Notes under the pieces: model-generated
What the model was told of the DNA's origin: nothing
Databases searched by the model: none
What the model saw: only the letters and a program-made list of their open reading frames with translations
Part shown: one piece after another, positions 1-36,319 of the stretch
Layout of the letters: each line of letters starts with the position of its first letter
Numbering within the stretch: the first letter of the stretch is position 1
Assembly (NCBI GenBank): GCA_030611265.1
Contig: JAUWQD010000025.1
Location: 1-36,319 of the forward strand
DNA length: 36,319 bases
Origin: Methanosarcinaceae archaeon
Lineage (GTDB): Archaea; Halobacteriota; Methanosarcinia; Methanosarcinales; Methanosarcinaceae
Reading direction: 5' to 3'
Translations under genes and position numbers: made by a program

Positions 1-222
1 TTCCCTGCATTATCATCGCTCACAAAAAGCGACCCATCATCATTCATGATAATGTCCACCGGCCTTCCCAGTACATTCCCCTCCTTCAACCGGCCTGTGG
101 CAAAATCATTTACTTCAAGGTCATTCATGTCAATAGTCACGATCTTGTAACCAGTAGGTTCCTTTCGGTTCCATGAACCGTGAAAAGCCACGAACAGATC
201 GCCCTGGTATTCTTCAGGCTCC
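1..222 (-). pseudogene. PQQ-type sugar dehydrogenase C-terminal fragment, copy 1
   Basis: The minus-strand translation contains EEYQGDLFVAFHGSWNRKEP, then DFATG, a GRPVD motif and DDGSLFVSDD, the usual C-terminal pattern of soluble glucose/sorbosone dehydrogenases (PF07995 type). The fragment is open to the left window edge and is cut at 222, where similarity to the two other copies (1843-2163, 4575-4780) stops. No N-terminal beta-propeller or catalytic part is present, so this is a remnant rather than a working enzyme. The parent gene is not in the window. Confidence 0.75.
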
Positions 223-234
223 AATGCGAATATG

Positions 235-264
235 TTAAATATTATTGTGGACACAATAATTGTT
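235..264 (+). promoter_or_regulatory. TATA-like box and perfect 9+2+9 palindrome before ATPase gene
   Basis: ATTATTGTGGACACAATAAT at 241-260 is a perfect inverted repeat with a 2-base centre. It lies between an AT-rich TATA-like stretch (about 235-243) and the ATG at 265. A TATA box about 25-30 bases before the ATG suggests a leaderless transcript, so a protein bound to the palindrome would block initiation. The operator role is inferred from position. Confidence 0.45.
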
Positions 265-1686
265 ATGACAATAAAAACTGACTTCATAAACCGAAAAGGC
301 GAACTGAAGTATCTTAAAGAGGAATACGATAAACAAGATTTCAGATTTATTTCTGTGATTGGGAGACGAAGGCTTGGAAAGACTAGATTCATTCAGGAAT
401 TTTTGAAAAATAAACCAAACTACAGTTACTTCCTTGTGCCCGAACTTAATGATATGGATATCAGACTTGAACTTTCAAGGAAATTCCATGAGAACTTCGG
501 ACTCAGTTTCATAGGGACACCTTCATGGAACGAAATATTTGAAAATCTCTTTGTACACTCACAAAACAATCGTATTATAGTGGTTTTTGACGAATTCCAA
601 AGGTTCTTTGACATCAATAAAGGCGTTTTTTCACTATTGCAGGAATTCATAGATAAATATGGAAAAGATTCAAAGATGTTCCTTATAGTATCAGGTTCAT
701 CAATTGGCATGATGCATAAGATCTTTGATCATGCATCCCCGTTGTACGGGAGAAGGAGCGGGCAACTTTATTTCCAGCCGTTCAACTTTTTTGCATTGAA
801 GGATTGGTTTCCTAACTATCCCATAGACAGGCTTGTTGAAATATATGCGATCTACGGAGGAACTCCGAAATACCTCGAAGACGTTGAAAGTGAAGACATC
901 ATGGCAAATATACAACGAATGCTGTCTAAAACAAGTGTCCTTTATAACGAGCCGGAAATTCTGATAAAAACTGAAATCTCGGACAGTCATAGTTACTTCA
1001 ACATTTTAAAACACATCTCACAAGGTGTATCTAAATCTTCCGAAATTGCATCTTGTTCTGACTTGAAAACAACTTCGATCGATTATTACCTGAATATTCT
1101 GATCAACGACATGGACATCCTGAAAAAGGAAACACCTATTTCAAAAAAGCAAAAAAGCAAAAAAAGTATCTACCTTATGAGAGATAATTTTTTCCGCTTC
1201 TGGTTCAGATACATATATCCAAACTATTCCGAGATCGAGATCGGCAACACCTCGCGCATCATGGAAAAGATCGATGCAGAACTCAGTACATTTATAGGCC
1301 AGCCATTTGAAGACATTTCGCAACAATTTTTGATCGAACTTAATCGATCGAACAAACTCCCTTTTGTTTTTGGAAAGATTGGAAGACAATGGGGCAAATT
1401 TAAAGGAGAGAAGGGGAAAAATGTCTATGAGATCGATATTGTTGCCTTAAACGAGAATACAAAAGATATCTTATTTTGCGAATGCAAATGGAAGAATAAA
1501 AAGACAGATGTTGGTGTTTTAGAGGATCTGCAAAACAAATCCCGATTTGTTGATTGGTACAATAAAGAAAGAAAAGAACATTTTGCAGTAATATCAAGAT
1601 CCGGTTTTACAAATGAGGCGCAAATATTCGCAAAGCAGAATGGATTTTTGTTGTTTGAACTTGATGATTTTGGTAAGGTGACCTGA
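265..1686 (+). CDS. Archaeal ATPase with C-terminal DUF234 nuclease-like domain
   Basis: A 473-residue protein of the archaeal ATPase/DUF234 family, a STAND-like P-loop ATPase fused to a restriction-endonuclease-like domain; the biological role of the family is unclear, and mobile or defensive roles have been proposed. Visible are a Walker A-type loop (IGRRRLGKTRFIQ), a Walker B-type strand (IIVVFDEFQRF), a sensor-like IVSGSSIGMM segment, a central winged-helix-like part and a C-terminal EIDIVALN...CECKWK pattern typical of PD-(D/E)XK folds. The start is placed at the ATG at 265, because the protein then opens like its relatives (MTIKTDFINRKGEL) and the upstream ATG at 232 would run through the palindrome. 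It stands alone between two copies of the dehydrogenase fragment. It appears intact, unlike the related gene at 8178. Confidence 0.8.
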   Translation: MTIKTDFINRKGELKYLKEEYDKQDFRFISVIGRRRLGKTRFIQEFLKNKPNYSYFLVPELNDMDIRLELSRKFHENFGLSFIGTPSWNEIFENLFVHSQNNRIIVVFDEFQRFFDINKGVFSLLQEFIDKYGKDSKMFLIVSGSSIGMMHKIFDHASPLYGRRSGQLYFQPFNFFALKDWFPNYPIDRLVEIYAIYGGTPKYLEDVESEDIMANIQRMLSKTSVLYNEPEILIKTEISDSHSYFNILKHISQGVSKSSEIASCSDLKTTSIDYYLNILINDMDILKKETPISKKQKSKKSIYLMRDNFFRFWFRYIYPNYSEIEIGNTSRIMEKIDAELSTFIGQPFEDISQQFLIELNRSNKLPFVFGKIGRQWGKFKGEKGKNVYEIDIVALNENTKDILFCECKWKNKKTDVGVLEDLQNKSRFVDWYNKERKEHFAVISRSGFTNEAQIFAKQNGFLLFELDDFGKVT

Positions 1687-1696
1687 AAACATTTAT

Positions 1697-1737
1697 TCCA
1701 AATTATTGTGTAAACAATTATTGTTATGACAATAATA
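1697..1737 (+). repeat. Second copy of the ATPase operator/start region
   Basis: This stretch repeats the region around 237-277, including ATTATTGTG, a degenerate right arm, and the identical TTGTTATGACAATAA that contains the start codon of the ATPase. After the ATG (1726) the reading frame has no similarity to an ATPase. It therefore looks like a leftover promoter and start of a second gene, or one end of a duplication that carries the ATPase. Confidence 0.5.
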
Positions 1738-1777
1738 CTTTACACACGTTATCAGATGAGTCATACTGAAGTACGAG

Positions 1778-1842
1778 AAACTACACAGAACATCATAACG
1801 ACCTACGCATCAATTCCGAATAAAAACAGACACCATATACTC
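1778..1842 (-). repeat. Degenerate copy of the 4435-4574 tail block
   Basis: The sequence matches 4435-4574 (shared GAAACTACA, GAACATCA, AACGACCTAC and ATTCCGAATAAAAACAGACA words) but lacks an internal piece of roughly 80 bases. The gap falls between the short similar words GGAATTG and GGGATTG on the minus strand, as expected for a slippage-type deletion. Confidence 0.5.
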
Positions 1843-2163
1843 CTATTTATCATAATACACCCTATATATTTTCCCTGCATTATCATCGCTCACAAAAAGC
1901 GACCCATCATCATTCATGATAATGTCCACCAGCTTTCCCAAAACATTGCTCTCCTTCAACCAGCCTGTGGCAAAATCATTTACCTCAAGGTCATTCATGT
2001 CAATGGTCACGATCTTGTAACCGGTAGGTTCCTTTCGGTTCCATGAACCGTGAAAAGCCACGAAAAGATCGCCCTGGTATTCTTCAGGGAACATATCGCC
2101 AAAATAGAACGTCAATCCAAGAGGAGCAAAATAATGCTGAAGGGGGGGCTTTGGCGTGTGTGT
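1843..2163 (-). pseudogene. PQQ-type sugar dehydrogenase C-terminal fragment, copy 2
   Basis: This is the longest of the three copies, about 105 residues. Upstream of the part shared with copy 1 it reads YFAPLGLTFYFGDMFP, also typical of the dehydrogenase family, and it ends naturally with IYRVYYDK and a stop. The N-terminal three quarters of the enzyme are missing and the reading frame dissolves above about 2163, so it cannot encode an active dehydrogenase. It lies on the strand opposite to the ATPase and BRO-N genes, so it is not part of their transcripts. Confidence 0.75.
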
Positions 2164-2228
2164 TCATCGTGAGTGGATTTTGAAAAGTGCCGCCTGCCTG
2201 TGAATCAATCACTTTCCCGCATTACAAC

Positions 2229-2345
2229 ATCTGCGTTTATCTGCGTCTATCTGCGGTTAAAATATGATGATAATGATTCAAAACAAGCATGAGCAATACC
2301 GAATCAACCGCAGATGCACGCAAATGCACGCAAATGCACGCAAAT
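2229..2345. repeat. CGCAGAT-type inverted and tandem repeats
   Basis: On the left are three ATCTGCG-type words ending in ATCTGCGGTT (2250-2259); on the right AACCGCAGAT (2306-2315) pairs with it perfectly. The right arm continues as a 10-base tandem, GCACGCAAAT, repeated three times. Related ATCTGCGT words occur at 34031-34100. These are dispersed extragenic repeats with no coding content. Confidence 0.55.
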
Positions 2346-2400
2346 ACGCTCCGCGCTGTTTTAGGTTAATTACAGTGGCGGATTGTATGTCAATTTATAA

Positions 2401-2603
2401 CTCTGCGGCCCTCTGCGTGCTCTGCGGTTGAAATTTTGTTGTGTTTTCATTGGAATAACTGGATTTTGGAAAGCGCCGGCTGGCACTCAAGCAAATATCA
2501 CGCTCAGGTATCCCTTTTATTAATGGATAAATACTTTCACCCAGCTTGGCTTTGGTATATATACAAAAAAAACAATTATGTTTTAAGAAATACTAAAGAA
2601 GAG
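2401..2603 (+). repeat. Leader repeat, copy A (direct repeat with 4781-4983)
   Basis: About 200 bases are nearly identical to 4781-4983, from CTCTGCGGTTGAAATTTTG through a TATA-like GGTATATATAC and an A-run to AAGAAATACTAAAGAA. In both copies the repeat is followed by a methyltransferase tail and then an accessory gene. It probably holds the promoter of the original restriction-modification operon. A fainter piece of the same sequence (TGGATTTTGAAAAGTGCCG) occurs at about 2173-2191. Confidence 0.7.
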
Positions 2604-2635
2604 GGTAGCGAAGTAGTGACAAATTGTCACAGGTT

Positions 2636-2720
2636 GAAATAGATTGCTTAGTCTACAAACCTTTGCGACCTGACACTCGAAGAGATCAAAATTGTTGGGA
2701 ATTTTAATAAGGGGAAATAA
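2636..2720 (+). pseudogene. DNA methyltransferase C-terminal tail, copy A
   Basis: EIDCLVYK, then a one-base frameshift, then LCDLTLEEIKIVGNFNKGK and a stop at 2718-2720. This is the characteristic C-terminus of N6-adenine DNA methyltransferases of type I / IIG (Eco57I-like) systems, usually written IDxLVYxLYxLTxEEIxIVE. Only the last 27 or so residues remain. The stop is directly followed by the BRO-N start at 2722, the spacing expected if the gene once led an operon. Confidence 0.65.
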
Positions 2721-2721
2721 T

Positions 2722-3558
2722 ATGGATTCAAAAGATGCACTTGTCGTTTTTGAGGGCGCGGAAATAAGAAGAACGTGGCATGAAGACCAGTGGCATTTTT
2801 CAGTTGTTGATATTGTAAGGGTTTTGACAGATAGTCCAAAGCCAAGACAATATTGGGGTAAAATTAAAGACAGAGAATTCCAACAACTTGAGTTGTCCCC
2901 AATTTGGGTACAACTGAAATTACCATCAGCGGACGGCAAGAATTACAACACAGATTGTGCCAACACCGAATCCATGTTCAGAATAATCCAGTCAATTCCC
3001 TCAAAAAAAGCCGAACCATTCAAAAGATGGCTCGCTAAAGTCGGTTATGAACGGGTGCAAGAAATCGAAGATCCCGAACTGGCACAAAAGCGGATGAAAG
3101 AGATCTATAAACAAAAAGGTTATTCTGATGAATGGATTGAAAAAAGAGTAAGAGGAATAGCGATAAGGGATGAACTTACCGACGAGTGGAATAAAAGAGG
3201 AATTGAAACAAAAATAGAATTTTCCATATTAACGGCTGAGATCTCAAAAGCTGCATTTGGCTTAACACCTAGCGAATATAAAACGTTCAAAGGACTGAAG
3301 CAGCAAAACCTCAGGGACCATATGAACGACCTTGAACTGATATTCAACATGCTTGGTGAGGCTTCCACTACTAAAATAGCCAGAAACAAAGATGCGCTCG
3401 GTTTTGATGAAAACAAATATGCTGCCAAAGAAGGCAGCACAGTAGCTGGGGTGGCAAGAAAAGAATTGGAAAAAAGAAGTGGTGAAAAAGTAGTTACACA
3501 AGAGAATTATCTTAATGAGCCTGAAACCAAAAAAAGGCTTGAAAGTAAGAAGAAATAG
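2722..3558 (+). CDS. BRO-N domain (phage antirepressor-like) protein
   Basis: A 278-residue protein whose first 110 residues form a BRO family N-terminal domain: ALVVFEGAEIRRTWHEDQWH, FSVVDIVRVLTDSPKPRQYW and MFRIIQSIPSKKAEPFKRWL. The charged, helical second half (KQKGYSDEWIEKRVRGIAIR) matches the type often found inside restriction-modification and phage loci. Such proteins are thought to act as DNA-binding regulators; the target here is unknown. The start at 2722 follows a GGGG-rich ribosome site (2711-2714) and sits one base after the methyltransferase tail. The reading frame looks intact. A further methyltransferase tail overlaps its 3' end. Confidence 0.8.
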   Translation: MDSKDALVVFEGAEIRRTWHEDQWHFSVVDIVRVLTDSPKPRQYWGKIKDREFQQLELSPIWVQLKLPSADGKNYNTDCANTESMFRIIQSIPSKKAEPFKRWLAKVGYERVQEIEDPELAQKRMKEIYKQKGYSDEWIEKRVRGIAIRDELTDEWNKRGIETKIEFSILTAEISKAAFGLTPSEYKTFKGLKQQNLRDHMNDLELIFNMLGEASTTKIARNKDALGFDENKYAAKEGSTVAGVARKELEKRSGEKVVTQENYLNEPETKKRLESKKK

Positions 3559-3599
3559 ACCGCCTCGTCTACAAATTTTACGACATAATAAAGGAATAG
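3552..3599 (+). pseudogene. DNA methyltransferase C-terminal tail, copy B
   Basis: EIDRLVYKFYDIIKE followed by a stop, read in another frame across the last codons of the BRO-N gene. It matches the first half of tails A and C. It ends six bases before the GTG start of the KilA-N pseudogene, the same arrangement as tail A with BRO-N. Confidence 0.55.
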
Positions 3600-3604
3600 T
3601 AGAT

Positions 3605-4434
3605 GTGGCAAAAGATAAAAAATCAAAGTTCAAGGTACAGCCATTACTATAATTTCACATAAAGAAAATGATTTTATATCGCTTACTGATATGGTTAAGG
3701 ATTTTGATGGCGGAGGTGCTCTAATTGAACAATGGCTTAAAAACAAAGATACTGTATTGTTTTTAGGGATTTGGGAGCAAATTAACAATCCTGATTTTAA
3801 TTCCCTCGAATTCGAGGGAATTAAAAATGAGGCTGGACGAAACAGCTTTTACTTATCGGCTAAGAAATGGATAAAAGCCACTAATGCTAAAGGCCTTATA
3901 GCCAGCGCAGGGCGCTATGGTGGCACTTATGCTCACAAAGATATTGCTTTTTAATTTGGTTCTTGGCTTAGTCCAGAATTTAAATTGTATTTAATAAAAG
4001 AGTTTCAGCGCCTGAAAGAAGATGAAAATAGACGCTTGTCTTTAGATTGGAATCTTAATCGCACTCTGGCAAAACTCAATTATCGTATACATACAGATGC
4101 CATTAAGGTGCATATGATTCCGCCTTCTATTACTAAAGAGCAGGAGAGTTTTGTATATTCCAGCGAAGCCGATGTGCTCAATGTGGCCCTTTTTGGTAAA
4201 ATGGCGAAACAATGGCGGGATGAAAATACTTCGCAGGAAGGCAATATCAGAGATTATGCCACAATAGAACAGTTATTGGTATTAACTAATATTGAAAGTA
4301 TGAATGCCGAATTCATACGCATGGGTCTAACTCAATCTGAAAGGCTGCTTAAGTTAAACAACATAGCCATTATCCAATTACAATCATTAGTTGGTAATGC
4401 TAATATTAAAAAACTAAATCATGGTAATCAATGA
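3605..4434 (+). pseudogene. KilA-N domain protein, broken by a frameshift and a stop
   Basis: From GTG 3605 the frame reads VAKDKKSKFKVQ; a frameshift near 3640 moves into ITIISHKENDFISLTDM, the usual KilA-N opening. The KilA-N core follows (GGALIEQWLKNKDTVLFLGI, FYLSAKKWIKATNAKGL, GRYGGTYAHKDIAF). An in-frame TAA at 3952-3954 interrupts the segment that should read AFEFGSWLSPEFKLYLIKEF. The remaining 150 or so residues are open to 4434. KilA-N proteins bind DNA and are common in viruses and restriction-modification islands. One frameshift plus one nonsense change indicates a recent loss. Confidence 0.8.
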
Positions 4435-4574
4435 AACTACAAAGAACATCAGAACGACCTACACATCAATCCCGATAATCTCACAAACCCGCGCTATACC
4501 CACATTCTTACAAACCACACCGGAAAGTATCTCATACACCTCCAATTCCGAATAAAAACAGACATCATACACCC
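4435..4574 (-). pseudogene. C-terminal tail of an unidentified protein
   Basis: Minus-strand translation gives EVYEILSGVVCKNVGIARVC followed by EIIGIDV and a stop at about 4461. A second copy of the ending (VDMARVCEIIGIDV) occurs at 6257-6300 and a deleted one near 1799. The parent protein is not recognised. Its repeated position directly behind the dehydrogenase fragments suggests that both come from one ancestral block. Confidence 0.4.
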
Positions 4575-4780
4575 CTACTTTTCATAATACACCCTATATA
4601 TCTTCCCTGCATCATCATCACTCACAAAAAGCGACCCATCATCATTTGTGATAATGTCCACCGGCCTTCCCAATACATTCCCCTCCTTCAACCAGCCTGT
4701 GGCAAAATCATTTACCTCAAGGTCATTCATGTCAATAGTCACGATCTTGTAATCGGTAGGTTCCTTTCGGTTCCATGAAC
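4575..4780 (-). pseudogene. PQQ-type sugar dehydrogenase C-terminal fragment, copy 3
   Basis: From SWNRKEPTDYKIV through LEVNDFATGWLKEGNVLGRP to IYRVYYEK and a stop, this matches copies 1 and 2. It is cut at 4780, where the leader repeat (copy B) begins abruptly, so the junction 4780/4781 is a recombination point. Confidence 0.75.
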
Positions 4781-4983
4781 AACTCTGCGCTCTCAGCGTG
4801 CTCTGCGGTTGAAATTTTGTTGTATTTTCATTGGAATAACTGGATTTTGGAAAGCGCCGGATGGCACTCAAGCAAATATCATGCTCAGGTATCCCTTTCA
4901 CTGATGGATTAATACTTTCACCCAGCTTGGGTTTGGTATATATACAAAAAAAACAATTAATGTTTTAAGAAATATTAAAGAAA
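4781..4983 (+). repeat. Leader repeat, copy B (direct repeat with 2401-2603)
   Basis: Nearly identical to 2401-2603, including GGTATATATACAAAAAAAAC at about 4935-4954, a good archaeal TATA box. It leads into tail C and YhcG. The few differences are single-base changes, so the duplication is relatively young. Confidence 0.7.
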
Positions 4984-5058
4984 ACCATCTCGTCTACAAA
5001 CTCTACGTACCTGACACCTGAAGAGATTAAAATTGTAGAGATATTTAATGAGGGGAAA
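4983..5058 (+). pseudogene. DNA methyltransferase C-terminal tail, copy C
   Basis: NHLVYKLY, then one extra base, then DLTPEEIKIVEIFNEGK. This is closest to the intact family consensus of the three tails. The frame runs a few codons past the YhcG start at 5069, so the ancestral stop has been lost. Confidence 0.6.
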
Positions 5059-5068
5059 TTGGGTTATT

Positions 5069-6157
5069 ATGGATTTAACTAATAATGAAAAAACTGGAAT
5101 TGTGCTTTATGCCAATTTATTAGGCGATATTAAAAACCGCATTCGTCAAGCACAGGTAAAGGCCGTACTTTCAGCTAACGCCGAAATGATTATGATGTAT
5201 TTGGATATAGGCAGTATAATTCATAAACGACAGCAACAGGGGGGATGGGGGGCGGGGATAATTCCTCGATTAGCAAATGATCTTCACAATGAATTACCTG
5301 AGATCAAAGGTTTTTCCGAGAGAAACATTAAGTTCATGGTACAATTTTACAAAGAATATGAAACAGGTATCACAATTGGGAAACAACCCGTTTCCCAATT
5401 AAAAAATATGAAACAGCTTGTTTCCCAAATCCCGTGGGGACATAATATCCTGCTTATGCAGAGGATAAAGGATAAATCAATACGTTTTTGGTACATGGAT
5501 CAGATTCTACAGAACGGATGGAGCAGGGACACTCTGGGATTGATGATTAAAAGCGAGATTCATAAGCGTCAAGGGAGTTCTACAACCAATTTCAATTTCA
5601 CTCTTCCTGATTTGCAGTCCGATCTTGCAAGACAATCCCTGAAAGACCCGTATATTTTTGATTTTCTGACACTGAGCGAGCCTTTTAGTGAAAGGGAGTT
5701 GGAAACTGAATTGATTAAATATCTTGAAAAATTCCTGTTGGAATTGGGGACAGGGTTTTCTTTTGTTGGAAGGCAGTATCATCTGGCAATCAGCGATAAG
5801 GATTTTTATATCGATTTGCTATTTTATCATCTAAAACTGCGCAGTTTTATTGTGATTGAACTGAAAAAAGGAGATTTTAAGCCGGAATATGCAGGTAAGA
5901 TGAACTTTTATTGTTCTGCTGTTGATGATATTCTAAAGCATCCGACCGACAATGTTACCATAGGTATGATATTATGCCAGACAAAAGACAGAATTCTTGC
6001 CGAGTATGCTTTGGGTGACATAAATAAGCCCATCGGCATTTCCGAATATGAACTGACTCGTGCCCTGCCGGAAAACCTAAGATCCAGCCTGCCCAGTATT
6101 GAGGAACTTGAAGCAGAACTGAGCGGAATTCATCAGGAGGAAAGCGGCGAAGAGTGA
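5069..6157 (+). CDS. YhcG / DUF1016 family PD-(D/E)XK nuclease protein
   Basis: A 362-residue protein with the two parts typical of the family: an N-terminal winged-helix-like domain (ANAEMIMMYLDIGSIIHKRQ, GFSERNIKFMVQFYKEYE) and a C-terminal PD-(D/E)XK nuclease fold, where DFYIDLLFYHLKLRSFIVIE, LKKGDFKPEYAGKMNFY and a VDD segment give the acidic residues and ELK motif. Family members are often embedded in type I restriction-modification operons; their role is unproven. The ATG at 5069 is preferred over 5048, because residues upstream belong to the methyltransferase tail and GAGGGG at 5050-5055 can serve as ribosome site. The frame is intact and full length. Confidence 0.85.
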   Translation: MDLTNNEKTGIVLYANLLGDIKNRIRQAQVKAVLSANAEMIMMYLDIGSIIHKRQQQGGWGAGIIPRLANDLHNELPEIKGFSERNIKFMVQFYKEYETGITIGKQPVSQLKNMKQLVSQIPWGHNILLMQRIKDKSIRFWYMDQILQNGWSRDTLGLMIKSEIHKRQGSSTTNFNFTLPDLQSDLARQSLKDPYIFDFLTLSEPFSERELETELIKYLEKFLLELGTGFSFVGRQYHLAISDKDFYIDLLFYHLKLRSFIVIELKKGDFKPEYAGKMNFYCSAVDDILKHPTDNVTIGMILCQTKDRILAEYALGDINKPIGISEYELTRALPENLRSSLPSIEELEAELSGIHQEESGEE

Positions 6158-6245
6158 TGTATCGGAATGATTTAAGGTGAGTGTTATTCATGGGATGTGG
6201 TATGCATGTCAGCAAAAACGTCAGTGAATATGGAATAGCATTGCC

Positions 6246-6300
6246 TGAACGACCTACACATCAATCCCGATAATCTCACAAACCCGCGCCATATCCACCC
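6246..6300 (-). repeat. Third copy of the IGIDV tail block
   Basis: The ACGACCTACACATCAATCCCG word and the sequence after it repeat 4452-4500; minus-strand translation gives VDMARVCEIIGIDV and a stop. No dehydrogenase fragment follows here; the block runs out before the MITE at 6329. Confidence 0.5.
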
Positions 6301-6328
6301 TTACCAGACATCACGTACTCCTATTCCC

Positions 6329-6443
6329 ATAACCCAAGTTTGACAGTTTTAATAATATAAGTGTCCTTAGTTTGTTTGGTGTTACAAAGCATGCAAACAA
6401 AACTAAGGACACTTATAATCATTTCAACTGTCAAAGTTGGGTA
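6329..6443. mobile_element. MITE-like element with about 50 bp terminal inverted repeats
   Basis: The left arm (ATAACCCAAGTTTGACAGTT ... AAGTGTCCTTAGTTTGTTTG) pairs with the right arm read in reverse (ATACCCAACTTTGACAGTTG ... AAGTGTCCTTAGTTTTGTTTG) over about 50 bases with few mismatches, leaving a loop of roughly a dozen bases. It encodes nothing. TA on both flanks could be a target duplication. It lies between the convergent YhcG and ATPase/DUF4143 genes, where the hairpin could also end transcription from both sides. Confidence 0.65.
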
Positions 6444-6498
6444 TAAAAGATGACATGGAAACAGCTATTGCTTTATTTCATTTGCTAAATTCGATAAT

Positions 6499-6555
6499 AT
6501 CCCATTTTCTAGTTATTTTTAAGACGCAAATCAACGCTAATTCAAGGCTGCATCT
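6499..6555. repeat. Dispersed repeat overlapping an ORF end (inverted copy at 34046-34119)
   Basis: TCCCATTTTCTAGTTATTTT followed by TAAGACGC and, after a short gap, AATTCAAGGCTGCATCTG matches the reverse complement of 34055-34119. The last codons of the ATPase/DUF4143 gene (FTDAALN and stop) come from this repeat. Confidence 0.6.
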
Positions 6556-7940
6556 GTGAATATCAACAGAAACATCCATGCGGGAATACATAAGATATCC
6601 CCCTTCATCTCAAACAAGTTTTTGGTAACAATCACTCCAAAATCCAGATCCTGTGCATCCATGAAATAACGGAGATTCTTGAAGTCGTGATCATAGACAT
6701 TATTCTGGTATTTCACTTCTAATGGCACCACTTTTCCGCCGATATCCAGTACAATATCAACTTCATGCTTTTGCTTATCAGTGAAATAGGAAATGTCCCT
6801 TAAATCGGTGGATTGTTTGGATTCTTTTAAAGCAAGTAAGTTTGAATTTATCACAGATTCCACCAGTAATCCAATATTTTCATCTTTTATGCTACGGGTT
6901 TTAAGCAAGGCATTGCATAGTCCCGAATCGATAACAAAGAGTTTGCGATTTGAGCGTATTCGTTTTTTCACGTTTTTTGAGAAAAGGGATAGGCTTCCAA
7001 TGAAATAGGTGGATTCAAGGTAATAGACCATGTTTATTACTGTATCTGTGCTGATGGAAAGTGCCTGTGCGATCCTATTGTGTGATGTGGTTTGGCAATT
7101 GTTTTGGGCAATATAAGTGAGTATATTTTCAAGATATTGGGGATTTTTCACTTTATAGAGTGTGGCAATGTCACGATATATCGTTTTTTCGACCACGTCA
7201 CTGATAAGAAGGTTCTGCCATGTGCGTATGTCCTTTGCAGGGTGATATTCGGGATAACCGCCACTGAGTATGTATTCATTGAAATACAGTACCAGTTCAT
7301 TTTGGAATTTTGTCAGTTCGAATATCGTATCCTTTACATCAAGATTAAAGATGTCCTTTTCGGAATAAGGCTCAAGAAGGTCGTTTCTCCCTTTAAATTT
7401 GATAAAATCCCTGAAATTAAGCGGCATGACCTTCAGTTCGGTTATCCTGCCAACAAGGGATTCTTTTGAGTGTTTCAAAAGATGTGTTGCACTTGAACTG
7501 GTGACTATGAATTTGATGTTGTATTTGAGGTCATAATATCTTTTAAGCCAAAGTGTCCAGTCGGGAAGGAAATGTATCTCGTCAATGAACACGTATAGTT
7601 TTTCAACTTCACGTATCGGTTTCTTGATGACTTTCTCCAGATATTCATCAATTATGGTCTTGAGCGGATCGTCCATCATCTTAACCAGTGGATCATCCAT
7701 TGATATGAACAGGACATGCTCTTTTTTTGTACCGGATCGTAACAGGTGATCTATCAATTGATACATGAGGGTAGTCTTTCCCACCCTCCTTGGACCGATG
7801 ACCGCAGTAATACGTTCCTGGTCAAGCAGTTCTATTAGTTGCTGTAATTCATCCCGTTGGTATTCCTGCAGGAATATGGGGTCAATGCTACCACTCATCC
7901 ACCATTCATTTACTTCCGTGAGATATCCAACAGGTTCCAT
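6537..7940 (-). CDS. AAA ATPase with C-terminal DUF4143 domain
   Basis: A 467-residue protein of the AAA_14/DUF4143 family, common in archaea and anaerobic bacteria and of unknown role. Walker A is IGPRRVGKTTLMYQ (about residue 53), Walker B LYVFIDEIHFLPDW, and a sensor strand IKFIVTSSSATHL follows. A winged-helix segment precedes the DUF4143 region, which ends in a nuclease-like ISYFTDKQKHEVDIVLDIGG...VPLEVKYQ pattern. The last residues derive from a dispersed repeat, so the natural C-terminus has probably been replaced. It stands alone, convergent with YhcG, with its own promoter at 7964-7977. Confidence 0.85.
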   Translation of the reverse strand: MEPVGYLTEVNEWWMSGSIDPIFLQEYQRDELQQLIELLDQERITAVIGPRRVGKTTLMYQLIDHLLRSGTKKEHVLFISMDDPLVKMMDDPLKTIIDEYLEKVIKKPIREVEKLYVFIDEIHFLPDWTLWLKRYYDLKYNIKFIVTSSSATHLLKHSKESLVGRITELKVMPLNFRDFIKFKGRNDLLEPYSEKDIFNLDVKDTIFELTKFQNELVLYFNEYILSGGYPEYHPAKDIRTWQNLLISDVVEKTIYRDIATLYKVKNPQYLENILTYIAQNNCQTTSHNRIAQALSISTDTVINMVYYLESTYFIGSLSLFSKNVKKRIRSNRKLFVIDSGLCNALLKTRSIKDENIGLLVESVINSNLLALKESKQSTDLRDISYFTDKQKHEVDIVLDIGGKVVPLEVKYQNNVYDHDFKNLRYFMDAQDLDFGVIVTKNLFEMKGDILCIPAWMFLLIFTDAALN

Positions 7941-7963
7941 AAGGGGTAATATGGTGCCACATG

Positions 7964-8016
7964 CTTTTATATATTTCTACCATACTCGATGAAATGTGAT
8001 ACTTTTTATCGAGTAT
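7964..8016 (-). promoter_or_regulatory. TATA box and inverted repeat upstream of ATPase/DUF4143 gene
   Basis: On the minus strand GAAATATATAAAAG (7964-7977) is a good TATA box about 25 bases before the ATG at 7940, so the transcript is probably leaderless. Upstream of it lie perfect 9-base arms, ATACTCGAT (7982-7990) and ATCGAGTAT (8008-8016), spaced by 17 bases, a possible regulator site. Confidence 0.5.
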
Positions 8017-8177
8017 ACTAGACAACTTGTATTTATCGACAGGAGTGGTGCGGTTTTATTGTGGTTATGACGGTTAACTTGTTGGATTGCATAAAAATTA
8101 AACTGTGTTAAGAATATTTAAGAATGGTTCTTTCACAACCACAATCCATGAATAACCGGACTTACAAGATAATCTTT

Positions 8178-8803
8178 ATGAACCGGTTTATTGATCGAAA
8201 CACGGAACTTGATTTTCTTGAGAGAAAATACGACTCACAGGGGTCTCAATTAATAATCCTTTATGGCAGAAAACGTGTTGGGAAAACCGAATTGATAAAG
8301 CAGTTCTGCAAAGGCAAGGACTCCATTTATTTCCTTGGTGATAAAAGGGGGACATTGTTAAACCTTGAACGGTTCGCCGAAAAAGCCGCCGACCATTTCG
8401 ATGATGTTGTTCCGCGCGTGGAGAGTTTCTACAATCTTTCAAAATATCTCCTGCGCCAAATATCAGATGAAAAATACATCATTGTAATAGATGAATTCTC
8501 ATACCTCATAGAACGGGATGATACAATACCTTCCGTTTTTCAGGTAATATGGGATGAATCCCTCAAAGGTAAAGACATAATGCTCATTCTTTGCGGATCA
8601 TCCATTTCTATGATGGTGGAGGGGACACTCTCAGTGAAAATAACGCACTTGGCATCCTGAACGATCTGGTGGCGAAATCAGATTTTGTGCAGTGGAACAA
8701 CGACGAACGAAACGAATACTTTGGTCTGGTTGCAAAAAGGATAGAAGGCAAGGATGCACTCAGGGAAAATGGATTTGTTGTGTTTGATCTGGATGATCTT
8801 TGA
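8178..8803 (+). pseudogene. Archaeal ATPase/DUF234 gene with a large internal deletion
   Basis: The first 150 residues are a good ATPase: MNRFIDRNTELDFLERKY, Walker A YGRKRVGKTELIKQ, Walker B YIIVIDEFSYL, sensor LILCGSSISMM. Near 8620-8645 the sequence jumps, in another frame, to the family C-terminus (LGILNDLVAKSDFVQWNNDE ... ENGFVVFDLDDL), which aligns with the last 55 or so residues of the intact gene at 265-1686. About 230 residues, including the ECKW part of the nuclease domain, are missing. The ATG at 8178 gives the family-like start. This is a deletion derivative, not a short functional variant, because the frame is also lost. Confidence 0.8.
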
Positions 8804-9118
8804 GAAATGATGATGTCCAGCACGACCTACGCCGCAAGGACGAGTGAAGTGTGCAGTAGTGCGGAATGAAGGAGTATAACTGTTTATCAAACTGCGCAGA
8901 CGCTTCATTTTTTCTTCATCATATATTACTTTGATTAAAATGTCTTTTAATTTTATCAGTAGTATATCACTGATAACCTTAAGTACTTATTACTATTCAC
9001 TGATACCCTCTTCTACACTCCCATCTTCATAAAACACAAATAGTCACATGCAGATTAATGGTGGACTGTGCCGCATGCGACGTATTATCGCATCAACATC
9101 AAGATTCACGAAACAATT
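8804..9118. other. Gene-free stretch with orphan palindrome
   Basis: No credible gene is seen. TTATCAGT (8953-8960) and ACTGATAA (8969-8976) form a perfect 8-base inverted repeat with an 8-base spacer; a half site, CACTGATA, follows near 8998. There is no gene directly downstream, so it may be the promoter region of a lost gene at the edge of the island. Confidence 0.4.
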
Positions 9119-9132
9119 GTAAAAAAAGAAAA
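9119..9132 (-). terminator. T-rich terminator after tRNA-Thr
   Basis: On the minus strand the tRNA 3' end runs directly into TTTTCTTTTTTTAC, the T-rich signal at which archaeal RNA polymerase typically stops. Confidence 0.6.
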
Positions 9133-9206
9133 AGCCTCGAGCGTGATTCGAACACGCGACCTAGTGATTACAAATCACTCGCTCTGCCGGGCTGAGCCAC
9201 CGAGGC
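9133..9206 (-). tRNA. tRNA-Thr, anticodon UGU
   Basis: The minus strand folds as a complete cloverleaf: acceptor GCCTCGG with TCGAGGC, D arm around GCTCAGCCCGGCAGAGC, anticodon stem AGTGA/TCACT with loop TTTGTAA, T arm GCGTG-TTCGAAT-CACGC. The loop gives anticodon TGT, decoding ACA threonine codons. The discriminator is T, as usual for archaeal tRNA-Thr; CCA is not encoded. No intron is present. The 3' end faces the accessory island (1-9130), the side where integrating elements usually insert. Confidence 0.92.
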
Positions 9207-9250
9207 GCCATGAATGCAACTCATAGATACAATCATAGCAAATAAATGTT

Positions 9251-9832
9251 ATGCCAGACGTAACCTATTCCAGAATAATCATGTGGCAGGAAATATCAAA
9301 GATCGGGAAAAAGCTTGTTGACCACGGGCTTGTAGAATCACACTTCGGCAACATCAGTGTGCGGATAGGCAACAAGATGCTGATAACCAGAAGTGGCAGT
9401 GCCCTTGATGAAATCACTGAGAACAGCGTGGTCGAAGTTGAACTTGAAGGCACATCAGGACTTGACATGATCGCATCATCCGAAGCCATCGTACACCGTG
9501 CGATCTATAAAGACACATCCGCACTTGCCATAATACATGCGCACTGCCAGTTTGCAGTAACGCTTTCATTGCTTGCGGATTCGGATTCTATCGTACCTGT
9601 TGACAGCGAAGGACAGTATTTCCTGCACGAAGTCCCCATCGTAAAGGGCGGCATCGGCACGCCTGAACTTGCAAAGAACACCGCGCGCGCGTTAGCTGAA
9701 CACAAAGGCGCGATTATCTATAGTCACGGCACATTTGCGACTGGTAAAATACTCGAAGAAGCGTATGTGGTCACAACACAGATCGAGCACTCATGCGCGA
9801 TCAAATATCGGTATGATATGGCAATGAAATAA
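9251..9832 (+). CDS. Class II aldolase (L-fuculose-phosphate aldolase-like)
   Basis: A 193-residue zinc aldolase of the class II aldolase/adducin family. The zinc-binding HAH of IIHAHCQFAVT and the H of YSHGTF are present, as is the SSEAIVHRAIY segment carrying the catalytic glutamate. ESHFGNISVRIGNKMLITRS is the phosphate-binding region. In Methanocaldococcus the homologue MJ1418 cleaves fuculose 1-phosphate and has been linked to lactaldehyde supply for coenzyme F420; the same role here is an inference from homology. It is full length and follows the divergent tRNA-Thr. An alternative start is the ATG at 9281. Confidence 0.85.
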   Translation: MPDVTYSRIIMWQEISKIGKKLVDHGLVESHFGNISVRIGNKMLITRSGSALDEITENSVVEVELEGTSGLDMIASSEAIVHRAIYKDTSALAIIHAHCQFAVTLSLLADSDSIVPVDSEGQYFLHEVPIVKGGIGTPELAKNTARALAEHKGAIIYSHGTFATGKILEEAYVVTTQIEHSCAIKYRYDMAMK

Positions 9833-9885
9833 TGTTGTATGTTTACAAAAGCATTAAATCAAACAAGTACCATCTAAAATAACAC

Positions 9886-10494
9886 ATGACCTTCAATTAC
9901 CTACGCCCATTCGCCTCAAAATTCATTGAACCTATGGCAAAAGCATTTGCAAAAGCAGGCATATCTCCTAACGTAGTTTCAATCATATCACTCATATTTG
10001 CTGCAATGGCAGGGCTATACTTCTATTACGCAGATGGCAACCCCAAAATTGTGCTTATTGCAGGAATATTTGTATTCCTCAACTCATTTCTCGATGCAAT
10101 GGATGGCGCAATGGCCAGACATCTCAAAATAGCAGGTGCAAAAGGCGATTTTCTGGACCATGTGATCGACCGATATTCAGATGTGTTCATCATATGCGGC
10201 ATATTCCTGGGGGGGCATGTTGACTGGAAGATCGGAGTCGTCGCAATTGTCGGAGTCCTGCTCACCAGTTATCTCGGGACACAGGCACAGGCACTCAATA
10301 TCGGAAGGTACTACGGCGGAGTGATGGGACGAGCTGACAGGCTCATACTGATAATATTGGCATCCATCATATATTTTGTATATCCGGTTTGCATTTCAGG
10401 TTTTTCAGCACTTGGCTGGGTAATGGTTGCAATAGCAGTTGGAAGCCACATCACAGCACTGCAGCGCATCATTCATATCTGGAAGAGCCTATGA
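9886..10494 (+). CDS. CDP-alcohol phosphatidyltransferase (archaetidylinositol phosphate synthase type)
   Basis: A 202-residue integral membrane enzyme. The CDP-alcohol phosphotransferase signature D-x2-D-G-x2-A-R-x8-G-x3-D-x3-D is exact in DAMDGAMARHLKIAGAKGDF followed by LDHVID. About five to six hydrophobic segments surround it. The N-terminus (YLRPFASKFIEPMAKAFAKA, GISPNVVS) matches the archaeal group that joins inositol 1-phosphate to CDP-archaeol. The substrate call rests on family resemblance only. The gene lies between the aldolase and archease genes with its own short leader. Confidence 0.8.
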   Translation: MTFNYLRPFASKFIEPMAKAFAKAGISPNVVSIISLIFAAMAGLYFYYADGNPKIVLIAGIFVFLNSFLDAMDGAMARHLKIAGAKGDFLDHVIDRYSDVFIICGIFLGGHVDWKIGVVAIVGVLLTSYLGTQAQALNIGRYYGGVMGRADRLILIILASIIYFVYPVCISGFSALGWVMVAIAVGSHITALQRIIHIWKSL

Positions 10495-10579
10495 TCTCTC
10501 TCAAAAAAAGATGCGCCGCTTGTATGTGACTTTTTGTTTTTGGATAACTTAATGTAGCAATAAATCCATTTGAACATTT

Positions 10580-11020
10580 ATGCCAATGCCAACTAAAGGA
10601 TATGAATATCTGGAGCACACAGCCGATGCGAAATTTAGGGCATATGGCAATACACTGGAAGAAGCGTTCCAAAATGCTGGTGTTGCCATGTTCAACGTGA
10701 TGATCAATACCGGCGGAATCTCGGATGAGGTCTCGGAAAAAATAGAACTCACATCAGAAGACCTTGATGGATTGCTTGTAGACTGGCTATCGGAACTGCT
10801 CTATCTATTCGAGGTCGAACAGGTGGTATTTGGAAAGTTCAAAATAGATGGCATAACAGAAAAGGATGGAAATTACTCACTCTCGGCTATCGCTTATGGT
10901 GAATCTCTCGACCTATCGCGACATAAGTTTGGCACCGAAGTAAAGGCAGTTACCTACAACAGTTTGAAAGTAGAAGAAATAACGGATGGTTGGGTTGTGC
11001 AGGTTGTAGTGGACACGTAA
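10580..11020 (+). CDS. Archease
   Basis: Archease is the activator that helps the RNA ligase RtcB form its guanylate intermediate and turn over. The 146-residue protein opens with YEYLEHTADAKFRAYG, the family hallmark whose aspartate belongs to the metal-binding site, and ends with the usual beta-strand rich half (FGTEVKAVTYNSLKVEE, WVVQVVVDT). It is full length and lies directly upstream of rtcB on the same strand, the classic pairing. A second ATG, at 10586, is an equally possible start. Confidence 0.93.
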   Translation: MPMPTKGYEYLEHTADAKFRAYGNTLEEAFQNAGVAMFNVMINTGGISDEVSEKIELTSEDLDGLLVDWLSELLYLFEVEQVVFGKFKIDGITEKDGNYSLSAIAYGESLDLSRHKFGTEVKAVTYNSLKVEEITDGWVVQVVVDT

Positions 11021-11131
11021 CTAAACTATACTTGTAATTGTTCACAATTCAAACGACATGTTCATACATATTATCTACATATTATCATCATACATATAGA
11101 TTTGAACTAAAAACGGGTGGGAGGAACCAAC

Positions 11132-12601
11132 ATGACAGATGAGACCAAGACAACTGACGCTTTTGATCTAGTTACAAAAATCGATGACAATACATGGGAA
11201 GTACCTACAGATTACAAGCTGGGCATGAGAGTCCCTGGGCGCATCTTTGTATCGGAAACTTTGATGCACGGGCTTGAAAAGCAGACTCTTGATCAGGTTG
11301 CGAACGTTGCGACCCTGCCTGGAATACAGAGATACTCCATGGCAATGCCGGATGCACATCTTGGATATGGTTTTCCTATAGGGGGAGTTGCCGCATTCGA
11401 TAAGGAAGAAGGTGTGATCAGTCCCGGCGGAGTAGGGTTTGACATAAATTGTGGGGTCCGTCTTATCAGAACGAACCTTCAGGAAGAGGACGTGCGTCCG
11501 CATATTAAAGAATTGATGTCCAGACTTTTCCGCGATATTCCATCGGGTGTCGGCTCAAAAAGCAGGATCCGTGCATCTGACAGTGAACTTGATGATGCAT
11601 TTATAAATGGCTCTCGCTGGGCTGTTGAAGCCGGGTATGGGGTTGAGGCTGACATTGAACACTGTGAGGGTAGTGGTTTTATCGAAGGCGCTGATCCGGC
11701 TAAGGTGAGCGATAAAGCTAGAAAACGCGGCAAGCCGCAGTTCGGGACACTTGGAAGCGGTAACCATTTCCTTGAAGTCCAGTACGTAGACAAACTATAC
11801 GATTCCGATGTAGCATCTACATTTGGTCTTGAGGAAGGGCAAGTAACGATCATGATCCACTGCGGCTCCCGAGGGGCAGGACACCAGATATGCACCGATC
11901 ATCTGCGTGTACTTTCACAGGCTGTGAAAAAATACGGCATCGATCTGCCGGATAAGCAACTTGCCTGTGCGCCTGCACAGTCAACTGAAGCCCAGAATTA
12001 TTTCAAGGCAATGGCATGCGGTGCCAACTATGCATGGGCGAACCGTCAGGTCATAACACACTGGACACGTGGGGTGTTCGAACGTTTCTTTGGCAAGGAC
12101 ATGGACGACCTTGGCATGGACCTTGTCTATGATGTTGCTCACAATGTCGCGAAACTTGAGGAGCACATGATCGACGGCAAGAAAAAAGAAGTGTACGTGC
12201 ATCGAAAAGGTGCTACCCGCGCATTCCCGCCCGGGCACCATGATGTGCCGAATGCTTACCGCGCCGTTGGGCAGCCTGTTCTTATACCGGGCAGTATGGG
12301 AACTGCATCGTATGTGTTACATGGGACAGAAGCGGCAATGGACATCTCGTTTGGAAGCGCATGTCATGGAGCCGGGCGCGTGATGAGCAGGTCACATGCA
12401 AAGCATGAGTTCTATGGCGAAGATGTCAGGAAAAGTCTTGAGGCAAGAGGGATAACTGTAAAGGCTACGCATCCGTCTGTGATTGCCGAGGAGGCACCGG
12501 GCGTGTATAAATCCAGTAGCGAAGTGGTGAATGTGGTGCACAATGTGGGGATTGCCAAAAAGGTTGCACGTGTCTTACCTATTGGGGTTGCTAAAGGTTA
12601 G
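11132..12601 (+). CDS. rtcB: RNA-splicing ligase RtcB
   Basis: RtcB joins 2',3'-cyclic phosphate or 3'-phosphate RNA ends to 5'-OH ends using GTP and manganese; in archaea it seals tRNA exons. The 489-residue protein has the metal-binding cysteine in FDINCGVRL (about residue 107), the [10 protein letters not shown] and [10 protein letters not shown] histidine motifs, the guanylated-histidine region [11 protein letters not shown], and the [12 protein letters not shown] loop. The ATG at 11132 is chosen because GGGAGG (11119-11124) lies seven bases before it; the in-frame GTG at 11117 would overlap this site. No intein is present. Archease is immediately upstream. Confidence 0.95.
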
Positions 12602-12660
12602 ATCACAAAACTTTCAGTTTTCCCATTGGATATGGATGATAATAAAAAAGTGATATGAAT

Positions 12661-12756
12661 GGGGAAACGGGCCATTTTAGTTGAGGGGATGAATGGTTTG
12701 CTTGATTACAGTAATTCTTTTGAATATACTTTACAAGCAGCTACTCCCGTTTCCTC
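12661..12756 (+). other. Possible structured RNA or 3' UTR between rtcB and the PUA gene
   Basis: GGGGAAACGGG (12661-12671) pairs with CCCGTTTCCTC (12746-12756) with one mismatch. Inside it TGCTTG pairs with CAAGCA, and ATTAC-A-GTAAT forms a small hairpin. Nested arms suggest an RNA fold, but single arms of this quality arise by chance in a window of this size. The rest of 12602-12886 shows no gene. Confidence 0.25.
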
Positions 12757-12886
12757 TACAATATGATTGGTTATTATATTATTTAAAGGTGTTCGAAATT
12801 GTTTAAATACCGCTCAGGATTAAAAATAGGATTTTCCTACTAGATTGACCGTTATACATTTAACGTCCATCTTTCATCTAACATCT

Positions 12887-13357
12887 ATGGAACGCAGCAA
12901 AAAACACCTTGCGCAAGTAAGGACAATGGCGGATTACCAATTTGGTAAAGGTTGTGGTGTGACACTTTTTCCAGACGATGTCATTTTCCAGTTGTCAAAG
13001 ACAAAACGCGTGCGACAGATCTTACATAAAGACAAGCGCATTGCAACTGTCAGGGCAAGGGATGGTATGCTCACATTGAGCCTGTATGGTGCAGAATTGG
13101 TGAAGGGTTGTGTCCCAAAAGATGCTCTTAAGGTTGTTGTCTGTGAAGATGCCGTGCCCTTTGTATCCAAAGGAAAGACTGCATTTGCAAAGCATGTTGT
13201 TGATATTGACAAAAACCTTCGTGCAGGCGAGGAAGTGTTAGTGGTCGATGAGTCGGGAGAACTCATAGCCACAGGGCAGTTGTTACTCTCACCGGATGAA
13301 ATATCTGTTCTCGATAAAGGTGGGGCAGTTGATATACGGTGGGGCAAAAACCAGTGA
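12887..13357 (+). CDS. PUA domain protein
   Basis: A 156-residue protein with a C-terminal PUA RNA-binding domain (about residues 75-150: AKHVVDIDKNLRAGEEVLVV, GELIATGQLLLSPDEI). The N-terminal part (QVRTMADYQFGKGCGVTLFP) matches the domain placed before PUA in archaeosine-related enzymes. Euryarchaea often keep such a stand-alone PUA protein; binding to tRNA or rRNA is likely, but no enzymatic motif is visible. The ATG at 12887 is preferred to the TTG at 12845, which adds a hydrophobic stretch not expected for this family. Confidence 0.7.
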   Translation: MERSKKHLAQVRTMADYQFGKGCGVTLFPDDVIFQLSKTKRVRQILHKDKRIATVRARDGMLTLSLYGAELVKGCVPKDALKVVVCEDAVPFVSKGKTAFAKHVVDIDKNLRAGEEVLVVDESGELIATGQLLLSPDEISVLDKGGAVDIRWGKNQ

Positions 13358-13509
13358 ATTATTTAATATTTGGATCTTAAATTTTAAACGTTGATAAATC
13401 TATATATATTAATTATCATATCAATGTATGAGAATGATTCAAATTCATATTAAAAGTCCTCAATCTGGAGTGTGAAACAATCGCAGAAGATGAATTTTTA
13501 AAAACATTT

Positions 13510-14361
13510 GTGATTCCCAACAATACAAGAATGGAGGAACACACAATAGTTGTGGATGGGGATATTGTTGTTGGCAATCATTCAGATATTAAATACGGGC
13601 TGATAGCAAATTCTGCGATACTTGGTGAGAGGGTACAGGTCAGTGGCGATGTGGCTGCCGTGTCCGATGTACGGATAGACATGTGGTCACAGATAGGTGG
13701 CAATGTCAAAACAGATACTAATGCTTATCTTGGAGAATTTGTTACAATTAACGGTAAACTGATCGTAAAAGGCGATCTCGATATTGGTAACGATGTAAAG
13801 ATCAATGGCGGATTTGAAGCGAAAGGCTGGATCGTTATCAGGAATCCGGTTCCTGTCATGGTTTATCTGTTCCTGTACATCAGTGAATTGTTGCGACTTG
13901 GAAAAGACGAGGAAGTTGAGAAGGCGCTTGATGAGATATTTGAGGATAATTCTGAAATTATCAGTGATGCGGCGATGATCGTTCCAAACGGTTCAAAGAT
14001 ATCTGTTGATTCCATCCGAGTTCCTGCACACGCTGTGATCGGGAATGAGTGCCGGCTTGTTGGTAATATTCGTGCATCATCTCTTGAAATGGGGGATGAC
14101 ACAACATTGTATGGCAGTATCAGGACAATTGATGATGTGGCGATTGGTGAGGATAATACGATCCATGGTAATCTTATTTCAAGAGGTAATGTGCATATTA
14201 GTAAAGGCAGCCATATTCTTGGTGAGATCAATGCGGATTCCATTACCATTCATGAAAGTGCGAGAGTGGATGGTATAATGCGTGCTACCGGTGGGATCGA
14301 ATTTGAGCGCGACGAGGAAGAAACAGTCAGTGAACGTGAATTGATGGAATTGGATGTTTGA
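13510..14361 (+). CDS. Bactofilin-like beta-helix protein (polymer-forming type)
   Basis: About 283 residues of repeating short strands with glycine turns (VDGDIVVGNHSDIKYGLI, VQVSGDVAAVSDVRIDMWSQ, LIVKGDLDIGNDVKINGG; later LYGSIRTIDDVAIGEDNTIH, ISRGNVHISKGSHILGEINA). This pattern is a right- or left-handed beta helix as in bactofilins (DUF583), which polymerise into cytoskeletal filaments. A helical insert at about residues 118-145 (VYLFLYISELLRLGKDEEVE) separates two beta-helical halves, which is unusual for simple bactofilins. The frame is open upstream to 13438 without an ATG; GTG 13510 is the best start, ATG 13531 the next. Confidence 0.65.
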   Translation: MIPNNTRMEEHTIVVDGDIVVGNHSDIKYGLIANSAILGERVQVSGDVAAVSDVRIDMWSQIGGNVKTDTNAYLGEFVTINGKLIVKGDLDIGNDVKINGGFEAKGWIVIRNPVPVMVYLFLYISELLRLGKDEEVEKALDEIFEDNSEIISDAAMIVPNGSKISVDSIRVPAHAVIGNECRLVGNIRASSLEMGDDTTLYGSIRTIDDVAIGEDNTIHGNLISRGNVHISKGSHILGEINADSITIHESARVDGIMRATGGIEFERDEEETVSERELMELDV

Positions 14362-14486
14362 ATCACCTATTCAAAAAGGGATAATCTTTTATTCTTGAAA
14401 TACGTGATGCATTTATCGTAATATGGATGTTATTATAATCTCATATGTACGCATATAATTAGGATATATTTTAAAAATGGTGAACC

Positions 14487-14834
14487 ATGGCTGATGTTTT
14501 AATTTTTGATTTAATAGATCTGGTTGTGCGATTGTTACTTGTAGTTTTATTTGTACAAATTTCAAATCTACTCCGGGTTACGGATGCAGATGTCATCAGG
14601 TCACGATTATTTTTACAATTTGAAAGAATAAAACGTTTTTTCAATCTTCTGACAATTGGCGGGGTATTCTTTTTAGCAGCGGCATTGTTGCATATGGCAG
14701 AATTATTGCATTTGATAGATGGAAATCTTAATGTTGTGGAAGGTCTTTTCATAACTATATTCCAAATACTTACACTCACACTTCTTTATTACATCCATGA
14801 TGCACTAAAATCTCCAAAACGAGGCGTGTTGTAA
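14487..14834 (+). CDS. Small membrane protein paired with the roadblock gene
   Basis: A 115-residue protein with three likely membrane segments (LIDLVVRLLLVVLFVQI, NLLTIGGVFFLAAALLHMAE, GLFITIFQILTLTLLYYIHD) joined by a charged loop (DADVIRSRLFLQFERIKRFF). No family is recognised. GGTGAA at 14478-14483 is a plausible ribosome site. Its stop overlaps the next start by one base (TAATG), so it is translationally coupled to the roadblock protein and probably works with it at the membrane. Confidence 0.6.
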   Translation: MADVLIFDLIDLVVRLLLVVLFVQISNLLRVTDADVIRSRLFLQFERIKRFFNLLTIGGVFFLAAALLHMAELLHLIDGNLNVVEGLFITIFQILTLTLLYYIHDALKSPKRGVL

Positions 14835-15199
14835 TGGTAACAACAAAAGAGATGCTTGATAAGATCCTCTCCGATCTTGAATCGGCTGGAGGTGTAGAGC
14901 TTTCAGCTATTGTTTCAAGGCACGGTTTACTGATGGTGTCAACAGAGAGTGGAACACTTAGCAGTGAGGCTTTTGCAGCACTTACAGCAACTCTTTATAT
15001 GTCAGCCGAATCAACAACAACACGTCTTAGTGATGAAATACCTAAATCTATTATTGTGGAAACCGGAACGAAACACGTTATTACGGTTGAAGCCGGTCCA
15101 AAAGCACTGTTAGTGGTTTTAGCGGACAATGCAGGCAGTCTTGGTCTAATCCTTAATGACATGAAATCAGCAAGTGAAAAAATTGCCAAGATACTTTAA
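14834..15199 (+). CDS. Roadblock/LC7 domain protein
   Basis: A 121-residue single-domain roadblock/LC7 protein. The opening helix (LDKILSDLESAGGVELSAIV), the strand ending in HGLLMVS, the central helix SEAFAALTATLYMSAESTTT and the strands IIVETGTKHVITVEAG and ALLVVLADNAGSLGLIL are in family order. Roadblock proteins usually dimerise and regulate small GTPases such as MglA; no GTPase gene is in the window. Coupling to the membrane protein upstream and the bactofilin-like gene before that suggests a role in cell organisation or polarity (inference). Confidence 0.8.
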   Translation: MVTTKEMLDKILSDLESAGGVELSAIVSRHGLLMVSTESGTLSSEAFAALTATLYMSAESTTTRLSDEIPKSIIVETGTKHVITVEAGPKALLVVLADNAGSLGLILNDMKSASEKIAKIL

Positions 15200-15281
15200 C
15201 TGGCAATACATATTAATTTTAGACTTAGCTTATACTATAGAATACAATTATACATTTATTATTGCAATTACAGGTGGTTAT

Positions 15282-16460
15282 TTGACTGAATATATTTCTT
15301 CAAGATCAACATCAGATTATGGATCGATCGTGAAAAAAGATGTGCAGTATGTGATGCAAACATACACGCGGCAACCAATGGCACTGGAAAGTGGCAGTGG
15401 CTCTGTTGTTTTTGATACAACAGGCAAGGAATATATTGATTGTGTTGCAGGCATTGCAGTGAACAATGTAGGACACTGCCATCCTCTTGTTGTAAAAGCG
15501 ATACAGCAGCAGGCAGAACGATTGATCCATGTGTCGAATCTGTATTATACCGAGGTTCAGGCAAATCTTGCTGAGCAACTTGTTTCACTTAGCGGCATGA
15601 GTCGTGCATTTTTTTGCAATTCCGGAACTGAGGCTGTTGAAGCGGCTATGAAACTTGCCCGTATTACGACAAAGAAGACGGATTTTGTTGCAGCTGATCA
15701 TTCATTCCATGGACGCACGATGGGTGCGTTGAGTGTCACACATAAAGAAATGTATAGGAGTCCCTTTGAACCACTGGTGAGGGATGTTACATTTGTGTCG
15801 TACAATGATGCAGAAGCTATTGCCAGTGCAATTACAAAGGACACGGCAGCGGTTATCCTTGAACCGATCCAGGGCGAGGGCGGTATAAATGTCCCGTCGG
15901 ACGATTATTTGAAAGCGGTTCGTGAGATATGCGATGATACCAGTACTCTTTTGATATTTGATGAAGTGCAGACCGGTTTTGGCAGGACAGGTAAGTGGTT
16001 CTGCAAGGAGCATTTCGGGGTTGAACCTGATATTATGACTATGGCAAAGGCACTTGGAGGGGGCTTCCCAATGGGTGCAATTGTTGCAAGTGATGATATT
16101 ACGTTTGGCAAGAGTGAACATGGTTCAACTTTTGGTGGGGATCCACTGGCATGTGCTGCATCACTTGGTGCGATCGAGGCGATACGCGAAGAGAAGCTTG
16201 TCGAACGTTCGAGAGAGATGGGTGAATATTTTCTGAAGCGGCTTGAAACTCTTACGCGTGATGATGTGGTTGAGGTACGCGGCAGGGGATTGATGATTGG
16301 TGTTGAACTCAACACCAAATGCGCAGATATTGTTGATTATGCACGCGAGCATGGCGTGCTACTGAATTGCACATCGGATTCGGTGATACGCATTGCACCA
16401 CCGCTCGTGATCACAAAAGAACAGATCGATATGGTGGTGGATGTAATTGAGCAGGCTTGA
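15282..16460 (+). CDS. argD: Acetylornithine aminotransferase
   Basis: A PLP enzyme of class III that converts N-acetylglutamate semialdehyde to N-acetylornithine in arginine synthesis. [17 protein letters not shown] at the start, [48 protein letters not shown] and the PLP lysine in [20 protein letters not shown] are all present. The TTG at 15282 is chosen as start, with AGGTGG at 15272-15277 just before it, giving 392 residues; the longer frame from 15174 overlaps the roadblock gene and adds an unrelated hydrophobic stretch. It overlaps hisC by 14 bases. Confidence 0.9.
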
Positions 16461-17529
16461 GTTGATCAAGGAAGAGATCTTCGCCATCAATGAATATGTG
16501 CCCGGTAAATCGATCGAAGACATTGCGCGTGCGTATGGGCTTGACCCGGATTCGATAATCAAGTTAGGCTCGAACGAAAATCCGCTTGGTCCTTCACCAA
16601 TGGCGGTCGAAGCGCTTATCGAGCATGCGCCAAAGGTAAGTATATACCCGTCGGCGGATGCAAATGAACTAGTTAATGCGCTGTCAGGATATACAGGATT
16701 TCCTGCGGGCAATATTGCTGCGTCAGGTCCCGGGATGGATGGTTTGATCGACGGGTTGATGCGGTTAATTATTACGCGCGGAGATGAGGTGATTATTCCT
16801 ACGCCGACGTTTTCATATTATGAAATTGCGGCACGGGCGAATGGTGCTGTTCCTGTGTTCGTTAAGCGGGATGAGGATTATGCTGTGGATGTTGAAGCAT
16901 TGCTGGATGCGGTGTCGTCACGCACCAAAGTGATTTTTTTATGTTCACCTAACAACCCGTCCGGGAATTTGGTGCCAGAGGCTGATGTACGTGTGATTGC
17001 AGAGTCCACGCGCGGTCTTGTATTTGTGGATGAAGCGTATGTGGAGTTTGCAGACAAAAGTCTTGCGCATCTTGTGAATGATTATGACAATATTATAGTT
17101 GGAAGAACTTTTTCAAAGGCGTTTGGTCTGGCAGGTCTGCGCATCGGTTATGGGATTATGCCGCAGTGGCTGAAGTCTGAGTATATGAGAGCTGCAACAC
17201 CGTTTAATGTGAGCAGGGCAGCGATTGCCGCGGGTGTGGCTGCGCTATCGGATGTGGGGCATCTGGAAAAGAGTATCGAGCTTGCACGGGGAGGAAGGGA
17301 GTATTTGAAGGCACACATTCCGTTTGAGGTATATAATTCGCAGGCGAATTTTGTGATGGTGAATGTGGCGCTGCTTAAGGCTAAGGATGTTTGCGATGGG
17401 TTGCTTGAGAAGGGGATTATTGTGAGGGATTGTTCGTCGTTCAGGGATGCAGGAGAGTCGCTGATTAGGGTTACTGTTGGGACGAGGGGGCAGAATGAGA
17501 GGGTTGTTGAAGGGTTTGGTGTGGTTTAA
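16447..17529 (+). CDS. hisC: Histidinol-phosphate aminotransferase
   Basis: A class I/II PLP aminotransferase acting on imidazole acetol phosphate in histidine synthesis. The 360 residues include [20 protein letters not shown], the [10 protein letters not shown] region, [22 protein letters not shown] and the PLP lysine in [17 protein letters not shown]. The start is TTG at 16447, inside the 3' end of argD, so the two genes are translationally coupled. Full length. An arg-his aminotransferase pair in one transcript suggests shared supply rather than pathway-specific control. Confidence 0.93.
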
Positions 17530-17532
17530 GGT

Positions 17533-18261
17533 TTAGTTGCGGCGGCGGTGTTTTTTTTGTTTTTTCATGTCGTTTACGGAAAGCCATGTGTATGCGACGA
17601 GACAGATGACGAATATTAGAAGGCCGAGTTGTTTGCTGCCTCTCATTATGGACTGCATGAATCCAAATTCGCGGGCGTAGGTTGAGGAGATCTGGGTATT
17701 CAGGAAGTAATGTCCGACTGACTTTATCACTATGGGTTGTCCGCCGATTGTTATTGCTTTTGCATGAATCTGTTCGGGGCGGACGACCCAATAATCAATG
17801 GCACCAGCATCACCTTTAGTTTTTATGCCTTCTGGAGTTACGCTGTAGACTCTATGAGTTACAATTTGATCTTTGCCTATGACTGCAAGGCCGAACATAA
17901 TAATGTCGCCTTCGTGAGGTTCGACATCGAATGTTTGCATCAGTATCAGGTCACCAGCTTCGAATGTTGGGCGCATGCTGTTTGAAACTGGTACTGTGAA
18001 GAATACGTAATTGTATAAAATAAAACTAATTATCAAGGTTGTCAATAATGTAGTTAACAGGTTTTTGGTAGCGATTTTAGCTTTAAATGCAATTGCATGA
18101 TTTTTCAAATGAAAATCAACATCATTTTTGCGCGTCAAAAAGCGTTTTATGGGGTAAATCCATTTTGTATTTTGTATTGTTGCTTTACCAGTGGCTTGCA
18201 GGTAGACTATCAGCAACACAAGAAATGTAAGTCCTGCAGTATATATTATTGTATTTTGCAT
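17533..18261 (-). CDS. Signal peptidase I, Sec11-like (S26B)
   Basis: A 242-residue membrane protease that removes Sec signal peptides. The nucleophile serine is in PVSNSMRPTFEAGDLI, the general base is histidine in VTHRVYSV, as in archaeal and ER-type enzymes rather than bacterial Ser/Lys ones, and the aspartate is in IKTKGDAGAIDYW. There are a first membrane segment at about 8-24, a second at about 73-90 before the active site, and a third near the C-terminus (LGLLIFVICLVAYTWLSV), followed by a very basic tail (KKQKKHRRRN). The extra N-terminal segment and 45-residue loop are longer than in minimal archaeal enzymes. It ends four bases from hisC, convergently. Confidence 0.88.
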   Translation of the reverse strand: MQNTIIYTAGLTFLVLLIVYLQATGKATIQNTKWIYPIKRFLTRKNDVDFHLKNHAIAFKAKIATKNLLTTLLTTLIISFILYNYVFFTVPVSNSMRPTFEAGDLILMQTFDVEPHEGDIIMFGLAVIGKDQIVTHRVYSVTPEGIKTKGDAGAIDYWVVRPEQIHAKAITIGGQPIVIKSVGHYFLNTQISSTYAREFGFMQSIMRGSKQLGLLIFVICLVAYTWLSVNDMKKQKKHRRRN

Positions 18262-18296
18262 ACGATATTAAAATACGTTCTTCTTAATTATACACT

Positions 18297-18743
18297 TTAT
18301 GCCCACCGCACGCTAATACGTTCAACATTATTTAACTGTCCCTGTGCATCAATAAATTCAAGTTTGACTAAAATTGATTCGTTAGATGATTTGGGCAATA
18401 TCTTTCCATCTTCAAATGTGAGAGTGAGTGTATAATTTCCTGGTCCATTATACGGCGTGGATGCAATATATGATATTTTATCTTTATTGTAAAATGCTAT
18501 GCCTGTTATATATGGGGGGGCTTCTACCTTGTCATGTCTTGTTTGTTTTAGCAATGGCAAGTATTCGATATGCCTATCAGTTTTTTGTAGATCTAATGTA
18601 ATTTTCCCATCATTTTCATATGCAAACATATTTAAATGCATCACGGGAGTTTTCTGATTAATCTTCTTTATGTTATCCACACAACCTGTAGTTGTTATGG
18701 TTGACAAAAATAGAAGCAGAATGAGAATTTTATACAATTTCAT
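18297..18743 (-). CDS. Predicted lipoprotein, unknown function
   Basis: A 148-residue exported protein. MKLYKILILLLFLSTITTTG is a signal peptide ending in a TTGC lipobox-like site with the cysteine at about residue 21. The mature part is beta-rich (MHLNMFAYENDGKITLDLQ, YNGPGNYTLTLTFEDGKILP) and ends ERISVRWA. No family is recognised. The ATG at 18743 is chosen because it starts the signal peptide. It directly follows a hairpin and T-run, without a visible ribosome site, behind the tetraheme cytochrome gene. Confidence 0.65.
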   Translation of the reverse strand: MKLYKILILLLFLSTITTTGCVDNIKKINQKTPVMHLNMFAYENDGKITLDLQKTDRHIEYLPLLKQTRHDKVEAPPYITGIAFYNKDKISYIASTPYNGPGNYTLTLTFEDGKILPKSSNESILVKLEFIDAQGQLNNVERISVRWA

Positions 18744-18776
18744 AAAAAAGAATAAGGCTATTGAGATAGCCTTATT
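18744..18776 (-). terminator. Hairpin plus T-run between cytochrome stop and lipoprotein start
   Basis: AATAAGGCTA (18751-18760) and TAGCCTTATT (18767-18776) are perfect 10-base arms with a 6-base loop. On the minus strand TTCTTTTTT follows and the lipoprotein ATG comes next. The stem includes the TAA stop of the cytochrome. It has the shape of an intrinsic terminator and could attenuate the downstream gene. Confidence 0.6.
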
Positions 18777-19395
18777 GCGCGTCAGAGTACATCCATTCCG
18801 TAGTTGAGGTACCATTGCTTATGTAAATGATGCCTGAACTATCATTATGTGTACTCAGAGAAGAGCCTGCTATACTTACAACTGCTCTTGTATGGCAAGC
18901 AATGCAAACAGCATCATTGTCAGCAAGTCCACCATTACTTCCAGTGGTATTTACAATAAGCATTCTGTGAGCTTCACCTGACATTGAAAGTTCTGCTGAT
19001 ACATTAACTGAACCTCCGTTAGCATCTTTTGTAGCGGCTTGATATGAAAATGGGTAGCTGTGACAGTCAATACAGTTTACACTTACACCAGCTGCATGTG
19101 CATCAGTTGTATCAGTGCCTGTCCCATTTCCTATAACATCAACTGCAAATCGTCCACCTACAGTACCAGCATCGCCATAATGGCATGATTTACATGTAAG
19201 GCCAGTGTGTGCACTTCCATTTGCAATTGTTGCAGCTATTTCATCCCCGGCACTACCAGAATGGCACTTTCCACAATCGACTTCAGACCCTTGTACAAAG
19301 TCATGTGATCCCGAATATAATGCAAGGGTTGATGGCAATACGAACATTCCTACTGCAACAACCGATACCATTAACAAAATTATTTTCCCATCCAT
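18772..19395 (-). CDS. Tetraheme c-type cytochrome, exported
   Basis: A 207-residue exported protein with four CxxCH heme sites: CGKCH, CKSCH, CIDCH and CIACH. MDGKIILLMVSVVAVGMFVL is the signal peptide. The ATG at 19395 is chosen because GGAGG lies eight bases upstream; longer in-frame starts at 19410 and 19524 lack this. Long Gly/Ser/Thr/Asn-rich spacers (NGTGTDTTDAHAAGVSVN, VNTTGSNGGL) resemble surface proteins and offer N-glycosylation sites. It is divergent from the 27-heme gene and shares its 224-base promoter region. No membrane anchor is seen at the C-terminus. Confidence 0.85.
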   Translation of the reverse strand: MDGKIILLMVSVVAVGMFVLPSTLALYSGSHDFVQGSEVDCGKCHSGSAGDEIAATIANGSAHTGLTCKSCHYGDAGTVGGRFAVDVIGNGTGTDTTDAHAAGVSVNCIDCHSYPFSYQAATKDANGGSVNVSAELSMSGEAHRMLIVNTTGSNGGLADNDAVCIACHTRAVVSIAGSSLSTHNDSSGIIYISNGTSTTEWMYSDAQ

Positions 19396-19561
19396 TATAA
19401 GTTCCTCCATGTATGCTATTTTTATTATTACTTTACGTATATTATTTATTTCAGGCAATATATACTTATCGATACTTTCAGTAATTCCGATCGAGAATAT
19501 CCAATTACCTTCCAAAACCCCCACTTTTAATCTGACAACACAATAAGCATTAAATATTAAA

Positions 19562-19578
19562 AGTAATTATACATTACT
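19562..19578. promoter_or_regulatory. Palindrome in the divergent cytochrome promoter region
   Basis: AGTAAT (19562-19567) and ATTACT (19573-19578) flank TATAC, near the TATA-like elements of the 27-heme gene. AAAGTAAT also occurs near the promoter of the minus-strand tetraheme gene (about 19425-19432). A common regulator for both genes is possible but unproven. Confidence 0.3.
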
Positions 19579-19619
19579 ATAATTTGGATATGGCAAATTG
19601 TAAATTATGGTGGTATAAC

Positions 19620-21581
19620 ATGGGTTTAAAAAAGAAATATGTATTATTAATTTTATGTGCACTAACTTTAGTCAGTATTTCGTTTGCATCTGCACAGGTT
19701 AACATAAGTGTCGTTGAATGTTCGACATGTCACGATGATATAACATTTAATGCATCGCCTGTTGTTAGGGGTGACACTTGTGTTAATTGTCATGCAAGCT
19801 CTTTATTTGCATCTAATCATAAGGAGGAGAATTTTGCATACACTGAATATGGATGGTTCAGAACAAATTCATCCATGAATGCTTCCGCACCAGATATTCA
19901 TGATACTATGCATAAGGACAAATATGTTAATTGTGATTCTTGTCATGTAACAAGTGAATGTACCAAATGTCACAATCAGGATGATGTATTTCATGCGACA
20001 CATGGCTCAAATACTGCATCATATTCGTGTGGTTCAGAATCATGCCATAATCTTTACACTTTCCAATATGGTTCCTATACTAATATAGATGCATGGGTAA
20101 TAACGCCGTCTCCTGCCTGCGAAAATTGCCATAACGATGTTGTATCGGTTTCTCGCCACGACATCGCTGGTGTCCACCAATCCGATCTTACTCCTGAATG
20201 CCAGACATGTCACTCTGACTATTTACCAGACACCCATGCAGACATAGCAAATCTTAGTTATAGCGGCGATTCATGTGCAGTGTGCCACCAGAGCATGGAT
20301 TCAGCAGTGATATCTGCAATAACGAATAATGATACAAGCTGTGCATCGTGTCACACTTTACACGGCGACATTACAGATATCCATACTCTCAATACCACAA
20401 CATCAACATTGAAGTGTCCAGATTGTCATCAGAATACATATTTGCCAGAACTGCACAACAATTTTTCGGTTATCAACAACCTTCCTACAAATTGTTCTGT
20501 GTGTCATAGTAATGCTAATATAACCATTAGTAGCGCAACTGCCGAGTGTACAACTTGTCACGATTCTCAACTGGACGAACCGCATTTGAATGCAAATCAC
20601 ACTTCTGTTGCAGAATGTATAATCTGCCATGATGCAGACCTGTCAATAGAGCATTTTGACAATTGCAGCGTATGTCATACCAACCCTACAAAGGTCGATA
20701 TAGATTCTGCAACCAATGATTGTGCATCATGCCACGTTGACCAAAATGTTGGATTCCATACTAATATGAGTGCCAAACACACACGAACATCCACTTGTAT
20801 CAATTGTCATAAAGATTCGTATCTGCCAGACTTGCATAACGATTTTGCACTTGCAAACGAAATGACGAATTGTACAATTTGTCATGACAATACAAAGGTA
20901 AACACTGACAACGCAACATCAGATTGCATCACCTGTCACGGTCAACAACTTCCGACACAGCATGCAAATGAAGTGGCAAAACACACTACAGATGCTTGTG
21001 CAGAATGTCATGGAAGTGTTTATGGGTCATATTTGCCAGATACACACAATGCCACGGAGGAAAACGGCAGGTGTGACCTTTGCCATAGCAACGTGGCAAT
21101 CAACATGTCAATTTCAACATCTAATTGTACTTCATGTCATGGTCCGCAAGTGAATGAACCTCATTATAATGCGTTAGAAAAACATAAATTTGAATCACCA
21201 GTAGAGTGTTTGGTATGTCATGACCGATACATTCCAACAGCACATACAGATCAGTATGGCAATACGAATTGTTTAATATGCCATGGAAACAATCCAGCCA
21301 TCACGTATTTACCTACTGACAAGAACTGCAGTTCATGCCATGGTGCACAACTTCCAGCAGAGCATGGCGATTTAACTGTTGTACATACAGCAGCTGCAAG
21401 TCCTGGGTGTGTAAGATGTCATAATACAAAAAATGTATCAACAATACACAATAATGTATGTTCAACTTGCCATGGCAGCATATTGATTTCAATATTGCCC
21501 TCCACAGTTGAATGTAATGAATGTCATGGTGCAAATGCACTATTGCCGGCTCACAGTTCACGTGGCAATCCAAAACGCTAA
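19620..21581 (+). CDS. Large multiheme c-type cytochrome with 27 predicted heme sites
   Basis: A 653-residue exported protein. After the signal peptide MGLKKKYVLLILCALTLVSI there are 26 CxxCH motifs and one CX4CH (CGSESCH, about residue 140). From about residue 200 on, a module of three hemes in roughly 80 residues repeats: a CH site followed by LPDLHN or LPDTHN, an NCxxCHxN site, then a SATxxCxxCHxxQL site followed by H-containing KHT. Many further histidines can serve as distal heme ligands. No C-terminal anchor or sorting signal is visible; it ends LPAHSSRGNPKR. The ATG at 19620 follows GGTGG; the upstream start at 19584 would place 12 extra residues before the signal peptide. Its role is presumably electron transfer outside the cell. 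Confidence 0.88.
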   Translation: MGLKKKYVLLILCALTLVSISFASAQVNISVVECSTCHDDITFNASPVVRGDTCVNCHASSLFASNHKEENFAYTEYGWFRTNSSMNASAPDIHDTMHKDKYVNCDSCHVTSECTKCHNQDDVFHATHGSNTASYSCGSESCHNLYTFQYGSYTNIDAWVITPSPACENCHNDVVSVSRHDIAGVHQSDLTPECQTCHSDYLPDTHADIANLSYSGDSCAVCHQSMDSAVISAITNNDTSCASCHTLHGDITDIHTLNTTTSTLKCPDCHQNTYLPELHNNFSVINNLPTNCSVCHSNANITISSATAECTTCHDSQLDEPHLNANHTSVAECIICHDADLSIEHFDNCSVCHTNPTKVDIDSATNDCASCHVDQNVGFHTNMSAKHTRTSTCINCHKDSYLPDLHNDFALANEMTNCTICHDNTKVNTDNATSDCITCHGQQLPTQHANEVAKHTTDACAECHGSVYGSYLPDTHNATEENGRCDLCHSNVAINMSISTSNCTSCHGPQVNEPHYNALEKHKFESPVECLVCHDRYIPTAHTDQYGNTNCLICHGNNPAITYLPTDKNCSSCHGAQLPAEHGDLTVVHTAAASPGCVRCHNTKNVSTIHNNVCSTCHGSILISILPSTVECNECHGANALLPAHSSRGNPKR

Positions 21582-21605
21582 CTGAAATTGTAGGCACAAA
21601 ATGAT

Positions 21606-21689
21606 ATGATAATTTCACAGGCAGTTGTCAGTGGATGGTCTATATCAAACTTCACAGGTTGTGACGATTGTCATAGAATGTGTGGATGA
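21606..21689 (+). pseudogene. Heme-binding remnant after the 27-heme gene
   Basis: A short frame reads MIISQAVVSGWSISNFTGCD, then DCH, RMCG and a stop; it contains a CDDCH heme motif just 100 bases behind the cytochrome stop. It is probably the degraded end of a cytochrome gene or a lost extension of the upstream one. Confidence 0.45.
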
Positions 21690-21744
21690 TGGGGTCAATT
21701 ACGCTTAAGCAATATGGTAAATTCACGAGTGAATGCAATATTAA

Positions 21745-21888
21745 AATCATGGTGATCTGTGTTTCCTACGTTACGAATTGTTGGTCAATCACTCATATCT
21801 AGCAGATCAAATGAAAGGTGTCGGTGAGGTGCCGGAAGAGATCTCAAAACTTCTTGTTGACATACTGGATGATTCAGAGGCAAGTTAG
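21745..21888 (+). pseudogene. Unidentified C-terminal remnant
   Basis: An open frame of 47 codons without a start codon at its head reads LCFLRYELLVNHSYLADQMK, then GVGEVPEEISKLLVDILDDSEAS and a stop. The composition looks like protein rather than noise. No family is recognised, and no heme motif is present. Confidence 0.3.
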
Positions 21889-21957
21889 GTACATTTATAT
21901 AAATAATCAGGTAATTTATTCATTATACTTTATCTATAAAACATCCTGGTCATTTAT

Positions 21958-22893
21958 ATGAATAAAAAAAGTGGATCGCTTATACTTCTAACTGTTTTTA
22001 TTGTTTTAGCAGGAGTATTTGGCGTAAGCGCTTCTTTGGCATATATGGAAAATCCAAACGTATGTTCCAAATGTCATGCAATGGAGCCATTCTATAAATC
22101 GTATTCAGATCCAGAAGATTATATTCTCATTCAGACTCATAAGAACGAAGGTATCACCTGCATCGATTGTCATTCTCCTTCCGGGCGTGAGAATTGGGAT
22201 AAAGTGCGAACGACAATACTGAAGAAAATGGTTTCGTACGTTTATATCGGGAATGTTACAGCAGATACATCAATGCTTAAGCCGGATTGTACAAAATGTC
22301 ATGATATTGATACCACATTTAGTGTTACAGAAATAAACCCTCATGGGGGTGTACAAAGCTGTGAGGTATCCTGTCATCTTGTGCATGAAGATCTTATATT
22401 AGGGGATTTTGTGGAAATGGATTGTGCAGAATGTCATGTTGAACCTGATGTAGGTGGGAAGCACGCTAATGTGGATTGTGTGGGTTGTCATCCAACACAC
22501 GGGCGGATTCCCTCCTGTACAGGTTGTCACGCTTTGCATGATGGTTCAAATTTGAGAGTTGAGAACAGTGAGTGTTTGGAATGTCATGGTGGAAGTGCAC
22601 ATACGATTGCGGTTGGTACTTATGATGCAAGTTCGACAATTTCTACAGCAACATGTGGGGCATGCCATGATGAGCAATATCTTAAACTTGGTAACAGCAT
22701 GCATGGGAATATGGGCACATGTGTTGGTTGTCACTCATCACATGGTAAAATAAATCCATGCCTTGATTGCCATTACTCAAATCACATGGGTGCTCATAGT
22801 TTATTGGATGAATGTCTCGCTTGTCACAACGTTGGCGGTGGCATACATAAAGCCTGCACCGACTGCCACATCCAAGACCCACACACAATCTAA
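21958..22893 (+). CDS. NapC/NirT-like membrane-anchored multiheme cytochrome, 13 heme sites
   Basis: A 311-residue protein. An N-terminal membrane anchor (residues 7-28, LILLTVFIVLAGVFGVSASL) is followed by a NapC/NirT-like opening, YMENPNVCSKCHAMEPFYKS and THKNEGITCIDCHSPSG, the kind of module that takes electrons from a membrane quinol or phenazine pool. Twelve CxxCH sites and one CX3CH (CEVSCH) are visible, the later ones closely packed (CAECH, CVGCH, CTGCH, CLECH, CGACH, CVGCH, CLDCH, CLACH, CTDCH). The combination suggests an electron entry module linked to a heme wire; partnership with the 27-heme protein upstream is an inference from position. Confidence 0.85.
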   Translation: MNKKSGSLILLTVFIVLAGVFGVSASLAYMENPNVCSKCHAMEPFYKSYSDPEDYILIQTHKNEGITCIDCHSPSGRENWDKVRTTILKKMVSYVYIGNVTADTSMLKPDCTKCHDIDTTFSVTEINPHGGVQSCEVSCHLVHEDLILGDFVEMDCAECHVEPDVGGKHANVDCVGCHPTHGRIPSCTGCHALHDGSNLRVENSECLECHGGSAHTIAVGTYDASSTISTATCGACHDEQYLKLGNSMHGNMGTCVGCHSSHGKINPCLDCHYSNHMGAHSLLDECLACHNVGGGIHKACTDCHIQDPHTI

Positions 22894-22898
22894 AAAAA

Positions 22899-23270
22899 CT
22901 ATTCCACACTTAAAATTCGCATCAATGGATACTCAAGCCCCTCATCATACTCAAGCGCAACCCGCGCCCGCACCGAACCATGCCGGACACCTATCCTGAC
23001 ATCAAGCATACGTCCCTCAAGTTCACAGTACCCGAACTCATCATTCAAATTTGAGCGCACCATATCCCTGTCGATTGAAACTGTTATATCTTCAACAAAC
23101 GGCTGAACTGAAATACTCTGCTCGATCGCATTTTCAAGGCTCTCCACAGTCTTAAGGTTCACAGGTGAACCTGTAAACTGGTGATACAGAGCCCCGAGTT
23201 TGATCCCTGCCTCAAACAATGCGTTGTCCCTGTCTGTAATATCGTTATTTGGACTCATTTTAATTCCCAT
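22899..23270 (-). CDS. mptD: Dihydroneopterin aldolase, archaeal MptD type
   Basis: A small archaeal aldolase (DUF372/PF04038 type, as MJ1585) that cleaves 7,8-dihydroneopterin to 6-hydroxymethyl-dihydropterin and glycolaldehyde in the methanopterin pathway. The 123 residues include FEAGIKLGALYHQFTGSPVN and ISVQPFVEDITVSIDRD, conserved in the family, and end with GLEYPLMRILSVE. The ATG at 23270 overlaps the end of pssA; ATG 23258 is the alternative. Last gene of the artA-asd-pssA-mptD operon. Confidence 0.85.
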   Translation of the reverse strand: MGIKMSPNNDITDRDNALFEAGIKLGALYHQFTGSPVNLKTVESLENAIEQSISVQPFVEDITVSIDRDMVRSNLNDEFGYCELEGRMLDVRIGVRHGSVRARVALEYDEGLEYPLMRILSVE

Positions 23271-23937
23271 TGAACATTTTATTGGTTTTTATCACAGGAG
23301 ATGCTACGTATATTGCCATTGCAATGAAAAGCACAAGTGAAAACGATGGCGTATACTTCATGTTTATGAAAAACGATGGAATGACCAGTCCAAAGACCAC
23401 AGACACTGGTGCCATGGTTCTCATATTGCTTAATTTTGGATATGTAAATGTGCTGATCATGAGAAGCGAAAGAATGAGCACAAGAGCGATTACTGAGTAG
23501 GCACTTATGTATTTTTCATCTATGAGCAGATATGATGCTATCATAACGCATCCTGCTGTGATGGGGAGTCCCTCAAAATCAGTGATGGTTTTTTGTATCG
23601 AACTGAATCTGGCAAGCCTGAGGATCCCGCAAACAACATAGAAACTGACTGCCGCACCTATTATATATGGATGTAGCGCGCTATATGCGGAATATACAAC
23701 AAAAGCAGGAGCCACGCCAAAAGATATCACATCTGCAAGTGAATCCATAGCTCCGCCAAATTCACTGCTTGTGAGGCGGCGCGCAAGATAACCATCAACG
23801 CCATCGGCAACGGCTGCCACCAATAGCAGTATACATGCAAGGTCGTAGCGTCCATTGGATGCTGCAACCATTGCACCCATCCCGAACAGTGCATTTGATA
23901 GTGTAACTATGTCCGGGATCTTGAGTGTCTGTAACAT
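23260..23937 (-). CDS. pssA: Archaetidylserine synthase (CDP-alcohol transferase)
   Basis: A 225-residue membrane enzyme that transfers L-serine to CDP-archaeol. The CAP motif is exact: DGVDGYLARRLTSSEFGGAM followed by DSLAD. Six or more hydrophobic segments are visible, and the N-terminus IPDIVTLSNALFGMGAMV is typical of the PssA group. It starts one base after the decarboxylase stop with GGAG of that gene's last codons as ribosome site. Together with the next enzyme it makes archaetidylethanolamine. Confidence 0.9.
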   Translation of the reverse strand: MLQTLKIPDIVTLSNALFGMGAMVAASNGRYDLACILLLVAAVADGVDGYLARRLTSSEFGGAMDSLADVISFGVAPAFVVYSAYSALHPYIIGAAVSFYVVCGILRLARFSSIQKTITDFEGLPITAGCVMIASYLLIDEKYISAYSVIALVLILSLLMISTFTYPKLSNMRTMAPVSVVFGLVIPSFFINMKYTPSFSLVLFIAMAIYVASPVIKTNKMFNGN

Positions 23938-23938
23938 A

Positions 23939-24565
23939 TTATTCTCCTCTATTGTATGCGTTTTTTATTGCGATTACAGTCTCACCGGCGTATACATTGT
24001 CTCCCTTTTTGCATGAGATCTCAAACGCTTCTGGAATTGTAACATCAACACGTGAACCAAACCGTATCATACCAAACCTCTGGCCCTGTTGCGTGATGTC
24101 ACCTTTTTTTACATATGTGACGATCCTGCGTGTGATAGTACCTGCGATCTGCGTAACACTCACTTCGCCATGTTCGGTATCCAGGATTATTTTGTTGCGT
24201 TCGTTCCTATCGGAATCTTTACAAAACGCTGGGATATATCCTCCCTTCTTGTGTTCGATATTGCGAATTGTACCTGCAAGTGGTGTCCTGTTCACATGCA
24301 CATTCTGGAAGTTCATGAAAATACATACAGTCCTGCCGCGGATGTCTATCACTTTTCCGTCAGCAGGTGCAACCATGCAGTTCTTGCACATCTTGATATT
24401 TCGTTCAGGGTCCCTGAAGAACCGTAAAAGGAATACACAGAACATGACTCCCATGTATGCTGCAAATTCCATGTATGGATCTTTGATAAAATATGCACCG
24501 GCTCCGCTTATGGTGGTGAATATTAAAACTGCAACAATCCATGGGGTAGAACCTTTTGCGAGCAT
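23939..24565 (-). CDS. asd: Archaetidylserine decarboxylase
   Basis: A 208-residue phosphatidylserine decarboxylase of the short archaeal type, making archaetidylethanolamine. Two membrane segments near the N-terminus precede FFRDPERN and VAPADGKV, the strand VHVNRTPLAG, and the self-cleavage site in MIRFGSRVDV, where the serine becomes the pyruvoyl cofactor. Cysteines in MCKNCM are unusual extras. It abuts artA upstream and pssA downstream. Confidence 0.88.
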   Translation of the reverse strand: MLAKGSTPWIVAVLIFTTISGAGAYFIKDPYMEFAAYMGVMFCVFLLRFFRDPERNIKMCKNCMVAPADGKVIDIRGRTVCIFMNFQNVHVNRTPLAGTIRNIEHKKGGYIPAFCKDSDRNERNKIILDTEHGEVSVTQIAGTITRRIVTYVKKGDITQQGQRFGMIRFGSRVDVTIPEAFEISCKKGDNVYAGETVIAIKNAYNRGE

Positions 24566-25402
24566 TTAATGGTTCCCTGTAACTTTTTGAACAACATTGT
24601 GCAGTCGTTCAGTTATCAATTGCCATAACCCGTCTATCAATTCTAATAGTTCGGGCAATATCTTCAGTACCGCATAGGCTATGAAAAAGAGTGCAATCCC
24701 TGATCCTGCTTTTGCAATTATGTGGTGTGCAATATCGAAACTGTTGGCGCCAAACCATTGTTCCCCGTATGCGATTATGACAAACACATCGCGTATAAGA
24801 TTTAAGCCATATATAACTGGCACAGATACTAAAAAAGCAGTTGCAAGACGCTTTGTTGGTGCATTTACAGAAATAATCAAGCCTGTGAATAATGCAATGC
24901 TCTCTATCGCAGTGCAGGCTAAGATAATCTTAACCCTGTATCCATTAAGTGATATCATGTCCCATGATTCGCGCAGCGCCGGATAATTCAATAGGTTAAG
25001 CATCCACATAACCTGATTTGTGACCTCAGAGATGATCCACGTATTCAGCGTGGGCATCTGTGCAAAAGGGAAATAGAACAGTGCTCCAATTGCGGTTGCA
25101 CTGGTTGCCATTGAGGTGACGTTAACAGTACTACCGATGGTGAGTTCGGTGTTTTGATAATCTTTAAAATATCCTTTTACCATAGAGTGTGCTAACATAA
25201 GACAAAATGCCGCAACTGTGAGTGTTAAGACTACGTTGACATAATCGTTGATCCCAAGGTAATGAATTGGCTGGTATGTCCAGTGTATGGAAAAAAATCC
25301 CCATCCGAGTCCGCCAATCAAATTACGGATCGTTTGGCGTTTTGGGAGAATCGAAGATATAACCATCAACGCAACTGCTATCCATATTACATTTTCCATC
25401 AT
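24566..25402 (-). CDS. artA: Archaeosortase A-like transpeptidase
   Basis: A 278-residue multispan membrane protein. The catalytic triad of exosortase/archaeosortases is visible: cysteine in ILACTAIESIALFTGL, arginine in GLNLIRDVFVIIAYG and histidine in FDIAHHIIAKAGSGIA. ArtA cleaves PGF-CTERM tails of surface proteins and attaches them to archaeal lipid; in Haloferax this depends on PssA and the decarboxylase, which are encoded immediately downstream here. No protein in the window carries a PGF-CTERM tail. ATG 25402 or 25399 starts the gene. Confidence 0.88.
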   Translation of the reverse strand: MMENVIWIAVALMVISSILPKRQTIRNLIGGLGWGFFSIHWTYQPIHYLGINDYVNVVLTLTVAAFCLMLAHSMVKGYFKDYQNTELTIGSTVNVTSMATSATAIGALFYFPFAQMPTLNTWIISEVTNQVMWMLNLLNYPALRESWDMISLNGYRVKIILACTAIESIALFTGLIISVNAPTKRLATAFLVSVPVIYGLNLIRDVFVIIAYGEQWFGANSFDIAHHIIAKAGSGIALFFIAYAVLKILPELLELIDGLWQLITERLHNVVQKVTGNH

Positions 25403-25469
25403 TTTTTAAGCACCTTTTAATAGGTATTTCTCTTATAATATAGATTATTCGTATAAAGGTTTTGTTCGA

Positions 25470-25886
25470 ATGGTGCCTATTACCCCAAAATTGACTGTTG
25501 ATGCCGTAATAATCTTAAATGGTAAGATTGTACTCATCAAGAGAAAGAACCCGCCGTATCAGGGCAATTTTGCATTACCAGGAGGTTTTGTAGAAATTAG
25601 CGAGACCACTGAAGAGGCGACTGTGCGCGAAGTGCATGAGGAAACGGGTCTTTCAATAAAAATCATTAAGTTACTTGGCGTATATTCTGACCCATTGCGC
25701 GACCCGCGCGGACATACGGTGTCAATTTGTTACCTTGTATCCGGCGAAGGCGAACCAAAGGCAGATTCGGATGCAGAGGATATCGGACTTTTTGATATTA
25801 CAGATATGCCACAAATGGCGTTTGACCATAATATGATAATAGATCATGCAAGAGATGATATTGATGCAATTTTGTCCAAAATGTAA
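25470..25886 (+). CDS. Nudix hydrolase (ADP-ribose pyrophosphatase-like)
   Basis: A 138-residue Nudix protein with an exact box: G-x5-E-x7-REVHEETGL, within ALPGGFVEISETTEEATV. LLGVYSDPLRDPRGHTVSIC is typical of ADP-ribose pyrophosphatases and related nucleotide-clearing enzymes. The exact substrate cannot be read from the sequence. It is divergent from artA and overlaps the TFS gene by 23 bases. Confidence 0.85.
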   Translation: MVPITPKLTVDAVIILNGKIVLIKRKNPPYQGNFALPGGFVEISETTEEATVREVHEETGLSIKIIKLLGVYSDPLRDPRGHTVSICYLVSGEGEPKADSDAEDIGLFDITDMPQMAFDHNMIIDHARDDIDAILSKM

Positions 25887-26178
25887 AAGTATGATGTTTC
25901 CGGCGAAAGGCGGATTGGAATGTAAGAAATGCGGTCATGTGCTGGATAAAAAGGAAAAAGGTGAAGCCCTTGTTTCCAAATCCAAGCGAGATGAACGCGA
26001 GGTGATCGTTCTTGACAATAACGAAGCTCAAGGTCTTCCTACGACGCAAATACGGTGTCCAAAATGCGAGCACAATGTTGCATACTGGTGGTTGCGGCAA
26101 CTCCGGTCGGCCGATGAATCGGAAACACGTTTTTTAAAATGCGTCAAGTGCAGTACAACATGGCGTGAATACGACTGA
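25864..26178 (+). CDS. Transcription factor S (TFIIS-like)
   Basis: A 104-residue protein that rescues backtracked archaeal RNA polymerase by stimulating transcript cleavage. The N-terminal zinc ribbon is MQFCPKCKSMMFPA ... CKKCG and the C-terminal one RCPKCEHNVAYWWLRQLRSA ... CVKCSTTWREYD. The acidic tip DES replaces the usual DE(A/P), keeping the two acidic catalytic residues close. ATG 25864 is chosen because the first zinc ribbon follows at once. It overlaps the Nudix gene and precedes pcna. Confidence 0.92.
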   Translation: MQFCPKCKSMMFPAKGGLECKKCGHVLDKKEKGEALVSKSKRDEREVIVLDNNEAQGLPTTQIRCPKCEHNVAYWWLRQLRSADESETRFLKCVKCSTTWREYD

Positions 26179-26211
26179 GAATGTTGATAAATAGTATTGC
26201 AACTCTTACGA

Positions 26212-26254
26212 GAAAAATCTCCCTCCGGTCGATTTGACTCGAACTATATATTTA
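26212..26254 (+). promoter_or_regulatory. 43 bp promoter box shared with the cfbB/cbiA gene
   Basis: This block upstream of pcna matches the minus strand of 29608-29650 at 36 of 43 positions. The core CCGGTCGAWTTGACTCGAAC is followed in both by TATATA. The core holds an imperfect inverted repeat, GGTCGA-N6-TCGAAC, directly next to a TATA box, the position of a regulator site. A second TATA-like element (CTTATATAA) lies nearer pcna at about 26285-26293. Confidence 0.6.
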
Positions 26255-26344
26255 AAAAATATACACTATGGAAAAACAAGGACACTTATATAACTTAATG
26301 GACATAATGAAGTTGAAATTCAAATTATTTGACGGAGAATTTAC

Positions 26345-27082
26345 ATGTTCAAGGCAACAATTGATGCAAATCTTCTAAAGGATTCGATCGAATCATTATC
26401 GGTACTTGTCGATGAGGCAAGGTTCAGGATATCTCCAGAAGGAATCGCAGTAAGAGCTGTGGATCCTGCAAACGTTGCAATGGTCAGCTTTGACTTACCA
26501 GCCAGCGCATTTGATGGATTCGAGGCTGACGATTCTGAGATTGGGGTGGACCTTAACAAAGTGACTGATATTTTAGGTGTGATCGATAAAAACGAAAAGG
26601 TTTTGATGGAACTTGATGAGATGTCACAGAAACTCTTACTACAGATTGGGGGACTGTCATATACAATTTCATTACTTGACCCGTCAACGATCCGCGCTGA
26701 GCCAAAGATCCCGCAGTTAGAGTTGCCGGCAGAGGTGGTCTTAAATGGTACAGACCTGCGCAAGGCTATAAAGGCTGCTGAAAAGATCAGTGATCATATG
26801 TTGCTTGGTGTTGAAGGGGATGTATTTTTCATGGAAGCGGAAGGTGATACTGACCGTGTGAGGCTCGATATGCCACGCGACCAGTTGATCGATCTCAAGC
26901 CAGGTGATGCACGTTCTTTGTTCTCACTGGATTACCTCACAGATATCGCAAAACCTGCTTCAAAATCGAATGAAGTGACATTATCTCTCGGACTGGATTT
27001 CCCGATAAAGATCAATTTCGCGATCCCGAACAGCGATGGAAAAGTAGGATACTTGTTAGCACCAAGGATCGAGTCCGATTAA
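26345..27082 (+). CDS. pcna: DNA polymerase sliding clamp
   Basis: A 245-residue clamp that forms a trimeric ring and tethers polymerases, ligase and nucleases to DNA. MFKATIDANLLKDSIESLSV, FRISPEGIAVRAVDPANVAM (the family signature), the interdomain loop around ELPAEVVLNGTDLRKAIKAA and the C-terminal VGYLLAPRIESD are all present. Full length. GGAG at 26333-26336 precedes the ATG. It is cotranscribed with priL (four-base gap). Confidence 0.96.
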   Translation: MFKATIDANLLKDSIESLSVLVDEARFRISPEGIAVRAVDPANVAMVSFDLPASAFDGFEADDSEIGVDLNKVTDILGVIDKNEKVLMELDEMSQKLLLQIGGLSYTISLLDPSTIRAEPKIPQLELPAEVVLNGTDLRKAIKAAEKISDHMLLGVEGDVFFMEAEGDTDRVRLDMPRDQLIDLKPGDARSLFSLDYLTDIAKPASKSNEVTLSLGLDFPIKINFAIPNSDGKVGYLLAPRIESD

Positions 27083-27086
27083 GGGT

Positions 27087-28169
27087 ATGGATGACAGAGA
27101 CCTTGCATTATATCCATTTATTTCAGAGGCATCCGCTTATGTGGGTAGCCTCGGCTTTTCTCTTGATAAACTAATAACAGAACGCTCATTAAACACCGCG
27201 CGCGCGCGCGGCAAGGAACGTGTTATACAATCACTATCTGGGGAGATTGAAAAACCATTCTTTACAAGTTCCGACGAAGTATCCATATTGAATGAACTTC
27301 TATCATATCCGTTTGCAAGAATACTTGTTTCTTGCATTGACGATCCTTTTTTGATCCGCCGTTACACACTTGCAGAAGCGGTGGCTGCATACAAATTGCT
27401 AAAAACTCGTGATGTAGAGTTTTTACGTGATCTTGGAAATGATTTTGGTGTGGATGCCAAACCATCGGATTCTCACTTTGACATTGATTTTACGGATTAT
27501 ATCAAACTGGCAAGTTCAATGAAAGATCTCAAATGGAAGCTGGTAAACCGTAAACTTGACCGTGGAAATGTGCATATCGCAAAGGAAGAGTTTGCACGAC
27601 TTTTACAGGAAGCTGTGCGCGTGCGTATACAGGATTCACTCCCGATAGAAGTTCCGGAAAAGATACGCGAACTTTGCGCGCCTTATCTTAATGAAATAAA
27701 GACAATCCTTGATGAGCGCAAAACCGAATTTGGTGCTGGCGACTTCGAGGCTGTTGAGAGCGAACTGTTTCCACCATGCATTGCTCATGCCATTGCGAAC
27801 ACAATGGCAGGTGTCAACCTTGCGCATTCCATGCGGTTTGCTATGACATCGTTCTTACTGACAGTTGGGATGACGGTAGATGATATCATAAATATGTTCA
27901 ACATCTCGCCTGATTTTGACGCCGAAAAGACGCGGTACCAGATCGAGCACATATCCGGCTCTTCAGGCACGACATATACTCCTCCCTCATGTGATACCAT
28001 GAAAACCTACGGCAACTGTTATGGTGAGGATGAGTTGTGCAAGCGCATAAGCCATCCGTTGAACTATTACCGCAGGAAGTTGTGGTTCAAGAGCAGGGAT
28101 GAGAGGAAAGTTCAGGACGAGGGCAAGGGTGTGGATAAAAGTGAAGTTGCGGCTTCGGAACAAAAATGA
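27087..28169 (+). CDS. priL: DNA primase large subunit
   Basis: A 360-residue regulatory subunit of the archaeal primase that carries an iron-sulfur cluster. The four cluster cysteines are in LFPPCIAHA (about residue 230), PPSCDTMKTYGNCYG and DELCKRISHPLNYYRRKL. The N-terminal helical part starts DLALYPFISEASAYVGS. The last 20 residues are charged and not conserved. A GC-rich CGCGCGCGCG run at 27198-27210 encodes ARARG. It follows pcna by four bases. Confidence 0.92.
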   Translation: MDDRDLALYPFISEASAYVGSLGFSLDKLITERSLNTARARGKERVIQSLSGEIEKPFFTSSDEVSILNELLSYPFARILVSCIDDPFLIRRYTLAEAVAAYKLLKTRDVEFLRDLGNDFGVDAKPSDSHFDIDFTDYIKLASSMKDLKWKLVNRKLDRGNVHIAKEEFARLLQEAVRVRIQDSLPIEVPEKIRELCAPYLNEIKTILDERKTEFGAGDFEAVESELFPPCIAHAIANTMAGVNLAHSMRFAMTSFLLTVGMTVDDIINMFNISPDFDAEKTRYQIEHISGSSGTTYTPPSCDTMKTYGNCYGEDELCKRISHPLNYYRRKLWFKSRDERKVQDEGKGVDKSEVAASEQK

Positions 28170-28204
28170 TTTTTATATTTTTGTTTAGATGTTTTAACGC
28201 CAAG

Positions 28205-28227
28205 TTAATCCGCCTACGGCGGTTTAA
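28205..28227. terminator. Hairpin between convergent priL and cfbB/cbiA genes
   Basis: TTAATCCGCC-TAC-GGCGGTTTAA has 10-base arms with one mismatch and a 3-base loop, followed by a T-rich stretch. It lies between the stops of two convergent genes and could end both transcripts. A related CCGCC-GCA-GGCGG hairpin occurs at 35953-35965. Confidence 0.5.
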
Positions 28228-28266
28228 TTGGTTTTAGCACCAACTAAATAAATATACATTTATCAC

Positions 28267-29592
28267 TCACTTACGCCCGTATTTCCTGCACATGTCAACA
28301 AATCTCCCAACCGGAAACGTAGCCGGATGCGCATGCATGTAACTTGCCATTGAGTTGTGTTCGACAATCCCATCCATTCCGTTCTCAATTCCTTTTCCGC
28401 GCAGCATCTCGTATGCAAACCTGCTGTCACGCGCGCATTCTGTGAGCGAATAGTGGAACTCGTGTCCTCTGATAGTGCCTTTGACGAACGGCATGCCATT
28501 CCGCGCGCGTGCTTCGGTGTATCCGAGAGCCTGGAACCTGCCGGTCTGTCTGGTCTCTGCGGAGAACACGTCAGCCATGCGGTATGTTGTACCCTCTATT
28601 TCGTAGGAACTGCAAAGATATTGCAGACCGCCGCATTCGCCATATATTGGCATGCCGTCGGCAACGAGTTGCTTGAGGGCGCGCGTGGTTGATGACTTTT
28701 CGAGTTGTGCGATGTGAAGTTCGGGATACCCGCCTCCGAAATAAATGCCGTCAACATCAGGCAGTTCGCCGTTGAGCGGGCTGAAGAACTCAATTTGCGC
28801 GCCGTTCTGCTTGATGGAATCGAACATGTCCTGATAGTAGAAACAAAAGGCACTGTCAAGCGCCACGCCAATCTTCACATCCGGCACGGCAGAGTTATCC
28901 GGCTGCGGCGCGGGTTGCGGTGCGCGCGAGGTTTCAGCGACCGATATAACTGCATTGAGGTCGATGTTCGCCTCGATGAACTCCGCAAGGGCGCTAACAT
29001 CGCATTCATTTTCGGATGCCATGTGGAGTCCAAGGTGGCGCGAGGGGACTGTGAGATCCTTATTTCGCGGCAGTGTTCCGATGATTGGTATATCTGTGAG
29101 TGAATCTCTTAACAGGCGCGCGTGGCGCTCGCTTCCGACTTGGTTTAATATTACGCCTGCAACATTGACCTGTTTGTCAAATTCTGAGAAACCCTTGACG
29201 ATCGCAGCAGCACTTCGTGACATTCCGTGGACGTTAATCACAAGTATCACGGGTATGTCCAGTGATTTTGCCAAATGGGCAGAGCTTGCAATCTCTGTGG
29301 AGTCTACGCCATCGAATAATCCCATCACTCCCTCGATAACCGAGATGTCAGCCTTCCCTGACGTACGGGCGAATGTTTCACGTACACCCTTGACCCCCAT
29401 CATATAGGTGTCAAGATTTCGCGAAGGTACACCGCAGATGGCTGTGTGATGGATCGGGTCTATGTAATCGGGTCCGACCTTGTAGGGCTGGACCTTATAA
29501 TTGCGTTTTGTAAGGGCTGCCATGATTCCCATGGCTACTGTGGTTTTCCCGACTCCGCTATGTGTTCCTGCTATGAGTATTGCTTTTGTCAT
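28267..29592 (-). CDS. cfbB: Cobyrinate / Ni-sirohydrochlorin a,c-diamide synthase
   Basis: A 441-residue ATP- and glutamine-dependent amidase. N-terminal P-loop domain: AGTHSGVGKTTVAMGIM, YKVGPDYIDPIHHTAICG, VIEGVMGLFDG. C-terminal class I glutaminase: FGGGYPELHIAQL, nucleophile cysteine in YGECGGLQYLCSSYE and GHEFHYS. The same fold makes cobalamin (CbiA) and coenzyme F430 (CfbB); a methanogen-type host favours CfbB, but the two cannot be separated by eye and one enzyme may serve both. A proline-rich linker (RAPQPAPQPDN) joins the domains. The ATG at 29592 lies about 20 bases after the TATA of the shared promoter box. Confidence 0.8.
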   Translation of the reverse strand: MTKAILIAGTHSGVGKTTVAMGIMAALTKRNYKVQPYKVGPDYIDPIHHTAICGVPSRNLDTYMMGVKGVRETFARTSGKADISVIEGVMGLFDGVDSTEIASSAHLAKSLDIPVILVINVHGMSRSAAAIVKGFSEFDKQVNVAGVILNQVGSERHARLLRDSLTDIPIIGTLPRNKDLTVPSRHLGLHMASENECDVSALAEFIEANIDLNAVISVAETSRAPQPAPQPDNSAVPDVKIGVALDSAFCFYYQDMFDSIKQNGAQIEFFSPLNGELPDVDGIYFGGGYPELHIAQLEKSSTTRALKQLVADGMPIYGECGGLQYLCSSYEIEGTTYRMADVFSAETRQTGRFQALGYTEARARNGMPFVKGTIRGHEFHYSLTECARDSRFAYEMLRGKGIENGMDGIVEHNSMASYMHAHPATFPVGRFVDMCRKYGRK

Positions 29593-29607
29593 AATATATT
29601 ATTTATA

Positions 29608-29650
29608 GAATTATATAGTTCGAGTCAATTCGACCGGTGGGGGAATTTTG
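29608..29650 (-). promoter_or_regulatory. 43 bp promoter box shared with pcna
   Basis: The minus strand contains CCGGTCGAATTGACTCGAAC followed by TATATAAT, 36/43 identical to the block at 26212-26254. With the TATA box about 20-25 bases before the ATG at 29592, the transcript is probably leaderless and the box is its upstream control element. Confidence 0.6.
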
Positions 29651-29722
29651 TTGTTGTTGCTGATAAATTGGATTGATTTGATATATATCATGTGATGATA
29701 TGACGTTGTCTGCATGTCTATT

Positions 29723-29760
29723 CGACTTTGTGTATGATGTACATCCTGTGTACAAAGTCG
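29723..29760. promoter_or_regulatory. Inverted repeat upstream of moaA
   Basis: CGACTTTGT (29723-29731) and ACAAAGTCG (29752-29760) are perfect arms, with further pairing inside (GTA/TGTAC). The site lies about 75 bases before the moaA ATG. Shorter related words (ACACACAAAG, TGTGTGTACACA) occur closer to the gene. It could be a regulator site or an RNA hairpin. Confidence 0.35.
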
Positions 29761-29834
29761 GGCAATAATTCAACTCTACACACAAAGCCAGCCTATTCAA
29801 AATAGTTAAATAGATATTGTGTGTGTACACAGCC

Positions 29835-30758
29835 ATGAATTCAACCTCCGGACCGGATGCACAAAACGTTCTTACCGATAAATTCGGGCGCACGGTGACA
29901 AGCCTCAGGATGTCCATCACAAATCGCTGCAATTATGATTGTATCTATTGTCATCATGAAGGCGATACAACCAGCAGTGGGGAGATGTCGGTTGAAACTA
30001 TATCAAATATCGTACACGCCGCGTCTACTATGGGTGTTAATAAGGTAAAGTTCTCAGGTGGTGAGCCACTTATGCGGAAAGATTTTGAAGACATCTTGTC
30101 TTCGCTCCCAAAACTGCGAGATGTGTCTGTAACTACGAATGGATCATTCCTAAAAGGGCGAGCGCAGGATCTTAAAGATGCAGGACTTGACCGTGTAAAC
30201 ATTAGTCTTGATTCACTTGACCCGAATGTGTACCGTTTTATTACAAACAGCACCCATAATATGTTGAACGGTGTTCTTGATGGAATTCACAGTGCAGTTG
30301 ATGCAGGGCTTACGCCTGTGAAATTAAATATGGTGCTGCTCAAAGGGGTAAATGATAATGAGATCGACGACATGCTTGATTTTACACGGACGTACGATGG
30401 TCAGGTGATTTTACAGCTCATTGAGCTAATGGATTTTAATGATGTTTCTGAGTACCAGATAGATGCAAATTCTGTTGAGGATGATCTAACCTTGCGCGCA
30501 GATGAGATTAGGGTAAGAACAATGCATCGCAGGAAAAAATTTATAATCGATAGTGCGGAAGTGGAACTTGTACGTCCGGTGGATAATTCGGAGTTTTGTG
30601 CTAACTGCAACCGACTAAGGGTGACGGCGGACGGCAAACTTAAACCATGCTTGTTGGTGAATGATAACCTTGTTGATGTAAATGGTATGTCTTTGGAGGA
30701 AATACCACAAATGCTAAAACATGCAGTTAGTATACGTGTACCGTATTGTAGGAATTGA
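29835..30758 (+). CDS. moaA: GTP 3',8-cyclase
   Basis: A radical SAM enzyme that starts molybdenum/tungsten cofactor synthesis by rearranging GTP. The N-terminal cluster motif is in ITNRCNYDCIYCHHEG, and KFSGGEPLMRKDFEDIL and VNISLDSLDPNVYRFI are conserved. The second cluster is C-x2-C-x13-C in FCANCNRLRVTADGKLKPCL. The 307 residues end at IRVPYCRN, short of the GG ending seen in many bacterial forms. ATG 29835 is chosen; the TTG at 29817 would precede it by six residues. Confidence 0.92.
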   Translation: MNSTSGPDAQNVLTDKFGRTVTSLRMSITNRCNYDCIYCHHEGDTTSSGEMSVETISNIVHAASTMGVNKVKFSGGEPLMRKDFEDILSSLPKLRDVSVTTNGSFLKGRAQDLKDAGLDRVNISLDSLDPNVYRFITNSTHNMLNGVLDGIHSAVDAGLTPVKLNMVLLKGVNDNEIDDMLDFTRTYDGQVILQLIELMDFNDVSEYQIDANSVEDDLTLRADEIRVRTMHRRKKFIIDSAEVELVRPVDNSEFCANCNRLRVTADGKLKPCLLVNDNLVDVNGMSLEEIPQMLKHAVSIRVPYCRN

Positions 30759-30785
30759 GAAAGGAAAATAATGGAGTGATTAATT

Positions 30786-30935
30786 ATGGAAATTGAACTT
30801 ACAATTGATGGTGAAAAGATTGTTATGAATGATTTTGTACAGAAGGTACTTGGCAATATTGTTGCGGGGGCAGTTGAGCCTTTGCATGGGGTAGGGGATA
30901 GCTGGAGTGATGTATCTCTTAAGATCAAGCAGTAG
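30786..30935 (+). CDS. Small conserved-looking protein, 49 residues
   Basis: MEIELTIDGEKIVMNDFVQK, then VLGNIVAGAVEPLHGVGDSW, then SDVSLKIKQ. The pattern of a strand, a turn, an NxFVxxVLGNIVxGxVxxLxGV helix and a final strand resembles small archaeal proteins of unknown function that I know only from general pattern. GGAGTG precedes the ATG by about ten bases. It lies 27 bases behind moaA and may be cotranscribed with it. Confidence 0.6.
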   Translation: MEIELTIDGEKIVMNDFVQKVLGNIVAGAVEPLHGVGDSWSDVSLKIKQ

Positions 30936-31021
30936 TTGTAAAAATATAATTCACCTAATTACTCTTTTTGGTATGAAAATACCATAATTTTCATGCTCGT
31001 GGGTGTCCCCATGGGTCATGA

Positions 31022-31190
31022 ATGTTTCTTCTAAAGGCATCACAGGATGAACTAATACTGGATAAGTTGCTGGATGATAATGATTTCGCTGACGAAGTGT
31101 GGGGCTTCCATGCACAACATGCAGCTAAAAAGTTGCGCAACAAATTTCCGAATGCACCAACTATTTCTGGTAACAAGATCACTCTGCAAG
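31022..31190 (+). pseudogene. HEPN domain N-terminal remnant
   Basis: SQDELILDKLLDDNDFADEV followed by WGFHAQHAAKKLRNKF resembles the first two helices of HEPN proteins (usually FHAQQAAEKALKA), which often act as RNase toxins beside nucleotidyltransferases. The domain is cut after about 45 residues and runs into the 3' end of the zinc ribbon gene on the other strand. No partner gene remains. Confidence 0.5.
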
Positions 31191-31331
31191 TCTCGTCGGA
31201 CAAAGCCCTCTACCAACTTTCCTGACCGTGCCGCATTCAGTACACTTGATCTCAAGTGCACCGGAACCGGTCAGGATCAGACGCATCATACTGTTCCCGC
31301 ATTGGCAAGCAAATTCCTTTTCCTCACTCAT
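31179..31331 (-). CDS. Small zinc ribbon protein
   Basis: A 50-residue protein, MSEEKEFACQCGNSMMRLIL and GALEIKCTECGTVRKVG, with a CxC...CxxC zinc site. The last dozen residues (RGLCPTRLAE) come from the HEPN remnant in antisense, so the natural end may have been replaced. A TATA-like GAAATATATTATC lies upstream on the minus strand. Function unknown. Confidence 0.55.
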   Translation of the reverse strand: MSEEKEFACQCGNSMMRLILTGSGALEIKCTECGTVRKVGRGLCPTRLAE

Positions 31332-31380
31332 AATTGTATTGTTTCCTTGATAATATATTTCGCTTGCGGTGAACTGGAGA

Positions 31381-31671
31381 ATGATTAAGAAAGGTAAGGC
31401 GAGATCAAAATTCCTTGGTGTAAGCAACATAAAACCACATAAAATATCATCATATCTCCATCAACCTGACCCATATTTCAAGTTCCTTGACCCAAGCGGT
31501 GCTGAGATTGGCACGGTGACAAAAAAGTGAGCAGGTATTGGTAAGGAGATGTTCACGACTGCCGACCCTTATATGATCTCGATCGATGAGACGAAATCCG
31601 ACCACAAGACAAATATGATGTTGCTTGCGGCGGGGTTGGCAATTGATATTGTTTTTAAGGAGAGGCAATAA
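31381..31671 (+). pseudogene. LURP-one/scramblase-like fragment with an in-frame TGA
   Basis: The frame reads YFKFLDPSGAEIGTVTKK, then TGA (31528-31530), then in the same frame AGIGKEMFTTADPYMISIDE and KTNMMLLAAGLAIDIVFKER and a stop. This is the order seen in LURP-one-related/phospholipid-scramblase-like proteins, where a tryptophan follows the KK. The N-terminal half is missing, so the TGA is one lesion of an already broken gene. Confidence 0.55.
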
Positions 31672-31680
31672 GGGGTCAGG

Positions 31681-31723
31681 ATTGAATACAAATTGTATTC
31701 GAGTGGATACAATCTGTGTTCAA
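31681..31723. repeat. Inverted repeat beyond the end of ptuB
   Basis: GAATACAA-A-TTGTATTC is a perfect 8-base palindrome, and the wider ATTGAATACAAATTGTATTC pairs with GATACAATCTGTGTTCAAT to its right with a few mismatches. It lies between the LURP-one remnant and the ptuB stop and may act as a terminator for either. Confidence 0.4.
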
Positions 31724-31773
31724 TATTTTTCGAAACTACATGGTCATAAATAATACTCAAAGAACATTCACCA

Positions 31774-32487
31774 TTATACCTGACCTCCTGGGCGCTGAAG
31801 GGGCATTCCGCTATGGTCAAAACAGTCTTCTGCTGTTCCTGCCAAAGCTTTTATGAATCGATTAAGCATATCCGAATCGTCTCGAAATACAGTCATCCAA
31901 ATGCTCCAATAAGCATGTCCAGTCATTGTATCTACTATTTGTTCACGAAAATCATCATAATCATTTCGAGAAAGGCGTTCTTTGGCTCGAACGGCAATGT
32001 TCCAAATTTCTCTGCGGTTTATCCATCGACGATCAGAAGCTTTCGGGTTATTAAGTGGATGGTTGTCCAATCCTGTTAGTTTAATGGTTGCATTTGCTTT
32101 ACTCTGTAACTCCAAACTCAGCTCATTAGAAGGCGTTATTATCCCACCCTCTGAGTACGTAAATGCACGAAACGTGTTATCAATGTCAGGCCAGAAGTAA
32201 TCGTCCAGAATAACATCTTTGTTGCTTTTTGTTGAATTGCAGTTTACACATGCCAGAAGAAAATTATGCCAATCTAACTCACGTTCCTGAATATTCTCAT
32301 TTGATCCTTCAGGTTTCTTTGGCTTCACATGCTCAACAGCTAACGATGAATCTAAATGCATTTCACAATAGGAGCAGGTTTCCCCAAGCCTTTCTATAAG
32401 TTTCCCTCGTGCATCCTGATATTCATTAAAATTGATTTCGTTCCCAGATTCATCAGTCGGAATAGGACCTCTGCTGACTGGACGCAC
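31774..32487 (-). CDS. ptuB: HNH endonuclease of a Septu-type system (PtuB-like)
   Basis: A 237-residue HNH nuclease of the kind paired with PtuA in Septu systems and in retron effectors (TIGR02646-like). The HNH core is CSYCEMHLDSSLAVEHVKPK and DWHNFLLACVNCNSTKSNKD, with two CxxC zinc pairs, the H of EHVKPK and the final H-N. The C-terminal half is helical and lacks known motifs. It starts with GTG, overlapping the ptuA stop by one base (TAGTG), so the two are translationally coupled. Intact. It is expected to cut DNA or tRNA when released or activated by the ATPase. Confidence 0.85.
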   Translation of the reverse strand: MRPVSRGPIPTDESGNEINFNEYQDARGKLIERLGETCSYCEMHLDSSLAVEHVKPKKPEGSNENIQERELDWHNFLLACVNCNSTKSNKDVILDDYFWPDIDNTFRAFTYSEGGIITPSNELSLELQSKANATIKLTGLDNHPLNNPKASDRRWINRREIWNIAVRAKERLSRNDYDDFREQIVDTMTGHAYWSIWMTVFRDDSDMLNRFIKALAGTAEDCFDHSGMPLQRPGGQV

Positions 32488-33815
32488 TATTTATTCTCCT
32501 TTTTTGATTTGCCAAGGCCTGCAGCCATTCGTTCCATTTCAAGAAATGCATGGTATGCCTGATTGTCACTAAAGGGGGCGGACAATTCATCCAGTTTTCG
32601 TTTAAGTTCCTCTTTTTTATGTGGGTCAGAATCCTTTGCATCTTGGAGCAACTTATAATACTCAATGGCAGCAGAGTGCATATCCTGATAACGACGACTC
32701 AGTTGAGGCATCTCAATTCCCATTATGTCTTCTACAATATCTTCAATGCTCTTGTTACTGTATTCTCCTTTTGGGGAAGGCTCTGCTATTTTTTGATTGG
32801 AATTGATTGTAGATTCATCATTAATTTCATTGAGATCAATAACTTCTCCGGGATCAAGAGACTGCAAGATAAAAGGCGAATGAGTTGTAACAATAAATTG
32901 AATTTGAGGGAATGCTTTTTGTAAATCTCCAACAACATGACGCTGCCATTTTGGATGAAGATGATGATCGATTTCATCTATAAGTACAACACCGGAACAT
33001 TCTGTTGCAACATTAGCACCCATATGTGGATTCAGACGAGCTGCACGATGTGCAATATCTGCAACCATAGCAACCATATTTCGATAACCATCACTCAAAT
33101 TATCAAACAGGCAGTAACCTTCATCTTCAAACTCGATCATCAATGCGCCGTTGCGCACATCATAATAGAAACGTTTCGCGCCGGGAATGCACATCTTTGT
33201 AGCTTCACGGACAGCTTCTAAAACTGCAATATTTTTATTATTTTGGAGGGCGGAAAGTTCAAGTTGACTGAACCATTTCTCAAAAAGATTGTGATCTGAC
33301 TTGGGGTCCAGACAATTTCGATAACCAACCATTCTTGATTCGGGCTTTCCTATTGGGACTTTACGATGTACATCCCACAATCGGCCAGTTCCATAGTACA
33401 GCAAAATGGGCAAATCTACGTCTTCTCCATTACTTACATCCGTAAAATCATTATCCCCAATTAGAGTAAGATTACGAGCATCTTTGCCTCGGTCTCCCAA
33501 CTTTCTTTTCCATTCGAGTTCATTTCCATGTAAAGTTCCATGTGCATTCAGAAATGTCGGTTTCTGTTGCTCCAGGGTGACCAGGTCATATTTTTCAAAT
33601 ATCCTAAGTCTGGCATCTTTTTTCTTGATTCCGCCTCTTACGACTCCATCTTGATATTTTGGAATATAGGTTCCAAGCATGACTGCCAATGCATCGAGCA
33701 CGGATGACTTCCCTGATGCATTACCCCCAATCAAAACCGTAAAATCCGGATGAAATTGGAATGTATAATCCTCAAATTTACGAAAATTGCGTAATTGGAG
33801 AGTTTGTATTTTCAT
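32487..33815 (-). CDS. ptuA: AAA/ABC-type ATPase of a Septu-type system (PtuA-like)
   Basis: A 442-residue ATPase of the SMC/RecF-like AAA_15/21 group. MKIQTLQLRNFRKFEDYTFQ opens the protein, Walker A is LIGGNASGKSSVLDALA (about residue 28), a signature-like LSDGYRNMVAMVADIA, Walker B in GVVLIDEIDHHLHPKWQ and an H-loop in QFIVTTHSPFILQSL. The last 90 residues (from about EDIVEDIMGIEM) carry long charged helices likely to bind PtuB. GGAAGGA precedes the ATG by five bases. PtuA-PtuB form a large complex that stops phage growth (established for Septu). No reverse transcriptase or retron RNA is present nearby. Confidence 0.85.
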   Translation of the reverse strand: MKIQTLQLRNFRKFEDYTFQFHPDFTVLIGGNASGKSSVLDALAVMLGTYIPKYQDGVVRGGIKKKDARLRIFEKYDLVTLEQQKPTFLNAHGTLHGNELEWKRKLGDRGKDARNLTLIGDNDFTDVSNGEDVDLPILLYYGTGRLWDVHRKVPIGKPESRMVGYRNCLDPKSDHNLFEKWFSQLELSALQNNKNIAVLEAVREATKMCIPGAKRFYYDVRNGALMIEFEDEGYCLFDNLSDGYRNMVAMVADIAHRAARLNPHMGANVATECSGVVLIDEIDHHLHPKWQRHVVGDLQKAFPQIQFIVTTHSPFILQSLDPGEVIDLNEINDESTINSNQKIAEPSPKGEYSNKSIEDIVEDIMGIEMPQLSRRYQDMHSAAIEYYKLLQDAKDSDPHKKEELKRKLDELSAPFSDNQAYHAFLEMERMAAGLGKSKKENK

Positions 33816-34030
33816 AAAAATCCTTCCATGCTTCTCATTTTATTTGAGAATTCAGATTATGGTCATTGATTCAGCAGTTTTATTTGCAATTCAGGATCGG
33901 ATAATGGCATGATTCAGGAATATGTTCTTGCCATAATCTTTGAATTACAATCACATTATACTTGCTATATGTATTTATCATTATATTTTAGTGGCACAAT
34001 TCCAAAATCCAGTGATTTCAACAATTATAT
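33816..34030. promoter_or_regulatory. Upstream region of ptuA with inverted repeats
   Basis: No gene is seen. TTCTCA (33832-33837) and TGAGAA (33845-33850) lie just before the ptuA ribosome site, and GATAATGGCA (33900-33909) pairs with TGCCATAATC (33929-33938) with one mismatch. Either could be a control site for the defence operon. Confidence 0.35.
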
Positions 34031-34120
34031 TAGACGCAGATTTACGCTGATTAACGCAGATGCAACCTTAAATCAGCGTAAATCTGCGTGAATCAGCGTC
34101 TTAAAAATAACTGGAAAATG
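34031..34120. repeat. Dispersed repeat of ATCTGCG type (inverted copy at 6499-6555)
   Basis: TTACGCTGATTAACGCAGAT and related words alternate on both strands (GCAGATTTACGCTGATTAA, AAATCAGCGTAAATCTGCGT), followed by CGTCTTAAAAATAACTGGAA. The right half matches the reverse complement of 6499-6555. No coding content. Confidence 0.65.
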
Positions 34121-34339
34121 GGACGGTGCCTATTTTAGTATCTATTATTGTTCGTTAGTATATAACTTATAACTTATAACTTCTTACGCTTACGATATAT
34201 CAAATATCAGAAACTCCTGTGACGTTCCTTTAACTATTGCACACTACTCCCTGCATATTTCTGTTGGCTAACTGTCAGAATTAGGAAAATATCTAACCAT
34301 CAGTTCAAATTTCAAAACAACCGCATTTGTAAATCAACA

Positions 34340-34467
34340 TTCGATGACTTAGAACGTTTCAATGTCTGTATGACAACTATTGTTGACTTACATGGAAATC
34401 CGCATTTTAAGTAAACTTCAGTTGACTTAAAAGAAGGTTTATATCACTTTAGATCATCTAAATTATC
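34340..34467 (+). promoter_or_regulatory. fic promoter: three TGACTTA repeats, TATA box and palindrome
   Basis: TGACTTA occurs at 34345, 34384 and 34423, exactly 39 bases apart each time. The last is part of TTAAGTAAA-N6-TTGACTTAA (34407-34430). TTTATATC (34438-34445) is the TATA box, and TTTAGAT-C-ATCTAAA (34448-34462) is a perfect palindrome between the TATA box and the ATG at 34468. The transcript is probably leaderless. The layout suggests tight repression. Confidence 0.55.
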
Positions 34468-35628
34468 ATGGTAAACAAAACGAAGGACAATAGAGCAGGA
34501 ATTTTTGTTCTTCAAAAAGCCGGATATGAAGCATTCATACCGAATTCACTGCCACCGAAGGATCTGGTAATCGATGATGAACTCCAATTATTGCTTTCAA
34601 AAGCAGATGGGGCTTTAGCAAGATTAGATGGGGTTACGCAAGTACTCCCCAATCCTGACCTTTTTGTTGCCATGTACATTAAAAAAGAGGCACTGTTAAG
34701 TTCCCGGATAGAAGGAACACAAGCTTCACTAAAAGGTGTTCTGGAATTTGAAGCCAAATTGGAACCAAAAGAAAATATCAACGATATTCGAGAGGTCATA
34801 AATTACATAAAAGCAATGCATCATGGCATTGATAACCTTGAGTCTGATAATCTATCTCCAGAGCTCATTAATGACATACATAAGATACTGATCGAAGGCA
34901 CAAGGGGCACTAACAAGCTTCCGGGAAAACTAAGGGATTTCCAAAATTGGATCGGCACCGGTGGCGGTACAATTCATGATGCTGTTTATGTTCCTCCTCC
35001 ACCTGAATATGTGGAAGAACTAATGTCAGAGCTTGAAGATTTCATTCAAACCCCTGACAACATTCCATCACTCATTAAAATCGCTTTGATACATGCACAA
35101 TTTGAAACAATACATCCCTATCTGGATGGAAACGGCAGAATGGGACGATTGTTAATTACTTTTTATCTATACTGGAAAGAGCTTTTGTCAAGACCATTAT
35201 TGTACCTGAGTTTTTACTTGAAGAAAAATCGAAACCTGTATTATGAAACCTTAAATGACGTACGATTAAAGGGGGATTGGGAGCAGTGGCTGGAATTCTT
35301 CTTAAAAGGTGTGATCGAAGTTTCAAATGATTCTATCGATACAGCAAAACGAATAATAGAACTAAAACAAAACCTTATTGAAAGATTGCTTGAAAACAAT
35401 GTTGGAGGAGTTCATGCGGTCAAGTTGATCGACATTCTTTTTGATCATCCTGTAATAACAGTCACCGAGATCTCGGAATTGATTGGAATAAGCCGTCAGG
35501 CAGCAAATAAATTAACGTCAAAATTTGAAGAAATGAATATTTTAATAGAGATCACTGGAAAGAAGCGGTACAAAAAATACACATTTATTGATTTCGTAAG
35601 GATTATTGAAAAGGGAACACAAATTTGA
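34468..35628 (+). CDS. Fic family protein with C-terminal winged helix
   Basis: A 386-residue Fic protein. The active-site loop is complete, HPYLDGNGRMGRLL (about residues 213-226), so it should transfer AMP or a related group to a target protein. The inhibitory motif (S/T)xxxE(G/N) lies upstream in LLSSRIEGTQASL (about residue 79), the class II arrangement in which the protein silences itself. DAVYVPPPPEYVEELM is the flap. The C-terminal helix-turn-helix (VTEISELIGISRQAANKLTS) can bind DNA, so it may control its own promoter, which is rich in repeats. Full length. Targets unknown. Confidence 0.88.
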   Translation: MVNKTKDNRAGIFVLQKAGYEAFIPNSLPPKDLVIDDELQLLLSKADGALARLDGVTQVLPNPDLFVAMYIKKEALLSSRIEGTQASLKGVLEFEAKLEPKENINDIREVINYIKAMHHGIDNLESDNLSPELINDIHKILIEGTRGTNKLPGKLRDFQNWIGTGGGTIHDAVYVPPPPEYVEELMSELEDFIQTPDNIPSLIKIALIHAQFETIHPYLDGNGRMGRLLITFYLYWKELLSRPLLYLSFYLKKNRNLYYETLNDVRLKGDWEQWLEFFLKGVIEVSNDSIDTAKRIIELKQNLIERLLENNVGGVHAVKLIDILFDHPVITVTEISELIGISRQAANKLTSKFEEMNILIEITGKKRYKKYTFIDFVRIIEKGTQI

Positions 35629-35805
35629 TCAAAACCAGTTTTTTTGGATATTTCCTTTATGTTTAAACCCTGTGCATATAGATCTCTTGTCATTAATCAT
35701 TCTTCCATTTTTAGCATATTCCACAACCTTTGATGTTTTCATTAAAGATTGAGGGCGGGGATTTTTAAACTGCCGAAAATGGGGATTTCTTGACCGCTGT
35801 TGACA
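35622..35805 (-). mobile_element. IS21-like element remnant: left end and istA N-terminus
   Basis: On the minus strand TGTCAACAGCGGTCAAGAAA and ATCCCCATTTTCGGCAG at 35772-35805 look like an IS21-family terminus. Downstream, MKTSKVVEYAKNGRMI (from 35752) and, after a frameshift, TRDLYAQGLNIKEISKKTGF (from 35690) give the opening helix-turn-helix of an IstA-like transposase. The element is cut exactly at the end of the fic gene; istB and the right end are absent. Confidence 0.55.
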
Positions 35806-35899
35806 CAAGCCCCGATTTTCGAAAAAGAAACCGTTCAACCGGCGCTTCCATCATGTCGTAGATAAGTGAGATCCGGTCATATTTTGAGATTATTGACAT
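35806..35899 (-). pseudogene. Methyltransferase N-terminus interrupted by the IS21-like remnant
   Basis: From ATG 35899 the minus strand reads MSIISKYDRISLIYDMMEAP followed by VERFLFRKSGL, a typical start of UbiE-like SAM methyltransferases (YDRI...YDxME). At 35805 it meets the IS end, and no continuation of the enzyme is found in the window. Confidence 0.5.
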
Positions 35900-36126
35900 T
35901 TTGATTGACAACTATTATAGTATTTGTTAGATCGTTTTGATTCCGAGACAATCCGCCGCAGGCGGCGAATCCCTCCATCAACGATAAAATCATCGTATTT
36001 TCACATTTCTAATTATACATTACGATTAATCCAAGCGTCAGCGAAAATATTCTCGGGTCAGTAGTGTGGGAATACGCCGCCTGCGCCGGTTGTGTTGGTT
36101 TTAGTTTCACAAATAACTATTAACTA
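35900..36126. other. Gene-free stretch with short hairpins
   Basis: No gene is visible. CCGCC-GCA-GGCGG (35953-35965) and ACGAT-AAAATC-ATCGT (about 35980-35995) are short inverted repeats. CGCCTGCGCCGG and TTGGTTTTAG at about 36075-36105 resemble the block after the hairpin at 28205-28245, so a small extragenic repeat family may exist. Confidence 0.35.
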
Positions 36127-36319
36127 TTATTTATCACTCAATTTGACAGCCGTGCCGTATGCCAGTATTTCGGCAGACCCTGCCATTACCATGGAGGTCA
36201 TGAAACGCACGTTTATCACACCATCCGCACCCATCTTTGTGGCATCATCGACCATACGGTTGATGGCCTTCTCCCTAGATTCTTCAAGCATTTTTGAGTA
36301 TTCATTCAGTTCGCCGCCT
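36127..36319 (-). CDS. YbjQ/UPF0145 family protein, partial
   Basis: The C-terminal 63 residues of a YbjQ-type protein, an oligomer-forming family of unknown function sometimes called heavy-metal binding. SREKAINRMVDDATKMGADG, VINVRFMTSMVMAGSAEILA and YGTAVKL are family hallmarks. The gene continues beyond the right window edge. Confidence 0.85.
   Translation of the reverse strand, partial: GGELNEYSKMLEESREKAINRMVDDATKMGADGVINVRFMTSMVMAGSAEILAYGTAVKLSDK

What the first reader, a model, noticed from the sequence alone, without database searches (positions are those of the whole stretch)
19620..21581. 27-heme cytochrome built from an 80-residue three-heme module
653 residues hold 26 CxxCH and one CX4CH motif, about one heme per 24 residues. 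From residue 200 a three-heme unit with LPDLHN and SATxxCxxCHxxQL landmarks repeats several times. Such regular spacing would suit a filament-like heme wire. The modular growth by duplication can be followed at sequence level.
Basis: partly seen in the sequence, partly recalled or inferred. Interest (0 to 1): 0.55.

Follow-up and report, generated by a model that had tools for sequence, protein, structure and literature searches.

The report
Heme-wire cytochrome beside archaeal nanowire genes
A methane-oxidising type of archaeon carries a secreted protein built to hold 27 hemes in a repeating three-heme pattern, and its gene sits back to back with a relative of the protein that forms archaeal electric filaments, so it probably passes electrons to such a filament and is probably not the filament itself.

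Summary
Window 19620-21581 encodes 653 aa with 26 CxxCH and one CX4CH. From residue 176 it is seven three-heme domains, spaced 60-72 aa (mean 67, not 80). The period of three heme segments beats all 10,000 segment permutations and is the strongest among 22 cytochromes compared. Each domain has the cytochrome-c7 order H..H-CxxCH-H-CxxCH-CxxCH, and the domain profile's best solved match is GSU1996, Geobacter's crystal-solved 12-heme wire. The filament reading moves next door: the divergent 4-heme gene (18772-19395, minus) belongs to the family of the Archaeoglobus veneficus nanowire subunit (8E5G; E 4e-9 alone, 1e-64 as a family), followed by a lipoprotein and a signal peptidase that recur beside such genes elsewhere. 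The only relative found, 18 hemes in one distant small archaeal genome, lies inside the same kind of cluster, with two three-heme domains instead of seven. Best reading: a secreted c7-type heme wire, an accessory of an archaeal nanowire locus, probably handing electrons from membrane cytochromes to the filament or storing them. Neither AlphaFold model was usable, so geometry and function are inferred. It is a new variant of a known kind. The genome is most likely ANME-3.

The parts
19620..21581 (+). 27-heme cytochrome gene (H27, P0001), 653 aa, stop included
   Evidence: 26 CxxCH + 1 CX4CH; Cytochrome_C7 PF14522 E 2.7e-25, 8 stretches, above cut-off
19620..19697 (+). Predicted signal peptide (residues 1-26, ...SFASA|Q), by eye
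   Evidence: KKK n-region and the only strongly hydrophobic stretch (KD19 2.25 at residue 7; maximum 1.12 afterwards); cleavage site not tested
19698..20144 (+). N-terminal six-heme region (hemes 1-6, residues 27-175), not clearly of the repeat
   Evidence: segment list and period test; shared with the G207 relative
20145..20354 (+). c7-type triheme domain 1 (hemes 7-9)
   Evidence: alignment A6
20355..20561 (+). c7-type triheme domain 2 (hemes 10-12)
   Evidence: alignment A6
20562..20735 (+). c7-type triheme domain 3 (hemes 13-15), shortest A-B spacing (16)
   Evidence: alignment A6
20736..20939 (+). c7-type triheme domain 4 (hemes 16-18)
   Evidence: alignment A6
20940..21140 (+). c7-type triheme domain 5 (hemes 19-21)
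   Evidence: alignment A6
21141..21341 (+). c7-type triheme domain 6 (hemes 22-24)
   Evidence: alignment A6
21342..21527 (+). c7-type triheme domain 7 (hemes 25-27); a short tail with one extra His (645) follows
   Evidence: alignment A6; His list
18772..19395 (-). 4-heme cytochrome of the archaeal extracellular cytochrome nanowire (ECN) family, 207 aa, divergent from H27
   Evidence: 8e5g_A phmmer E 4.1e-9; 34-row family profile E 1e-64
19396..19619 (.). 224-bp AT-rich intergenic region between the divergent 4-heme and 27-heme genes; may hold both promoters
   Evidence: sequence read; promoters not tested
18297..18755 (-). Small lipoprotein-like protein (TTGC at the expected lipobox place, by eye); start uncertain
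   Evidence: relatives beside ECN genes in 7 of 20 loci
17533..18261 (-). Signal peptidase I family protein (Peptidase_S26 above cut-off)
   Evidence: relatives beside ECN genes in 9 of 20 loci
21958..22893 (+). 12-heme cytochrome with a NapC/NirT-type N-terminal region (H12); its adjacency to H27 is probably recent
   Evidence: PF03264 30.1 bits, cut-off 24.1; different upstream genes in relatives
21778..21891 (+). Remnant of the C-terminal end of the ORF that precedes H12 in relatives; marks a rearrangement point between H27 and H12

Best explanation
H27 is a secreted, soluble multiheme cytochrome made of six N-terminal hemes plus seven c7-type triheme domains joined head to tail, so the polypeptide itself is a molecular heme wire. 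It belongs, as an accessory part, to an archaeal extracellular cytochrome nanowire (ECN) locus whose divergent operon encodes the 4-heme filament subunit, a small lipoprotein and a signal peptidase. After export and heme attachment outside the membrane, the bis-His hemes would form one continuous chain that carries electrons, or buffers many of them, between membrane cytochromes and the ECN filament or the syntrophic partner. Shown here by sequence: the heme count, the period of three, the c7-type His order, the match of the domains to GSU1996, the ECN identity of the neighbour, and a relative inside an ECN cluster in a distant genome. Inferred: secretion, occupancy of all 27 sites, the continuous chain, the direction of electron flow, and contact with the ECN filament.
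For: Period-3 repeat. Non-motif His per segment run 1,0,2 without exception over the 20 segments after hemes 7-26, giving 21 distal His for 21 hemes; PF14522 E 2.7e-25. Profile A6: GSU1996 (3ov0) is the best PDB match, E 2.6e-7, all four triheme domains aligned. Only one strongly hydrophobic stretch, N-terminal; mature pI 5.5. Neighbour is ECN family. G207 relative: score 437 against Cys/His-preserving shuffles 251 +/- 22, max 335 of 300, and above all 19 other >=8-heme ORFs (best 286); it lies between the lipoprotein and the 4-heme ECN gene, with the signal peptidase next. Signal peptidase beside ECN in 9 of 20 loci, lipoprotein in 7 of 20.
Against: Only one relative was found: 1 of 11 genomes of G207's order and none but itself in 184 of its own order; the ECN operon is common without it, also in G005 of the same genus. 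So it is not a needed part of the ECN system. The full-length AlphaFold2 model failed (pLDDT 26.8), so no geometry is shown. The comparison with a recalled PpcA sequence was weak (probability 6.9%). NCBIfam's triheme nanowire model TIGR04257 stays below its cut-off (24.4 of 40).
Confidence: 0.6

Rival explanations
1. H27 is an envelope electron store (capacitor), as proposed for GSU1996 in Geobacter, and only by chance lies beside the ECN genes.
For: The closest solved relative of its domains, GSU1996, is described as monomeric and a capacitor (PMC10138318 passages). ECN loci usually lack H27.
Against: The single relative found is again inside an ECN cluster, unlikely if the link were chance, though n is 1.
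Confidence: 0.22
2. H27 itself polymerises into an extracellular filament with 27 hemes per subunit.
For: The N-terminal six hemes have five distal His before the first c7 domain, and one His (645) is left over in the C-terminal tail (one search list), which could be supplied to the next subunit. Ligation by a His of the adjacent subunit is described for known cytochrome wires (PMC12954529 passage).
Against: No sequence match to any solved structure at E<=1, hence none to a filament subunit; a filament subunit candidate is already next door; known c7 arrays are monomers (PMC10138318). A one-His mismatch can arise by chance, and heme 5 (CX4CH) may not be occupied.
Confidence: 0.1
3. H27 is a redox enzyme, not a conduit.
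For: Some matched solved multiheme chains are reductases, though none of these matches is strong.
Against: The His inventory fits all-bis-His hemes with no open site; no enzyme family reaches a cut-off in Pfam or NCBIfam.
Confidence: 0.04
4. The gene is an assembly artefact or contamination in a metagenome-assembled genome.
For: Absent from six same-genus genomes; the flanks show a rearrangement; listed contamination 3.58%.
Against: One contig carries conserved genes of the genus on both sides, with 4-heme, lipoprotein and peptidase orthologues collinear in G005; the reading frame is open over 653 codons with an intact repeat pattern.
Confidence: 0.04

Closest known systems
GSU1996, dodecaheme cytochrome of Geobacter sulfurreducens (PDB 3OV0)
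   Same: Tandem c7-type triheme domains in one polypeptide; the H27 domain profile aligns in register with all four domains, E 2.6e-7
   Different: 4 domains/12 hemes against 7 domains plus 6 hemes; each GSU1996 domain has one His-Met heme (PMC10138318), whereas here the counts fit bis-His for the domains; archaeal host, ECN neighbourhood
GSU2210, Geobacter cytochrome with 27 hemes
   Same: Heme number, as listed in PMC10138318
   Different: Its sequence was not compared here; its domain build is unknown to me from any call
AvECN (8E5G) and the archaeal ECN family
   Same: This is the family of the neighbouring 4-heme gene
   Different: H27 is not a member: no PDB match at E<=1
ANME MHC-A, -B, -C giant cytochromes (PMC9012536)
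   Same: Large secreted multiheme cytochromes of ANME archaea
   Different: H27 is 653 aa, with no S-layer domain found and no C-terminal hydrophobic anchor

Membership tests
Tandem c7-type triheme arrays (GSU1996 kind) | Repeated three-heme unit of about 70-80 aa | tested here: met
   Seven units, spacing 60-72, period 3 beyond 10,000 permutations
Tandem c7-type triheme arrays (GSU1996 kind) | Sequence similarity of the unit to solved triheme domains | tested here: met
   3ov0 best hit, E 2.6e-7, four domains; PF14522 above cut-off. The curated triheme model TIGR04257 stays below its cut-off
Tandem c7-type triheme arrays (GSU1996 kind) | One His-Met heme per domain, as in GSU1996 | tested here: inconclusive
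   27 distal His for 27 motifs and only 6 Met in the mature protein argue for bis-His; ligation itself was not seen
Tandem c7-type triheme arrays (GSU1996 kind) | Linear heme chain with close edge-to-edge contacts | tested here: inconclusive
   AlphaFold2 model pLDDT 26.8
Archaeal extracellular cytochrome nanowire (ECN) family: H27 | Sequence relation to the solved ECN 8E5G | tested here: not met
   No PDB match at E<=1
Archaeal ECN family: neighbouring 4-heme gene | Sequence relation to 8E5G over most of its length | tested here: met
   phmmer E 4.1e-9, residues 45-218 of the 250-aa ORF; profile E 1e-64
Archaeal ECN family: neighbouring 4-heme gene | Four CxxCH and the conserved distal His | tested here: met
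   H31, H63, H100, H143 and four CxxCH invariant in 34 sequences
Archaeal ECN family: neighbouring 4-heme gene | ECN fold | tested here: inconclusive
   AlphaFold2 pLDDT 53.4; Foldseek found nothing at E<=0.001 and did not return 8E5G
Archaeal ECN family: neighbouring 4-heme gene | Forms filaments | not testable with these tools
   Needs microscopy
[quoted passage not shown]
   No S-layer family in Pfam or NCBIfam up to E 1; no strongly hydrophobic stretch after the signal peptide

The most novel reading that the evidence does not exclude
H27 is a dedicated coupling wire for archaeal ECN nanowires: it spans the gap between the membrane electron source and the base of the 4-heme filament, its length is tuned by gaining or losing c7 domains (two to seven seen), and its C-terminal tail His completes an N-terminal heme of the next molecule or a heme of the filament's first subunit.
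Probability: 0.12. Interest if true: 0.85.

Novelty: new variant of a known kind. Interest (0 to 1): 0.52.

Why it matters
How electrons get from the archaeal membrane onto extracellular cytochrome filaments is open, and for ANME-3 no methanophenazine:cytochrome c oxidoreductase of the Mco type was found (PMC9012536, passages). This locus places a candidate filament subunit, a long c7-type heme wire, a signal peptidase and (probably by later rearrangement) a NapC/NirT-type 12-heme cytochrome within 6 kb, so a route can be proposed and tested part by part. It also shows the Geobacter-style triheme array in archaea, with domain number differing between relatives.

Tried and rejected
Rejected: H27 as the filament subunit by homology. 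Viral contigs and plasmids hold no relative; the one genome-contig hit, L005 (Parafilimonas, 23% identity), was not pursued. The weak matches in G037 are other, smaller cytochromes. A DNA pattern for CHxxxYLPExH-like landmarks hit only the own genome and one site in G133 among 185 genomes, the latter taken as chance. The full-length AlphaFold2 model from two rows and the 4-heme model from 34 rows were too poor; Foldseek on the latter gave nothing. Alignment A4 mixed unlike cytochromes and was not used. The comparison with PpcA was weak.

Rows dropped before counts: near-identical, over-long or not-4/5-heme ECN ORFs were dropped (47 kept); of these 47 I passed 32, plus L041 and the window protein, 34 rows in all. 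The 20 loci were my choice among the 62 genomes with matches (G205 appears twice; one locus is the own genome's second ECN place), and several are cut by contig ends, so the k-of-20 counts are not an unbiased sample. The '>=8 heme neighbour' distance that one search prints for L146 is an artefact of a 5-base overlap; I counted it as adjacent.

Full report
OBSERVATION. The ORF 19620-21581 (+) encodes 653 aa with 26 CxxCH and one CX4CH. Splitting it at the heme motifs gives 27 segments. In the segments after hemes 7-26 the similarity at lags 3, 6 and 9 averages 16-18, against 5-7 at other lags. The period-3 excess, 9.87, was reached by 0 of 10,000 permutations of segment order and exceeds 500 shuffles that kept segment lengths, composition and His positions (maximum 5.3). 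The first six segments alone are not significant (723 of 10,000). In a comparison of 22 multiheme ORFs of at least ten hemes, P0001 has the highest period-3 z-score (6.2; next 2.7); some others have their own periods, for example 4 in an 11-heme protein of the same genome. The unit is 57-72 aa as cut, mean spacing 67, not 80.

ANATOMY. The protein has 27 motif His and 27 other His. In the repeat part the other His fall as one after the first heme, none after the second and two after the third, in every unit (the last unit ends with the protein and has one). Cut as H..H-CxxCH-H-CxxCH-CxxCH, the seven domains (residues 176-245, 246-314, 315-372, 373-440, 441-507, 508-574, 575-636) keep 11 invariant columns: nine heme Cys/His and two distal His. 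This is the order of cytochrome c7; that PpcA has this order is recalled. Pfam Cytochrome_C7 matches eight stretches, E 2.7e-25. The domain profile's best solved match is GSU1996 (3ov0), E 2.6e-7, with all four triheme domains aligned over the three hemes; a profile cut at other boundaries put 3ov0 second, after a high-molecular-weight cytochrome c (2e84). The six N-terminal hemes have five other His before the pair that belongs to domain 1, and the tail holds one spare His (645). The mature protein is acidic, has one hydrophobic stretch only (the signal peptide) and no C-terminal anchor, unlike other cytochromes of this genome that end in an anchor-like tail (by eye).

SURROUNDINGS. Divergent to H27, 224 bp away, lies a 4-heme gene (18772-19395, -). 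It matches 8e5g_A (phmmer E 4.1e-9, query 45-218 of 250), which PMC11176372 names as AvECN, the Archaeoglobus veneficus nanowire (passage). A 34-sequence family profile from public genomes matches the same chain at E 1e-64, far above the next. Relatives occur in 62 of 392 genomes of the phylum sample and, with the profile, in 6 of 7 genomes of the genus. Downstream on the minus strand follow a lipoprotein-like gene and a signal peptidase I. Around 20 chosen ECN loci, a relative of the peptidase lies near in 9, of the lipoprotein in 7, and another cytochrome of at least eight hemes in 10. In G005, same genus, 4-heme gene, lipoprotein and peptidase are collinear as here, but H27 is not in the roughly 800 bases held upstream. 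In G002, same genus, another ECN gene stands beside a peptidase and a 35-heme giant.

RELATIVES OF H27. H27 itself gave no match in the six same-genus genomes and none but three weak, partial ones (one genome, G037) among 60 relatives. The domain profile led, among 392 genomes of the phylum, to G207 (family f21, about 1.0 Mb); nine other genomes there had a match at E<=1e-5, one of them the own genome with seven, the other eight with one each. In G207 an 18-heme ORF lies between a lipoprotein relative and a 4-heme ECN relative, with the peptidase next. The local alignment scores 437 against 251 +/- 22 (maximum 335 of 300) for shuffles that keep Cys and His, and against at most 286 for the 19 other ORFs of at least eight hemes in those loci; 78 of 319 aligned residues outside motif Cys/His are identical. 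It shares the N-terminal part and two c7 domains and then has CxxCH pairs. Its first domain scores highest with H27 domain 1 (101, domain 3 close at 98), its second with domain 3 (121); H27 domains 2 and 4 are each other's closest (163). So domain number differs, two against seven. A two-row profile found no further relative in 11 genomes of G207's order or 184 of the own order. The 5' end of the G207 gene is broken across two frames.

THE OTHER SIDE. The 12-heme gene (21958-22893) passes the Pfam cut-off for the NapC/NirT N-terminal region and has orthologues in three same-genus genomes (83, 74 and 73% identity, one partial). In G002 and G001 its upstream neighbour is another gene, intact in G002 and decayed in G001, and a remnant of that gene's end remains in the window at about 21778-21891. 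The H27-H12 adjacency is therefore probably recent, whereas the H27-ECN adjacency recurs in G207. In G189 a 12-heme protein that also passes the NapC/NirT cut-off lies 2.4 kb from an ECN gene.

ORGANISM. Its family holds genomes of up to 5.8 Mb, and two same-genus genomes have sizes and contig numbers near the ANME-3 genomes HMMV and HMMV2 of PMC9012536. With the giant cytochromes this makes ANME-3 ('Ca. Methanovorans') most likely; it is inference.

MECHANISM. Shown: tandem c7-type domains, ECN neighbour, ECN-cluster relative. Inferred: secretion, full heme loading, a continuous chain, and electron transfer to or from the ECN filament, with storage as a second role. PMC10138318 (passages) describes GSU1996 as a monomeric wire with heme edges 3-5 A apart, proposed to be a capacitor, and lists a 27-heme Geobacter protein, GSU2210. 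Neither AlphaFold2 job gave a usable model and the fold search gave nothing, so no geometric claim is made.

LITERATURE. Seen: passages of PMC9012536, PMC10138318, PMC12954529, PMC11176372 and PMC10874420; search listings for the rest. The ECN discovery paper was not held, so whether it describes this gene neighbourhood is not known to me. NrfH and NapC do not occur in the main text of PMC9012536. I found no paper on an H27-like protein in the searches, which cover open-licence papers only.

Noticed in passing
window 21958-22893 (+): 12-heme cytochrome with a NapC/NirT-type N-terminal region and a CHxM-like first motif (CSKCHAM; motif recalled); a candidate methanophenazine-to-cytochrome oxidoreductase for ANME-3, for which no Mco was reported.
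   Followed up: partly
window 17533-18261 (-) and relatives in L136, L137, L149, L150, L153: A signal peptidase I stands directly beside the 4-heme ECN gene in several distant archaea, as if dedicated to the filament subunit.
   Followed up: partly
window 21660 (+): An orphan CxxCH (CDDCH) lies 78 bases after the H27 stop, in the same frame but behind that stop and one more; perhaps a remnant of a longer gene.
   Followed up: no
L098 2109-2978 (+) (own genome, C35): An 11-heme protein whose segments repeat with a period of four hemes (z 4.9).
   Followed up: no
L171 1336-10441 (-) (G002): Another ECN-family gene followed by a signal peptidase, a 366-aa ORF and a 35-heme, 2148-aa cytochrome: ECN genes may belong to the known giant-cytochrome clusters of ANME.
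   Followed up: no
L150 15998-19888 (-) (G207): A 1297-aa frame with 34 CxxCH and a PGF-CTERM motif lies close to the ECN cluster that holds the H27 relative.
   Followed up: no
L038 1468-2466 and 3130-4218 (-) (G001): Two neighbouring, nearly equal matches to the window's aminotransferase gene (16447-17529), 92% identical each.
   Followed up: no
window 23260-25402 (-): Archaeosortase A, archaetidylserine synthase and a phosphatidylserine-decarboxylase-family gene in a row; several cytochromes of this genome end in archaeosortase-like tails (by eye), H27 does not.
   Followed up: no
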